Shown: positions 1 through 61,240 of the stretch, piece after piece
Position numbering within the stretch: position 1 is the stretch's first letter
How the letters are laid out: every line of letters starts with the position of its first letter
Source: an uncultured Holophagaceae bacterium
GTDB lineage: Bacteria > Acidobacteriota > Holophagae > Holophagales > Holophagaceae
Direction of reading: 5' to 3'
Assembly: GCA_903868115.1 (NCBI GenBank)
Contig: CAIPUA010000177.1
Coordinates: 1 to 61,240, forward strand
DNA: 61,240 nucleotides
Position numbers and translations under genes: made by a program
Notes under the pieces: generated by a model
Databases searched by the model: none
Told to the model about the DNA's origin: nothing
Seen by the model: only the letters and a program-made list of their open reading frames with translations

Positions 1-1390
1 CGGCGATGGTCATGGTGTCCGGGAACTGGGCGTAGACGGCCTCGTTGAGGCGGCGCAGGAAATCCACGGCCTCGAGGTTCTCGCGCCCTCCGTGCTTGTT
101 GGGCAGCCACTGGCCCGCCTTCCGGCTGTAGTCCAGGTAGAGCATCGAGGCCACGGCATCCACGCGCAGACCATCGATGTGAAAACGGTCCAGCCAGAAC
201 AACGCGTTGGCGATGAGGAAGTTCTGCACTTCGCGGCGTCCGAAGTTGTAGATCAGCGTGCCCCAGTCCATGTGCCGGCCCTTGCGGGGATCGGCGTGTT
301 CGAAGAGATGCGTGCCGTCGAAGGCGGCAAGGCCGTGGACATCCTCGGGGAAATGGGCCGGAACCCAGTCGATGAGCACGCCGAGACCGGCGGCATGGAG
401 GGCCTCCACCAGCACCCTGAAGTCCTCGGGGCTGCCGAAGCGGGCCGTGGGGGCAAAGAGCCCAAGCGGCTGGTAGCCCCAGCTGGCGTAGAAGGGATGC
501 TCGCTCACCGGCAGGAACTGGACATGGGTGAAGCCCAGATCCTTCACATAGGGCACCAGCTGCTCCGCCAGTTCACGGTAGGAGAGAAAACCCCCATCGT
601 CCCGCCGTTTCCAGGAACCCAGGTGGAGTTCGTAGATGCTCACCGGTGCGATATGGCGGTTCCGGGTCCAGCGCTCGGCCATCCACGGGCCGTCCTTCCA
701 CGGGGCGGCGTCGGTCGCAGTCAGGATGGAGGCAGACCCGGGTGGGTACTCGCAGCCGAAGGCGTAGGGATCCGACTTCAGGGGCAGCAACTTTCCGTCT
801 TTGCCGATGATTTCGAATTTGTAGAAATCTCCCGGCCTCAGATGGGGCACGAAGAGTTCCCAGATGCCCGAATCGGACCAGCGGCGGAGGATGTGGCGGC
901 GCCCGTCCCAGCCGTTGAAGTTGCCCACCACACTGACGCGGCGGGCGTTGGGGGCCCACGCTGCGAAATCGGCGCCCTGGACCTCGTCCCGAGTGGCGGG
1001 ATGGGCGCCCATCCGCTCGTAGGAACGCAGCAGCGTGCCCTCCGCGTGGAGGTAGTGGTCCAGTTCTCCGAGCACAGCGCCGAAGCGATAGGGATCCGCG
1101 AGTTCCACTGGATCGCCCCAGCCATGCACCCGGAACCGGTATGGAAAGGCCTTGCGCCGCCGGGGCAGGTGGGCTTCGAAGATGCCTTCGGGATGCACCA
1201 TCACCATATCCAGGAGGGCCTTCCCTGTCTTGGCGTCGAGCAGTTCGACCCGAGTGGAGCGGGGGAGGAAGGTCCGAATTCGCACGCCTTCGCCGGGAAC
1301 CAGGTGGAGTCCGAACCACGCTCCGGCATCCGTGCACTCCCCTCGCAGGAAGGCTTCGGCCATGAAGCTGTGGAAGGGCGGAACGGTCAT
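1..1390 (-). CDS. glgB: 1,4-alpha-glucan branching enzyme GlgB (3' end cut by window edge)
   Basis: Forms alpha-1,6 branches in glycogen by moving alpha-1,4 glucan segments. About 463 residues of a protein that is usually 630-730 are visible. An N-terminal CBM48-like region (WAPNARRVSVVGNFNGWDG) is followed by the GH13 barrel: DWVPAHFP (region I) and GLRVDAVASMLY (region II, with the nucleophile Asp near residue 411). The frame runs out at the edge just before the expected catalytic Glu. The ATG at 1390-1388 shares one base with the stop of the upstream debranching gene (TGATG), so the two are translationally coupled. Identification is firm; only the C-terminus is missing. Confidence 0.96.
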   Translation of the reverse strand, partial: MTVPPFHSFMAEAFLRGECTDAGAWFGLHLVPGEGVRIRTFLPRSTRVELLDAKTGKALLDMVMVHPEGIFEAHLPRRRKAFPYRFRVHGWGDPVELADPYRFGAVLGELDHYLHAEGTLLRSYERMGAHPATRDEVQGADFAAWAPNARRVSVVGNFNGWDGRRHILRRWSDSGIWELFVPHLRPGDFYKFEIIGKDGKLLPLKSDPYAFGCEYPPGSASILTATDAAPWKDGPWMAERWTRNRHIAPVSIYELHLGSWKRRDDGGFLSYRELAEQLVPYVKDLGFTHVQFLPVSEHPFYASWGYQPLGLFAPTARFGSPEDFRVLVEALHAAGLGVLIDWVPAHFPEDVHGLAAFDGTHLFEHADPRKGRHMDWGTLIYNFGRREVQNFLIANALFWLDRFHIDGLRVDAVASMLYLDYSRKAGQWLPNKHGGRENLEAVDFLRRLNEAVYAQFPDTMTIA

Positions 1391-4300
1391 CAGGACTCCG
1401 ACAGGTGCGAGCTGGTTTTCCTCATCTTAGCGATAAGGAGGAGCCATACCCGCAAAGCTTCCGTGACGGACCAGGCCTGCGCATCGCAGCCCCGCGCGGA
1501 GTGAGGCGCATTGCCATCGAGGATCTCGGGCAGATGGCCGATGCAGCCCTCGTGCAGCAGGCGTTCCGCGGAGCCCAGGTAGGCCTTCGCAGCGGCGAGC
1601 GCCTTCGGCTCGAAACAGTGGGCCTGGGCCAGTGCTTCGCAGAAGACCGGCAGGAGCCAATTCCATGCGGTGCCATTGTGGTAGGCGGGCTTGCGGCGCG
1701 TGTCCTCATCACCTTCGTAGCGGCCGCAGTATGGGTGAGCGGGATCGTTGAGGAGGCGGCCCTCCGGGGTCCGGATGGGCAGCGGTTCCTTGACGGGCAG
1801 CGGTGCGAGACTGCGGAGGGCGCCGGGCACCAGCAGATTTCGGGCGCACGCGTCCACGACCCGCGCGGCCCGCGGCCTGGGCAAGAGCCCGAGGGCCACG
1901 GCAAAGAGCTGGTTGGGTCGCAGATGCCCATCAGGAATGGCTTCCGCAGCGGGGCGGCCCGAGGGGGCCAGCAGAGTGTCGTGGCAGCAGCCGAGGGACT
2001 CACACCAGAACAGCTCGAGGCTGGCCTCGGCCAGGACTGCCTGGGCGGCCCAGGGGCCTTTGGGCTCCAGTCGGCCGAGTTGGCGCAGAAGGCGGATCCA
2101 GAGGGCCTGGATTTCGATGGGGTAACCCTCGCGCGGGGTGCCGGCCGGGTAGTTGGTGTCCATCCAGGTGAAATGGGAAGGGCTCCAGACGAGGCCGGAA
2201 GCGGGGTCCACCCGGATGCCGTTGGGCGTGCCCGCCAGATAGCCCGCGGCGATGGACGCCAGGACCTCTCGAAGGCGCCGATCACCGATCGGGGTTTCAT
2301 AGAGCTTCGGACCGAGGCTGGCGGCGGCTTCCTCGCAGGCCAGGCCGAACCAGAGCGGGGCATCCGAGGTGTCGCGGTTCGCCGTGGAATCCGCCGAGAG
2401 CATATTGGGCAGCGTGCCGTGTTCCTCGAAGCGGGCGAAGGTGAGGAGGATCTCGCGCACTTCCGCCGTGAAACCGCCCGCCAACAGCCCCCGGCAGGCG
2501 ATGAGCGTGTCTCGGCCCCAGTCCAGGAACCAGGGGAAGCCCGCGATCACCGTGGAACCAGTGCCGCGCCGAGCGAGAAAATCCGATGCGGCCAGCCGCA
2601 GCCGGCGTCCGAAGGTGTCATCGGGGTCCAGCCCAGGCCGCGCTTCGAGAGCGAGGGTTCGAGACGGAGCCTGGCCGAAACGCGCAAGCTCCTCCGGCGA
2701 GGGTTCCTCGGTATCGGCGCAGGCCACCAGCATCACCGAGCCCATGGCGGAGAGCGGCACTTCGAACCAGCCGGGGCTCCAGGCATCGCCGCGGTCGGTC
2801 ATGCCGCGGGTGGACTCGAGGGTGTGGCTGAGATCACGGCTCCATTCCGGCCCCGACTGGTAGGTACCGCCCGATGACCAGACCCGCAGTTGACGATCCG
2901 GCGCGGGCTCGAAGGCGAAGCCGGGGCGGTCTTCCAGCGCCCGGGTGTGGGCCGTGAAATGGGCCTCTGTCTCCGAGGTGCCGCGGGTCTCGTTGTGGTA
3001 GCCGCGATCCTCCAAGTCCACCCGCAAGCTAAGGCTCACCGCTCGATCCGGAGACAGTTCTTCGCCGCGCGCGGGTGGGCCCCCGGGCCTCAGGAAGCGA
3101 AGGACCGTGGTGTTTCGCTCCGGCAGCAGGTCGGCTGTGAGGTGGATCTCCACCGTGCGCCCATCCCCGGCACTGGCAAGAAAGACCCAGCGCGCGGGCG
3201 GGCCGGGTTCGAAACGCAGGAGGTTGCGGCCATCGAGCGCCGTGATGAAGCCGTCGGCATTCGCCCAGGCTCGCACCCGTTTGGCGAAGATGTGGCGGTC
3301 GCAGGGCGCCTCCGGGTGGAGGTTCGCCCCCAGCAGGCAGTCGTACTTGGAAGCCACGGCGCCCAGGTCCGCATGGAACCGCGCCATGGCGCCCCGGCCA
3401 TTGGTGAGCAGGGCCTGCCCCAGGGGGGCACCGGGTTCGAAACTCGCCGTCGCGGGCAGCAGGCGCAAAGCTCCCGTGGCCCTTCGCCCCTGTTCCGTGA
3501 AGCGGTCTACGATCAGGGCGGCATCCAGGGAATGGGCACCGTCCGCCTCCAGTTCGGCCGGGAAGATGGCCGCCATGTGGCCGCCATCCCAGGGGGTGGA
3601 ACGCAGGTGAAGGGCCCGCCGATCTGGGCGGTGCAGGGTGATTTCGAAGGGGCCGGGATCCTCCACCAGCAGCCAGTGCTGGGGTGGCACCGGGAATACG
3701 CGGTTGAGATCCTGGGCACTCCACCGCAGCACCGGCGCATAACCATCCAGGAGGAGAGCCTGCCGCAGAGCACCCGCGAGGTCCTGCGCGGCCGCGCTGG
3801 CATCCAGTTGGGGCAGGGCGGAGAGGAAGCGCAGGGGATCCTGGCCGGCGAGCTGAGCCAGTTCCTGCCATGCCATGGGCCCCAGTGCCTCTGCGGGCCG
3901 AATCTGGGTGAGATGCCGATAGGCCCAGGCGGCCTGGGCCCGGCGGGTGCGGTAGGCTTCGCCGTGGAGTCCCTGGGGCGAGGTGGCCGAGGCAAGGCAG
4001 AAGCTGGCGCCCGGCAGAAGGCTCAGGCTCACGCTTCCCGGCTGGTCGGTGCGGATGGAGGGGGGTTCCTGGTCCAGGAGATCCAGCCAGGGAGCACCCA
4101 GATCTCGCCAGGTTGCCGTGTCCAGCTCCAGGGCATGGGGTGCTTCGGAGTCCAGGTTCACCAGCACGAGGCAGGTGTCTGCACCCTCGGCAGAGCGGCG
4201 ACCGATGGCCAGGACCGGAGCATCGTCGGGACTCAGGCGACGGAGGTGGGAACCGTCGAAGAAGCAAGGATGGTCCCGGAGCAGGCGGTTCAGGCGCGCC

Positions 4301-5745
4301 AGTTCGGGGACCAGGTTGGGTTCGGCGCCCCAGGCCAGGCCTCGGGACTGATGGACATCGATCTTTTCGGTGGCCAGCCACTCCACGCCGGCGGTGAAGG
4401 CGAAGGCGCCGGAATGGCTGCAGAGGGCGGAAAGCCGATTGCGCAGCCGGGACCAGTCCTCACCGCGCTTGGCGAGCCGATCGTTGTCATGGGTCTCGCT
4501 GTAGTGGACCAGGGGGCCGATGCGTTCAGCCTGGCGGATGGCGTGATCCAGGTAGCCCGCGACCTCGCGCGGGCCGAAATTCTGGAAGAGCTCCGAATAG
4601 GCCCACTGCATGCCACCCTCGGTGAGCAGCGCCTCGGTGGCCGCCCAGGCCCCGCCGAGGCCTTCCAGAAGGAACACGGTATCGGGGAATTCCTCCCGCA
4701 CCCGGGCCACGAGATACTGCCAAGCCGGCACGGGCACCATGTAGCCCGCATCGCACCGGAAGCCGTCCACGCCCCGGCGGCACCAGGTGAGGAGCGCCTG
4801 CGCGGTGGTCTCCCACAGTTCCGGATAGCGGTTGTCCAGTTCCACCAGATCGCCCCAGGTGACGCCCCAGGCGCCGGGACTGTGGAAGCTGCCATCCGGG
4901 TCGCGCTGAAACCATTCCGGGCGCTCCTGCATGAGGCGCGAGCCCCAGCCGGTGTGGTTGATGACGATATCTAGAAAGACCAGTCCCCCACGCAGGTGCG
5001 TGGCATAGGCCAGTTCCCGGAACTGGTCCTCGGCGGTGGTGCGCCGGTCGAAATCCACCAGAGCGGGATCGATGCCCGCGAGATCGAGCTGGGCGTAGGG
5101 ACTGCCGAAGCGTCCCATCCGGGCGTAAGTGGTGGGCGTGGGGCCCAGGGGCAGAAGGTGCAGGATCCGACAGCCCAGGTGCTCGACGATGTGCGGAATG
5201 CAGGCCGTAAGATCGCGCAATTTTCCGGAGGGAGGCATCACCGAAAAGCCCCGGCGATCCAGATCGCGGAGCTGCTCTTCCAGGGTGGGCTGCCGAGTGG
5301 ACATCCGGTCCCGGGTCTCGCCGAACATCCGGGGAAAGGCGCAGTAGATGGTGTTGCCAGTACGCAGATGGTCCGGGTGGACGGAGATGCCCAGGTCCTC
5401 GCCTTCGGGCCAGTGCTGCCATCCCTCGGGGTCCACGCAGTAGGCCTTGGCGCGGAAATAGCCGACCTCACAGAGGGGCAGATCCAGTTCCCAGCCGGTC
5501 TCCGTGGGACGCAAGGGGATATCCCGCCAGGAAGCCCCCGCGAAGGTGCCCGCCTCTGCCAACCGGGCGCCCGCTAGGTCAACGACTTCCAACCGGGTGC
5601 GTCCTGCCCGGGTGAGGTTCGTGCGAAGCAGACCCCGCCAGCCCGCAACCCCGGGGGCTGGATGGCTAAGCTCGATCCGGATCCGGTCCCCCGCGTAGTG
5701 GACGACACGGCTGCCGGGCGAGGGGTTCATCGAGGGTCGGTACAT
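1390..5745 (-). CDS. Two-domain glycogen debranching enzyme: GH13 glucanotransferase-like + GH133 amylo-1,6-glucosidase-like
   Basis: A 1451-residue protein. The N-terminal half has all four GH13 motifs: FLDIVINHT, GVDGFRCDAGYM (nucleophile D332), VFLLEGLGG (E361) and HYSETHDNDR. The C-terminal half has the GDE_C/GH133 pattern GFPWFLDWGRDTLIACRGLL near residue 1075, then LPNMLSADSTANRDTSDAPL. The linker region carries KYDCLLGANLHPEAPCDRH. The order of a glucanotransferase-type barrel followed by amylo-1,6-glucosidase matches the eukaryotic bifunctional debranching enzyme (about 1500 residues) rather than bacterial GlgX/TreX. It probably removes glycogen branches by transfer and hydrolysis. 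It is the first gene before glgB and overlaps it by one base. No signal peptide, so cytoplasmic. The start could also be the Met six codons in (5730). Confidence 0.87.
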   Translation of the reverse strand: MYRPSMNPSPGSRVVHYAGDRIRIELSHPAPGVAGWRGLLRTNLTRAGRTRLEVVDLAGARLAEAGTFAGASWRDIPLRPTETGWELDLPLCEVGYFRAKAYCVDPEGWQHWPEGEDLGISVHPDHLRTGNTIYCAFPRMFGETRDRMSTRQPTLEEQLRDLDRRGFSVMPPSGKLRDLTACIPHIVEHLGCRILHLLPLGPTPTTYARMGRFGSPYAQLDLAGIDPALVDFDRRTTAEDQFRELAYATHLRGGLVFLDIVINHTGWGSRLMQERPEWFQRDPDGSFHSPGAWGVTWGDLVELDNRYPELWETTAQALLTWCRRGVDGFRCDAGYMVPVPAWQYLVARVREEFPDTVFLLEGLGGAWAATEALLTEGGMQWAYSELFQNFGPREVAGYLDHAIRQAERIGPLVHYSETHDNDRLAKRGEDWSRLRNRLSALCSHSGAFAFTAGVEWLATEKIDVHQSRGLAWGAEPNLVPELARLNRLLRDHPCFFDGSHLRRLSPDDAPVLAIGRRSAEGADTCLVLVNLDSEAPHALELDTATWRDLGAPWLDLLDQEPPSIRTDQPGSVSLSLLPGASFCLASATSPQGLHGEAYRTRRAQAAWAYRHLTQIRPAEALGPMAWQELAQLAGQDPLRFLSALPQLDASAAAQDLAGALRQALLLDGYAPVLRWSAQDLNRVFPVPPQHWLLVEDPGPFEITLHRPDRRALHLRSTPWDGGHMAAIFPAELEADGAHSLDAALIVDRFTEQGRRATGALRLLPATASFEPGAPLGQALLTNGRGAMARFHADLGAVASKYDCLLGANLHPEAPCDRHIFAKRVRAWANADGFITALDGRNLLRFEPGPPARWVFLASAGDGRTVEIHLTADLLPERNTTVLRFLRPGGPPARGEELSPDRAVSLSLRVDLEDRGYHNETRGTSETEAHFTAHTRALEDRPGFAFEPAPDRQLRVWSSGGTYQSGPEWSRDLSHTLESTRGMTDRGDAWSPGWFEVPLSAMGSVMLVACADTEEPSPEELARFGQAPSRTLALEARPGLDPDDTFGRRLRLAASDFLARRGTGSTVIAGFPWFLDWGRDTLIACRGLLAGGFTAEVREILLTFARFEEHGTLPNMLSADSTANRDTSDAPLWFGLACEEAAASLGPKLYETPIGDRRLREVLASIAAGYLAGTPNGIRVDPASGLVWSPSHFTWMDTNYPAGTPREGYPIEIQALWIRLLRQLGRLEPKGPWAAQAVLAEASLELFWCESLGCCHDTLLAPSGRPAAEAIPDGHLRPNQLFAVALGLLPRPRAARVVDACARNLLVPGALRSLAPLPVKEPLPIRTPEGRLLNDPAHPYCGRYEGDEDTRRKPAYHNGTAWNWLLPVFCEALAQAHCFEPKALAAAKAYLGSAERLLHEGCIGHLPEILDGNAPHSARGCDAQAWSVTEALRVWLLLIAKMRKTSSHLSES

Positions 5746-5916
5746 GGGGTTCGCACTCCGAGGTTACTCCCTCTTTCGGTACATGTTGGCTCGGGAGTGA
5801 ATATGCGAGCCTGATAATCGGCTCACCTCCGCCGTGTCGACACGAGTGCCGCTCGTTCAATCGGGCGAAGCGTTGTCGCGCGAACTGTGCTGGAAGCGCT
5901 CCGGGTGTGGGTGGGA

Positions 5917-6981
5917 TCAGTCCCGCACGAAGTGGCAGGTGTAGCCACCGGGGTGCTTCTGGAGGTAGTCCTGGTGGTTTTCCTCGGCCTTCCACCAGGG
6001 GCCAACCGCCGTGATTTCCGTGACGATTGGCTTTCCCCATTTCCCGGAAGCGTCCACCTCCGCCTTCACCTTCTCGGCCACGAGCCGCTGGGCCTCGCTA
6101 TGAAAGAAGATCGCGCTGCGGTAGGAGCTGCCCCGGTCGTTGCCCTGGCGGTTCAGGGTGGTGGGGTCGTGCATCCGGAAGAAGAAGCGGAGCAGGGCCT
6201 CGAAGCTGGTCTTGGCGGGATCGAAGCGGATCTGCACGGCCTCCGCGTGGCCGGCATGGTGCTCGTAGGTGGCGTTGGAAACGCTGCCGCCGGTATAGCC
6301 CACCTCGATAGCCAGCACGCCGGGCTGCTGGCGGAGGAGTTCCTCCATGCCCCAGAAGCAGCCGCCAGCCAAGGTGGCCAACTCTGTCCGGCTGAGCGCA
6401 GGTTTACCGAATAGAGGGAGCAGGCTGCCGTACCCTTCCTGCTCCATGGCTTCCACGGGAACGAAGCGTAGCGAGGCGGAGTTGATGCAGTAGCGCAGTC
6501 CTCCCTTGTCGGCCGGACCGTCATCGAAGACGTGACCCAGATGCGAGTCGGCCTCCCGGGAGCGCACCTCGGTGCGGATCATGCCGTGGGAGCCATCGCG
6601 CTTCTCCACGACCTCGGCGGCATCCACCGGCTTGGTGAAGCTGGGCCAGCCGCAACCTGAATCGAACTTGTCCTTGGAAGTGAAAAGCGGCTTCCCGCTG
6701 ACGAGGTCCACATAGAGGCCTTCCCGGTGCTCGTTCCAGAACGCGTTGTGGAAGGCGGGCTCCGTGGCGGCCTCCTGAGTGACGCGGTACTGCATGGGGG
6801 TCAGCTTCTTTTTCAGCTCGTACTTCGTTGGTTGGGGCGGGGGCACAAGTGTCTCCTGGTTCGAGATGCCATGGACTGCGGTGTCCGAAGCGGGCCGCAG
6901 ATGGCCAGAAATGGTGGCGAACCCAATTCCGGCAGTGAGGGTGACCACCGTCATCAGGCCCCAGAGCTTCGGAGAAGTCAT
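5917..6981 (-). CDS. msrBA: Membrane-anchored/periplasmic MsrB-MsrA peptide methionine sulfoxide reductase fusion
   Basis: Repairs oxidised methionine in proteins; MsrB acts on R-sulfoxides, MsrA on S-sulfoxides. With the start at 6981 (preceded by GAGGTGG) the protein has 354 residues and begins [18 protein letters not shown], a membrane anchor or signal segment. MsrB comes first: [10 protein letters not shown] and the catalytic Cys in [11 protein letters not shown]. Its usual two CxxC zinc pairs are absent ([12 protein letters not shown] replaces the first), so it is a zinc-free MsrB. MsrA follows with GGCFWGMEE and ends [17 protein letters not shown]. The order B-A is the reverse of the Neisseria PilB type A-B. 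An export segment points to repair of envelope proteins. Confidence 0.93.
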
Positions 6982-7070
6982 GTTTACCACCTCGGCTACG
7001 CACCTTGGATGCCGGAACCCTTCTGTACTCCGTGGTACCGTGAGAATAATCCTTGCCGCATGGAGCCTTC

Positions 7071-8480
7071 GTGACCGATCCAACTGTCGCCCCGAAATCG
7101 CCCCTCCGGGAGATCGTGCAGCCCTTCATCGATCTGGTGCACGCCCCCAGGGCGCTCTGGGCGGTGAATCTGTCCAGCCTGGTGGAAGGCTTCGTCTACT
7201 TCGGCATGCTGGCCAACCTCACCTTCTACTTCAACCAATACGGGCGGCTGGGGGACCGGGAGACGGGCTGGATGATTGGGCTGCTGACCGCAGGCATCAC
7301 CATCTGCATGCTCTTCTTTGGCGGGCGGGCCGACAAGTGGGGCGTGCGCCGCACCTTCCTGATCTCCATCCTCATCATGCTGGTGGGTCGCAGCATTCTC
7401 GCGTTCGCACCCGGGCTGGGCCTAACGACGGGGGGGCTCTTCACGCCCTTCAATGCCCTGGCCACCTTCGGAATCCTCTTCATCGTGCTGGGCTACGGCA
7501 TGTACTACCCGGCGAGCTACGCGGCCATGCGCCAGTTCACGACACCCGCCACGGCGAGCATGGGCTTCGCCATGCTCTACGCCGTGATGAACCTGGGCGG
7601 CTGGCTACCCACCTTCATGGCGCCCGTCCGCAAGCGCTTCGAGATTGCCGGCGATTATGGTTTCTATGTGCTGGCCAGCACCCTGGGGCTCATCGTCCTC
7701 TTCTTCCTCCTGAGTCGGAAGACAGAGCAGAAGGCCATCGCGGACGCCAAACTCGCGACGGAAGCGGCGGCGCCGGTGGCACCCTCCGAAGGCGCGCTCC
7801 GGAACGCGGCCAAGGCCGATCCCGCGCCCGTGGGCTTCCTGGCCGGCATCCGGCACTGGCTGAGGAGCCACCCCATCGCGGATGCCAAGTTCGCCTACTT
7901 CATCTTCTGCCTCATGCCGGTGCAGACCCTCTTCGCCTACAACTATTTCATCCTGCCGCCCTATGTGAAGCGGGCCTTCGTGGGCACCTGGATCGGGGAC
8001 AACTACGAGGTCGCGACCCAGTTCAACTCCCTGCTCATCTTCGTGCTCTGCCCCATCGTGGCGGCCCTCACGGCCCGGGCAAAGGTCTACACCATGATGA
8101 TTCTGGGCACGGCGGTGATGGCTTTGCCCACCTTCCTGTTGGCCTTCGGTCCCTCGGTGACGGGGCTCTTCGCCTTCCTCGTGCTGATGACCCTCGGTGA
8201 GGCCATGTGGCAGCCACGCTTTCTGCAATACGCCGCGGAGATCGCCCCCGAAGGCCGTACGGGCGCCTACATGGGCGTGGCGCAGTTCCCCTGGTTCCTC
8301 ACCAAGATCATCGTGCCGCTCTATTCTGGCGCTGCGCTGGCGAAATGGTGCCCTGCCACGGGGCCCGGGTCCACCGGTGTCATGTGGCTGGTCTTCGGGG
8401 TTCTGGCCATGATGAGCACCGTCCTCCTCATCCTCGCCAAGGGCTGGCTGGGGAAGGACTTCAAGGCCCGGGCCGGATAA
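7071..8480 (+). CDS. Major facilitator superfamily transporter
   Basis: About 469 residues with some twelve hydrophobic segments and the MFS loop signature [13 protein letters not shown] after the second segment. A charged central loop (residues about 220-270, rich in Ala, Lys and Glu) separates the two six-helix halves. The substrate cannot be read from the sequence; the extended central loop and the pair [17 protein letters not shown] are distinctive. I take GTG at 7071 as the start because GGAG lies five bases before it; a TTG at 7053 would add six residues. The gene is divergent from msrBA, sharing the 90-base gap. Confidence 0.85.
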
Positions 8481-8513
8481 TACTTCCGTGGAAGACGGGT
8501 GAGGAAGGGCGTT

Positions 8514-9254
8514 CTAGTTCAGGTTCAGGTTCATCACCGACTTCGACTGACCCTTTTCCCCGCCCCCGGATCCGTTGTTTTCTTTCGCATGATGCACGAC
8601 CAGCAGCCGGTTGCCGGCACGGGCGAAGTGGAATTCCTCCTTCTGCTGCTGCTCGAAGCTGACCACCAGAAGCGCCCGCCCCTTCATGTTTACCTGGCTG
8701 ACAGCCGCGAGGGGTAAACCATCGACCCCCACCCATACCTTGACCGTGGCGTTCATCTCCTTGATGTACCTTCGCTGTTGCTGCCCCATGCGGGGGCTGA
8801 ACTTGAGTTGCAGGAGGCGGGCCGGCTTGCCCTGCCACGCTTCGGCCTTTTCCTCTAAAAGTTGGGACTGTTCGAGGGTGCGAAGCAGATCTTCGGCTCC
8901 GTTCAGATAGTCGCTCACTTCTACGGCCTTCATGGCTTCGATCGCTCGGCGGATCGGCGTGCTCTTCTCGGGATCCATGGCTTGCGCCTTCGCTTCCTGG
9001 GCCGCGGCTTGGAGGATCCCCCGGCTCCAGGACAGTTTCAGGCCCTGGGGACCTTCCTCCACCAGGGTGGTGGCCTTGCCTTCGGTGACTACGGGCTTCT
9101 TCTCGTCTCCTTGTCGACTCCAGAACTGGTAATCCACGCTGGCCTTCACGGGTTCCTGGCCGTTGAGCCGGGCCAAGGTGCCCTTGAGGTCGGAGAGCGT
9201 GTCGGCCGGCAGCAAGGAAGCAAGGAAAAACAGCGGGAGAAGACGCAGATGCAT
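8514..9254 (-). CDS. Secreted protein of unknown function
   Basis: 246 residues. The N-terminus MHLRLLPLFFLASLLPADT is a signal peptide with a likely cleavage after ...LLPA. The mature part alternates short strands and a charged helix (residues about 85-150). It contains VWVGVDGLPLAAVSQVNMKGRALLVVSFEQ, split here by family-like beta strands, and a polar tail rich in Gly, Lys and Asn. The overall look is of an outer-membrane lipoprotein-carrier-like or chaperone-like beta fold, but I recognise no family motif. The start at 9254 is preceded by GGAG at good spacing; GTG at 9260 overlaps that site. It is convergent with the MFS gene and divergent from purF. Confidence 0.75.
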   Translation of the reverse strand: MHLRLLPLFFLASLLPADTLSDLKGTLARLNGQEPVKASVDYQFWSRQGDEKKPVVTEGKATTLVEEGPQGLKLSWSRGILQAAAQEAKAQAMDPEKSTPIRRAIEAMKAVEVSDYLNGAEDLLRTLEQSQLLEEKAEAWQGKPARLLQLKFSPRMGQQQRRYIKEMNATVKVWVGVDGLPLAAVSQVNMKGRALLVVSFEQQQKEEFHFARAGNRLLVVHHAKENNGSGGGEKGQSKSVMNLNLN

Positions 9255-9368
9255 GAGCACTCCAGTGGGGACAGGCAGGCACAGGAATTTCGGGAAGCCG
9301 CGCCTTCGTCGCCGAGATCAAGACTACGGTAGGGTCGGGGCGGTTTACACTAGGTCTTTGGAGGTCCG

Positions 9369-10742
9369 ATGCCGTTCAGGGACGAGTGCGGGGTCTTCGG
9401 GGTTTTTCAGCAGCCGGAAGCCAGCCGTCAGACTTACCTGGGCCTGTACGCCTTGCAGCATCGCGGCCAGGAAGCCGCTGGCATCTGCAGTCGGGAAGGC
9501 CGCGAACTGACTCTGCACAAGGGCCAAGGCTATGTCGCGGATGTCTTCAGTGAAGCCGTGCTGGACCGCCTGAAGGGCGATGCGGCCATCGGCCACACCC
9601 GCTACTCCACCACCGGGGGCAATGTGGCCAGCGCCGCCCACCCCTTCCTGGTGCGCGGCCGCTTCGGGCAGGTGGCGCTCTGTCACAACGGCAACCTCAC
9701 CAACACCGAAGCGATCCGCGCCCGGCTCATCGCCGAGGGCCAGGTCTTCACGAGTCCCTCGGATTCCGAGGTGCTCCTCGCCCTCATCAACCGCGCCAAG
9801 GCCATTACGCTGGAGGATGCCGTTGTGGAAGCCCTTCAGCAGGCGGAGGGCGCGTTCTCTCTGCTGATCCTGGCGGAGGACCTCCTCATCGCTGCCCGGG
9901 ATCCTCGGGGCTTCCGGCCCCTGGCATTGGGGCGGCTGGACCAATCCTGGTTCTTTGCCAGCGAGACCACGGCCTTCGATCTGGTGAACGCGGAGTACCA
10001 GCGGGAGGTCCTGCCAGGCGAGATGGTCGTGATCGATTCGCAAGGCTTGCGCTCGCGCTTCATGCTCGCCAAGGAGGACCCGCGCCCCTGTGTCTTCGAG
10101 CATGTCTATTTCGCGCGGCCCGATTCCTTCGTCTTCAGCCGCAGCGTAATGGCCACTCGCCGCGCGATGGGGCGAGCCTTGGCCCGTCGGCATCCCGTGG
10201 CGGCCGATCTGGTGGTGCCTGTGCCCGACAGCGGCGTGCACGCGGCCCTGGGCTACGCCGAAGAGAGCGGTATCCCCTTCGATTTCGGGTTGGTCCGCAA
10301 CCATTATGTGGGCCGCACCTTCATCGAGCCCAAGCAATCCATCCGGTCCTTCGGCGTGAAGGTGAAACTGAATCCCTGCCGAGAGCTGCTGCGGGGCATG
10401 CGCGTGGTGCTCGTCGATGACAGCATCGTCCGGGGCACCACTTCCCGCAAGATCGTGCAAATGGTGCGGCAGGCGGGCGCGGCGGAGATTCATCTGCGCA
10501 TTTCCAGTCCGCCCACCACCCATTCCTGCTTCTACGGCATCGACACCCCCAACCGGGACCAACTCATCGCCGCCCAGAAGAGCATCCAGGAGATCGGCGA
10601 GTTCGTAGGTGCCGACAGTTTGGGCTACCTTACCGTGGAAGATCTCGAGGGCGCCATGCAGGACGCCGGCGGCGCGGGCTTCTGCTACGCCTGTTTCACG
10701 GGCCAGTACCCCGTTCATCCCGCGGCGAGCACTCAGGGATGA
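9369..10742 (+). CDS. purF: Amidophosphoribosyltransferase (first committed step of purine synthesis)
   Basis: Converts PRPP and glutamine to phosphoribosylamine. 457 residues. A short propeptide, MPFRDE, precedes Cys7, the glutaminase nucleophile (CGVFGVF). The glutaminase domain shows ALQHRGQEAAGI and IGHTRYSTTGG; the PRPP loop is VVLVDDSIVRGTT. Cysteines 241 (PRPC), 387 (THSC), 439 and 442 (CYAC) match the 4Fe-4S ligands of the Bacillus-type enzyme, so this is the cleaved, iron-sulfur form, which is oxygen-sensitive in the family. The stop overlaps the ATG of the next gene by four bases. No purine riboswitch is seen in the 108 bases upstream. Confidence 0.97.
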   Translation: MPFRDECGVFGVFQQPEASRQTYLGLYALQHRGQEAAGICSREGRELTLHKGQGYVADVFSEAVLDRLKGDAAIGHTRYSTTGGNVASAAHPFLVRGRFGQVALCHNGNLTNTEAIRARLIAEGQVFTSPSDSEVLLALINRAKAITLEDAVVEALQQAEGAFSLLILAEDLLIAARDPRGFRPLALGRLDQSWFFASETTAFDLVNAEYQREVLPGEMVVIDSQGLRSRFMLAKEDPRPCVFEHVYFARPDSFVFSRSVMATRRAMGRALARRHPVAADLVVPVPDSGVHAALGYAEESGIPFDFGLVRNHYVGRTFIEPKQSIRSFGVKVKLNPCRELLRGMRVVLVDDSIVRGTTSRKIVQMVRQAGAAEIHLRISSPPTTHSCFYGIDTPNRDQLIAAQKSIQEIGEFVGADSLGYLTVEDLEGAMQDAGGAGFCYACFTGQYPVHPAASTQG

Positions 10743-11089
10743 ACGCCGACTCCGCGGGGCCTAGCGGCCACCTCCAGGCCCGCTTCGAGGACGGACTGCG
10801 TTTCCTGGCGACGGCGTTGGCGCTCCAGGCCGATCAGCGGAGCGCCGCCGCCGCGGTCAGCGCCGCCTGCGATTCCGTGCAGTGCTTTCTCAAGATCTTC
10901 GCGGCCGCGGCCGCGCGCCATCTGCCCGATCCGCAAGGTGAACTGCTGCGCTTGCGCGACCAGTGCATCGCTCTGTTAACGCCACAGCAGGACGCGACGA
11001 ATGCGGTGGGCCATGCCATCGAGGCGGCAAGACTGTCGCGGGACCAAGCGGCGCGGCTGCTGCCGAGGTTAGGCGCTGTCCAAAAATAA
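10739..11089 (+). CDS. Small alpha-helical protein coupled to purF, unknown function
   Basis: 116 residues, Ala- and Leu-rich, all predicted helix (LRFLATALALQADQRSAAAA), no signal peptide, two cysteines. Its ATG lies inside the purF stop (ATGA), so it is probably made by translational coupling. The last codons and the stop lie inside the left arm of a strong terminator hairpin. I recognise no family. Overlap and GC-rich codon use favour a real gene. Confidence 0.65.
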   Translation: MNADSAGPSGHLQARFEDGLRFLATALALQADQRSAAAAVSAACDSVQCFLKIFAAAAARHLPDPQGELLRLRDQCIALLTPQQDATNAVGHAIEAARLSRDQAARLLPRLGAVQK

Positions 11090-11121
11090 CCAATCGTCCA
11101 GGTTGTTTTTGGACAGCGCCT
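11071..11121. terminator. Long bidirectional terminator hairpin
   Basis: Two 21-base arms (11071-11091 and 11101-11121) pair with a single G-U mismatch around a 9-base loop. The GC-rich outer stem AGGCGCTGTCC is closed by A/T tracts on the loop side. It lies between two convergent genes and includes the stop codon of the plus-strand gene (11087-11089). The inner A5/T5 pairs give either strand a U-rich stretch within the stem rather than after it. Confidence 0.7.
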
Positions 11122-11129
11122 CACGGTAA

Positions 11130-11564
11130 TCAGTAGTTTCCGCCCCCGAAGCCGAAGATGCGATTGACCACATTCCCGCCAGCAGTGGTGACCGAAGGAT
11201 CCATCCAGACTGGCATCGGGGGTGTTATCGGAAATGGGGGCTGCTGGGTGCCCGAGAACAGGCGCAGATGGCCGCGCAGCAGACTCATGGATGGCGGCAA
11301 TTTTGTGAGGAAGACGGGTGCGTCATCCTCGACCACGACAATCGCGCCGGGCATCTCCCGCAAGGCGACCTTGGAGGCCTGGGACAGAGAGAAGATAGCT
11401 GAGCGAGGCGCCATGCCTTTGATCACAGGCGCGGGCGGTCCGTAGACGGCCGCGATGGGTCCCGATGGATGGGGAGGAAGATCAGTCAAGATGAGCATGG
11501 TGCTTCCGTTCAACGAAAAGATGAGGCGGGAGCGCTCCGGGTTCCTGGAAGGATGTGAGAACAT
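11130..11564 (-). CDS. Small protein of unknown function, divergent from miaA
   Basis: 144 residues if it starts at 11564; MLILTDLPPHP at 11498 is an alternative start giving 122. The sequence reads as short beta strands (RLIFSLNGSTMLILTDLP, GAIVVVEDDAPVFLTKLPP) and ends in a Gly/Asn-rich tail, NRIFGFGGGNY. There is no signal peptide and I recognise no family. The longer start uses a CATG palindrome in which the miaA start lies on the other strand. A GGAGG is present 11 bases before the long start, slightly far. Moderate confidence that it is expressed. Confidence 0.5.
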   Translation of the reverse strand: MFSHPSRNPERSRLIFSLNGSTMLILTDLPPHPSGPIAAVYGPPAPVIKGMAPRSAIFSLSQASKVALREMPGAIVVVEDDAPVFLTKLPPSMSLLRGHLRLFSGTQQPPFPITPPMPVWMDPSVTTAGGNVVNRIFGFGGGNY

Positions 11565-12480
11565 GCCTTTTCGATCCTCCACACCCATGAAAACGCCCCT
11601 TTCCATCGCCATCCTCGGTCCCACGGCCTCCGGCAAGTCCTCCCTCGCGGTGGCGATGGCTCAGCGCATCGGCGGGGTTGTGGTCAACGGCGATCCCTTC
11701 CAGGCCTTCGAGGGACTGGCCATCGGCACCGGTCAGCCCTCCGAACCCGAGCAGGGAGGCGTGGCGCACCTGGGGTACGGCGTGCTGCCCCTTTCCACAT
11801 CGGCCAACCCTGTCGGCTTTGGCGCTCGGGTGCGACAGTCGTTGTCAGGAGTTGCCAACCCTGTGCTCGTAACGGGTTCGGGCTTGTATCTGCGGGGCAT
11901 CTGGAATCAGCTGAGCGAACTTCCCCCGGTGCCACAAGCGCTGGTTGATCGCGTTCGTGCCTGGGACATGGCGATCGGCCCGCAATCCTTGCACCGCTAC
12001 CTCAGGGCCGTGGATCCTCTTCGCGCGACCCAGCTTCATCCCAATGATCGCAGCCGTATCTGCCGAGCCTTGGCCTTGCATCTGACCACGGGCGGGCCCC
12101 CCTCCGAAAGGATGGACGGCGTGGTGCGCGGCGTGCCCGAAGGTTGGAAAGCCTTGCTGGTACTGCCTTCGCGGGAGGTTCTGAGGGAGCGTGTCGCCCG
12201 TCGGGTGGCGTCCATGATCGAGCAAGGATGGCCGGATGAGGTGCATCGCGCGATTTCCGCAGGTCACAAAGCGGACCTTCGCCGCCTGCGGCCCCTGGGC
12301 TACGAATACTGGCTCGACGGGGGCGATCTAGCCGTGATCCAGGCTCGCATCATTCAGGCGACCCAGGCCTATGCCAAGCGCCAGGTCACCTTTTTCCGCA
12401 ACCAGTGGCCGGAAATTCCGTTCTGGGATCCGGACCGGGAAGACCTGGATGCGGCGTTCAGGAAACTTGGCATTGTCTAG
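11563..12480 (+). CDS. miaA: tRNA dimethylallyltransferase MiaA
   Basis: Adds the dimethylallyl group to N6 of A37 in tRNAs reading UNN codons. About 305 residues, the usual size. P-loop GPTASGKSSLAVAMA; then GDPFQAFEGLAIGTGQPS, which replaces the common DSxQvYkxldIGTAKP; VLVTGSGLYLRGI; LHPNDRSRICRAL; and the end YAKRQVTFFRNQ. I choose ATG 11563 because AAGGA lies nine bases upstream; ATG 11587 (MKTPLSIAI) lacks a clear site. The substitutions in the substrate motif are mild and the rest is standard. Confidence 0.93.
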   Translation: MPFRSSTPMKTPLSIAILGPTASGKSSLAVAMAQRIGGVVVNGDPFQAFEGLAIGTGQPSEPEQGGVAHLGYGVLPLSTSANPVGFGARVRQSLSGVANPVLVTGSGLYLRGIWNQLSELPPVPQALVDRVRAWDMAIGPQSLHRYLRAVDPLRATQLHPNDRSRICRALALHLTTGGPPSERMDGVVRGVPEGWKALLVLPSREVLRERVARRVASMIEQGWPDEVHRAISAGHKADLRRLRPLGYEYWLDGGDLAVIQARIIQATQAYAKRQVTFFRNQWPEIPFWDPDREDLDAAFRKLGIV

Positions 12481-12817
12481 CTCGGTGCTGTGCTGTGGGT
12501 CCACACTACCGGAACGAACTTTCTTTGCTTCACGGAGAAAACGGAACCCGTGGCACACATGAACGGTGATGGACACGAATAGAGCAAGGGCAAGCGGGTT
12601 GGCCGGGGTCGCGGGTATTCCCTTCGTCCTTCATCGGTGTGCATCGGAGGCCGATTGTTTTTCCTGAATTCGTCGAAGGAGAAAAGATCATCGAGGTTCT
12701 TTCCCCGCACCCTCCGCGCCTTGCTTTTCTTTCTCATCTCAGCGCGGCTCTCGATACCTTCCGATTGGCTTGCGGCTGACGCCGCGCTGAGGTTCCAGGT
12801 CCAGTTCCTGGCTCTGA
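12481..12817. repeat. Non-coding gap with probable degenerate interspersed-repeat sequence
   Basis: 337 bases between miaA and plsC (convergent). Base composition is visibly less GC-rich than the neighbours and no frame looks protein-like. On the minus strand it contains stretches such as GATGCACACCGATGAAGG (near 12640) and TATTCGTGTCCATCACCG (near 12575). These resemble the 'GTGTCCATC / CACCGATG' phrases of dispersed intergenic repeats that I know from several bacterial genomes. Family membership is from memory and unverified. Confidence 0.4.
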
Positions 12818-13564
12818 TCACCCTGCAGTCTTGAGCCCCTGAATCAGTCTTGCAACTCGCTTCCGGACCTCTTCGATGAGGGTGTCCATGTCCGGGAATT
12901 CCGAAGGGTTGACGGGCTCACCGAAGACGGCGTTGAAGTGGCCCGGGCGCGGCACCCACTTGCCGGGTGGAAGCACGCCGAAGGCGCCCTCGATAGCCAT
13001 GGGGACGATGGGCACGCCCGCGTCCAGAGCGAGATTGAAGCCGCCCTTTTTGAAGATGCCCAGCTCTCCCGTACGGGTGCGGGTGCCTTCGGGGAAAATC
13101 ACCACATTCTTGCCGCCACGAATCAGTATCGCCGCGCGCTTAAGCCCCGCGATGGCCGTCTCGCGGTTCTTGCGATCGATGAAGATCATGCCCGCGGCCC
13201 AGGCGGCCCAGCCGATGCCGGGCATCCAGCGCACCTCCTTCTTGGCGATGTAGACCGCCGGGATGGGGATGGCCGTCACCAGGAAGGGTGAATCCAACAG
13301 GCTCTCGTGGTTGCACATGAAAACGACAGGCTGTTTTTCGGTGCGAATGGCCTCTGGGATCTGCGGCCAGCCCTCGACGCGCCACTTCACGCCGCAGAGG
13401 GCGAACTGCTGGCGAGTCCACAACTTTCCAATACCAAAGAAGGAACGGCGAGGGCCAATGATGGGCGCGGCCAGGCAGCAAAGGGTGCAGATGAGGGCCG
13501 CGCTCAGGAACCCCCAGGCCCCCATGAGGACCATCCAGATCCGGTTGCTGCGCCAGTCGCTCAC
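12818..13564 (-). CDS. plsC: 1-acyl-sn-glycerol-3-phosphate acyltransferase
   Basis: Makes phosphatidic acid by acylating lysophosphatidic acid. 248 residues. A membrane segment at residues about 12-35 (MVLMGAWGFLSAALICTL) is followed by the acyltransferase motifs CNHESLLDSPF (HX4D), VYIAKKEVRWMPGIGW, FIDRKNR, IFPEGTRTR and a final GVPIVPMAI. These are the four blocks of the PlsC family in the normal order and spacing. It is a stand-alone gene, convergent with miaA and divergent from mqo. Confidence 0.94.
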   Translation of the reverse strand: MSDWRSNRIWMVLMGAWGFLSAALICTLCCLAAPIIGPRRSFFGIGKLWTRQQFALCGVKWRVEGWPQIPEAIRTEKQPVVFMCNHESLLDSPFLVTAIPIPAVYIAKKEVRWMPGIGWAAWAAGMIFIDRKNRETAIAGLKRAAILIRGGKNVVIFPEGTRTRTGELGIFKKGGFNLALDAGVPIVPMAIEGAFGVLPPGKWVPRPGHFNAVFGEPVNPSEFPDMDTLIEEVRKRVARLIQGLKTAG

Positions 13565-13712
13565 AGTGCCTCCCGCCTCTCATTGAAGCCTGGAAGTGTC
13601 CCAATACCAAGCACCAGGCTGACGATCTCCTGCTCTGGTGGCTGGGTCCTTGTTATTCTTGATTCTACACAGGGCAAGCCCAGGCATTTGCTTGGCATCG
13701 GAGGGAGGGGTG

Positions 13713-15218
13713 ATGGCGTCGACGCTAGCGGATAGCGAGGTGGATGTCGTTCTCGTTGGCGCGGGGATCGTGAGTGCCACCTTGGCTACGCTGCTGAACG
13801 AACTCCTGCCGGGACTGAGCATCCAGGTCTTCGAACAACTCGAGGATGTGGCCCTGGAAAGCTCCCAGGCGATGAACAACGCCGGAACGGGCCACGCCGC
13901 CAACTGCGAGCTGAACTACACGCCCGAAAAGGCCGACGGGAGCGTGGATATCGCGAAGGCCCTGGCCATCAACGAGGCCTTCGAGGTCTCGCTCCAGTTC
14001 TGGGCGCACCTAGTCGAGAAGGGTAGCCTTCCGGCTCCCACGGCCTTCATCACACCCGTGCCCCACCTCAGCTTCGTGTGGGGCGAACAGAATGTGCGCT
14101 TCCTGCGCGCTCGCCAGACCCAACTCAGCGCCCACCCGATGTTCCAGGACATGCGGCTCTCGGGGGACACGGCGGAACTGGCGGAATGGATGCCCCTCGT
14201 GATGAACGGCCGAGAGTCCGGGACCCCGCAGGTGGCCACTCGGGTGGAGCGCGGCACCGATCTCAATTTCGGCGTCCTCGCCCGGGAGATGTTTTCGGGC
14301 TTGAAAGCCCGCGCCGATTTCAGCCTATATCTCCGGCACGAGGTCCAGGATTTGACGAAGGATTCGCAGGGACGGTGGCGCGTCCTCGTAAAGGATCTGA
14401 CGGGGGGCGGCATTCGGGAAGTGCGCGCCAAATTCGTGTTCATCGGCGCCGGCGGCGGCGCGCTACCCCTGGTGCTCAAGTCGGGCATTCCCGAAGGCCA
14501 CGGCTACGGCGGTTTTCCGGTCAGTGGGCAATGGCTGGTGTGTTCCAATCCCGAGGTCATCACCCAGCACCAGGCCAAGGTCTACGGCAAGGCCTCCGTG
14601 GGCGCACCGCCCATGTCCGTGCCCCACCTCGATACCCGGATGATCGAGGGCACACGGGCGTTGCTTTTTGGTCCCTTCGCCGGCTTTACCACCAAATATC
14701 TGAAGCACGGGTCCTTCCTGGATATGCCGAAGGCCCTCCGCCTGCATAATCTGTGGCCCATGGCTGCCGCGGGTTGGCACAACCTGGACCTGACCCGCTA
14801 CCTGATCGGCGAGGTGCTTCAGTCCCCGGAAAAGCGCATGGAGGCCCTGCGTGAATTCATACCCGAGGCCCGCACCGAGGATTGGAACCTGGAAATCGCC
14901 GGACAGCGGGTGCAGATCATCAAACAGGACCCGAAGCTGGGCGGCAAACTGGAATTCGGAACGGAACTGGTGACCGCCGCGGACGGCTCCCTGGCGGCAC
15001 TCATGGGTGCTTCCCCCGGCGCTTCCACTGCCGCCGCCACCATGATCTATCTCATCCATCGCTGCTTCCCCGACCAGATCAAGGCCGAGGCCGGCCAGGA
15101 AACCCTGCAACGCATGATCCCCTCCTACGGCCACTCTCTGGTAAAGGAACCCGGACTCTTGCGGAGCGTGCGGGAACGGGTGAACCGAGTTCTGGGTCTC
15201 AGCGATCGAGACGCTTGA
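13713..15218 (+). CDS. mqo: Malate:quinone oxidoreductase
   Basis: FAD enzyme of the inner membrane face that oxidises malate to oxaloacetate and passes electrons to the quinone pool. 501 residues from ATG 13713, which follows GGAGGGAGGGG. It starts with the FAD-binding strand VDVVLVGAGIVSATLATLL, then NNAGTGHAANCELNYTP and LNFGVLAREM, all typical of Mqo, and ends in a family-like C-terminus (GASPGASTAAATMIYLI). It supplies the quinol used by the bc-cbb3 cluster at 24-36 kb. Monocistronic by spacing. Confidence 0.96.
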   Translation: MASTLADSEVDVVLVGAGIVSATLATLLNELLPGLSIQVFEQLEDVALESSQAMNNAGTGHAANCELNYTPEKADGSVDIAKALAINEAFEVSLQFWAHLVEKGSLPAPTAFITPVPHLSFVWGEQNVRFLRARQTQLSAHPMFQDMRLSGDTAELAEWMPLVMNGRESGTPQVATRVERGTDLNFGVLAREMFSGLKARADFSLYLRHEVQDLTKDSQGRWRVLVKDLTGGGIREVRAKFVFIGAGGGALPLVLKSGIPEGHGYGGFPVSGQWLVCSNPEVITQHQAKVYGKASVGAPPMSVPHLDTRMIEGTRALLFGPFAGFTTKYLKHGSFLDMPKALRLHNLWPMAAAGWHNLDLTRYLIGEVLQSPEKRMEALREFIPEARTEDWNLEIAGQRVQIIKQDPKLGGKLEFGTELVTAADGSLAALMGASPGASTAAATMIYLIHRCFPDQIKAEAGQETLQRMIPSYGHSLVKEPGLLRSVRERVNRVLGLSDRDA

Positions 15219-15259
15219 GAGCGATGATCAGGAATTCGGCGGGGCTTGGCAGGAGGGCT

Positions 15260-15310
15260 GAATCTGCAATAACGTTCTGACCTTCCTTCGAAAGAAGGAA
15301 ATGCAGATTC
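15260..15310. terminator. Nested hairpin between convergent genes
   Basis: An outer perfect 9-bp stem (GAATCTGCA at 15260-15268 with its complement at 15302-15310) encloses a perfect 7-bp stem (15283-15289 with 15294-15300) capped by a GAAA tetraloop. It lies between mqo (plus) and the DUF4388 gene (minus). No U-run follows on either strand, so termination is a guess. Confidence 0.45.
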
Positions 15311-15318
15311 GTGGTGGT

Positions 15319-16947
15319 TTACTGTCCATCACCGGAATCCGAGCGGAATTTGCCAAAGAGGCCCATCTTGGAGGGCTTGGCGCGGGGAGCGAGATTCGGC
15401 GTTTCATTGAGATCCATGCCAGGCGGGATGGCCACCGAGGGATCCAATTCCAGGGCCCTCCGGAAACATGCCACCGCATCGGACTCGCAGCCCGTCCGGT
15501 GGTAGATCTCGCCCATGGTGGTCCAGGGTTTTGTCTCCCGGGTGCGGATCCGGGATGCATTCTGGAGGGCATGGATGGCGCGGGTAGACCAGGTGAGCTT
15601 GGTCATTCTCAGTTGGCCGAGCATCAGCCACGGTTCGTAGGCGGCGTCGCCGTCAGGCTGTAGCTGGACAGCCTGCTCCAGGGTAATGACCGCCTCCAGC
15701 GTGCGGCCCAGCCTCACCTGACGACAGGCCCGATCAAACAGCTGCCGGCATTCGACCAGCGCCTGGGGCTTTGGTGGGTCTGGGATGCCCTTGCGGTCCG
15801 GGTCCAGTTCAATGAAACGGGGCTGGCTGGTGATGTCAAGTTGGGGACGGAGTTGAAGCTGTGGCTCGCGCGGCGGGATGCTGTCTGGAGGCGGCAAGGG
15901 CTGTGATCGGGGTTGGGGCCGGGCCCCGCACGGCGGCATGTCGTCTGGTCGTGGCACCGACTGGGATCGGGGTTGCGGGCGGGGCCCGCAGGGCGGCATA
16001 TCGTCTGGTCGTGGCCGCAGTCGGATTGTTTGTGGCGCCGGGCTTCCCTCCGGGTCCTGATCCGGATCGATGAATTCGGGCTCACTGTGGCTGTTGAGTT
16101 GAGTCAGATCGCAAGGGGTTGCCGGGACACGCTGCTTCGGAGGCCCGAAAGGCATGCTCGGCGGCGGCATGATCAAGGGCAGGAGCGGCGTCGGCTGGAC
16201 TGGGCTGGGTGCGGAAACCCTGGCCACGGAGGGCAGCTTGCCGCTGGACAGCACCAAGGCTCCGAGGGCCCAGAGGGTGACGATGAATCGGCCCGCATCG
16301 TCTTCGTCGAGGCTGCTGAGAAAACGAAAGCCTTCGAAGCCGATGGGGTCGGTGGTGAGAAAGGAAAGGGCGTAGGCGGTGGTGGGGGTGAGGGGCAGAT
16401 CGCTGAGGTGGTCCACCAGATCGCGCCGGCCTTCCCATTTCCAGGTGGTTTCGGTTTTCAGAATCGTCAACAGATCCATCAGATAGTTGGATGTCTGGAA
16501 GGTGCGCCAGATAAAATGCCGGTGCTGCAGCTTGAAGTGGAGATCCTGGCTCAGCAGGCGCTCCAAGGAGTCGGCGTTCCAGGTCCAGTGGAGGATCGGA
16601 TGCTCGAGGGCGTGGATCATGATCTGTTCTTGGAGGCACTGGAGATGGTGGTCCCGTGCTTCAAGGCTCATCATTCCCCACTGGATGATCTTTTCGCCGA
16701 GGCGGTAGCCCTCGTCATTGGCCAGCAGTTCGTTGAGCGTCGAGAGATCGAGGATGTCCTGGCGGAGGAGGTAGCTGCCAAACTGCTCACCTACCGCATC
16801 GCTCTTGAGGTAGATCAGTTCACCCTCGAGGAAGTAGAACCTTCGCGCACCGTCATTCTGTTCCAGAACGAGTTCACCATCTCCGGTCTCTTGCCGAATG
16901 ATGCCCAGGAGGATCGGCAGATTCTTGCGAGGAACAGCCTCTCCCAC
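15319..16947 (-). CDS. DUF4388 (PATAN-type) and TPR protein with Pro/Arg repeat linker
   Basis: 542 residues, no signal peptide. Residues 1-110 look like a DUF4388 domain (ILLGIIRQETGDGELVLEQ, RRFYFLEGELIYLKSDAVGE), a module found next to two-component and motility proteins. A helical middle follows, then a Pro-rich linker at about 255-400 that contains three 20-residue units (RPDDMPPCG...). The C-terminus has TPR-like helices (GRTLEAVITLEQAVQLQPDG, GCESDAVACFRRALELDP). It may be a scaffold or signalling protein; the function is not established. It is transcribed away from ppdK and starts after a 174-base gap. Confidence 0.8.
   Translation of the reverse strand: MGEAVPRKNLPILLGIIRQETGDGELVLEQNDGARRFYFLEGELIYLKSDAVGEQFGSYLLRQDILDLSTLNELLANDEGYRLGEKIIQWGMMSLEARDHHLQCLQEQIMIHALEHPILHWTWNADSLERLLSQDLHFKLQHRHFIWRTFQTSNYLMDLLTILKTETTWKWEGRRDLVDHLSDLPLTPTTAYALSFLTTDPIGFEGFRFLSSLDEDDAGRFIVTLWALGALVLSSGKLPSVARVSAPSPVQPTPLLPLIMPPPSMPFGPPKQRVPATPCDLTQLNSHSEPEFIDPDQDPEGSPAPQTIRLRPRPDDMPPCGPRPQPRSQSVPRPDDMPPCGARPQPRSQPLPPPDSIPPREPQLQLRPQLDITSQPRFIELDPDRKGIPDPPKPQALVECRQLFDRACRQVRLGRTLEAVITLEQAVQLQPDGDAAYEPWLMLGQLRMTKLTWSTRAIHALQNASRIRTRETKPWTTMGEIYHRTGCESDAVACFRRALELDPSVAIPPGMDLNETPNLAPRAKPSKMGLFGKFRSDSGDGQ
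15841..16020 (-). repeat. Three 60-base tandem units in the DUF4388 gene
   Basis: The triplet for the Met/Ile of the unit recurs at 15997, 15937 and 15877, exactly 60 bases apart. The first two units encode RPDDMPPCGxRPQPRSQ; the third is degenerate (PPDSIPPREPQLQLRPQ). The repeat keeps the frame and extends the Pro/Arg linker. Confidence 0.85.
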
Positions 16948-17061
16948 GAAACCTCCAGTGAAGCGCGCTCAGAATTAATACCATTCTACCCTGCGAATTA
17001 CCGTTGTCCGGCTCTCGCACTTTCTGAAGTGCGTTGCGAATCCCGCCCCTTCCCGCACGAA

Positions 17062-17081
17062 GGCCCGCCTTACGGCGGGCC
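17062..17081 (-). terminator. Hairpin downstream of ppdK
   Basis: A perfect 8-bp GC stem, GGCCCGCC/GGCGGGCC, around TTAC, about 40 bases after the ppdK stop. The T-rich side (CTTTTGCTCTT) lies on the plus strand, so on the ppdK strand the U-tract is weak. Confidence 0.6.
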
Positions 17082-17121
17082 CTTTTGCTCTTAACATTCA
17101 AAGTCCGGAACGGATTTTGAT

Positions 17122-19845
<2,724 letters not shown>

Positions 19846-20049
19846 AGGGACTCCTCAAAGAAAGAAAACCCCCAAGCATACCGGGAACATCGCTCTTTTC
19901 GGAGGGGCAATACCCGCAGCCAGTCGAGATTTTTTTCCTTCCATCGCATTTCTGGCGAGGCTGAGAAGGTGAGCAATACATCACAATTGCTTCCAAGTGA
20001 ACTGTGAGATAATTATGGGTTCGCGTCGGGAGACGCCCAGGGAGCCAAC

Positions 20050-20997
20050 ATGGCCAGATCCGTTCGACCGGTGCCGCAGCGTACCGATGAGAAGCACAAG
20101 CCCGGCAAGGGCACCGCGAGTGAAGTCCAAAGGACGAAGGCCCCGGCCCCTCTTTCCGAGCACAGGCCGGCCCGTACCACGGCCAAGCCCTCCCGGCCTG
20201 CGGGTAGGCCCGTCGGGGCCAAACCTCCGCGCCCGGGAGCCGCTGCCCGAAAGGCGACACCGAGGCCCAAGCAGCCTGCGTCTGCCCCAGGCCTTGAGCG
20301 CCTCCAGAAGATCCTCGCCCATGCCGGGGTGGCGAGCCGCCGGGCCTGCGAAGAGTTGATGCTCGAGGGGCGAGTGCAGGTGAACGGGGTGACAATCACC
20401 GAACTCGGCGCCAAGGCCGACCCTCGGCGGGACTCCATTACCCTGAACCTGCAGCCCATCCAGAAAGAGGCGCCCGTCTACATTCTGGTCAACAAGCCCA
20501 AGGGCTATGTGACGACCGTGAAGGACGATCAGGGGCGCCCCACCGTGATGGCCTTGCTCGCCGGCGTGGAGGCTCGGGTCTACCCGGTGGGCCGCCTCGA
20601 TTTCAATTCCGAAGGCCTGCTCTTAATGACCAACGACGGGGAGATGGCCCAGCGCCTCGCCAATCCGGAAAACCACATTCCGAAGATCTATCTGGTGAAG
20701 GTCCATCGCAATCCTCGGCCGGAGACCCTGGATGAGATGCGAGAAGGCTTCCGGTTGGACGGGCGCAGACTCAAGCCTTGCGGCATCGAACTCTTCGACA
20801 AGCAGGACAACCCCTGGCTCAAGGTGACCCTCATCGAAGGCAAGAATCAGCAGATCCGCAAGATGTTCGCCGCCGTGGGCCATCCCGTCCACAAGCTGCG
20901 CCGCATCCAGTTCGGGCCCCTGGACGATCCCTTCCTGAAGCCCGGTGAATGGCGCTACCTGAATCCCCAGGAACTGGCGGCCCTGAAGAGCCTGTAA
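20050..20997 (+). CDS. RsuA/RluB-family pseudouridine synthase with long basic N-terminal tail
   Basis: Isomerises uridine in rRNA. 315 residues. Residues 1-80 are a low-complexity Lys/Arg/Pro/Ala tail; an S4 RNA-binding domain follows (LERLQKILAHAGVASRRACE), then the catalytic domain with GRLDFNSEGLLLMTNDG (catalytic Asp184) and KVTLIEGKNQQIRKMFAAVG. Domain pattern and sequence favour a RluB (23S U2605-type) role, though RsuA/RluE cannot be excluded. ATG 20050 follows GGGAG. A second synthase with a similar tail, at the other end, lies at 43934. Confidence 0.92.
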   Translation: MARSVRPVPQRTDEKHKPGKGTASEVQRTKAPAPLSEHRPARTTAKPSRPAGRPVGAKPPRPGAAARKATPRPKQPASAPGLERLQKILAHAGVASRRACEELMLEGRVQVNGVTITELGAKADPRRDSITLNLQPIQKEAPVYILVNKPKGYVTTVKDDQGRPTVMALLAGVEARVYPVGRLDFNSEGLLLMTNDGEMAQRLANPENHIPKIYLVKVHRNPRPETLDEMREGFRLDGRRLKPCGIELFDKQDNPWLKVTLIEGKNQQIRKMFAAVGHPVHKLRRIQFGPLDDPFLKPGEWRYLNPQELAALKSL

Positions 20998-21008
20998 CGG
21001 AGTCGACC

Positions 21009-21632
21009 ATGCTGAACTTCGAGACCTTTCCCGTGGGGCCGCTCTCCTGCAACTGCGTCCTGGTGTGGGATGCGGCAAAGGGCACGGGCGTGGTGGTGGA
21101 CCCGGGCGACGAGGCCGGCAAGATCCGCCAGCGCGTGGAGGCCCTTGGCTTTAAGGTAACGGCCCTGCTGCACACTCATGCCCATTTCGATCATGTGGGC
21201 GCCACCAGAGAGCTGCAGGATCTCTGGCAATGCCCGGCTTATCTGCATCCGGCGGATGCCTTTCTCATCGAGAGCCTGCCCATGCAGACGGGAATGTTCG
21301 GCATGAAGTCGGTGCCGACCCCCGAGATGCAGCCCCTTGCCCATGGCGAGGTCTTCCACGATCTGACGGTGATTCACACGCCCGGGCATTCCCCAGGCGG
21401 TTGCTGCTTCCACGGGCACGGGGTGAACGGGGCGCTGCTGCTGTCCGGGGATACGCTCTTCCAGGGTGGAGTCGGCCGCACAGATCTACTGGGGGGCCAT
21501 TGGGATCAGCTGGAGGCCAGCATCCGGGAGGAACTCTATACCCTGGACGACGCCACCCGGGTGATCCCAGGGCATGGACCCATGACGACCCTCGGAGAGG
21601 AGGCCCTGGACAATTCTTTCGTGCGAAGATAG
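21009..21632 (+). CDS. Metallo-beta-lactamase-fold hydrolase, glyoxalase II-like
   Basis: 207 residues from ATG 21009 (ACGGAG upstream; 11 bases after the previous stop). Metal-binding motif THAHFDHVG (HxHxDH), then [14 protein letters not shown] (second His), [15 protein letters not shown] (bridging Asp) and PGHGP. This is the GloB-like subgroup without the C-terminal substrate domain, common in bacteria as thioester or persulfide hydrolases. The substrate is not defined by sequence. Confidence 0.9.
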
Positions 21633-21657
21633 GAGGATCCCTTCCCAGGAGTCCACC

Positions 21658-22446
21658 ATGGAACCCTTGATCGCCTCTGTGGGCTGTTTCGGCCCCTTCG
21701 CCTTCGTCCTCCTCGTCTGGCTGATCAGCTGCCTCAAGATCGTCAACGAGTACGAAAGGGCCGTCATCTTCCGCCTGGGCAAGGTGCTGGCCCAGCCCAA
21801 GGGTCCGGGGCTCGTCTTCATCTTCAAGCCCATCGACCGGGGCGTGATCGTGAGCCTGCGCACGGTGGTGCTGGATGTGCCGAGCCAGGATGTCATCACC
21901 CGCGACAATGTGAGTCTGAAGGTCAGCGCCGTGGTCTACTTCCGCGTGCTGGACGTGAAGCAGGCCATCATCGGCGTGGAGAACTACTATTATGCCACCA
22001 GCCAGATCGCCCAGACCACGCTGCGCTCCATCCTGGGCGAAGTGAGCCTGGATGAGCTGCTGGCGGACCGCGAGAAGCTCAGCAAGCGTCTCCGCGAGAT
22101 CATTGACTCTTCCACCGAGCCCTGGGGCATCGAGGTGACGGCCGTGGAACTCAAGAGCGTGGATCTGCCCGAGCAGATCCAGCGCGCCATGGGCAAGCAG
22201 GCCGAGGCCGAGCGCGAGAAGCGCGCCAAGGTCATCGCCGCGGAAGGCGAACTCCTGGCCAGCCAACAGCTCTTGGAAGCCGCCAACAAGATCAGTCAGA
22301 ACCCCGTGGCCATCCAGATGCGCTACCTCCAGACCCTTTCCGAGATCGCCGTGGAGAAGAACAGCACCATCGTCTTCCCGCTGCCCATGGAATTGCTGAA
22401 GATGATGGATCGCATCGGCGCGCCGCAGCCTCCGAAAGAAACCTGA
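21658..22446 (+). CDS. SPFH/band-7 (stomatin, slipin) membrane protein
   Basis: 262 residues. One N-terminal membrane segment ([17 protein letters not shown]), then the SPFH domain ([44 protein letters not shown], spread over residues 25-180), an Ala/Glu/Lys coiled coil ([20 protein letters not shown]) and a family-type end (VFPLPMELL). Slipin-type proteins scaffold membrane microdomains, often with an NfeD-like partner. No NfeD gene is adjacent. A strong AGGAGG is about 25 bases upstream and AGGAG closer to the ATG. Confidence 0.93.
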
Positions 22447-22505
22447 GTCGCTGGACTCAGCGCGGCGTTGGTCCCAACCCAATCGGAAGGTATATGGAGG
22501 CAACC

Positions 22506-23333
22506 ATGCAGCGCACGCTTCGCCCACAGAGTCTCGTTTCCGCCGTGGCGATTCTCGTCGCCATCCTCATTGTGCCGGGCGCTTCCGCCGCCCCGCCAAC
22601 GCCCAAACCGCCTACGGTCGCCCCGGTTACGGCCAAACCTCCGGCCGCAGTTGGAAATGCGCAGTCCGTGCCGCGGTTGGCCGACAACCCGGTCATTAAC
22701 TCGTTCTCCACCCCGACCCCTAAAATTGTCCAAGGCGATCCGCTCCGCTTTGACTGGATTGTGGTGCCCGGCACCGGGGGGAGCCCGATCACGAAGGTGA
22801 CGATCAACGGACCAACAGGGACCACGCCCTACACTTCGACATTGGCATCGGGTTCCTACACTCTGTCGAGCACCGCCGCCGTTGGGTTTTCAGCCACCTT
22901 GACCTTCACACTGACCGCCTGGAACGCGAAGGGAAACACCTCGACGCGAATTACGACCGTCAAAATGATCACAGGTGAGGAAGCGTGGAGGAAAATCGAG
23001 ATCATGAACATGGACTCGAGGCCGGTCAATTTCTCGGTAGGCATGCCAGTCGACTTCCAGGTGTTCATCAAAAACCACAGTGACGATGCCGTCGTGAAAT
23101 CCGTAGAAATTTACCTTTTACAGGCGGCCCAGGGGGGCACTAAAGTCGTCGCAAAACTGATGGATGTTACCCTTCCACCTGGGAAACCCACCTGGCAAAC
23201 CCTGCAAGACACCGGTTTCACCCCAGCAGCGAACGGCGTTTACACCCTCGACATCGTTTACAGGGGTTGGCACAAGACGAAGAACTTCAAGACCGCCCCG
23301 ACAACGATGTACACGATCCAATCTGCGCCTTGA
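22506..23333 (+). CDS. Secreted Ig-like protein of unknown function
   Basis: 275 residues from ATG 22506, which follows GGAGG. Signal peptide (SAVAILVAILIVPGASAAPP), then a Pro/Ala/Thr linker to about residue 60 and two beta-rich stretches. The first (PVINSFSTPTPKIVQGDPL...) looks like a PKD/Ig-type fold, the second (VDFQVFIKNHSDDAVVKSV) like a CARDB-like domain. Codon use is less GC-biased than in the neighbours (many codons ending in A or T), which suggests later acquisition or weak selection. No family motif is recognised. Confidence 0.75.
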   Translation: MQRTLRPQSLVSAVAILVAILIVPGASAAPPTPKPPTVAPVTAKPPAAVGNAQSVPRLADNPVINSFSTPTPKIVQGDPLRFDWIVVPGTGGSPITKVTINGPTGTTPYTSTLASGSYTLSSTAAVGFSATLTFTLTAWNAKGNTSTRITTVKMITGEEAWRKIEIMNMDSRPVNFSVGMPVDFQVFIKNHSDDAVVKSVEIYLLQAAQGGTKVVAKLMDVTLPPGKPTWQTLQDTGFTPAANGVYTLDIVYRGWHKTKNFKTAPTTMYTIQSAP

Positions 23334-23457
23334 TGCGGGGACAATAGACATCTTTAAGATCGCCCAGCCAGGGGGTAGTGACTTCCAGGGAATCGTTGTG
23401 AGTGCCGGTGGCTTCTAATGAGTCCTGATTGATCGCTACACTATCGAGGGAGGCTCC

Positions 23458-24219
23458 GTGCTCGATCAGTGGATGCATCAGACCCATGCTCTGCCTTGGC
23501 TGCTGGCGATGTTCCTGGCGGGTCTTCTCGGCTCCTTGGGCCACTGTGCCGGCATGTGCGGACCCATCGTGGCGGCCTTCGGCATGGCCCAGGCCCGGTT
23601 GGGAGGTCGGCCCTGGCTGCGCCTTTTGCTCTTCCAATTGGGTCGAGTGACCACCTACACGATGCTTGGCGCCTTGATCGGCTTCCTGGGGGGATTCAGC
23701 CGCATGAAGGATATCCAGGACATGCACGCCTGCTGTCGGCCCGAAGGTCAAGCCCTGATTGCGGCCCAGGCGTGGGCCTGGCAGATCTGGGTGAAGCTGG
23801 CCATCGGCCTGCTCATGCTGTCGCTGGGCCTACTCCTGCTGCTGGGGCGGCGGGTGGATGCGCTGATGGAATTCCGTCTGCCCGCGCCTTTGCAGAGGTT
23901 CCTGGGCCGGAGCTTGGCGCAGGGTGGCCTGCCCTTCGTGCTGGGGCTGGGCTGGGGTCTGATTCCTTGCGGACTGGTCTATGTGATGCTGTTGCGCACA
24001 CTGGACGCCAGCAGTTGGCGCATGGGGGCCGCAGGCATGGCTGCCTTTGGTCTGGGCTCCATGCCGGTCCTCCTAGGTCTGGGCTTCCTCGGCGCCCGGC
24101 TCAGCCAGGCTTGGCGGTCCCGGCTGCTGCAACTCGGTGGTTTGCTGGTAGCAGGGATGGGTGCCTGGATTCTGATTCAGGCAATAACGCTGCTGAGGTT
24201 GCAGCTCAGCGGCGGTTGA
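23458..24219 (+). CDS. TauE/SafE-like (UreH-type) membrane protein linked to the cbb3 locus
   Basis: 253 residues, about six membrane segments. Motifs GSLGHCAGMCGP in helix 1 and GLIPCGLVY in helix 5 are typical of the small 'sulfite exporter TauE/SafE family' proteins found in cco clusters. Members near cbb3 genes are thought to help copper or oxidase assembly (family knowledge; role unproven). The start is GTG with GGGAGG upstream. It converges on ccoI and overlaps its 3' end by 14 bases. Confidence 0.85.
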   Translation: MLDQWMHQTHALPWLLAMFLAGLLGSLGHCAGMCGPIVAAFGMAQARLGGRPWLRLLLFQLGRVTTYTMLGALIGFLGGFSRMKDIQDMHACCRPEGQALIAAQAWAWQIWVKLAIGLLMLSLGLLLLLGRRVDALMEFRLPAPLQRFLGRSLAQGGLPFVLGLGWGLIPCGLVYVMLLRTLDASSWRMGAAGMAAFGLGSMPVLLGLGFLGARLSQAWRSRLLQLGGLLVAGMGAWILIQAITLLRLQLSGG

Positions 24220-26614
24220 GGCGCAGGGAATTTCCGATGACGGACAAACTGGAAAGCACCATCGCGCCCGCCGCCAGGATCGGATTCAGCACCCCCGTGG
24301 CGGCCAAGGTGATTCCGATGGCGTTGTAGGCGAAGGCCCAGAAGAGGTTCTGGCGCACCACCCGATGGACGGTGGAGGCTAGGGCAAAGGTCTCGGGGAT
24401 GAGCAGAAGCGAGGCATTCAACAGCACCACGGGCGCGGAGTTCAGGGCCAGATCTGCCCCCGATCCCATGGCGATCCCCAAATCAGCCGCCGCCAAGGCC
24501 GGCGCATCGTTGATGCCATCACCCACCATGGCCACGACCCGGCCGTCTTCCTGGAAGCGTCGGATGACCGCAGCCTTTTCGGTCGGCGGTACTTCGCCCA
24601 GAGCTTCATCCACGCCCAGCAATGCGCCAATACGGACCGTTGTGGCGCAGGCATCCCCGGAGAGCAGCACGGTGTGCACCCCCCGGGCTCGCAGGGCGGC
24701 GATCACGCCTGTGGCCTCGGGACGCAGGCGGTCGCCGAAGGCCAAGGCGCCCCGGGATTGGCCCTCGATGGCCACAAAGGCCACGGTGAGCCCCTCCGCC
24801 TGCCAGGCCGCCATCCGGTCCAGCAGCCCTTCGGCCACGACCACACCTTCTTCGGCCATCAGTCGCAGGCTGCCAACGGCAACACGCTGGTTGCTCACCG
24901 TGCCAAGGAGACCGCTGCCCTCCCGAATCACGACCTCCCGAGCCTCGAGCAAGGCGAGACCTTTCTCCTTGGCAAGGCGTACGACAGCTTTTCCCAGAGG
25001 ATGCTCGGAGTAGGATTCCAGCGCGGCCACCAGGTCCAGAGGCGCGTCGAGCAGTTCCCGCACCCGCACATCGCCTTCGGTAGCGGTGCCGGTCTTGTCC
25101 AGCACCAGCACATTCACCCGCCGGAACGTCTCCAATACGCTTACGTCCCGCACCAGGATGCCCCGGCGCGAGGCGGCTCCCACCGCCGCAGTAGTGGCCA
25201 GCGGCGTGGCGATGCCCAGGGCGCAGGGACAGGCGATGACGAGCACGGCGATGGCCCGCAGCATGGCCTCTGCGGGAGGTAGATGCACCGCCAGACACAC
25301 GACCAGGGTCAGGGCGGCCACCCCCAGCACCGTGGGGATGAAGATGCGCGAGACCCGATCCACGGCCCGCTCCAGAGGGCTGCGGCTGGCGAGGGAACTC
25401 TCGACGGCCCGAACAATCTGGGCGAGGGTGGATTCCGCGCCGGCCCGTGTGACCCGAATTTCCAACACCCCCGCAGCGTTGAGCGCGCCGCAGATGACCT
25501 CGTCGCCCACCGTTTTGGCCAGAGGCTCGGATTCGCCGGTCACCACCGATTCATCCACCAGGGAGGTGCCCGCCACCACGATGCCATCGGCCGGGATGCG
25601 CTCTCCGGCCTTCACCAGAAAGACCACGCCGGGCTCCAGGGCCTCGATGGACACGAAATGTTCCCTGTCCTCCAAACGCAGGCGAGCCTTCTTGGGCAGC
25701 AGGCGGTGCAGCAGGGCGATGGCCTTGGCGCTGCGCTCCTTGGCGCCCCGTTCCAGGGCCTTGCCGGTGAGCATGAGGGTGACGATGGCGCAGGCCGTAT
25801 CGAAGTAGAAATGCTTGCCCCCCAGGAAAGCCTGAACAGTGCTGTAGCCGAAGGCCGCCAGCACACCCACGGAGATCAGGGCCTCCATGCGCAAATACCC
25901 CTGGCGCAGCCCCAGCCAGGCAATGCGGTGGATGGGCCAGGCTGAGTAGAACAGCGCTGGGATGGTAAGGGCCATCAGGATCAGAGGCACACCCCGGCGC
26001 GCCCAATCCGCGATGCCTTCCCAGTAGCTCGCGTAGATCACTAGGCTGAAGAGCATCACGTTCATCCACATGGCCCCTGCGAGTCCAAGGCGCAGCAACA
26101 GATCCTGCCATTCCTTGCGCCCACCTTCGCGCTCGCCGAGGTATTCCGTGGCCCGGTAGCCCAGCGAAGCCACCCGTTCACCGATGCGATCCGGCGCCAG
26201 ATACTGGGGACAGTAGCGCACCTTCAGGAGATCCGAAGTAAACATCACTTCGGCGGAACGGATGCCCGACTCCCTCGAAAGGATGTGCTCGATGACCCAA
26301 CCGCAGGAGGTGCACCACATCCCGGAGACCTGGTACAGCACTTCTCGGGTTTCGGCGCCCTCCGGGATGTTGGAGCCACCGTAGGCTGCAGCCTCGTCCG
26401 TCAGCCCGATGAGGCCCATGCGCAGGCTGCGTTGGAATACCTCGGTCTGGCGAGGATCCATGCCCTCGACCAGGGTGCCGCTCTCTCGGAGAATGGCGTA
26501 GACATTCAGGCAACCCGTGCAGCAGAAAGTCTTTGGCACATCCCCGAAGCGCTGAATCTGGGGATGCCTTGCCGCGGGGGCACCGCAGAGATCACAGGCC
26601 TGCTCCTCGCTCAT
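24206..26614 (-). CDS. ccoI: cbb3-associated copper-translocating P1B-type ATPase CcoI
   Basis: Exports copper for insertion into the binuclear centre of cbb3 oxidase. 802 residues. An N-terminal metal-binding zone (CDLCGAPAA... TFCCTGC) is followed by one HMA domain (SGMWCTSCGWVIEHIL), membrane helices, TGESEPLAKTVGDE (actuator), ACPCALGIATPL (CPC copper site near 467), DKTGTATEGDV (phosphorylated Asp near 505) and MVGDGINDAPALAAADLGIAMGSG, the last being two adjoining motifs. The CxxC...CCxxC head is diagnostic of the FixI/CcoI branch. Its ATG overlaps the stop of the 53-residue gene upstream. Confidence 0.95.
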   Translation of the reverse strand: MSEEQACDLCGAPAARHPQIQRFGDVPKTFCCTGCLNVYAILRESGTLVEGMDPRQTEVFQRSLRMGLIGLTDEAAAYGGSNIPEGAETREVLYQVSGMWCTSCGWVIEHILSRESGIRSAEVMFTSDLLKVRYCPQYLAPDRIGERVASLGYRATEYLGEREGGRKEWQDLLLRLGLAGAMWMNVMLFSLVIYASYWEGIADWARRGVPLILMALTIPALFYSAWPIHRIAWLGLRQGYLRMEALISVGVLAAFGYSTVQAFLGGKHFYFDTACAIVTLMLTGKALERGAKERSAKAIALLHRLLPKKARLRLEDREHFVSIEALEPGVVFLVKAGERIPADGIVVAGTSLVDESVVTGESEPLAKTVGDEVICGALNAAGVLEIRVTRAGAESTLAQIVRAVESSLASRSPLERAVDRVSRIFIPTVLGVAALTLVVCLAVHLPPAEAMLRAIAVLVIACPCALGIATPLATTAAVGAASRRGILVRDVSVLETFRRVNVLVLDKTGTATEGDVRVRELLDAPLDLVAALESYSEHPLGKAVVRLAKEKGLALLEAREVVIREGSGLLGTVSNQRVAVGSLRLMAEEGVVVAEGLLDRMAAWQAEGLTVAFVAIEGQSRGALAFGDRLRPEATGVIAALRARGVHTVLLSGDACATTVRIGALLGVDEALGEVPPTEKAAVIRRFQEDGRVVAMVGDGINDAPALAAADLGIAMGSGADLALNSAPVVLLNASLLLIPETFALASTVHRVVRQNLFWAFAYNAIGITLAATGVLNPILAAGAMVLSSLSVIGNSLRLNRR

Positions 26615-26772
26615 GGGTGACCGTGCTGCTGTCCGCGCTCGTCAAGCATGATTGGATTGGCTCTCACCGACAGGCGGTAGGTCACGATCATGATGCCGAT
26701 GAAGAGCAGGCCGATGAGACCGAACATCACGGGAAAGAAGGCGAAACGCTTCGAGGGTTGCGGCATGGTCAT
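26611..26772 (-). CDS. 53-residue single-span membrane protein between ccoG and ccoI
   Basis: Read directly from the sequence. It begins MTMPQPSKRFAFFPVMFG, has one strong membrane segment (FGLIGLLFIGIMIVTY) and ends VRANPIMLDERGQQHGHP. Its ATG overlaps the ccoG stop (ATGA, 26769-26772) and its stop overlaps the ccoI start (26611-26614), so all three are coupled. The position is that of ccoH/fixH, but the protein is about a third of normal CcoH length and has no recognisable FixH domain. It could be a reduced CcoH or an unrelated assembly peptide. The two overlaps make it very likely to be real. Confidence 0.75.
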   Translation of the reverse strand: MTMPQPSKRFAFFPVMFGLIGLLFIGIMIVTYRLSVRANPIMLDERGQQHGHP

Positions 26773-28091
26773 TTCCTGGGCGGTGGCATGAGAAAAGTTA
26801 GTTCCGTGACTTCCGGCTTACGGTCGCCCTGGGCTTGGGCCAGCACCCGAATCTGGTTGACCTCCTGGGCGACCTCCCATGGAAAGGCGCGAAGATCCAC
26901 CGTCTGTTCGAGGACTTCCCCAACGGCGAGAGACACGGGATTGTTTGGCAACGCCAGTTCCCCACCCGGCAGTCCCTCGACCCAAAGCCGCACAGTGGTG
27001 GCGTGGGGCGAGCGGTTGGCCAGCTTCACCCGGACGCGATTCACCACCCTGCCATCCGGTTGAACGGAGTAGAGGGTGCTCCGGTCCGACGCGAGGTAAA
27101 CCAGCACCGGACGACGCAGGGAAAGCGCCGTAGCCAACCCGATGAGATAGAAGAGCATGATCAGCAGGATCACCCAGCGTTTGGCGTCTCTCAGACCAAT
27201 ACGGTGCAACCAGGACTCCCGGGGCTTCTCCGCAACGGAAGCCTCGCCCCAGGTGTAGTGGATGAGGCCCAGATGACCCACGCGGCGCAGCACATCCTCG
27301 CAGGCATCGACGCAGTCGCCACAATGCACGCATTCAATTTGAAAGGGGCCCTTCCGAATATCGATGCCCATTTCGCAGACCCGGACGCATTTTTCGCAGT
27401 CGATACAGGCCGTCTCCGGATCTTCGTAACGCACCAACAGCGTGTGCCGGTCCTGGAGCATGCCCTGCAGGTAGCCGTAGGGACAGATCGTCGTGCAGAA
27501 CTTCTGGCGCACCAGGGTGAGATCCAGGAAGGTGAGTAGAGTTACGGTGGCGCCCGTGATCCCGCCCACTGTTACCAGATCCAGATGGAGCAAGCGCTGC
27601 AACAGATCCCGGGGTTCCACGAAGTACGAGGTAAAGACGAAGGCAAGAAACACCGAGGCTGTTGCCAGCACCGCATAGGAGATGGCCTTGGCGGCCACAC
27701 TAGCGGAACCCTTCGAAAAGAGTTTCTGCGCCGTCTTGCGTCCCCATGCTTCCACCGCCTGGCTCCATTCGCTGAAGATCATCTGGGGGCATGCATAGCT
27801 GCAATAGATGCGCCCGTAGAAGATGGCCGAGGCCACCACCAGAAACATCAGGAACATGATGGCGAAGAACAGGATCGCGAACTCGCTGATCCACAGCTCG
27901 AAACCCGCCAGATAAAAGCGCTGACGCGGGATATCAAAGCGCATCAGGTTGGAAAAGGGCAACACCAGAAAGATAAGGAAGAAAACCAAGTGGAAACGCT
28001 TCCGCGTGCGCCGATGCTGGGTGTCGGCTGGTGAGAGCGGGGGCTTCCGATCGCCACGGAGGCGCTGGATTTGGGCCTGCTGGGTGTTCAT
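26769..28091 (-). CDS. ccoG: Cytochrome c oxidase accessory protein CcoG (polyferredoxin)
   Basis: Membrane iron-sulfur protein needed for cbb3 assembly, thought to reduce copper for delivery. 440 residues. Membrane segments near 35, 85, 160 and 190 frame CSYACPQMIFSEW and CTTICPYGYLQGML. Two 4Fe-4S motifs follow: CIDCEKCVRVCEMGIDI and CVHCGDCVDACEDVL. Another membrane segment and a C-terminal Ig-like FixG domain (TTVRLWVEGLPGGELALP) complete the classic CcoG plan. It precedes the 53-residue gene and ccoI. Confidence 0.96.
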   Translation of the reverse strand: MNTQQAQIQRLRGDRKPPLSPADTQHRRTRKRFHLVFFLIFLVLPFSNLMRFDIPRQRFYLAGFELWISEFAILFFAIMFLMFLVVASAIFYGRIYCSYACPQMIFSEWSQAVEAWGRKTAQKLFSKGSASVAAKAISYAVLATASVFLAFVFTSYFVEPRDLLQRLLHLDLVTVGGITGATVTLLTFLDLTLVRQKFCTTICPYGYLQGMLQDRHTLLVRYEDPETACIDCEKCVRVCEMGIDIRKGPFQIECVHCGDCVDACEDVLRRVGHLGLIHYTWGEASVAEKPRESWLHRIGLRDAKRWVILLIMLFYLIGLATALSLRRPVLVYLASDRSTLYSVQPDGRVVNRVRVKLANRSPHATTVRLWVEGLPGGELALPNNPVSLAVGEVLEQTVDLRAFPWEVAQEVNQIRVLAQAQGDRKPEVTELTFLMPPPRK

Positions 28092-28157
28092 GGGAGTCGT
28101 CTTTCAGACATGGAGCGGGACCCGGCGGTGGGCCCCGGTCCAGGATCGCGCATCCGC

Positions 28158-30101
28158 TCAGTCTGCGGCAGGTCGATACCGAATCTTCGGATTGGGCGAA
28201 GGCACCGTCAGGCATTCCTCGTAATGCTCGAAGCGCTTCATAAGGATGGCGTGGGTGGGGCAGCGCGAGGCGCACATGGCGCAGCGGATACAGGTGCCCT
28301 CGTCCTTGAGCATGATGCCGCCCAGTTCGTCCTTCTCTTCAGCCTTCAGCGCGGAGTATTCAGTCTGGCTGATTTCCGCTCCGGCCTGGAAAAGGCGCTC
28401 CCAGGCTTCCCCATCCGGCAAGTGGCTGAGACCCACGAGCTTGATGAGGTTCTCGGGACAGATATCCACACAGCCGTTGCAGGCGATGCAGATGCTGGTA
28501 TCGAACACGGTGTTGATGTCGCAGCGCAGGCAGCGGGCCCCCTGGCGGCGGGCCATGGCTTCGGGGAAACTCAGTTCCACATTTTCCAACGAGGCGGCAC
28601 GGACCTCACTCGCCACGAGCGGCGGATTGCAGCGAGGCGCCTCGTACCAGCCCTCGGCCATGGTGTAGGCGGCAGGCAGCCAGCGCTTGCGCAGCACCAC
28701 CTCGGTGCAGGTTCCGCGCAGGAAATCGTGCATGGAGCGCGCCGCTGTGTGGGCCGAGGCGATGGCATCGATGAAGAGACGAGGACCGTGGGCGATATCG
28801 CCGCAGGCAAAAACATCGGGCGCGGTGGTCTGGTAGGTGGCGCGATCCACCTTGATGAGGCCGCGCTCGGCTTCCACACCCTCTTCAGGATTCAGGAAGG
28901 ACAGATCCGAACTCTGGCCGATGGCGAAGATGATGGTGTCCGCGAGGAGATCCTCGGTCTCGCCCTCAGCGAAACGAGGTTCGAAGCGACCTTCGGCGTT
29001 GAAGACCGACAGGCACTTGTTCATGCGGAGGCCAATGGCTCGACCACCTTCCACGATGATTTCCCGTGGCCCGCGACGGTTGTGCAGGCGAATGCCTTCC
29101 TCTTCGCCCTCGTGGATTTCAACATCATCCGCCGGCATCTCTTCGAGAGATTCCAGGCAGACCACATGGGTTTCCTTGTCGCCGCTGGTGCGCAGGGCGC
29201 TGCGGGCCACATCGTAGGCGACTTGTTCACCCCGGCCCAACTCCTCCAGGGCCTCCTCACGACCCATGGAATCCACAGGACGCAGGGCGCTGCGGGCCAC
29301 GTCGTAGGCCACGTTGCCACCGCCAACCACCACGATGCGACGGCCCATGGGGAGGGGTTTTCCCAGGTTGAAGGCACGGAGAAATTCCATGCCGTCATAG
29401 ACGCCTTCCGCCTCACCCCCAGGCAGGGAGAGCTTCCGGCCTTTGGGCAGGCCCACGCCCAGGAAGATGGCGCTGTAGCCCTCGGCCCGCAAGCTGGCCA
29501 GGGTGAAATCCCGCCCCAACCGCATATTGCACTTGAGCTCCACACCCATGGAAAGGATGGCCTGGATCTCATGGCGAACCAACTCGCGGGGTAGCCGAAA
29601 GACTGGCACGCCCACGGTGAGCATGCCGCCGGGTTCAGCGTCGGCCTCGAAAACCGTCACCTTGTAGCCGAGCTGGATGAGATCGTGAGCGACGGTGAGG
29701 CCGCTCACGCCGGCTCCGACCACGGCCACGCGTTCGTAATCACCGCGATCCGGGGGCAGCGTGCGCAGATCGCAGCCCTCCCGGTACTTGGAATAATCAC
29801 CGGTTTCGGGGCCGGACTGGTCCGTGGCGAAGCGCTTGAGGGCGCGAATCGCCACGGGCTCGTCCAGAGAACCCCGTCGACAGCTCGCCTCGCAAGGCGC
29901 GCCGCAGACGCGCCCGCAAATGGAGGCAAAAGGATTGGTGGCTCGCGCGATGCGGTAGGCGTCCTCGTGTCGACCTTCGGCGATGGCCGTCACATAACCG
30001 CAGGCGTCCGTATGCACTGGGCAGGCGTGCTGGCACTTGACCATCTCCACCCAGTACTGCGAATCATCCGGAACTCTGAGCTGCCAATTCCCGTTTTGCA
30101 C
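28158..30101 (-). CDS. GltD-like FAD/NAD(P) oxidoreductase with C-terminal 4Fe-4S ferredoxin domain
   Basis: 647 residues, GTG start. The N-terminal Fe-S region has CQHACPVHTDACGY and CGRVCGAPCEASC. It leads into two dinucleotide folds (VAVVGAGVSGLTVAHDL and IVVVGGGNVAYDVARSALR). After the flavin domain come CLRCDINTVFD, CIACNGCVDICPENLI and CIRCAMCASRCPTHAI, ligands for two 4Fe-4S clusters. The plan matches glutamate synthase small subunit-type electron bifurcating or transfer modules. Its place inside the cbb3 operon, four bases after the previous stop, suggests electron delivery to oxidase assembly (e.g. to CcoG) or to the quinone pool; that is inference. An 11-residue element, VAYDVARSALR, occurs twice, 30 residues apart. 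Confidence 0.88.
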   Translation of the reverse strand: MQNGNWQLRVPDDSQYWVEMVKCQHACPVHTDACGYVTAIAEGRHEDAYRIARATNPFASICGRVCGAPCEASCRRGSLDEPVAIRALKRFATDQSGPETGDYSKYREGCDLRTLPPDRGDYERVAVVGAGVSGLTVAHDLIQLGYKVTVFEADAEPGGMLTVGVPVFRLPRELVRHEIQAILSMGVELKCNMRLGRDFTLASLRAEGYSAIFLGVGLPKGRKLSLPGGEAEGVYDGMEFLRAFNLGKPLPMGRRIVVVGGGNVAYDVARSALRPVDSMGREEALEELGRGEQVAYDVARSALRTSGDKETHVVCLESLEEMPADDVEIHEGEEEGIRLHNRRGPREIIVEGGRAIGLRMNKCLSVFNAEGRFEPRFAEGETEDLLADTIIFAIGQSSDLSFLNPEEGVEAERGLIKVDRATYQTTAPDVFACGDIAHGPRLFIDAIASAHTAARSMHDFLRGTCTEVVLRKRWLPAAYTMAEGWYEAPRCNPPLVASEVRAASLENVELSFPEAMARRQGARCLRCDINTVFDTSICIACNGCVDICPENLIKLVGLSHLPDGEAWERLFQAGAEISQTEYSALKAEEKDELGGIMLKDEGTCIRCAMCASRCPTHAILMKRFEHYEECLTVPSPNPKIRYRPAAD

Positions 30102-30105
30102 AGCG

Positions 30106-30417
30106 TCAATCCTCGTGGAACTTGCGGATCGCGAAGGCGACCAGCACGACGACGTAAACCAGGGCCAGGACGGTCACGGTGTAGACCAGGGCAGGGTTGG
30201 TCTTCGAAACCTCATTGAATTTCTGCACCAGGGAGCCGCGGGTGGCATGGCCCGTGTCGCCATACATTTGAAGGAAGATGTATGCCGTGGCGCCGAGTCC
30301 AATGACCGGAAAGGCCAGCTTGAGAAAGCCCGGCACATCCGTGCCCTTCTTCTCGGTCATCCAGCCATCGGCATATTCCTTCAGTTCTTCCGGGTGCTTG
30401 GGATTCTGGTCGTTCAT
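30106..30417 (-). CDS. Small two-span membrane protein in the ccoP position
   Basis: 103 residues. Soluble N-terminus (PEELKEYADGWMTEKKGTD), then two membrane segments (LAFPVIGLGATAYIFLQMYG and VYTVTVLALVYVVVLVAFAI) and a short charged end, RKFHED. There is no CXXCH. It follows the CcoQ/CcoS-like gene with an ATGA overlap. In standard ccoNOQP order this is where diheme CcoP sits; the first half vaguely recalls the CcoP membrane anchor, but heme domains are missing. It may be an accessory subunit of the oxidase. Confidence 0.75.
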   Translation of the reverse strand: MNDQNPKHPEELKEYADGWMTEKKGTDVPGFLKLAFPVIGLGATAYIFLQMYGDTGHATRGSLVQKFNEVSKTNPALVYTVTVLALVYVVVLVAFAIRKFHED

Positions 30418-30587
30418 GGAAGCCTCCTGTCGTTGTCGTCCTCGAGCATCTGGTACTTCGCATCCTCGCTGTGCTCACCCCACTCGCCCCGACGGAACGT
30501 TCTCACGAAGAAGAACACCGCCAGGGCGAACATGAGGGCGAAGAACAGGTAGGCGAAGTAGATGCTCGGATAGGTGTAGTCGTTCAT
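30414..30587 (-). CDS. CcoQ/CcoS-like small membrane protein
   Basis: 57 residues from ATG 30587, seven bases after ccoO. One membrane helix (FAYLFFALMFALAVFFFV) is followed by RTFRRGEWGEHSEDAKYQMLEDD. The acidic tail with EDAKYQ is shared with the ccoS-like gene at 36129-36332. By place it would be ccoQ, by tail it resembles the maturation protein CcoS. The start upstream at 30641 would run into ccoO, so I use 30587. Confidence 0.75.
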   Translation of the reverse strand: MNDYTYPSIYFAYLFFALMFALAVFFFVRTFRRGEWGEHSEDAKYQMLEDDNDRRLP

Positions 30588-30594
30588 TGCGCGC

Positions 30595-31164
30595 CTACTT
30601 CTCGTAATCCTTGGCCGGGCGCCAGTCCTTGGCGCGTCCAAGATTCTGCATATAGGCCACCAACGCCTTGAACTCCACGGGATCGTTCACGATCCAGGGG
30701 TAGGTCGGCATGACCGAACCCTTCACGAGGTCACGGGGATTGCGGAAGTGGCTACGGTGCCACTGCTCGTCGTACTTGCCGCCCACGCGGGCCAAATCAG
30801 GTCCGGTGCGCTTGGTGCCGAACATGTGGGGATCCTCGAAGACGAATTCATCGGGAGTGGAAATGGGGGCATCCACGCCCTTCCATCCGTAGCGCTTGGT
30901 GTCGGCCAGCAGGGTTCGGATCTGCTGGGTGTGGCAGTACCAGCAGCCTTCCCGGACATAGATGGCCTTGCCCTTTTTCTGAAGGTCCGTCAGGGGGACG
31001 AGCTTGCCTGTCACACCCTTGGCGGGATCCTGATTATCGAAGGGTTTGGCCCAACTGGTATCGATCAGGGGCGGCACCACGGTGGTGAGCAGGCCTCCAA
31101 TGAAGAAGAGGACCAGGGAGATGACAACGGCCCAGAGTGCACTGGAATCAGCTTTCTTGAACAT
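30595..31164 (-). CDS. ccoO: cbb3 oxidase monoheme cytochrome c subunit CcoO
   Basis: Passes electrons to the CcoN catalytic subunit. 189 residues. One N-terminal anchor (WAVVISLVLFFIGGLLTTVV), then heme c site EGCWYCHTQQ, FGTKRTGPDLARVGGKYDEQ and the Met ligand region KGSVMPTYPWI. These are all CcoO hallmarks. The gene follows ccoN by 21 bases. Confidence 0.96.
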   Translation of the reverse strand: MFKKADSSALWAVVISLVLFFIGGLLTTVVPPLIDTSWAKPFDNQDPAKGVTGKLVPLTDLQKKGKAIYVREGCWYCHTQQIRTLLADTKRYGWKGVDAPISTPDEFVFEDPHMFGTKRTGPDLARVGGKYDEQWHRSHFRNPRDLVKGSVMPTYPWIVNDPVEFKALVAYMQNLGRAKDWRPAKDYEK

Positions 31165-31185
31165 GATCGCGCTCCTTTCCGCGGC

Positions 31186-32586
31186 CTAGGAGGCCGCCTC
31201 CTCGGTGGTGCCCATGACCGTCGCCAGGACGTTGTAGGCGAACAGGATGATGCCGATGAAGATCAGCACACCGGAGAAGAAGCGGACCAGCCAAATCGGC
31301 TTCAGTGCCACCACGGTGTCGATGAAGGGGATGGACCAGGTGTTCCACTGCCAACCCTGCCAGAAGCCACCCAGCCATAGCGTCACAAAGAAGCCGAGGC
31401 CGCCGATCATCATCATCCAGTAGCTCCAGTTGGCCAACGCCTGGGAGTGCAGGGCCTTGCCCCACATCTTGGGCACCGCGAAGTAGGTGCCGGCGATGGC
31501 GAAGAAGCTGAAGCAGCCGAGCACCGCCATATGGGCGTGGCCCGGGATCCAGTCGGTCTTGGAGACGATGGCACTGACCGTGCGGAGGCTGTGCATGGGG
31601 CCCTGGAAGCAGGTCAGCAGGTAGAACACCACCCCGCTCATGAGGAATTTCAGGGCGACGTTCTCGCGGAGCTGATGCCACTGCCCCTTCATGGTGGCAA
31701 AGAGATTGTAGACCACGGCCCACACGGGAATCAGCAGCATCAAAGAGAAGGCAATGGCGATGGTCTGCAGCCATTGGGAAATGGGCCCGTGAATCATGTG
31801 ATGCGCGCCCGTCCAGACATAGACGAAGGCCAGGGACCAGAAGCCCACCATGGACAGCTTGTGGCTGTGCAGGGGGGTGTTGGAACTGCGCGGGATGAAG
31901 TAGTAGGCCAGCCCCAAGCCGACGGGCGTGAAGATCAGGCCTACGGCGTTGTGGACATACATCCAGTTCAGGTTGGCCTGGTTCGTGCCGGTGGCGAAAA
32001 GGGTCGCAAAGTTGCCGGTCAGGTAGACGAAGGCCGTCCAGACGATGCAGCCCATGACATACCAGATCGTCACATACATGGCCGTGTACTTGCGCTGGGC
32101 CACGGTCATGAAGAGGTTGGCTCCGAACATGATCCAGGCGATCACGACGAGCACATCCAGGAACATGGGAAGTTCCGCGTACTCCCAGCCCTGGTTCCAG
32201 CCCGCCAAGAGGCTGACTACCGCCCCGAGAATGATGACATTCCAGAGCACCGCCGTGGCAACCCCCAGCTTCTCGCTCCATAGTTTCACGCCGCAAAGCC
32301 GAGGAATCACATAGAAGGTCAGCCCCATGTCCGCGGCCAGCAGCCACCCGAAGAGCATGCCGTTCACATGCAGGGGGCGCAGGCGCCCGTAGGAGAGCCA
32401 GGACACCGTGCCCATGAAATCGGGCCAGACGAACTTGGCAGAGATCAGGATGGCGATGATCCCGACGATGAAGAAGTACGCGATGGAGCTCACGATGAAC
32501 CAGCGCGCCGTAAGGTCCTCATGGATGAGGGCTCCAGTTGGGGCTGCGGCGCCCCCGGTCTCAGCCCGGCTAATTTGCTGCTGCAT
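31186..32586 (-). CDS. ccoN: cbb3 oxidase catalytic subunit CcoN
   Basis: Heme-copper oxidase subunit I that reduces oxygen with high affinity and pumps protons. 466 residues, about twelve helices. Heme and copper ligands can be read: [36 protein letters not shown] and [10 protein letters not shown]. It lacks the helix-VI Tyr-His pair of A-type oxidases, as expected for the C family. Its start overlaps the end of the 7-heme cytochrome gene by 17 bases. Confidence 0.97.
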
Positions 32587-34378
32587 GCTGGCCTCCTTTG
32601 GGTTTTGGGTTGATACCGCGAATGAAGTTGACGAGATCTCCGACTTCGTTGGTGCTCAGGCCGTAATCGATCCAGGGGGGCATGGCCGTGCCCTGGACGC
32701 CGTAGAGAATGGAGTCGAAGAGACGCCGGTCATTGACGCTTTCCACGAAGGCACCGTTGCGCAGGTTCCGAGGCCTGGGAAGGATATCCAGGGCGTTCAC
32801 ACCCTTGCCATCGCCCTTGGGTCCGTGGCAACCCGCACAGCGATTGACGAAAGTCGTCTGGCCACGGGTCATGGATTCCGGGCTCATGGGCACCGGATTG
32901 CGGTCCGGCAGGTCCCGGGCCTTCAGTTCGCGCCGAGGCTCCTTGGTAAAGGTCTCCTGGATGTAGTCCAGCAGGCTCTTGGCCCGGGTTTCGTCCAGCA
33001 CCTTGCCCCACGCGGGCATGGAGGTGCCGGGAACTCCGCTGCGGATGGAAGCCACTAGGCGTTCGGTGGGCTTGGAATTCATGAAGCCGGACTTGGTGAG
33101 ATCCCGCGGGAAGGGGTCCAGATGCTGGCCGATGGGCCCTTGACCATCGCCCTTCTCGCCGTGGCAACGAAGACAAAAGGCCTTGTAGGTGGCGTCAGGG
33201 GTGCTGAGGACCGGGACCGTTCGCAGGCCGCTGAGGTAAGCGGTCATGGCCTTGAACTCGGCCTCCGTGAAACGGAAGGCGGGCATGATCGAATCCGGCA
33301 TGGTGGAACGAGGATTCTTGAAGTGTTCCAGAAGCCAGTCCTCGCCCTTGAGGAGACCCTCGAAGCTGAGGTCCGGCGCGACACCGCCATCCTTCTCGCC
33401 AACCTTGTGGCAGGCCGCGCAGGCACGGTCCGCCACCAGCTTCTCGCCCTGCTGGACCATCTCGCCGGGCTTGATTTCCACAGGCTGGGGACCGGCCTTG
33501 GAGGGTTCGCCGCCCGTCAGTTTGACCTTGAAACGGTCGATCTCGGTTTCGGCGAAGTTGCGCCCCTTGCGGCTCTTGAGGAAAACCACCAGGGACTTGA
33601 CCTCGTCATCTTTCAGCCTGAACTTCGGCATAATCGAAGTGGCCAACACGGACTTTGGATCCGCGATCCGGGCCCAGAGGTAGTCCACCTTCCATGTGCG
33701 GCCCACTTCAGTCAGATCAGGACCGATGGTGCCTTCCGAAATGCCCTGGATACGGTGACAGCCGTAGCAGTTGGAAGCGTAGAACAGTTGGCGGCCGCGC
33801 TCCACGGTGGGTGTGCTCTTGAATCCGCGTTCCGTATGGCACTGGACACAGTTGGCTTCGAGGAATGCCTTGCCCTTGAGCTTGGGGGCAAAGTCCTTAC
33901 GCCAGTGCTCCTGGGTGGCATAGCCGAGCAGCGGCTCGGGCCAGTATTCATCCTCGCCGTGGCTGTATTTGGGTTCCAGACCCCGGCCCTGGCCGTCATG
34001 GCACACCGTGCAGCCGAATTCGGCAAACTTGTGGCGCCGTTCCCATTTCCCGTTCTTCTGGGTATCGCCCAATTCCAGGGAGTAAGGGTGGGTCTTCAGG
34101 GGATGGGCCTTCGCGGCGAAACGGGGATCGTCGGACGCGATGTGGCAGGTGGTGCAGCGATCCACCCGCGTCTCGCCGAAATTGCTGACGACGATCTGCT
34201 CGATGGCAGGCTTCCGTTCGGCCAGGGCCGCACGCTCAGCGTCGGTCTTGGCCAAGCTGCGCGCCTGGCCGAAATAGGCGATCTGGTTGCGTTCCCACTT
34301 CTGGAAGAACTGGTTATAGAACACGACCCCGTGGATCAACAGGATCAGGAAAGTGCCGATGGCAAGCGCGAGTCTCAT
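32570..34378 (-). CDS. Membrane-anchored heptaheme cytochrome c linking bc and cbb3 modules
   Basis: 602 residues with one N-terminal anchor ([18 protein letters not shown]) and seven CXXCH sites at residues 75 (CTTCH), 123 (CTVCH), 177 (CVQCH), 204 (CYGCH), 320 (CAACH), 402 (CLRCH) and 514 (CAGCH). The last four each sit in a mono-heme cytochrome c fold, with downstream Met-containing loops ([38 protein letters not shown]). The first three resemble a multiheme NapC/NrfB-like packing. It lies between cytochrome b and ccoN, in place of cytochrome c1, and no other cytochrome c of the bc complex is present. It is the likely electron bridge to CcoO. Confidence 0.93.
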
Positions 34379-34388
34379 GCGGGGCTCC

Positions 34389-35666
34389 TTACCAAGGGGT
34401 CACAAAGGCCCAGTTCGGCCCACGGAAGAAGGTTCCGATGATCACGAACACGATGTTCACGATCACGAAGGTCAGGAAGATCGTATTGGCCAGCAGGCGT
34501 TCCCGGGCGAACCACCTGCCCACGCCCGCGCTACCCCGATCGATATAGGGCGTCAGGAAAAGCAGGAACACAAAGAGCCCCGGCACCCCGATACCGCCCC
34601 AGAAGGCCGAGTAGCTGACCATTTCCTGCAGGCCTAGGAAATACCAAGGGGCCTTGGCAGGGTTGGGGGGAAGCATCACATTGACCGGCTCCTCCAGCGG
34701 CGCATCGAAGAGCAGCGCAAGCAGAAGAATGGCGGAGAGCGTGACCACGAAGACGAAGAGCTCAGCCCGGAAAAGGTTCGGCCAGCTGAACACCGTGTTG
34801 TCGGGCACTTTGCCCGCCGCATGCAGGGGACCGCGTACCAGACCCTGCACGCCGTAGGTGCGGTGGGGTTCCAGGACGGAGGAACCTTCCGGGAATTCCA
34901 GGGCCGGAATGGCATCGGCCTCCGCTGGCCGGGAAAGGCCGCCATCCTTGCGGATGCGCCAGAAGTGGAAGGCGATGAAAAGAGTCAGCACGGTGGGCAG
35001 CACGGCCACATGCAGGACGTAAAAGCGGAGGAGGGCTTCCTGGCCGACACTGGTGCCACCCATGAGCAGGAACTGAATGTCCTTGCCGATCAGCGGTGCA
35101 TAACCAGCGATGGCGGTGCCCACCGTGATGGCCCAGAAGGCCAGCTGATCCCAGGGCAGCAGATAGCCCGTGAAGCTCATGAAGAGGGTAAGCAGGAAGA
35201 GAATGACGCCCAGCACCCAGTTGAACTCCCGAGGCTTCTTGTAGGAGCCCGTGAAAAAGACCCGGCACATGTGCATGAAGACCACTGCCACCATGCCGTG
35301 GGCACCCCAGCGGTGCATGTTGCGCAGGAACATCCCGAAGGCCACGGTGCCGCGCAGATCCAGCATCCGGTCGTAGGCCTGGGTGGTGGAGGGCACGTAG
35401 TAGAACATCAGCAGGATGCCCGTCACCACCAGGATCACGAACAAGAAGAAGGACATCAGCCCCAGGCCAAGCGTGAAGAGGGGCCTGAGGGAATTCTTGT
35501 GCACCTTCACCGGGTGTATGTGCAGGAAGAAATTGGTGAAGGAAGTGGCCGAGCGCTCCAGATCATTGGAGGGAATGGGGTTTCGGAAAATGGAACTCCA
35601 CACGTTCCGTGGCAGTTCCACCAAGGTCGTCCACAGCGAGAGTCGGGGTTGTTTCTTGGGGCTCAT
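34389..35666 (-). CDS. petB: Cytochrome b of a bc-type quinol oxidase
   Basis: 425 residues from ATG 35666, which overlaps the Rieske stop (ATGA). Full-length b (not split as in b6f). The paired heme histidines lie in [20 protein letters not shown] and [18 protein letters not shown]. The Qo-site motif is [11 protein letters not shown]: the Glu of the PEWY motif is replaced by Ala-Pro. Eight membrane segments can be counted. With the Rieske protein it oxidises quinol and bifurcates electrons. Confidence 0.94.
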
Positions 35667-36154
35667 AGCGACAGATAGCTCCCAGGCTGAATCACGGTGT
35701 CCTTGTCGACTTCGATCTCCCCGTTGGGAGTGAGCGAGACCTTGTACCAGGGCAGGGGACGAGGCGCCGGGCCGCCCGTCACATTCCCGTCCTGGTCGAA
35801 GCGGGAACCGTGGCAGGGACACGCGAAGCCGGTATCGCTGAGACCCACGATGCAGCCCAGTTGGGTGCAGGTGGTCGATACGGCGGCCAGGCGGTTACCT
35901 TCCCGAATCACCACAATCCGCTGGGCTCCCAACGCCATCCGCGCGCCTGGGGGGAAATCCTCGGGCTTACCGATGCTGAAACGCTGGGGCTGACCAGAGG
36001 CGGTCCGCGGCTTGATGAACACGAAGTTCGAGATGGCGCTGAAGACCCCGGAGCCTACCAGGCCGACGCCGGTGAGCCACCCCAGCATGCGCCGCCGGTA
36101 GCTCCCATCCGGGGAGAGGGTCCCTCCGCTAATTTTTTTTAGATTCACTGCCAT
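35663..36154 (-). CDS. petA: Rieske 2Fe-2S protein
   Basis: 163 residues from ATG 36154, which follows AGGAGGCG. A twin-Arg-like RRRMLG precedes a membrane segment ([21 protein letters not shown]). The cluster motifs are CTQLGC and CPCHGS, complete with all four ligands. High-potential Rieske features (Ser in HGS) are present. The first codons overlap the 3' end of the ccoS-like gene by 26 bases, including an A8 run. Confidence 0.95.
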
Positions 36155-36332
36155 GCGTCGCCTCCTGGGAAGCAGTTGCTTCTTTGCTTTTCTCTTCATC
36201 CGACCAAAAGACCTGATACTTCGCATCCTCGATGTTCCGAAACCAGTCCCGCTTTACGGCGAACACGAACAGAAACACGGCCCCAAGTCCCATGGCGAGA
36301 CTCGCTGCGATGGTCACCCAGCTCAGATCCAT
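36129..36332 (-). CDS. ccoS: CcoS-like cbb3 maturation protein
   Basis: 67 residues from ATG 36332 (GGAGG upstream). One membrane helix ([17 protein letters not shown]), then [20 protein letters not shown] and a Lys/Ser/Glu tail. The short cytoplasmic acidic tail with ED...YQ is typical of cbb3 maturation protein CcoS. It is the first gene of the operon, directly before the Rieske gene. Confidence 0.8.
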
Positions 36333-36393
36333 GGCAGGCCTCCGCTGGATGGCCAAGCAAGAGAATGCTGGTTTTCAGAGATTCGTTGTGAGG

Positions 36394-36421
36394 ACCCTAC
36401 GCTGACAGCTTCAGGTGTCAA
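36394..36421 (-). promoter_or_regulatory. Promoter of the bc-cbb3 operon
   Basis: On the minus strand: -35 TTGACA (36416-36421, consensus), 16-base spacer, -10 TAGGGT (36394-36399). A TGACA-N8-TGTCA dyad (36403-36407 with 36416-36420) covers the -35 element and could be an operator. It starts transcription about 60 bases before the ccoS-like gene. Confidence 0.6.
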
Positions 36422-36477
36422 GGTCGAGCATTTGTTCGGGCGAATGGGGGAAGGAAACGTCATGGAAATCCCGTCTA

Positions 36478-36930
36478 TCACGACTGGAGGGCGTGGGAGC
36501 TGCGGTGGGCGTCGAGGTGGCCGTCCGTTCCTTGGGCCAGGGAATTGAAGCGCACGGAATCCAGATAGCCCTCCAGCGTGCGAGTGGCCCCGGTCCATGC
36601 GTTCTGGACAGGACAGAAGGCGGATAGTGGGCAGGCCTTGGGGTCATCCACGCAATGGTTGATGACGATGCCCCCTTCCGTTGCCCGGACGAGGTCGAGC
36701 AGGGAGATCTCCGAGGCGGGGCGCTTCAAGGCCACGCCTCCGTTGGAACCCCGGGTGGTTCGGAGAATCCCCGCGCTCACCAACTCCGCGATCAGCCGTC
36801 GCACAAAGGGCGCGGGCAACAAACGCTGCTCAGAGATCTGGCGGATGGAGACTTGGTTTCCCTCGGGCAGACAGGCCAAGTGCAGCACGATGCGTGCTGC
36901 GTAATCGGTCCGACGGGAGATCCCAAGCAT
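36478..36930 (-). CDS. Rrf2-family Fe-S transcriptional regulator
   Basis: 150 residues. Winged helix (RTDYAARIVLHLACL, SIRQISEQRLLPAPFVRRLI, then LRTTRGSNGGVALKRP). Three cysteines in CVDDPKACPLSAFC have spacing C-x6-C-x5-C, like NsrR/IscR-type cluster ligands. It lies directly upstream of the bc-cbb3 operon on the same strand, so a sensor of NO, oxygen or Fe-S status controlling that operon is the simplest reading. The ligand spacing (x6) differs slightly from IscR (x5) and NsrR (x4), so the signal is uncertain. Confidence 0.9.
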   Translation of the reverse strand: MLGISRRTDYAARIVLHLACLPEGNQVSIRQISEQRLLPAPFVRRLIAELVSAGILRTTRGSNGGVALKRPASEISLLDLVRATEGGIVINHCVDDPKACPLSAFCPVQNAWTGATRTLEGYLDSVRFNSLAQGTDGHLDAHRSSHALQS

Positions 36931-36956
36931 AGGTCCTCATGAAAGGTGGTGCGTTG

Positions 36957-36988
36957 GGTAATATTACCAATGTGGTTACCATGGTCAA
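36957..36988 (-). promoter_or_regulatory. Promoter with palindromic operator for the rrf2 gene
   Basis: Minus strand: -35 TTGACC (36983-36988), 16-base spacer, -10 TAATAT (36961-36966). A perfect 12-base palindrome, GGTAATATTACC (36957-36968), overlaps the -10 and a GGTTACC lies in the spacer. This fits self-repression by the Rrf2 protein. Confidence 0.65.
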
Positions 36989-37116
36989 GAGGGCTAGAAC
37001 TTTTTTTTGACGGGTCAGAGGGTCCGGGGTCGTGAGCGTGGGGTTGTGCGAAGTCACCAACTTGACGGGTTCCTGAACGGGTCCCATCCTGATCCGTCGA
37101 GGTCTTTGTCAGTTCC

Positions 37117-37240
37117 ATAGCGCGATATCCAGAAAGGTGGAGGGATGGGCCCTGTGAAACCTTGGCAACCTGCTTGTATGTAGGCGTGGTGCCAATTCCC
37201 CCCGGAACGGCATGGCCGCACTCGGGAAAGATGCTGAGCT
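37117..37240 (+). promoter_or_regulatory. SAM-I riboswitch
   Basis: Conserved pieces in order: AAGGTGGAGGGAT (37134), TGAAACCTTGGCAACC (37155-37170), GTGGTGCCAATTCC (37186-37199), a variable hairpin, and GAAAGATGCTGAGC closing P1 near 37225-37240. These match the S-box core almost base for base. It lies about 95 bases before the methionine operon, whose genes are its usual targets. I could not resolve the expression platform: no T-run follows, so control at translation is possible. Confidence 0.92.
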
Positions 37241-37334
37241 TTGCAGGAACGGCAGGGATCTAAACTGGAAGCCACGACCCCTGCGGTCGAGGTGTCGCAC
37301 TTGGGCTGCCGAAGTCTTTCAAACCCGAGGTCCC

Positions 37335-39179
37335 ATGTCCATTCCCTTCCTAGATGCCCTGCAGGCCGGCCAGCGCTTTCTCTTCGATGGCTCCACGCCC
37401 ACGGTGCTGTATGAGCGCGGGCTCTTCATCAACCGCAGCTTCGATGAAGCCAACCTGGTCTCCCCGCAGATGGTCCGAGGCATCCTCGAGTCCTATCGCG
37501 CCGCCGGAGCCCAGGTGCTCACGACCAACACCTGGGCCGCGAACCGGGCCAAGCTCTGCGGCTACGGTCTCGGGGAACAGCTGGCAGAGATCAATCGGGC
37601 CGGTGCGAAACTCGCCTGCGAGGCCCTTGGCGAAGGACCGGGCTGGGTGGCCGGCTGCATCGGGCCCCTGGGACTCCGCATCGAACCCTGGGGGCCCACA
37701 TCCTTCGAGGAGGCCAAGGGCTACTTCAAGGAGCAGGCCCAGGCGCTATTGGAGGGCGGCGTCGATCTCTTCGTGCTGGAATCTTTTGGCGATCTCGATG
37801 AAATCCACCAGGCCATCCTCGGCATCCGGGAGTTGGGCGGGTATCCGATCGCGGCCATGATGACGCCCAACGACGAGGGCCAGACCATCTACGGCACCGA
37901 ACCCGAGTGGTACATCCGCAAACTGGCCGAATGGGGCGCGGACCTGGTGGGCGTGAACGGCGGCAGCGGACCCGCGCCCCTTCTGGATCTGTTGCGGCGC
38001 TTCAAGGCGGTGACGGATCGGCCCCTCATTCTGCAACCCAGCGCTGGCCTGCCGCGGATCGTGGACGGGCGCATGCTCTACATGGCGAGCCCCGAATACC
38101 TGGGCGAGTTCGCGCGCCAAGCCTTCCAGCTCGGCGTGCGGGCCGTGGGCGGATGCGCCGGCACCACACCCGCCCACACCCGCACCATGCGAGGTGCGCT
38201 GGCCCAGGAACAGGCCTTCGTGGAGGTCAAGCCCGAAATCCGGGAGCCCGAGCCAGGACACCCAGCGACGGTGCCTTTCTCGGAGCGCAGCACCTTCAGC
38301 CGGAAGCTGGCCAAGGGCACCTTCGTCACCACCGTGGAACTGGTGCCTCCCAAGGGCGCGAGTGCCGAGAAACTGCTGGAGAAGGCGGCCCGCTGCAAGG
38401 AACTGGGCGTGGATGGCATCAATGTGCCCGACGGACCGCGCGCCATGGCGCGGATGTCCGCCCTGGCTGCGGCGGTGCTCATCGAACAGCGCGTGGGCAT
38501 CGAGGCGATCCTCCACTTCGCGTGTCGGGACCGGAATCTGCTCGGCATGCAGAGCGACCTTATCGGTGCGTCGGCGCTGGGTCTGCGGAACCTTCTGGCG
38601 GTCACCGGGGATCCACCCAAACTGGGCCCCTATCCGCACGCCACGGCGGTCTATGATGTCGACTCCATCGGCCTGGTGAATATTCTGGCCCGGCTCAATT
38701 CGGGCCATGATCTGGGGGGCAGCAGTATCGGAACCTCCACCGCCTTCAGCATCGGTGTGGGCGCGAACCCCGTGGCGCTCGATCTGGCGCGGGAACAGGA
38801 ACGCTTCCGCTACAAGGTCGAGGCGGGTGCCGAATGGGCCATCACTCAGCCGGTCTTCGATCCCGATTCCCTCTTCCGCTTCCTGGATTTCGCGGTGCCC
38901 CTCGGGATTCCTGTGCTGGCGGGCATCTGGCCCCTCAAGAGCCTGCGCAACGCCGAGTTCATGGCCAACGAAGTGCCCGGCGTCTTCGTGCCCAAAGCCC
39001 TCCTGGAGCGCATGGCCAAGCGCAGCAGCGCCGAGGACCAACTCAAGGAGGGGCTGGCCATCGCGGCGGAGTTGATCGACCGCGTGCGATCCGCCGTCCA
39101 GGGTCTTCAGGTCAGTGCGCCCATGGGGCAGGTGGATCTGCTGGAGGACCTGCTGCGCCAGTCGAAGGGAGGGGCGTGA
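37335..39179 (+). CDS. Homocysteine S-methyltransferase-like/methylenetetrahydrofolate reductase fusion
   Basis: 614 residues from ATG 37335 (GAGG upstream). Residues 1-300 have the homocysteine-methyltransferase barrel; from about 325 comes MetF (VTTVELVPPKGASAEKLLEKA, FACRDRN, NLLAVTGDPP, NGADPVALDLA-like end of helix, QPVFDPDSL), as in Bacillus YitJ. The zinc cysteines of the first half are degraded: the usual NC is NG at residues 208-209 and GGCC is GGCA at 272-275, leaving only Cys274. So the MetF half is credible while methyl transfer to homocysteine is doubtful. It is under the SAM riboswitch and coupled to the ferredoxin gene. Confidence 0.92.
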   Translation: MSIPFLDALQAGQRFLFDGSTPTVLYERGLFINRSFDEANLVSPQMVRGILESYRAAGAQVLTTNTWAANRAKLCGYGLGEQLAEINRAGAKLACEALGEGPGWVAGCIGPLGLRIEPWGPTSFEEAKGYFKEQAQALLEGGVDLFVLESFGDLDEIHQAILGIRELGGYPIAAMMTPNDEGQTIYGTEPEWYIRKLAEWGADLVGVNGGSGPAPLLDLLRRFKAVTDRPLILQPSAGLPRIVDGRMLYMASPEYLGEFARQAFQLGVRAVGGCAGTTPAHTRTMRGALAQEQAFVEVKPEIREPEPGHPATVPFSERSTFSRKLAKGTFVTTVELVPPKGASAEKLLEKAARCKELGVDGINVPDGPRAMARMSALAAAVLIEQRVGIEAILHFACRDRNLLGMQSDLIGASALGLRNLLAVTGDPPKLGPYPHATAVYDVDSIGLVNILARLNSGHDLGGSSIGTSTAFSIGVGANPVALDLAREQERFRYKVEAGAEWAITQPVFDPDSLFRFLDFAVPLGIPVLAGIWPLKSLRNAEFMANEVPGVFVPKALLERMAKRSSAEDQLKEGLAIAAELIDRVRSAVQGLQVSAPMGQVDLLEDLLRQSKGGA

Positions 39180-39478
39180 TGGACGCCCCTGGTCTCGTGG
39201 AGGTCAATTTCCTTCGGGATGACCTCGTGGTGCGGGCCCCAGCAGGCACGCCCCTCCAGGAGATCGCGGACCACGCCGGAGCCGATCTCACCTTCGGTTG
39301 CCGCACCGGCTCCTGCGGAACCTGTCGTGTGCGCGTGGTGCGCGGGTTCGAACACGCCTCGCCGCCCGGACCCGAGGAGCGGGATTTCCTGGCCACCCTC
39401 GATGCGCCGCCCGATCACCGCCTCGCCTGCCAGATGTGCGTGAATGGCGATCTCGAGATCGAATACCTGGGGTTGTGA
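39179..39478 (+). CDS. 2Fe-2S plant-type ferredoxin in the methionine operon
   Basis: 99 residues. ATG at 39179 overlaps the stop of the previous gene (TGATG). Cluster ligands C41-x4-C46-x2-C49 (GCRTGSCGTC) and C84 (RLACQMC) are in normal places, giving a [2Fe-2S] fold of standard size. Sitting between the MetF fusion and MetH, it could carry electrons to MetF or reduce cob(II)alamin when MetH is reactivated; MetH usually takes these from flavodoxin. That role is inference. Confidence 0.9.
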   Translation: MDAPGLVEVNFLRDDLVVRAPAGTPLQEIADHAGADLTFGCRTGSCGTCRVRVVRGFEHASPPGPEERDFLATLDAPPDHRLACQMCVNGDLEIEYLGL

Positions 39479-39509
39479 CCCTGGAAGGAAAGAACGGTGA
39501 AATGCAGTC

Positions 39510-42500
39510 ATGACATCCCTGGCTTCCCTCCTCCTCGAACGGCCGCTCCTGCTGGATGGCGGTATGGGCACGCAGATCCTGGCCCGCAATCCGGGCCTGG
39601 ACGATTTTGGGGGTGCGGCCCTGGACGGCTGCATGGAGATTCTCAACGAACGACGGCCGGAGTGGATCCGCGATATTCATGCCGCCTATTTCGATGCAGG
39701 CTCCGACGCGGTGGAAACCAACACCTTCGGCGCCAACGAGGTAGTGCTCGGAGAATTCGGCATCGCCTATCGTACGGAAGAGCTAAATGCCGTTGCCGCC
39801 CGTCTGGCGAAGGAGGTGGCCCGCAGCTATGATCGGCCCCGCTTCGTGGTGGGCTCCATCGGCCCGGGCACCAAGCTTGTGACGCTGGGACACATCGATC
39901 CGGACGCGCTGTTCCAGTCCTACCGGGCGCAGATGCGCGGCCTGCTTTCGGGAGGTGCGGACGCCCTGCTCATCGAGACCTGTCAGGATCTGGGCCAGAT
40001 CAAGACCGCCATCCGCGCAGCCAGGGCCGCCATGGCGGACACGAGAATCCCGAAGCCAGTCTGGGTGCAGGTGACGGTGGAAACCACCGGTACCCTACTG
40101 CTCGGCACGGAGATCCAGGCAGCCCTCACGGCCATCGAGATGCTGGGTGTGGAGGTGCTGGGCCTCAACTGCGGCACGGGACCGGATGAAATGCAGGCAC
40201 CCCTCTCGGCCTTGGCGGAGGCCTCCCCCTTCCTCCTCAGCTGCCTACCCAATGCGGGCCTGCCGATCAACGAATCCGGCAAGCTGGTCTATCCCCTGGG
40301 GCCCGAGCCCTTCGCCGACAAGGTGGCCGCAGCCACCAAGGCCTTCAATCTCAACATCGTGGGGGGCTGTTGTGGCACGACGCCGGCGCACATTCAGGCC
40401 CTGGGACAGCGGCTGTCCAATTTCGCCATCACCCATCGCGTTCCCCGAATGGAACGCTCGGTGTCGAGTCTCTATCAGAGCGTGGCGCTGAGGCAGGAAC
40501 CTCGACCTCTCATCGTAGGTGAACGCACGAATGCCAACGGATCGAAGGCTTTCCGAGATGCGCTCGCCCAGGATGATTTCGACACCCTGATCGGTATCGC
40601 CAAGGACCAGCAACGGGAGGCCTCTCACATGCTGGATGTCTGCGTAGCATACGTGGGCCGCGACGAAATCCGGGATATGGATGAACTTCTGAAGCGCCTG
40701 GTCACGCAGTGTCCGTTGCCCTTGATGATCGATTCCACGGAGCCCGTGGTGATCGAGCGGGCCTTGAAACTCGCGCCCGGCAAGTGCGTGGTGAACTCCA
40801 TCAACTTCGAGGACGGAGAGGCTCGGGCGCGCCAGATCCTGGAGCTCTGCCGGGAGTACGGTGCGGGGGTGGTGGCGCTCACCATCGACGAGCAGGGCAT
40901 GGCCCAGGGCACGGTGCGCAAGCTGGAGGTCACCCGGCGCCTGGTGGATCTGGTGGTCGGCGAATTCCGATTCAATCCTTCCGATCTCATTCTGGATCCG
41001 CTCACCTTCACGCTGGGAAGCGGCGACGAGACCTATCGCCGTTCCGCCATGGAGACCCTGGACGCCATTCGGGAGATCAAGGCACGGCATCACGGCGTCC
41101 TCACCATGCTGGGCGTTTCCAATGTGTCCTTCGGCCTTAAACCCGCGGCCCGGCACGCGCTGAATGCCCTCATGCTCTACCACGCCGTGCAGGCCGGGCT
41201 GGATCTGGCGATCTTCAATTCGGCCAAGGTCATTCCTGTCGCCCGCATCCCCGAGGCTCAGCGTCGAGCCGCGGAGGATCTGATCTTCGACCGCCGCACC
41301 GCAGGCTACGACCCGCTGAAGGCGCTCATGGACTGTTTCGGCGATAGCAAAGCGATCGTGCTGCCAACCTCGACCCAGGAGGCGATGGGCCCCGAGGCCA
41401 GGTTGCGGCAGGACATCCTGGAGGGTGAGAAGCAGCGGATCCTGGCCGATGTGGATGAGGCCCTGAAGACCCACGATCCCCTGCACCTCATCAACGCCGT
41501 GCTGCTGAACGCCATGAAAGAAGTAGGCGAGCGCTTCGGCGCGGGCACCATGCAACTGCCCTTCGTGCTGGAGAGCGCGGAAGTGATGAAGTCCGCCATC
41601 GGCCGTATCCAGCCCTTTTTGCCGAAGGATGCGAGCACCTCCAAGGGCCGCGTGGTGTTGGCGACCGTGAAGGGCGATGTGCACGACATCGGCAAGAACC
41701 TGGTCGATATCATCCTTTCCAACAATGGTTTCGAGGTGGAGAACCTGGGCATCAAGCAGCCGGTGGAAGCCATTCTGGCCGCTGTCGAGCAGGCGCCGAC
41801 CCTCGCCCTCGGCCTCTCGGGCTTGCTGGTGAAGTCCACGGCCATCATGCGGGAGAACCTGATCCACATGGCCGAGAAGGGATTCACCGTGCCTGTGATC
41901 CTCGGGGGCGCCGCGCTGACAAGGGATTTCGTGGAACAGGAATGCGCGCCGCTCTATCCCGGCCTCGTCCGCTACGCCGAGGATGCCTTTGAAGGCCTCC
42001 GCGATCTGGAGCGACTGAGGCAGGGTAAAGCGCCCACCCCGGGTGCGGCGGCAGGCGGTTCGCAGATCACCGTGGTCCACCGGGGAGAGGGGGCTGTACC
42101 CCTCACGAGTGATGGGCAGAGTTCCTGGGTCCGCAGGCCTGCGGACCTTCCCGAACCGCCTTTCTGGGGCGTCCGGGACCTGGCCCACGGACCTGAGGCT
42201 CTCTTCGCCTTTCTGGATACCTTCGTGGTGATCCGCAATCGCTGGTCCTTCACGCAGGGGATGCTCAGCGATGTCGCCTTCGAGGCGGTGTTGAAGGAGA
42301 AAGCTGAACCTCTCCTGGAGACCTGGAAGCGACGCCTGCTGTCGGAGCCCCTGCTGCGTCCCAGAGCCCGGTACGGCTACTTCCCGGTCCAGGCGGCGGG
42401 GAATGCGTTGCGCATCTTCACACCGGACCGTTCGCGGGTGGTTTCAGAATGGCACTTTCCAAGGCAGGCGGCAGGGCGACGGCTGTGCATCCCGGATTTC

Positions 42501-42935
42501 TTCGAGCCCGTGGGCTCGGACCGCTTCGATGTGCTGGCCTTGCAGCTCGTGAGCCTTGGCCAGGAAGCCGCAGACCACGCGGCGGAACTTTTTGCCGCGG
42601 ACCGCTACGCCGACTATTTCACCTTCCACGGCCTGGCCACGGAACTCACCGAGGCCTACGCGGAACTCGTGCATGCGCGCATCCGCGGGGAGCTGGGCAT
42701 CCAGGGGCGGGATGGGACGCAGCTCCGCCAACTCTTCAGCCAGGGCTATCAGGGTTCGCGCTACTCCTTCGGCTACCCGGCCTGTCCGGAGCTCACAGGC
42801 AACGCGCTCCTGTTGGAACGGCTGGACGGTGCGGCCATCGGCGTGGAACTCACCGAAGAATTCCAGATGGTGCCAGAATATGCCACCAGTGCACTGGTGG
42901 CGTGGCATCCACAGGCCCGATACTTCGCGGTATGA
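39510..42935 (+). CDS. metH: Cobalamin-dependent methionine synthase MetH
   Basis: Methylates homocysteine with methyl-tetrahydrofolate via B12. 1141 residues, all modules present. The homocysteine domain has intact zinc ligands (GLNCGTGPDEM, GGCCGTTPAHI). The pterin domain follows (PLIVGERTNANGSKAFRDAL), then the B12 domain with DVHDIGKNLVDIIL (axial His725) and the SAM-dependent reactivation domain (residues about 890-1130: RYGYFPVQA, GYPACPELTGNALL, ATSALVAWHPQARYF). The start follows GGAAGG upstream. Third gene of the riboswitch-led operon. Confidence 0.97.
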   Translation: MTSLASLLLERPLLLDGGMGTQILARNPGLDDFGGAALDGCMEILNERRPEWIRDIHAAYFDAGSDAVETNTFGANEVVLGEFGIAYRTEELNAVAARLAKEVARSYDRPRFVVGSIGPGTKLVTLGHIDPDALFQSYRAQMRGLLSGGADALLIETCQDLGQIKTAIRAARAAMADTRIPKPVWVQVTVETTGTLLLGTEIQAALTAIEMLGVEVLGLNCGTGPDEMQAPLSALAEASPFLLSCLPNAGLPINESGKLVYPLGPEPFADKVAAATKAFNLNIVGGCCGTTPAHIQALGQRLSNFAITHRVPRMERSVSSLYQSVALRQEPRPLIVGERTNANGSKAFRDALAQDDFDTLIGIAKDQQREASHMLDVCVAYVGRDEIRDMDELLKRLVTQCPLPLMIDSTEPVVIERALKLAPGKCVVNSINFEDGEARARQILELCREYGAGVVALTIDEQGMAQGTVRKLEVTRRLVDLVVGEFRFNPSDLILDPLTFTLGSGDETYRRSAMETLDAIREIKARHHGVLTMLGVSNVSFGLKPAARHALNALMLYHAVQAGLDLAIFNSAKVIPVARIPEAQRRAAEDLIFDRRTAGYDPLKALMDCFGDSKAIVLPTSTQEAMGPEARLRQDILEGEKQRILADVDEALKTHDPLHLINAVLLNAMKEVGERFGAGTMQLPFVLESAEVMKSAIGRIQPFLPKDASTSKGRVVLATVKGDVHDIGKNLVDIILSNNGFEVENLGIKQPVEAILAAVEQAPTLALGLSGLLVKSTAIMRENLIHMAEKGFTVPVILGGAALTRDFVEQECAPLYPGLVRYAEDAFEGLRDLERLRQGKAPTPGAAAGGSQITVVHRGEGAVPLTSDGQSSWVRRPADLPEPPFWGVRDLAHGPEALFAFLDTFVVIRNRWSFTQGMLSDVAFEAVLKEKAEPLLETWKRRLLSEPLLRPRARYGYFPVQAAGNALRIFTPDRSRVVSEWHFPRQAAGRRLCIPDFFEPVGSDRFDVLALQLVSLGQEAADHAAELFAADRYADYFTFHGLATELTEAYAELVHARIRGELGIQGRDGTQLRQLFSQGYQGSRYSFGYPACPELTGNALLLERLDGAAIGVELTEEFQMVPEYATSALVAWHPQARYFAV

Positions 42936-42983
42936 GTCTGTGGTGTTGAATTGCCACGGCCCGTGCGCATTCTGAAGACACAG

Positions 42984-43145
42984 CTAGGTCTGCCTGAGAA
43001 GCCACGCCTTGAGCCGCTGATGAAAGCGGTTCGGGTCGGCCAGATCCTCGGAGCAGAGGCGGGCGGGGCAGTCGTCCAGGAGCGTGAAGATCAGCACCGG
43101 ACTCCGGGCATCCCGGATGCGACTCGTCTTCGATTCTTTACTCAT
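42984..43145 (-). CDS. Possible 53-residue protein
   Basis: Sits in the 310-base gap between metH and the UDG-like gene, on the opposite strand. It begins MSKESKTSRIRDARSPVLIF and ends NRFHQRLKAWLLRQT, with two cysteines (DDCPARLC). AGGAG lies ten bases before the ATG. An in-frame ATG at 43217 would make 77 residues. It reads as protein, but no family is recognised and no coupling supports it. Confidence 0.4.
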   Translation of the reverse strand: MSKESKTSRIRDARSPVLIFTLLDDCPARLCSEDLADPNRFHQRLKAWLLRQT

Positions 43146-43246
43146 GGGCGGAGCACTCCTGCGAGCCTCCGCCGGGACTGCCAAGCACATCGGGGTCTCC
43201 TGGACGGCGTGTTCCATCAAAGATAGGCATCTGGCAGACTTATGCC

Positions 43247-43849
43247 ATGGATCGAATTTTTCAAACTCCCGTCGCGCCCCTCTTCCCTCGGGAGGGATCG
43301 GTGCGCGTGATGCTCTTCGGGGAGGCCCCGGGTCCTCTCGGCGCCGACAAGAGCGGTATTCCGTTTTGGGGCGATAGGGCCGGGCGACCCGTCTTCCGGG
43401 CACTCGAAGCGGCGGGCCTGGCCCTGGTGCCGCCTGCAGCCTACGAAGACTGGGATGGGGCGCGTTTGAAGGAGCGGGGTCTGGAGCCGATTCTGCATGG
43501 GGTAGCCCTCAGTAACGCCTTTCCGAGTTGCCCCACCCGGGATGGCCAGACCTTCAGGGCGCCCACGGACCGGGAACTGGCATCCAGCGAAAACCTGAAT
43601 CGGATTGAACATGAACTGTCCATGGCTGCGATGCTCTGCCCCGGAAGACTGCGGGTCATTGCCATGGGTAAGCGGGCCGAGTGGCTGATCCGGCGGATCG
43701 AGGGAGGTCCGGTCTTCGATCTGTTCACCCTGCCGCACCCTTCGGCCCAGGGCCTACTACAGGCCGCGCCAGCAAAGGGGAAGGGTCTAAAATTAGCCGA
43801 TCTGCAGGCGGGCTGGGAATGCAGGTTGCAAGCCCTGCTGGGCCTCTGA
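43247..43849 (+). CDS. Uracil-DNA glycosylase superfamily protein
   Basis: 200 residues, no membrane segment. VMLFGEAPGPLGADKSGIPF and WGDRAGRPVFRAL correspond to the GEAPG...G.PF.G motif of family 4-like UDGs, and TLPHPSAQG resembles the second catalytic motif (HPS). VIAMGKRAEWLI is the usual core strand. No Fe-S cysteine set of family 4 is complete, so the family is uncertain. Predicted to excise uracil or a related base, or to be an inactive homologue. Confidence 0.75.
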   Translation: MDRIFQTPVAPLFPREGSVRVMLFGEAPGPLGADKSGIPFWGDRAGRPVFRALEAAGLALVPPAAYEDWDGARLKERGLEPILHGVALSNAFPSCPTRDGQTFRAPTDRELASSENLNRIEHELSMAAMLCPGRLRVIAMGKRAEWLIRRIEGGPVFDLFTLPHPSAQGLLQAAPAKGKGLKLADLQAGWECRLQALLGL

Positions 43850-43933
43850 GCTTTTCGCTTCGCGAAACTCGGCTTTGGTGTTCTTCTAACGGGTCGCGCA
43901 GCGTTCCGATGAACGCCGGGCCCGGAGGTGTAT

Positions 43934-45328
43934 GTGGCACGCTTGAACAAGACTTGGAAGACCGAGGCCCAGGAAATTGCACTGGCTGCGGAACTTCACA
44001 GCATTCTGGGAATCAGCCACCGGCAGGCCAAGGGCCTTGTGGATTCGGGCTGCGTGCAGGTGAACGGGACTGAGGCCCACAGCTACGGCCTGCGACTGAA
44101 GGCGGGAGATTCCATCGCCGTGACCTTCGATTCCGCGCGGGCCTACCAGGCTTTGCCCAAGCCACGGAAGGCGCTGGATGAGGCGGGTTTCAAGGTGCTC
44201 TTCGAGGATCACCATCTGGTCTTCGTCGACAAACCCGCGGGCCTCCTCACGGTGCCGGCGGAAAAGGGTCAGGAGAACAACCTCGCGGAGGCCCTCACGG
44301 ATCACTACCGCCGCCGAGGTTTCAAGCGCGTCCAGCTCTTCGTCGTGCATCGCCTGGACCGCTTCACTTCGGGTGTCCTCGTCTTCGCCAAGACTCCCGA
44401 GGCTCTCCACGGGCTCAAGACGGCCTTCGGAGCCCACAAATTGCAGCGAGTCTACAAGGCCATCCTGGTGGGCGAACTGCCCGAAAACGCAGGGACCCTG
44501 CTCGGCCATCTGGTGGAACGCAAGGATCTGAGGATGGCCGTGGTGCAACCCAAGAAGGATGAACACAAGGGAGCCAAGGCGGCGGTCACGCACTATCGGG
44601 TGCTGGAGCGCCTGCCTGGGTTCACGGTGGTGGAAGTAAAGCTGGAGACCGGCCGCCGCAACCAGATCCGCGTCCAGTTCGCGGATCGCGGATTTCCGCT
44701 GCTGGGCGATCAGGTCTATGGCGAAAAAAGCGAACTCCTGGACCGTCAGGCCCTTCATGCCGAGATCCTGGGTTTCCGCCATCCCGTCACGGATGAGCCG
44801 ATTACCGTCACCTCGCCCTTGCCCAGTGACATGGAAGAAGCCCTGAAGGCCCTGCGGACCCAGCGCCGGGTGGAGCGTGCCGAGGCTGGCATCCAGGGCG
44901 AGGCAGGCATCTACAAGCCGAAGATCACCAAGGGGCGAAAGCTGGAGAGGGTGCGCCGCGCTCAGCGCTACGCAGGTGAGGACTCCGTCCCAACGGAACT
45001 CCCTCCGAGTCGAAGATCTCGACCCGAGGAACCTCGATCCGAGAGAAAATATTCCCAAACCCCAGGAGAGGGGCGACCTGCGGGCGGGGCCAAGACTCGG
45101 CCCTCAGCAGACAGACGCCCCGCGCGTCCAGTTCGGCGATCTGCGGAAACACCACAGGAGCCGGGTGCTTCCAAACCGCGGGCGAAAGAGGGTTCGAAGC
45201 CCTTTGCCACATCGAGGCCCAAGCAAGGCGGTTCCGCGCGTCCTGGAACGGGCCCCAAAACTGCTAAGAAACCGGCCAAGGGGGGACCAGCGAAGGTCTA
45301 TACCACGCGTCCCAAGCGGATCAAATAG
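43934..45328 (+). CDS. RluA-family pseudouridine synthase with long basic C-terminal tail
   Basis: 464 residues from GTG 43934 (GGAGG at 43924-43928). An S4-like domain (GISHRQAKGLVDSGCVQVNG) is followed by the catalytic domain: VDKPAGLLTVPAE, VHRLDRFTSGVLVFAK (catalytic Asp142) and ETGRRNQIRVQF. From about residue 325 a low-complexity Lys/Arg/Pro/Ser/Gly tail of some 140 residues (RPAGGAKTRPSADRRPARP) follows. The tail is likely RNA-binding or disordered. The target uridine cannot be read. Confidence 0.92.
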   Translation: MARLNKTWKTEAQEIALAAELHSILGISHRQAKGLVDSGCVQVNGTEAHSYGLRLKAGDSIAVTFDSARAYQALPKPRKALDEAGFKVLFEDHHLVFVDKPAGLLTVPAEKGQENNLAEALTDHYRRRGFKRVQLFVVHRLDRFTSGVLVFAKTPEALHGLKTAFGAHKLQRVYKAILVGELPENAGTLLGHLVERKDLRMAVVQPKKDEHKGAKAAVTHYRVLERLPGFTVVEVKLETGRRNQIRVQFADRGFPLLGDQVYGEKSELLDRQALHAEILGFRHPVTDEPITVTSPLPSDMEEALKALRTQRRVERAEAGIQGEAGIYKPKITKGRKLERVRRAQRYAGEDSVPTELPPSRRSRPEEPRSERKYSQTPGEGRPAGGAKTRPSADRRPARPVRRSAETPQEPGASKPRAKEGSKPFATSRPKQGGSARPGTGPKTAKKPAKGGPAKVYTTRPKRIK

Positions 45329-45346
45329 GCTGCCGGGAGTCCCCAG

Positions 45347-46105
45347 ATGACCTTTCTGAATCCACCCCTTGCTGGCCACCTTGCCTTCGTCACAGGTTCG
45401 AGCCGTGGCATCGGTCGCGCCATCGCGCTGGAATTGGCGGAGTGGGGGGCTGATGTGGTCGTGCATGCCCTCCGGAACCTGGAGCTAGCCGAGGCGGTGG
45501 CCGAAGAAATTCGACAGGGTGGACACCGCTCCATGGCCGTCCTCGCCGATGTGAAGGACCGGGCGGCAATGGGGGCCTGCGCGGACCACGTGAAGGCCGA
45601 GATGGGCACCGTGGACATCCTGGTGAATAACGCCGGAACCCGCAAGGACGGCCATTTCATTCTCATGGGCCAGGCCACCTGGGACGAAGTCATGGACACG
45701 AATTTTCGTGGCTCCGTCCATACGACCCAGGTCTTCGTGCGGGGCATGATGGCCGGGAAATGGGGCCGGATCATCAACATCGTCAGCCCCGCAGCGATTC
45801 TCGGGACGCCCGGGCAGGCCAACTACGGCGCCAGCAAGGCGGCTGTCATCGGCCTCACCCGCAGCCTGGCTCGCGAACTCGCCCCCTTTGGCGTGCTCGT
45901 GAACGCTGTCAATCCCGGCCTCATCGCCACCGAATTGACGGCGGATCTCTCCGAAGAAGCCAAGCGGGATCTGCTGCTGCCCACCACCCTCAGGCGGGAA
46001 GGCATGCCCGAGGAGGTATCCCCCATGGTGGCCTTCCTGGCGAGCCCCTGGGCCAGCTACATTACCGGCCAGGTGCTCAATGTGGACGGCGGCCTCTGCC
46101 CCTGA
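45347..46105 (+). CDS. fabG: 3-oxoacyl-ACP reductase-like SDR
   Basis: 252 residues. NAD(P)-binding [21 protein letters not shown] at about 90, catalytic Tyr160/Lys164 in YGASKAA and a Ser in IVSPAAI, then [13 protein letters not shown] and the end [14 protein letters not shown]. All are classical FabG landmarks. It starts 18 bases after the RluA gene, so probably co-transcribed. Reaction specificity is inferred; many SDRs share this pattern. Confidence 0.85.
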
Positions 46106-46139
46106 TCGGTGTTGCCTGGGTGAATTTTCCCTTACCCCC

Positions 46140-47573
46140 CTATCCCAGGATCTCCTGGTACAGCTCCAGGTAGCGCTTGGCGGAGACGCGCCAGCTGAAA
46201 TCCCGTTTCATGCCGCGCTGCTGGACCCGGGCCCAGTCCCGGGGATGGTGCACGTAGAGTTCGCAGGCTCGGGTGATGGTTTCCCCCAGCACCCAACCGT
46301 CCACGGGATCGAAGACGAAACCGGTGGCGGTGCTGTCGGCCAGGGTTGCAGCGGTGGTGTCCACTACCGTATCCGCCAGACCTCCCGTGCGGCGGACCAC
46401 CGGCAGGGCGCCGTATTTAAGGGCATAGAGCTGGGTGAGTCCGCAGGGCTCAAAGCGGCTAGGCACCAGCAGGGCATCGGCGCCGGCCAGAAGTCGGTGC
46501 GCCAGGGCTTCGTCGTAGCCGATCCGCACGGCGACCCGGCCGCGGTGATGATGGGCTGCCGCTTTGAAGCCCTTTTCCAGCGCAGGATCGCCCGCACCCA
46601 GTAGGGCCAACTGGGCTCCCAGGGAGACCAAGTGCTCCACATTTGACAGGATGAGATCCAGCCCCTTTTGGGTGGCGAGACGGCTCACTACGGCAAAGAG
46701 GGGGACGCGCGGAGCCTCCGCCAGGTGCAATTCCCGCTGAAGCAGGTTCTTACAGACCTTCTTGCCCGAGCGATGGGCGGCATCGAAGTGCGTGGCTAGG
46801 TGAGGGCTGGAGGCAGGACTCCACACCCGCCCGTCCACGCCGTTCAGGATGCCCACCAGATCATGCTGCCGGTAGGCCAGGAGCCCATCCAGCCCCTCAC
46901 CGAAGGCGGGTTCCTGGATTTCCCGAGCGTAGGTCGGGCTCACCGTGCTGAGGCGATCGGCGAAATGCAGCCCACCTTTAAGAAAACTGAGCTGGCCGTG
47001 GTACTCCACGCCGGCATTCCGGAAGGCCTCGGACGGCATCCAGAGCTTCTCCAGGACCCCCTTGTCGTAGATGCCCTGGTAGGCAAGATTGTGGATCGTC
47101 ATCACGGTGGCGGGGCGATCCCCACCCCATAGGGCGAGGTAGGCCGGAGCCAAGGCCGTCTGCCAGTCGTGGCAGTGGAGAATGCGCGGCCGCCAGCCAT
47201 GGGCATCGCCATGCTTGGCGAGCCAGGCAGCGGCGCAGGACAGGGCGCCGAAACGCAGATAGCTGTCTCCCGTCTCGTCATAGGGCCCACCCGGGCGATC
47301 GAAGAGCGCCGGGGCATCCAGCAGATAGAGAGGCACACCTTCGGGCGTCCGGGCCAGCAGGAAGCGCGCGGCCCCGGTGCCCAGGAGATTCGCCATGCCG
47401 CCCGCCAGTTCGGCGTCCGGAAAGGCCGTCTTCAGCGCCGGATAGGCCGGCAGAAGGATCCGGGCCCGCACGCCCACCTCGCGCTGGGCCAAGGGCAGCG
47501 CGGCCAGCACATCGCCCAAACCCCCGACCTTCACCCAAGGATAAAGTTCCGCAGCCACATGAAGGACTCGCAT
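46140..47573 (-). CDS. glgA: Glycogen synthase GlgA
   Basis: Adds glucose from ADP-glucose to glycogen. 477 residues, normal length. N-terminal KVGGLGDVLAALPLAQ (ADP-glucose loop), MTIHNLAYQGIYDKGVL, LNGVDGRVWSPAS; C-terminal EPCGLTQLYALKYGALPVV and RRTGGLADTVVD. It starts four bases after glgC, so the two form an operon. Glycogen branching and debranching genes lie some 41 kb away at the left edge. Confidence 0.96.
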   Translation of the reverse strand: MRVLHVAAELYPWVKVGGLGDVLAALPLAQREVGVRARILLPAYPALKTAFPDAELAGGMANLLGTGAARFLLARTPEGVPLYLLDAPALFDRPGGPYDETGDSYLRFGALSCAAAWLAKHGDAHGWRPRILHCHDWQTALAPAYLALWGGDRPATVMTIHNLAYQGIYDKGVLEKLWMPSEAFRNAGVEYHGQLSFLKGGLHFADRLSTVSPTYAREIQEPAFGEGLDGLLAYRQHDLVGILNGVDGRVWSPASSPHLATHFDAAHRSGKKVCKNLLQRELHLAEAPRVPLFAVVSRLATQKGLDLILSNVEHLVSLGAQLALLGAGDPALEKGFKAAAHHHRGRVAVRIGYDEALAHRLLAGADALLVPSRFEPCGLTQLYALKYGALPVVRRTGGLADTVVDTTAATLADSTATGFVFDPVDGWVLGETITRACELYVHHPRDWARVQQRGMKRDFSWRVSAKRYLELYQEILG

Positions 47574-47577
47574 CCCT

Positions 47578-48843
47578 TCACGATTCCAGGCAATCCAGCA
47601 TCCGCTGGGAAACCAGAGTCACGCCGTTGGGAGTGCGGTAGAAACGCCTCGCGTCGGCTTCGGGATCCTCCCCCACCACCAGACCCGGGGGAACACGAGT
47701 GCCTCGATCGACGACCACCCGCCGCAATCGGGCATGCCCGCCGATATTGGCCTCCGGAAGGACGATGGTCTCCTGGACATGGGCATGGGAATGGACCCGC
47801 ACCTGGGAAAAGAGCAGGGACTGGTAGACGGTGGCGCCCGATACGATGCAGCCGCCGCTGAGCACGCTGCTGATCGCCAGACCATTCCGATGAGGTCCGC
47901 TGTGAACGAACTTGGCGCCAGGAAGCTGTATCTGGTGGGTGAAAATGGGCCAGTCCCCGTCGTAGAGGTTCAGGGCGGGGTCCACATAGGTGAGATCCAT
48001 GTTCGCTTCCCAATAGGCGTCCACGGTCCCCACATCCCGCCAGTAGGGCGCCTTGTCCAGGTTGGGGATGCAGCTTTTCTCGAAGCTGTGGGCGCAAACC
48101 CGGGCCTTGTCGAGCAGATAGGGGATCAGATCCTTGCCGAAGTCGTGGCTGGACTTGGGATCCTCCGCGTCGCGCAGCAGTTCATGGAAGAGGAAGTCCT
48201 CCTTGAAGAGATAGATGCCCATCGAGGCCAAGCAGACACCCGGTTTCCCGGGAATGCAGGGCGGATCCTCGGGCTTTTCGACGAAGGCCACGATCCTGCC
48301 TTCCTCGTCCACATGGGCCACCCCGAATTCCTTCGCCTGCTGCTGGGGGACCTCCAGGCAGGCCACGGTCATGTCCGCATTCAAGCGGAAGTGATCCTCC
48401 AGAAAGATCCGGTAATCCATCTTGTAGACATGGTCCCCTGCCAGGATCAGCACATTCTCGGGATTGTGGGCCCGGATATTCGGGATGTTCTGGTAAACGG
48501 CGTCCGCGGTGCCGGTGTACCAGACGTCCCGGTCCAGGTTCTGCTGGGCCGGGAGGACATGCACGAACTCGTCCAGGATGGTGGGCAGGAAGGACCAACC
48601 GTATTGCAGGTGCTCCAGTAACCGATGGGAGTTGTACTGGGTCAGCACGACGATGCGCCGGAAGGCCGAGTTCACGCAGTTCGATAGGGCAAAGTCGATG
48701 ATCCGGTACTTGCCGCCGAAATCCAGGCCGGGCTTGGAGAGTTCCCGGGTCAGATCCATGAGCCGCGAGCCCCGCCCTCCCGCAAGGATCACCGCCACAG
48801 TGTTCTTCGGTGCGTAGCAGATGTCCCGGGGCGATGGCTGCAT
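47578..48843 (-). CDS. glgC: Glucose-1-phosphate adenylyltransferase GlgC
   Basis: Makes ADP-glucose, the controlled step of bacterial glycogen synthesis. 421 residues from ATG 48843 (GGAGG upstream). AVILAGGRGSRLMDLTRELS, KPGLDFGGKYRIIDFALSN (with the allosteric/substrate region), WYTGTADAVYQNI, FVEKP and PYWRDVGTVDAYWEANMDL; left-handed beta-helix end with SGGCIVSGATVYQSLL. First gene of the glgCA operon, divergent from sbcD. Confidence 0.97.
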   Translation of the reverse strand: MQPSPRDICYAPKNTVAVILAGGRGSRLMDLTRELSKPGLDFGGKYRIIDFALSNCVNSAFRRIVVLTQYNSHRLLEHLQYGWSFLPTILDEFVHVLPAQQNLDRDVWYTGTADAVYQNIPNIRAHNPENVLILAGDHVYKMDYRIFLEDHFRLNADMTVACLEVPQQQAKEFGVAHVDEEGRIVAFVEKPEDPPCIPGKPGVCLASMGIYLFKEDFLFHELLRDAEDPKSSHDFGKDLIPYLLDKARVCAHSFEKSCIPNLDKAPYWRDVGTVDAYWEANMDLTYVDPALNLYDGDWPIFTHQIQLPGAKFVHSGPHRNGLAISSVLSGGCIVSGATVYQSLLFSQVRVHSHAHVQETIVLPEANIGGHARLRRVVVDRGTRVPPGLVVGEDPEADARRFYRTPNGVTLVSQRMLDCLES

Positions 48844-49026
48844 CGAATTCCTCCAGGGCGGGCGGCAGGCATTTGCCTGTGGGGCAGTCTCAACCCTACA
48901 AAAGACATCGGAAAACGAACTCGGCTCCATGAATTTTCACACAAACCTATCGGGATCGCCACTCGGGAACCCTGGCTAATGCTTGGACGGGCTCCTAGGA
49001 TGAAGGCTCCCCTTTCACGGATTTTC

Positions 49027-50157
49027 ATGCGCTTCCTCCATACCTCCGACTGGCACCTGGGCAAGACCCTCTGCAACGCGAACCTGCTCGAGGACCAGGC
49101 GCATGCCCTGGAACAGGTCATCGCCATGATCAAGGACGCCAAGCCCAAGGCCTTCGTGATCGCCGGAGACATTTACGACCGCGCAGTGCCACCCAAGGAG
49201 GCCGTGGCGCTTCTGGACGAATTCCTTGGCAGGGTCGTCGGTGAGCTCAAGGTGCCCGTACTGATGATCGCGGGAAACCACGATAGCCCCGAACGCCTGG
49301 GCTTCGCAGCGGACTTCCTCAAGCCCCAGGGCCTTCATGTGGTCGGCCTCCTGGAGGACGAACCCGAGCCCGTGGTGATCGGCGACGCCGCCTTCCACTT
49401 GATGCCCTACGCCGACCCCGCCACCGCGCGGTTCGCCTTGGGGGATGAAGGCATTCGCACCCATCACGATATCCTCACCGCACAGCTGTCCCGAGCCTGG
49501 GGCCGCCATCCCCAGGCCAAGCGATTCATCGCCGTCGCCCACGCCTTCGTGGCCGGTGGCCTCTCCTCCGAATCAGAACTGGGCCTCGCCGTGGGGGGCA
49601 GCGGCGAGGTGGACGCGAAGCTCTTCGCACCCGCCGACTACGCGGCCCTGGGCCATCTCCATAGCCCCCAGGACGCGGGTTTCGCCCATGTCCGCTACGC
49701 CGGCAGTCTGCTCAAATATTCGGCGTCCGAAGCCACCCACCTGAAGGCCATCACGCTGGTGGAGTTGCCAGCCAAGGGCAAGGCACACACTGAGCCCATG
49801 CCATTCGCGCCCCGGCGGGATCTCCGCAAACTGCGCGGCGCCTTCGAGGATCTGTTGCGCGAAGCCACGGGCAACCGGGAGGACTACCTGTTCGTGGAAC
49901 TCACGGACCCAGGCCCCGTGCTCGATGCCATGGCTCGCCTGCGGCGGGTCTATCCCAACATCCTGGGGATCCAGACAGGTCTCGAACGCAGCTCGCCTGA
50001 CTTCGAACCCTTGCGCTCCGATCCCCGGAACCTCGATCCTGAAAGCCTGTTCCAGACTTTCATCAAAGAAAGCACGGGCGAGAATCTCAGCGAGGAGGAG
50101 TTGATCGTCTTCCGCGAAGTGGCCGGAAAAGCCCTGCTGAATCGGAGCGCCGAATGA
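49027..50157 (+). CDS. sbcD: Exonuclease SbcD (Mre11 family)
   Basis: Nuclease subunit of SbcCD, which cuts hairpins and trims double-strand ends. 376 residues from ATG 49027. Metal-binding motifs: HTSDWHLGK, AGDIYDR, GNHDSPERLGF, AHAFVAGG and ALGHLHSPQ. I chose this start by family alignment; a Shine-Dalgarno site is weak, and an in-frame ATG at 49000 would add nine residues. Its stop overlaps a small open frame (ATGA) leading to sbcC. Confidence 0.94.
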   Translation: MRFLHTSDWHLGKTLCNANLLEDQAHALEQVIAMIKDAKPKAFVIAGDIYDRAVPPKEAVALLDEFLGRVVGELKVPVLMIAGNHDSPERLGFAADFLKPQGLHVVGLLEDEPEPVVIGDAAFHLMPYADPATARFALGDEGIRTHHDILTAQLSRAWGRHPQAKRFIAVAHAFVAGGLSSESELGLAVGGSGEVDAKLFAPADYAALGHLHSPQDAGFAHVRYAGSLLKYSASEATHLKAITLVELPAKGKAHTEPMPFAPRRDLRKLRGAFEDLLREATGNREDYLFVELTDPGPVLDAMARLRRVYPNILGIQTGLERSSPDFEPLRSDPRNLDPESLFQTFIKESTGENLSEEELIVFREVAGKALLNRSAE

Positions 50158-50294
50158 GCGCGGAGCAGGAGCGGAGCGCCACTTTGCCGAAGGCGAAGCC
50201 CGCAGGGTTCCGCGCAGGGAGGCTCCATCCCCGCGAGCGGAGCGAGTGGGAGCAAGGTCCAGCGGACCGTGCATTGGATGGAGGCGCGGCATGA
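50154..50294 (+). CDS. 46-codon open frame bridging sbcD and sbcC (unit 1)
   Basis: Starts at ATG 50154 inside the sbcD stop and ends with TGA at 50292-50294, overlapping the next ATG. It encodes MSAEQERSATLPKAKP, a polar Arg/Gly/Ala-rich remainder and GGAA. It shares its first 17 codons with unit 2. A coupling peptide is possible; equally it may be repeat DNA kept open to pass ribosomes to sbcC. Confidence 0.45.
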   Translation: MSAEQERSATLPKAKPAGFRAGRLHPRERSEWEQGPADRALDGGAA

Positions 50295-50358
50295 GCCCGG
50301 AGCAGGAGCGAAGGGCCACTTTGCCGAAGGCGAAGCCCGAAGGGCGCGGCGCAGGAGG
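50154..50358 (+). repeat. Imperfect direct repeat in the sbcD-sbcC junction
   Basis: The segment at 50154-50207 recurs at 50291-50344 with four differences in 54 positions, and both copies keep the reading frame (137 bases apart). The core GAGCAGGAGCG and CCACTTTGCCGAAGGCGAAG, with GAGCGGAGCGAGTGGGAGC between copies, looks like a REP-like dispersed element; a genome-wide copy count is not available here. Confidence 0.75.
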
Positions 50359-50368
50359 CGCCGCGTGA
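50291..50368 (+). CDS. 25-codon open frame bridging sbcD and sbcC (unit 2)
   Basis: ATG at 50291 lies in the stop of unit 1 (ATGA); its TGA (50366-50368) overlaps the sbcC GTG at 50365 (GTGA). It encodes MSPEQERRATLPKAKP, then EGRGAGGAA. Only the coding continuity and the overlaps support translation. Confidence 0.42.
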   Translation: MSPEQERRATLPKAKPEGRGAGGAA

Positions 50369-53300
50369 AGCCCCTCCGCCTCGTCCTCCAGGCCTTCGGT
50401 CCCTACGCCGCCTGCCAGGAACTGGATTTCGCCGACCTCGGCGGCCAGGATTTCTTCCTCATCCACGGCCCCACGGGCGCCGGGAAGACCAGCCTCCTGG
50501 ACGGTCTGAGCTACGCCCTCTACGGCGAGACCAGCGGTGGCATGCGCGAAGCCAAGGATATGCGCAGCCACTTCGCGGACCCGACACTTGAAACCAGGGT
50601 GCGCTTCGAGTTCCAGCTTGGAACTCACATCTATCGCGTCGATCGCTGCCCGGAACAGATGGTCCCCAAACAGCGCGGCGGCGGGCAGAAGAAACAGAGC
50701 TACATCGCCAACCTGTGGGAACTGGAGGCAGGCGAGGCCACGCCCCTCGCCACCGAGAAGCCCACTGCCGTCGATGCCCGCGTTATCGAGCTCATGGGAT
50801 TCAAGGCCAGCCAGTTCCGCCAGGTGGTACTGCTGCCCCAGGGTCGCTTCCAGGAATTCATGCTCGCGGGCTCCGCCGAACGCCAGGCCATTCTCCAGGT
50901 GCTCTTTCAGACGGAACGCTACGCCCGCATAGCACAGGCCCTGGCCGACGAGGAGAAGTGCCTCAAAGAAACCATGCGCACCACCTTGGCCGAATCCCAG
51001 CAACTTCTGGAACAGGTTGGCGTGGACTCCGTGGAGGAACTGCCCGGCCTCATCAGGGAAGCTGAACGCCGCGGGACTCTGCTCAAGGGCGAGCAGGAGA
51101 AGGTCATCCAGGCCGCCGCCGCCGCCGCCGCCGCACTCCAGGAGGGCCTGCGCGCCTCGGTCCTGGTGAAGGAACTGCAGGCCGCCGAAGCCGAACGAGA
51201 GGAACTCGCATCCCGCGCTCAGCTCATGGAGGTGCGCCGGACGGAGCAGGAGCGGGCCCTTCGTGCCGAGTTCATCCTTCCGCCCGCCCGCCGACTTCAG
51301 GAGGCCCAGGACCGCACCCGCGATCTGGGCGAGGAGGAAGGGCGCCTGGCCGAGGTCGCAGGGGCCATGACCAGGATCTTCGTTGACGCCGAGGAAAAGC
51401 TCGCCCAGGCCGATGGCCAGGAAATCCGGCGGGAGGAATTGCGGCGCAGCATCGCCCGACTGAAGGAACTCGAGCCCAAACTCGTGGCTCTCGAAGAATC
51501 CCGCAAGGAGGTCCGGGCCTCCGCCCTGGAGCGAGGCCGCCTGGAGGACGATGTTTCCGAACACAGGCGTCGAACTGAACTGGCTGGACAGGAACTGTCC
51601 AGGCTCCAGGTCCAGGTCCAGGAACTGAGGACCGAAACGGACCAGTCGGAGGCTCGGGAGCATCTACTTTATCTCGTCAAAAAACAGCGGGGCCAGCGGG
51701 ATGAGCTGGAGCGGTACTGGATGCAGGCCAAGGATGCCAAGGAGGCTCTGGAGGATGCCGAGGGTAGTCTCTGGGCCGCCAAGGATGAACGGGGCACCGC
51801 CCATGAGGCGCAGCAGCGAATCCTGGCGCGGCGCCAGGAAGCCCAGGCTGCATCCCTGGCGCGCCACCTCGAATCGGGAGCGCCCTGCCCCGTCTGTGGC
51901 AGCACAGAGCATCCCCTTCCCGCGCGGAGCGCAGCCGATCTTCCGGATGAGGAATCCATTCAGGCAGCCCGGGACCGCGATGATCTGGCCGAGGTTTCCC
52001 TGGCCAGAGCCCAGGAGAACGCCACCCAGCGCCTCATAGCCTACGAAGGGCTGCGCGCCCGAACCGATGGGCTCCTGGACGCCCTGGGCGACCTTGCCCA
52101 GCAACCCGCCGAGCGCTTCGCGGCCCAGGAAGCCGAGCGGCGCACCGACCTCGAGCGCAGCCGAACCTCCGCCACGCGGCTCCCGAGCGTGGAACTCGAT
52201 GTCTCGGCCGCTGAGAACAAGAAGACCGCCACGAACCAAGTCCTTGACGCCAGCCTGCTGCGCCTCGAGGAACTGCGCACCCGGGAGACGGAAGCTAAGG
52301 CCAAGGTCCGCTTCCTCGAGGAGAGCCTGCTTTCGGAACTGCGCGCACCCGGCGCCCTCTCTACTCGTCGGGAACAGGCCGAGCGCGAGTTGGCCGGATC
52401 CGAACGGGAACTCCAGGAGGCCAGGACCGCCCGCGATGCAGCTCAGGCGCAAGCGCAGGGCTCTGGAGCGCGCATGGAGGCCCACCGGGAGCGGATGCAC
52501 GATGGTCAAGCCGAGACCAGCCGCTGTGAAATCGAATTGGACGAGGCCATTGCCGCGGCCCGCTTCCGTGACCGCTCAGACTTCGAACTGGCCCGGCGCA
52601 CTCCCGAGGAGCAGGCCACCATGGTCAGCGAACTGGAGAGCTTCACGGCGGCCCTCCAATCCGCAGAGGACCGTCTGACCCGGGCCCAGGAACAGGCCTT
52701 GGGCATCCTGACGCCCGACCTCCTTTCGCTCAAGACCTCGGTGGAGGCGGCCCAGACGCGACTCTCCAGGGCCGGAGAGGAACTAGGCCAAGTCCAAGGC
52801 GAACTTGCCAGCTTCCAGCGGGTGAAGCGGACCCTGGAAGCGAAGGACCGCGAGATCGCCCTGCTGGATCGCCGCTACCGAGTGCTTGGCAAACTCACCC
52901 GTGCAGCCAAAGGCGAGGAAGGCTCACGCATTTCCTTCGAGCGCTATGTCCAGGGCGCCATCCTCGACGAAGTCCTGGTCTCCGCGAGTGAACGACTGCG
53001 CAAAATGAGCAAGCAGCGCTACGCCCTGCGCCGCGCCCTTGGCGCGGGTGATCTCCGCAGGGCGGGCGGCCTCGATCTCGAAGTGACCGATACTCACACG
53101 GGCCGCCCTCGGGCGGTGAGCACCCTGTCAGGCGGCGAGGGTTTCCTGGCCAGCCTCGCCCTGGCTCTGGGCCTCTCCGATGTGGTCCAGCGCAATTCCG
53201 GCGGTATCCGCCTCGACACGGTCTTCATCGACGAAGGGTTCGGCAGCCTCGATCAGGAGGCCCTCGACCTGGCCCTGCGGACCCTCGAGGAACTCAAGCA

Positions 53301-53418
53301 GGGCGGCCGTCTCGTGGGCCTCATCTCCCACCTCGAGGAGGTCAAGGCCCGCATCCCCGCCCGCCTCGAAGTCATCCCCGGCCCTGGCGGCAGCCGCGCC
53401 GCGTTCAAAGTGGGCTAG
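50365..53418 (+). CDS. sbcC: Exonuclease subunit SbcC (SMC-like ATPase)
   Basis: Partner of SbcD. 1017 residues from GTG 50365, with AGGAGG twelve bases upstream. Walker A HGPTGAGKTSLLDGL (35-48); two long coiled coils; zinc hook APCPVCGSTEHPLP near 509; ABC signature TLSGGEGFLASLALALG near 920; Walker B TVFIDEGFGSLDQEALDL near 951. Length is in the normal range for the family. The GTG overlaps a tiny open frame, so translation probably depends on the frames read upstream. Confidence 0.95.
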   Translation: MKPLRLVLQAFGPYAACQELDFADLGGQDFFLIHGPTGAGKTSLLDGLSYALYGETSGGMREAKDMRSHFADPTLETRVRFEFQLGTHIYRVDRCPEQMVPKQRGGGQKKQSYIANLWELEAGEATPLATEKPTAVDARVIELMGFKASQFRQVVLLPQGRFQEFMLAGSAERQAILQVLFQTERYARIAQALADEEKCLKETMRTTLAESQQLLEQVGVDSVEELPGLIREAERRGTLLKGEQEKVIQAAAAAAAALQEGLRASVLVKELQAAEAEREELASRAQLMEVRRTEQERALRAEFILPPARRLQEAQDRTRDLGEEEGRLAEVAGAMTRIFVDAEEKLAQADGQEIRREELRRSIARLKELEPKLVALEESRKEVRASALERGRLEDDVSEHRRRTELAGQELSRLQVQVQELRTETDQSEAREHLLYLVKKQRGQRDELERYWMQAKDAKEALEDAEGSLWAAKDERGTAHEAQQRILARRQEAQAASLARHLESGAPCPVCGSTEHPLPARSAADLPDEESIQAARDRDDLAEVSLARAQENATQRLIAYEGLRARTDGLLDALGDLAQQPAERFAAQEAERRTDLERSRTSATRLPSVELDVSAAENKKTATNQVLDASLLRLEELRTRETEAKAKVRFLEESLLSELRAPGALSTRREQAERELAGSERELQEARTARDAAQAQAQGSGARMEAHRERMHDGQAETSRCEIELDEAIAAARFRDRSDFELARRTPEEQATMVSELESFTAALQSAEDRLTRAQEQALGILTPDLLSLKTSVEAAQTRLSRAGEELGQVQGELASFQRVKRTLEAKDREIALLDRRYRVLGKLTRAAKGEEGSRISFERYVQGAILDEVLVSASERLRKMSKQRYALRRALGAGDLRRAGGLDLEVTDTHTGRPRAVSTLSGGEGFLASLALALGLSDVVQRNSGGIRLDTVFIDEGFGSLDQEALDLALRTLEELKQGGRLVGLISHLEEVKARIPARLEVIPGPGGSRAAFKVG

Positions 53419-53438
53419 CCCTTTGCAGGGAGGAAGAA

Positions 53439-53708
53439 ATGTCCCGCTACGACGAACGGCAGCGGAGTTCGGACTACATCGACTATCAGCGGACGAACTA
53501 CATCCGAGGTGAGCAGGACTGGATCTCCTCCATGGAGGGCGGCGCCGCCTACCACAGCGATAGCTGGGGCACCAAGAACCTCACCACGGGCGACTCCTGG
53601 CAGGGGCAGCCCTACAACTATGTCAATTTCGAGGGGCGGAATCCGAAGTACAACGAACAGCTACAGGCCATCGATTCCAGGGAGCTCTTCCAGAAACATC
53701 GAAGGTGA
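53439..53708 (+). CDS. Small Tyr/Gln-rich hydrophilic protein, unknown
   Basis: 89 residues from ATG 53439 (GGAGGAAGAA upstream), 20 bases after sbcC. Composition is striking: many Tyr, Trp, Asn, Gln and Arg, no membrane segment, no cysteine (RQRSSDYIDYQRTNYIRG; GQPYNYVNFEGRNPKYNEQ). It looks like a small soluble, perhaps nucleic-acid-binding protein. Proximity and a strong site make it likely to be made in the sbcDC operon. Confidence 0.7.
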   Translation: MSRYDERQRSSDYIDYQRTNYIRGEQDWISSMEGGAAYHSDSWGTKNLTTGDSWQGQPYNYVNFEGRNPKYNEQLQAIDSRELFQKHRR

Positions 53709-53719
53709 TGGAAGGAGAG

Positions 53720-54430
53720 CTACCTGATGAGCCTTTCCACAGTCCGCAGCAGATCCAGCAACCCCGGTCCCTGGCGCCCGTGCATATCCGACCATTCGGG
53801 GGTCGTGGGCAACGAAACGGCGGCCTGGCGCTTCTTGTCATCCAGTTCCTGGATCTGACGCACCCGGGACCGATCCAGGCCCCCGGCCTCGATGAAAGCG
53901 AGCACGCGGCGCAACTCATCCTGATCGAACCAGAGGCCATGCTGCTTGCAGGCATCCAGGATCACGCCCGAAATGCGGCCATAGTTGGTACGGTTCATGA
54001 GATTCCCGCACTGGGGACAGGGCCGGTAGCGCACCGCCGCTTCAAAGACCTCGCCTTTCGCCGCCGCTCCCGGCAGGGCTCCCAGCACTTCGCCTCGCGC
54101 CTCGCGATCCGCCGTGATGCGCTCGAAGAGATGGAGGGGCAGCCACAGACCCCCGCAGCGATGGCACTGCTCCAACTGGAGCGCCCCGACTGTGCTCCTC
54201 GCCAACGGAATCCGGCACTCCGGACAAGCTAGGCTGGAGGGGGCTTCCTCCAGGCTCTGGATTTCGGCGCCGCAATGGGAGCAATTCCGGGCCCGCAAGG
54301 ACACGAGCCCGAAGCAGCGTGGACAGGCGACCGTCGCCAGTTGGGAACGGCAGTAGGGACACTGCAGGGCATCCTCGCCCACGGCAGCACCGCAGGAGGG
54401 ACAGCGGAAGGTTGCGGCCTCCACACTCAA
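53720..54430 (-). CDS. Zinc-ribbon protein (zf-TFIIB type)
   Basis: 236 residues. Five CxxC pairs form ribbons: CPSCG/CPYC, CPRC/CSHCG, CPEC, CHRCGGLW and CPQCG. The zf-TFIIB signature (CPECRIPLARSTVGALQLEQ, then CHRCGGLWLP) is clear. The C-terminal part is helical and Arg-rich. Such proteins are of unknown function, perhaps nucleic-acid or protein binding. It overlaps the lipoprotein gene upstream by four bases (ATGA). Confidence 0.85.
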   Translation of the reverse strand: MSVEAATFRCPSCGAAVGEDALQCPYCRSQLATVACPRCFGLVSLRARNCSHCGAEIQSLEEAPSSLACPECRIPLARSTVGALQLEQCHRCGGLWLPLHLFERITADREARGEVLGALPGAAAKGEVFEAAVRYRPCPQCGNLMNRTNYGRISGVILDACKQHGLWFDQDELRRVLAFIEAGGLDRSRVRQIQELDDKKRQAAVSLPTTPEWSDMHGRQGPGLLDLLRTVERLIR

Positions 54431-55221
54431 CCCTTTGCCGGGGTTTCAGGAGGTTGCGGAGGTTCGGGAGCCGTGGACGGTTTCGCCGGTTTTTGCTCCT
54501 CGGCCGCAGGACCGTCGGCCTCCTTCGGTGTCCCTCCTTGGACGCCGTACCAACTGGGCTTGGGCAAGGGCATCCAGTTGAACCGCTCCTGGATCTTGAA
54601 AACGACCACGCGAGCGAAGGCCTTGGCCTCTTCCTCGCGAACGCGGAACTCGTCATCCTTTTCGGCCCTGCTGAGAGGATCCATGGCATTGATGATCTCG
54701 AAGGGTTCCACCGCGAAACTGCTGAGGGGTTCGGGATCGCCCGCACGGTAGAGGGCTACCTGGGCCTCCATCTGCTGGGGCCGATAACCCAGGCGGGCCT
54801 CATGGTGTCGGCGGGCGCCCGAGGCGTGACTGCCCGCCCAGAGCCCCCAGAAAAAGCCATCGAAGACCGCATCCCGATGTCCCGCCATGGCGCTGAGCGC
54901 CCCGATGGCCACACCCGTGATGACCCCTACGGTGGCCGGGGAGGGCTCGCCGCGCCGCCCCCCCAGTTCGGTGATCACCACCCTCAGTTCAGCCGCATTC
55001 TCGGGCGCTTTCACTCCCTCGGGAACCACGGTGGTGCGGGTGGCGAGCTTGGCCCGAAGCGCGGCCGCGTATTCCTTCTGTACCTCCGCCCCGGTCGGGA
55101 CCTCCGCGGGAATGGTGAAGGCAACCACGATGGGCGAAGGGTTTCGCTTGAAGGCCTCCACTTCGGGACGCTGGCAGGCCAGCAAAAAAAACAGGGGAAG
55201 CACGGCGAGCAGGCGTTTCAT
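54427..55221 (-). CDS. Putative lipoprotein with glycine-zipper-like segment
   Basis: 264 residues. Signal with lipobox LLAC (MKRLLAVLPLFFLLACQRP), lipidated Cys16. A middle domain of alternating strands is followed by ATVGVITGVAIGALSAMAGH, a Gly-rich hydrophobic stretch, and a Pro/Lys tail (AAEEQKPAKPSTAPEPPQPP). The start resembles small outer-membrane lipoproteins. No family match recognised. It precedes the zinc-ribbon gene as a two-gene unit. Confidence 0.78.
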   Translation of the reverse strand: MKRLLAVLPLFFLLACQRPEVEAFKRNPSPIVVAFTIPAEVPTGAEVQKEYAAALRAKLATRTTVVPEGVKAPENAAELRVVITELGGRRGEPSPATVGVITGVAIGALSAMAGHRDAVFDGFFWGLWAGSHASGARRHHEARLGYRPQQMEAQVALYRAGDPEPLSSFAVEPFEIINAMDPLSRAEKDDEFRVREEEAKAFARVVVFKIQERFNWMPLPKPSWYGVQGGTPKEADGPAAEEQKPAKPSTAPEPPQPPETPAKG

Positions 55222-55347
55222 GGGGAACCTCGTTCATCTCACCTGAAGGATTTGGAAGCATGCTGAAGAGTCAAGGATATCCATGCAGAATCCTACCCCT
55301 TCGCGGGCAGAAGATGAAAATATGACTCTGGAGTGAAACGATGCTCA

Positions 55348-55816
55348 TCCTCCTTCAAGCCCCGCACCAACCCATACGCTTTTCAGGGTCTGGGGCTGCA
55401 GGCCCTGAGGTTGGTGGAGGAAGCGCGGAAGGCCTTTGACCTAGGCCTTGTCAGCGAGGCCACCGAGGTCGAGACCTTTGACGAGGTGGAGCGGGTGGCG
55501 GATCTGGTACAGATCGGCGCGCGAAACACCCTGGATATGAGTGTCATCCCCGCTGCCAAGGCCCTCACGCACATGCCAATCACGGCGAATCCCAGCCACG
55601 CCGCCTGACGCCGCGACCTCGTCATCCCCTGCGCGCGCCGCCGTGGCCGCAGGCGCGGATGGCCTGCTGGTGGAGACCCACTGCCAGCCCGACCGTGCGC
55701 TCAGCGATGGCCCCCAGGCCCTGCTGCCCTCGGATTTCCTCCGGATGGTCGAACAGGTACGCGGGGTCCATCAAGTGGTACGGGACCTCGAAAAGAACGC
55801 GAGAATGCTGTTCTAG
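55348..55816 (+). pseudogene. aroF: Remnant of DAHP synthase (aroF type), multiply disabled
   Basis: Reads FKPRTNPYAFQGLGLQALRL, then [40 protein letters not shown] and PSHAA in one frame; these are parts of the AroF (3-deoxy-7-phosphoheptulonate synthase) barrel. The N-terminus is absent, and in the family about 50 residues lie between 'LQIGARN' and 'TRNTLDMSxxP'. Here they are missing, as if deleted between the two RN sites. A TGA at 55606-55608 breaks the frame, and the rest ([31 protein letters not shown]) lies in another frame. No upstream start or site is present. Confidence 0.88.
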
Positions 55817-56292
55817 CTCGTTTCCGGCTTGTGGATGACCAAGGAGAGCCCCATCAAGATCGCGCCGCACACGATGCAACTGTCGGCGATATTGAAGGTC
55901 CAGTAGTGCCACCCAAAGAAAATGAAATCGAGGAAGTCCACCACGGCGCCGTGGACGATCCGATCGAGGCCGTTTCCCAGCGCGCCGCCCAGGATCAGCC
56001 CGAGGGCAAAGCGCTGGAGATTGGGCGTGGCCTCCTTGAGAAATTCGTAGCCGAAGTAACCGAGGGCACCGAGACCCGCAACTCCGAATACGATATGCCG
56101 CACAAGCATCGGCGCCGTCGCTAGCACGCCGAAGATCGCACCGGAGTTGAAGCCCAGGGTCAGGTGGAAGAACCCGGGAATGACAGGTAGTGATCCCTTG
56201 TCCTTGAGAAGGGCCAAAATCCACTGTTTGCTGCCCCAGTCCAGGAGCAGCGCCAGCAGGGGAAGCAGGAGCCAATAGAGGCGGCGGCTCAT
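55813..56292 (-). CDS. lspA: Lipoprotein signal peptidase LspA
   Basis: Cleaves prolipoproteins at the membrane. 159 residues, four membrane segments. Motifs: [27 protein letters not shown] and FNIADS, with catalytic Asp119 and Asp137. The ATG overlaps the ileS stop (ATGA, 56289-56292), the common ileS-lspA arrangement. Confidence 0.97.
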
Positions 56293-59084
56293 TCAGTCCC
56301 CTCTGCACTCACGACCGTCCAGCACCGGGGGCAGAGATCGAGATCCGCTCCCTCTCCCGAGCCACCGAGGCGGTTCCAGCACCGGGGGCACTTGGTGCCA
56401 CCGTGGGCCATCACCTGGACATCCAGTTCTTCGCCGTCCAAGATCCGAAGGCCGGACACGACCAGGAGCTCCTCGACGGATTCGCCAAGGTTCGTTAGCA
56501 GAGCCCGATCCGCGATGCTTAGCGTGACCACCACTTCCGCATCGAGACTGGTGCCAATCAGCTTGGCCGCACGATGAGGTTCCATGGCCGCCTGGACGGC
56601 CTCCCGGATTTCCCAGAATCGTGTCCAGTCTTTAGACACTTCCTGTCCATTTCCTTCGAGGAACCGCTGTTCAAATACATGGCCTTCGGATTGGGGTATG
56701 TGCTCCCAAATTTCGTCGGCGGTGAAACTGAGCACGGGCGCCATGAGAACGGCCAGACCCTCGGCCAGTTTTCGACAGACGGTTCGGCACCCGCGACGGC
56801 GAGGACTGTCGGTGTCGTCACAGTAGAGTCGGTCCTTGATGATCTCGAAGTAGCGCCCCGAGAGCTCCAGTTGGCAAAAAGAGAGGATTGCCTGCGTGGC
56901 CGTCAGGAAGTCGTAGGCGAGATAGGCCTGGCGCACCTCCCGGGCAAGGCGCAGGAAGGCGTCCCAGACCCAGCGGTCCAGTGGAGACCAGGCATCCACG
57001 GGGGCGTCGTCACGGGTGGGATCGAAGTCGGCGAGCGCGCCGAGCAGGAAGCGCATGGTGTTGCGGATCTTCCGATAGGCGTCCGCATTGCGATCCAGGA
57101 TGTCCTTGGAGATGCGCACATCCTCGCTGTAGTCCACGCTGGCCACCCAGAGCCGCAATATGTCAGCGCCCAGGGTCTTCATGATCTCCTCTGGTGTGAT
57201 GACATTGCCCATGGACTTGGACATTTTCTGTCCCTTGCCGTCCAGCACGAAGCCGTGGGTCACCACGGTGTCATAGGGCTTCTTGCCGCTGGCGGCCAGG
57301 TTAAAGAGCAGGCTGGAGTGGAACCATCCCCGGTGCTGGTCGGAGCCTTCCAGGTAGATGAAGTGGCCGTAATCCTCGGGGGTCAGTTCGGGACTGGTGT
57401 GGCAAACCACCGTGGCGGAAACACCGGAATCGATCCACACGTCCAGGATGTCCGTCTCCTTCTGGAAGCTCGCGGCACCACACGCCGCGCAGACGGCACC
57501 CGTGGGCTTCAGTTGCTCCAGTGGCAGCTCAGACCAGGCTTCGATTCCAGCAGTTTCGATGACTCCGGCGGCCTTCTCGAAGACATCGGCACTTACCAGC
57601 GGCTCACCACATTCGGTGCAGCGGAGCACGGTAATCGGCGTGCCCCAGCTGCGCTGGCGCGAGATGCACCAATCGGGACGGCCGCTGATCATGGCGTGGA
57701 TACGGTTGCGGCCCTGGGTCGGCACCCAGGTAGTGGACTCGACGCCCTCGAGTCCCAGCTCCCGCAGGCTCTTGCCCTTGCCGTTGAGCTCGTCATCCAT
57801 TGTGATAAACCACTGCTCCGTAGCGCGAAAGAAGATCGGCGTCTTGGTCCGCCAGCAGTGCGGATAACTGTGCTGCAACTTTTCTTCGTGCAGCAGTGCG
57901 CCGATGGCCCGAAGCTTTTCCACCACGATGGGATTGGTATCGAAAATGTTCTTGGCCTCGAGATCGGAATCATTCACCGCCGAGACAAAGCGTCCATCTG
58001 GACCCACGAGTTGCAGGAGGCCCAGGTGATGGGCGAGATTGAAGTCGTCCACGCCGTGATCCGGTGCCGTGTGGACTAGGCCCGTGCCCGTATCGGCTGT
58101 CACATAGTCCGCGAGCAGCACGGGAGATTCTCGGTCAATCCAGGCGTGGCGCGCCTTCAGGCTCTGGAACGCGAGCCCCTTGCGGATCTCACGAGTGTGC
58201 ATTTCCACATCGAGTTTTTTTTGAAAATCTGCCAGCAAGGACACGGCAACGACATAGTGGCGATCCTTCGCCTTGACCACCGCATATTCCATATCCGGGT
58301 GCATGGCGATCGCCAGATTGCTCGGCAACGTCCAGGGGGTGGTGGTCCAGATGGGAAGATAGAGCGGCATGGGCAGCTCGAGACGCTTAGCCTCGGCCTC
58401 CGGCACGGGAAAGGCCACTGTGATGGCTGGACTCGTCTTGTCGGCGTATTCCACCTCGGCCTCAGCCAGAGCGGTTCGCGCACCGTAGCTCCAGTGAACG
58501 ACCTTCAGCTTGCGTCGTACCGCACCACTCTCGAAAAGTTGACCCAGCAGGCGCACCACCATCGCCTCGTACTTGGGCTCCATCGTGATGTAGGGTTCGT
58601 CCCAGGCGCCCAGCACACCGAGGCGTTGAAAGCCCGTGCGCTGCGTGTCGATCCATTTCGCGGCATAGGCGCGACACTTGGAAAGGAACTCGCTACGGGG
58701 CATTTCCCGTCGCTTGGGACCTAGATCCTTTTCAACCGCATGCTCGATCGGCAAGCCATGGCAGTCCCAGCCGGGCACATAGGGAGACTCGTAGCCATCC
58801 AGCCAGAGGGACTTGACGACGATGTCCTTGAGAATCTTGTTGAGTGCGTGGCCGATGTGGATGGCCCCGTTCGCATAGGGTGGACCATCATGGAGAATGC
58901 GGCGCCCCTTGCCCTTGCCCGCGGCATTGTCCGCGCGGCGGTGGGCCTCGATGCGCTCGTAAAGCTTCTCGCCCTTCCATCGCTCGAGCCGCCTCGGCTC
59001 GCGCTGGGGCAGATCCGCCTTCATGGGGAAGGCGGTCCTGGGCAGAAAGACCGAATATTTTTTCTTCGTCGGAGCATCGCTCAT
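56289..59084 (-). CDS. ileS: Isoleucyl-tRNA synthetase
   Basis: Charges tRNA-Ile. 931 residues from ATG 59084 (MSDAPTKKKYSVFL). Class I signatures GAIHIGHALNK and GQKMSKSMGN; GWDCHGLPIE; editing-domain motifs (LVHTAPDHGVDDF); C-terminal zinc ligands CPRCWNRLGG and CPRCW. Bacterial type. I looked for a T-box upstream and saw none. Coupled to lspA. Confidence 0.97.
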   Translation of the reverse strand: MSDAPTKKKYSVFLPRTAFPMKADLPQREPRRLERWKGEKLYERIEAHRRADNAAGKGKGRRILHDGPPYANGAIHIGHALNKILKDIVVKSLWLDGYESPYVPGWDCHGLPIEHAVEKDLGPKRREMPRSEFLSKCRAYAAKWIDTQRTGFQRLGVLGAWDEPYITMEPKYEAMVVRLLGQLFESGAVRRKLKVVHWSYGARTALAEAEVEYADKTSPAITVAFPVPEAEAKRLELPMPLYLPIWTTTPWTLPSNLAIAMHPDMEYAVVKAKDRHYVVAVSLLADFQKKLDVEMHTREIRKGLAFQSLKARHAWIDRESPVLLADYVTADTGTGLVHTAPDHGVDDFNLAHHLGLLQLVGPDGRFVSAVNDSDLEAKNIFDTNPIVVEKLRAIGALLHEEKLQHSYPHCWRTKTPIFFRATEQWFITMDDELNGKGKSLRELGLEGVESTTWVPTQGRNRIHAMISGRPDWCISRQRSWGTPITVLRCTECGEPLVSADVFEKAAGVIETAGIEAWSELPLEQLKPTGAVCAACGAASFQKETDILDVWIDSGVSATVVCHTSPELTPEDYGHFIYLEGSDQHRGWFHSSLLFNLAASGKKPYDTVVTHGFVLDGKGQKMSKSMGNVITPEEIMKTLGADILRLWVASVDYSEDVRISKDILDRNADAYRKIRNTMRFLLGALADFDPTRDDAPVDAWSPLDRWVWDAFLRLAREVRQAYLAYDFLTATQAILSFCQLELSGRYFEIIKDRLYCDDTDSPRRRGCRTVCRKLAEGLAVLMAPVLSFTADEIWEHIPQSEGHVFEQRFLEGNGQEVSKDWTRFWEIREAVQAAMEPHRAAKLIGTSLDAEVVVTLSIADRALLTNLGESVEELLVVSGLRILDGEELDVQVMAHGGTKCPRCWNRLGGSGEGADLDLCPRCWTVVSAEGTE

Positions 59085-59210
59085 GGCGCCCTCGTGCGCG
59101 GGGGAGTCCACCCAAGGACTCCGGATGTGGTCTCCCAGAGTAGCGAAGGAAGGCGCCGTTGCGAAGGGTGAGGCAGTGGGTATGCATAATTCTGTGGGAC
59201 ACTTCCCGCC

Positions 59211-59924
59211 ATGGAATGGTTCAAACGAGACTTCGATCACCCGCTCTACTTCCAGATTTATCGCAGCAAGGAACTGGAAGCGAACGAGGAGGGCGTGGCC
59301 CTTGCGGCGCTGCTGGGGCTTCCAGCCGGAAGTCTCGTTCTGGATCTTCCCTGTGGCTGGGGGCGCCTTCAGCCTGCGCTGGAAGAACAAGGACTCCGTG
59401 TGATCGGGGGTGATTTGAGTCCGTTGAACCTCGCTCGTCACGCCTCCGAATTTCCGGCCCCTCTCACCCGACTGGACATGCGTTCCCTGCCCTTCCGCGA
59501 CGGCTGCGCCGAAGGGGTCTTTTGCGCATTCACCAGCTGGGGCTACTTCGCCACAGATGCGGAAAATCTCCGTCAATTAACGGAGTTTGCGCGAGTAATG
59601 AAGGCCGGCGGAGTGCTGCTTCTGGACCTCATCGGAAGGATCTATCTTGAGGAGTCAGTTGAAGGAGCCGGAAGTGCCTGGTTCACCGCCGAGGAGGGCT
59701 ACCGTGAGCGGGTGCGCTGGAGCCCTGATCGCCGCCGCATCTTCACGGACCGGATCATGGAGGGCGAGCGGTTCCGCCACGACATCTGGATTCCCTCGCC
59801 GGAGGAGACGCTGGATTGCCTTCGCCGAGCGGGGCTAGTCCTCGATCAGGTCTTTGGCGATCTGGAAGGGGGCCCCTTCCTCCCTGAGTCAGAGCGGTGG
59901 ATCTACAGGGCCATCAAACCCTGA
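59211..59924 (+). CDS. Class I SAM-dependent methyltransferase
   Basis: 237 residues. SAM-binding core: VLDLPCGWGRLQPALEEQG (motif I), VIGGDLSPLNLARH (motif II, Asp), FCAFTSWGYFA (motif IV) and FARVMKAGGVLLLDLIG. Substrate unknown. Its stop converges on the MFS gene with 11 bases of overlap. Confidence 0.9.
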   Translation: MEWFKRDFDHPLYFQIYRSKELEANEEGVALAALLGLPAGSLVLDLPCGWGRLQPALEEQGLRVIGGDLSPLNLARHASEFPAPLTRLDMRSLPFRDGCAEGVFCAFTSWGYFATDAENLRQLTEFARVMKAGGVLLLDLIGRIYLEESVEGAGSAWFTAEEGYRERVRWSPDRRRIFTDRIMEGERFRHDIWIPSPEETLDCLRRAGLVLDQVFGDLEGGPFLPESERWIYRAIKP

Positions 59925-61068
59925 GGCCCCTCGTTGTCGTAATGTAGGCCGCGAAACTCAGCCCCAGAAAGCCAAGGGCCCCGCGAAGCCCGAGCATCTC
60001 GATGAGGAAACCACCGACCAAAGGTCCCAGGATCATCCCGACCGAATAAGCCAGATTCAGGATCGAAAAACCGGAGGCGAAACTCTGGCTGTCCAGGCGC
60101 TCAACCTGATCAGCCACTGCGGGACTGCATGGACTGATCAGGAAACTCACATTGAGGCCAAGGGCAGCCATAGACAACGCCACTGCCCACTGGGTCTCCA
60201 GGAGCACAGGCAGCGGGAGGAGGATCGCGGAAACCGCCAGTCCTACTCTGAGCACTCGGATCCGTCCGATGCGGTCGGAAAGGCGTCCCATCCATGGGCT
60301 GCTCAATGCGTGTGCAAGTGCGGCGCCCCCGAAAAGCACCCCGATGCCCCGAGGGCCAAGCCCAAGGCGTCGAGCGAAATCCATGGGAAGAGCGGATTCC
60401 ATCAGGGTCCAAAACCCCGCTCCTAGTGCCATGGCCCCCGCAAAAACAAGGACGACACGATTGCGCAGGAGGACTCGCCAAGGAATTGGAGGTTCACGAA
60501 TCGGTTCGACGTCTTTCAGCAGGAATATCCGGCCCAGTGTGTCCATTACCACGAGACAAATTCCCAAATGGAAGGGCGCCATGGGCCCCAGGTAGTGGTC
60601 CAGAACGCCCCCAAGCGGCGGCCCGATCAGCAACCCGAGATTGGCCCCCGCAAAAACGATTCCCATAGCCCGCCCACGTTCCTCCTTAGGAAAGTGATCG
60701 GCGATGAGCGCCATCCCCGGAACCCAGGTGGCGGCACCTGCCACGCCCTGGAGGACACGAGCGACAAGAAGCACCCAGTAGGTGCGACTGTAGGCAAAGG
60801 CCAGCGTCGTGAAGGCTAAACCGAGGAGGCCCCAGAGCATCGGAGCCTTGCGTCCCCACCGATCCGTAAGTCGTGCTACGGGAAAAGTGGCCACAAGCAG
60901 GGCAAGCGCATAACTCCAAAAGAGGACGCCGACCTGGTGCTGGCTCAGGTGCAATTCGCGGGCATAGCGCGGCAGCAGTGGCACCAGGAGGCAGTAGAGT
61001 AGGGTGTCTACATGAAAGGCGAGGGCTGTCACAAAGAGGACCGCATGCCGAGGGTTAGGTCGTCGCAT
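59914..61068 (-). CDS. MFS transporter
   Basis: 384 residues, twelve membrane segments. Motif A ARLTDRWGRKAPMLWGL and its repeat GRLSDRIGRIRVLRVGL, plus GVAGAATWVPGMALIADHFP. The pattern is of drug/H+ antiporter-like MFS proteins with multidrug-resistance relatives; substrate not determinable. ATG 61068 follows GGAG closely. Confidence 0.9.
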   Translation of the reverse strand: MRRPNPRHAVLFVTALAFHVDTLLYCLLVPLLPRYARELHLSQHQVGVLFWSYALALLVATFPVARLTDRWGRKAPMLWGLLGLAFTTLAFAYSRTYWVLLVARVLQGVAGAATWVPGMALIADHFPKEERGRAMGIVFAGANLGLLIGPPLGGVLDHYLGPMAPFHLGICLVVMDTLGRIFLLKDVEPIREPPIPWRVLLRNRVVLVFAGAMALGAGFWTLMESALPMDFARRLGLGPRGIGVLFGGAALAHALSSPWMGRLSDRIGRIRVLRVGLAVSAILLPLPVLLETQWAVALSMAALGLNVSFLISPCSPAVADQVERLDSQSFASGFSILNLAYSVGMILGPLVGGFLIEMLGLRGALGFLGLSFAAYITTTRGLRV

Positions 61069-61115
61069 CTCTCCAGGTTAAGGGATGGCGGCCAATGGTT
61101 GCTTGGTCACTCGCT

Positions 61116-61148
61116 GAAAAACAGCACGGCCCCTTTTCGGGGGCCGTG
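61116..61148 (-). terminator. Rho-independent terminator of rnpB
   Basis: On the minus strand a 9-bp GC stem (CACGGCCCC/GGGGCCGTG, 61125-61148) is followed by GCTG and a T5 run (61117-61121). It directly follows the RNase P RNA. Confidence 0.9.
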
Positions 61149-61150
61149 GT

Positions 61151-61240
61151 GGACCGGTAAGCCGGATTCTGTCGTGTGACGCCATTCCTCTGGGATTCCC
61201 ATCACTGGAAACCTCAAGCAACCTACCCGCTGGCTCGATC
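61151..61240 (-). ncRNA. rnpB: RNase P RNA, 3' part (cut by window edge)
   Basis: Catalytic RNA that matures tRNA 5' ends. Minus-strand sequence includes GCGGGTAGGTTGCTTGAGG, GGGAATCCCAGAGGAATGG, then ACAGAATCCGGCTTACCGG and GTCCACC near the 3' end. These are the conserved 3' strands of bacterial type A rnpB. About 90 bases are in the window; the 5' part is off the edge. Confidence 0.9.

Follow-up and report, generated by a model that had tools for sequence, protein, structure and literature searches.

MIRUs (mycobacterial interspersed repetitive units) were reportedly found by Supply et al. in 1997 to insert into DTGA sites. A 2025 review describes them as mobile repeats whose insertion sites are start codons and whose internal ORF is coupled at -4 nt (PMC12548453), and promoter activity has been reported for the MIRU units between senX3 and regX3 (PMC4213456). 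The 74-nt Holophagaceae repeat analysed here resembles them in being short (within the 40-100 bp criterion), dispersed, sense-oriented and tandem at some loci, in carrying an internal ORF that overlaps the neighbouring stop with its start codon and the neighbouring start with its stop codon (83 of 119 arrays), and in its insertion at start codons, as shown by unoccupied sites at sbcC, at clpX and at a third gene. However, the host belongs to the Acidobacteriota and not to the mycobacteria, and the two are likened by described design. The Holophagaceae repeat also has four hairpins, a Shine-Dalgarno sequence in the last loop, a stem reaching into the start codon, leaderless-type sites and copies within genes. 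To our knowledge, its hairpins, Shine-Dalgarno loop, leaderless-type sites and in-gene copies have not been described for MIRUs. The comparison suggests that MIRU-like start-codon capture is not peculiar to mycobacteria, as Acidobacteriota have a repeat, with no known relation to MIRUs, that does likewise.

Rickettsia palindromic elements (RPE) are repeats that lie in frame inside protein genes (PMC10969869), a position that the Holophagaceae repeat shares in rnr, carB, rlmN, an RND transporter gene, nuoL and purL. These in-gene copies are a minority of all copies, hence in-frame insertion alone does not make the repeat an RPE; moreover, RPE are palindromic, about 150 bp long, found in Rickettsia and located within ORFs in nearly half of cases, whereas the present unit is 74 nt long, includes several short hairpins and sits mostly on start codons. 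Like REP/RAYT elements, it is a short, dispersed, non-autonomous hairpin repeat, but it has no GTAG or CGTC tag, its copy-rich genomes encode no RAYT/Y1 transposase, and it lies at gene starts instead of downstream of genes, where REPs are located (PMC3733652). ATGA coupling and bicistronic leader designs include the same overlap of leader stop and next start with a Shine-Dalgarno sequence inside the leader, but in Holophagaceae the coupling device rides on a putatively mobile repeat. Searching the literature for an earlier description of such an element in Holophagaceae gave no result.

The sbcD-sbcC junction

The window (the whole stretch of 61,240 nt that was analysed, part of a draft genome of 419 contigs) includes two micro-ORFs between sbcD and sbcC, located on a direct repeat of 81 nt (84% identical, spacing 137), and the features of the junction are listed below.

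49027-50157, + strand: sbcD (Pfam Metallophos PF00149 and SbcD_C PF12320; ORF list), stop TGA at 50155-50157
50154-50157, + strand: ATGA overlap of the sbcD stop and leader 1 start (from the sequence; the same RTGA joins sbcD and sbcC directly in relatives)
50154-50290, + strand: repeat unit 1 (74 nt) enlarged by a nested insert of 63 nt; next RTG after 137 nt
50154-50294, + strand: leader ORF 1, 46 aa, MSAEQERSATLPKAKP...DGGAA (ORF list)
50217-50279, + strand: second repeat, nested within the Shine-Dalgarno loop of unit 1; its 63 nt are divisible by 3
50291-50364, + strand: repeat unit 2, a canonical 74-nt unit, 100.6 bits against the covariance model
50291-50368, + strand: leader ORF 2, 25 aa, MSPEQERRATLPKAKPEGRGAGGAA (ORF list)
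50295-50316, + strand: hairpin 1 of unit 2, GCCC/GGGC round a loop with AGCAGGAGCG; covarying pair 7-24 in the alignment
50319-50335, + strand: hairpin 2 of unit 2, variable stem, 6/7 pairs changed on both sides
50345-50365, + strand: Shine-Dalgarno hairpin of unit 2, CGCGGCG / loop CAGGAGG / CGCCGCG, 7/7 pairs with compensatory changes
50365-53418, + strand: sbcC (Pfam AAA_23 PF13476 and SbcC_Walker_B PF13558); relatives start at the homologous RTGAAGCC

The Pfam domains confirm the flanking genes as sbcD and sbcC, as named in the first-pass annotation, though the start codon of sbcD is not fixed, its ORF being open from 48979. The three four-base stop/start overlaps described there are present at 50154-50157, 50291-50294 and 50365-50368, the TGA of leader ORF 1 overlapping the ATG at 50291 and that of leader ORF 2 the GTG of sbcC at 50365, and MSxEQERxATLPKAKP does open both micro-ORFs. 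The sbcC GTG takes its first base from the Shine-Dalgarno stem of unit 2, of which it is the final G. At the nested repeat, the boundaries of which are ambiguous by one or two G, the right end restores GGAGG. A Pfam search of both micro-ORFs gave zero matches, and a search of Rfam gave only a match to mir-671, which was dismissed as chance.

In 10 of 11 close relatives without the repeat, one of the ten being of the same genus, the sbcD stop directly overlaps the sbcC start (ATGA or GTGA). As these ten Holophagaceae relatives show a direct overlap, the repeat entered an existing sbcD/sbcC overlap. Judged by this comparison, the ATGA at 50154-50157 is the old junction of the sbcC start and sbcD stop, and the sbcC start is now the GTG furnished by the repeat. 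In the eleventh relative (L027), the junction is occupied by an unrelated-looking 41-nt spacer, which also forms a leader ORF (MNGRSGSMQERLQP) with an ATGA end on the sbcC start.

Copies of the repeat and insertion at start codons

The genome that includes the window has 17 BLAST matches to the repeat, including the query, and 18 covariance-model matches, and the model finds matches in 58 of 77 Holophagaceae genomes. A scan of 84,980 species for the core pattern identified 101 stretches, while the reversed pattern, used as a control, gave one match in 60 genomes. Those listed, 80 of the 101, come from Holophagaceae/Geothrix records or from Acidobacteria MAGs without closer placement, together with one record that carries the label Deltaproteobacteria and is apparently a relative within the same genus (G003). 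As judged by the matches listed, the repeat is confined to one family, Holophagaceae.

Empty and filled sites were compared for sbcC, clpX and a third gene, the product of which starts MKPFAKDQ. The third gene reads GGAGCC ATG AAACCC when empty and GGAGCC ATG AGT...GCCGC GTG AAACCC when filled, and clpX reads ATG AACAAG and ATG AGCACG...GCAGT GTG AACAAA, respectively. Both filled sites retain the old ATG and the sequence upstream; an additional 74 nt follow, and behind a new ATG or GTG the gene continues with codon 2. Comparison of the empty sites at all three genes demonstrates insertion at the start codon, and the units at starts are in sense orientation. A unit extends from TGAG to RTGA, with no long terminal inverted repeats visible and with TGA on both sides, 3 nt being too short to prove target duplication. 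The left and right R are unlike in 29 of 60 flanks, hence the new right RTG belongs to the repeat, and a simple four-base RTGA target duplication was rejected on the same ground. The earlier proposal that insertion had duplicated the ATGA therefore holds in so far as the repeat did enter an ATGA overlap and is now flanked by TGA left and right, but not for the right RTG, which is no plain duplicate.

Whether other copies also lie at ATGA junctions, a question raised by the first-pass annotation, could be answered positively. Arrays of two or more units occur, and 83 of 119 arrays, taken from related genomes in which copies at the same gene are non-independent (as applies to all counts across relatives), start at RTGA and form unbroken leader chains, each leader ending in RTGA, that lead into a longer ORF, the minimum for which was 120 codons except where a contig end truncated it. 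The 83 include two in-gene copies (L133 and L136) that follow the chain rule by chance. The others are 14 broken arrays, 5 with a single long frame and 17 without a left RTGA, among which three apparent chance matches to coding sequence (L102, L126 and window position 57746) were kept. Many short ORFs are found in GC-rich DNA, and open frames such as the two micro-ORFs might arise by chance on a direct repeat rich in GC; however, this is refuted by the survey of copies, with its chains and its empty sites at start codons, and the probability left to it is negligible.

The downstream proteins form 45 clusters, many recognisable from their N-termini (ClpX, HemC, enolase, MurF and NuoB among them), and across these roughly 45 unrelated gene families the units lie precisely on the start codon. 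Three start contexts were distinguished, namely stop/start overlaps, leaderless-type starts and Shine-Dalgarno-led starts (clpX), and TANNNT, which marks the leaderless type, occurs at a distance of 6-9 nt upstream in 20 of the 63 clean flanks versus 7 of 807 control positions. Occurrence at the latter two types of start, and a family-wide distribution in Holophagaceae, extend the picture beyond that drawn earlier from the junction. A mobile repeat of this kind could land on essential genes (clpX, hemC, enolase), bringing its own translation spare parts, and annotated start codons would be wrong or ambiguous in genomes that carry it. Few copies lie in harmless intergenic positions, which may speak for targeting or benefit.

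Structure and reading frame of the leader

In an alignment of 71 distinct 74-nt units, covariation was 0.428, compared with 0.149 ± 0.012 in shuffled alignments, and none of 500 shuffles reached the observed value. The unit includes four hairpins, three of which clearly covary. The first encloses AGCAGGAGCG, the second has a variable stem, and the third, a small CCC/GGG hairpin, shows little variation and hence scant evidence either way. In the fourth, which has the loop CAGGAGG, all seven pairs have changed on both sides, and its last pair links column 54 to the opening base of the start codon that follows (C-G in 34 and T-A in 33 of the 71 units). The GGAGG is retained in 61 of 71 start units versus 4 of 12 in-gene units (P = 3e-4). 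A stem that reaches the first base of the start codon, a Shine-Dalgarno sequence in its loop and the many leaderless-type starts would also be consistent with a regulatory leader, in which the hairpin shuts the downstream gene unless the leader is translated, and the repeat disseminates a translational switch that is put to use as such. However, the 45 downstream gene families have no evident common function, and the leader has no conserved codons with which to sense a metabolite or antibiotic, making this reading very improbable.

The canonical leader ORF has 25 codons, starts at the old ATG and has a stop TGA that overlaps the new RTG, an overlap that requires a length of 2 mod 3. Lengths at true starts, measured from the structure and independent of frame, take 17 distinct values, 14 of which are 2 mod 3 (P = 5e-5, only indicative, as true starts were classed by eye and component inserts are shared between some of the longer values). 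The other three are one of 0 mod 3 (75 nt, in-frame fusions) and two of 1 mod 3. Some copies thus break the rule, with 73- and 79-nt leaders or the 75-nt fusions, and a few are at neither starts nor genes. Among the length changes are nested repeats, a deletion of 15 nt and an internal duplication of 27 nt. Because nested inserts and deletions of differing size preserve the frame, the leader frame appears to be kept by selection, although nested repeats that are inherently multiples of three would hold it without selection. This supports the earlier suggestion that the chain may be selected, and the two alternatives then offered, selection and insertion at ATGA, are parts of a single process.

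Frame 0 has a stop in 0 of 71 units, compared with ~10% expected with random stems, while frame 1 has one in 19 of 71. The entropies of leader codon positions 1, 2 and 3 are about equal (0.70, 0.50 and 0.68), and as there is no third-position excess, conservation appears to act on the open frame and not on the peptide. The peptide sequence itself is probably immaterial, and what matters would be the open frame and its exact end. The conserved N-terminus MSxxQERxAT might instead indicate a small protein gene duplicated in the operon, with functional peptides of 25-46 aa. Yet residues 3, 4, 8, 12-15, 17 and 19 vary freely and track the stem sequence, on which ground a functional peptide was rejected; in-gene copies are read in a different frame, and Pfam has no match, so that this explanation can be given almost no weight.

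Proposed mechanism, in-gene copies and mobility

The best explanation, which we consider highly probable, is that the repeat is a mobile start-codon cassette and that the host gene is kept expressed via translational coupling. A non-autonomous Holophagaceae repeat would insert in the sense direction at TGA, mostly that of an RTGA start codon, after which the old ATG opens the leader ORF inside the repeat. Ribosomes finishing sbcD would translate the leader, and elsewhere ribosomes would start on leaderless or Shine-Dalgarno-led mRNA. The translating ribosome would open the hairpin and expose the Shine-Dalgarno sequence, via which ribosomes would restart on sbcC at the new GTG, and later copies would enter the new RTGA to give tandem chains. 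Insertion would be tolerated because the gene, once coupled to the leader, stays expressed. This coupling logic can be read from sequence alone, via empty sites and covariation, and at many genes the copies provide repeated natural experiments on translational coupling. It is unlikely that the insertion machinery itself recognises start codons, perhaps via mRNA or the initiating ribosome, instead of the copies being sorted to them by selection; if true, there would be a start-codon-targeting transposition or retro-insertion system, for which we know of no enzyme.

The in-gene copies are all read in one common frame (EAGAGAEGH...), which differs from the leader frame and is the only other frame without systematic stops, and related rnr and carB genes are without the insert at the corresponding place. 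A point against the cassette is that stem covariation could serve DNA mobility and not translation. Covarying stems as in mobile hairpin DNA, the in-frame copies inside genes and a leader without third-position signal would all suit a selfish REP/MITE-type hairpin repeat that lands at TGA, with the leader and overlaps as by-products and the start copies as the least harmful. This is nonetheless improbable, given that the frame is held through nested inserts and deletions of many sizes, that GGAGG is retained at starts but decayed in genes, and that few copies occupy harmless intergenic positions away from starts. Furthermore, the Y1 (RAYT) transposase PF01797 is absent from four genomes with 13-18 copies (G000, G006, G023 and G071), and RAYT/Y1 was rejected as the mover. 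Several identical copies of an IS200/IS605-like transposase were seen in three genomes (G034, G085 and G024), uncorrelated with the repeat.

At L107, L113, L090 and L181, the leader is joined in frame to the gene by a 75-nt unit, extending the N-terminus, and two copies in two species (L196 5848 and L209 5709) lengthen the C-terminus of a Fur-like protein. The second repeat (GGGAGGCTCC...GGAGG), 57 or 63 nt long, nests in the Shine-Dalgarno loop of the first, with GGAGG restored and the frame kept, as in the window at 50217-50279, and is also found at L150 5416-5540 and L223 7124; there are 32 nested cases and a few free-standing ones. At L140 4093, L175 4039 and L099, adjacent DNA (about 125-350 nt) is directly duplicated, flanking or together with the element, which suggests expansion by duplication. 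At L121 1464, a copy lies behind rpoD, and part of the rpoD tail (RIRHPRYSKTL) is duplicated after it.
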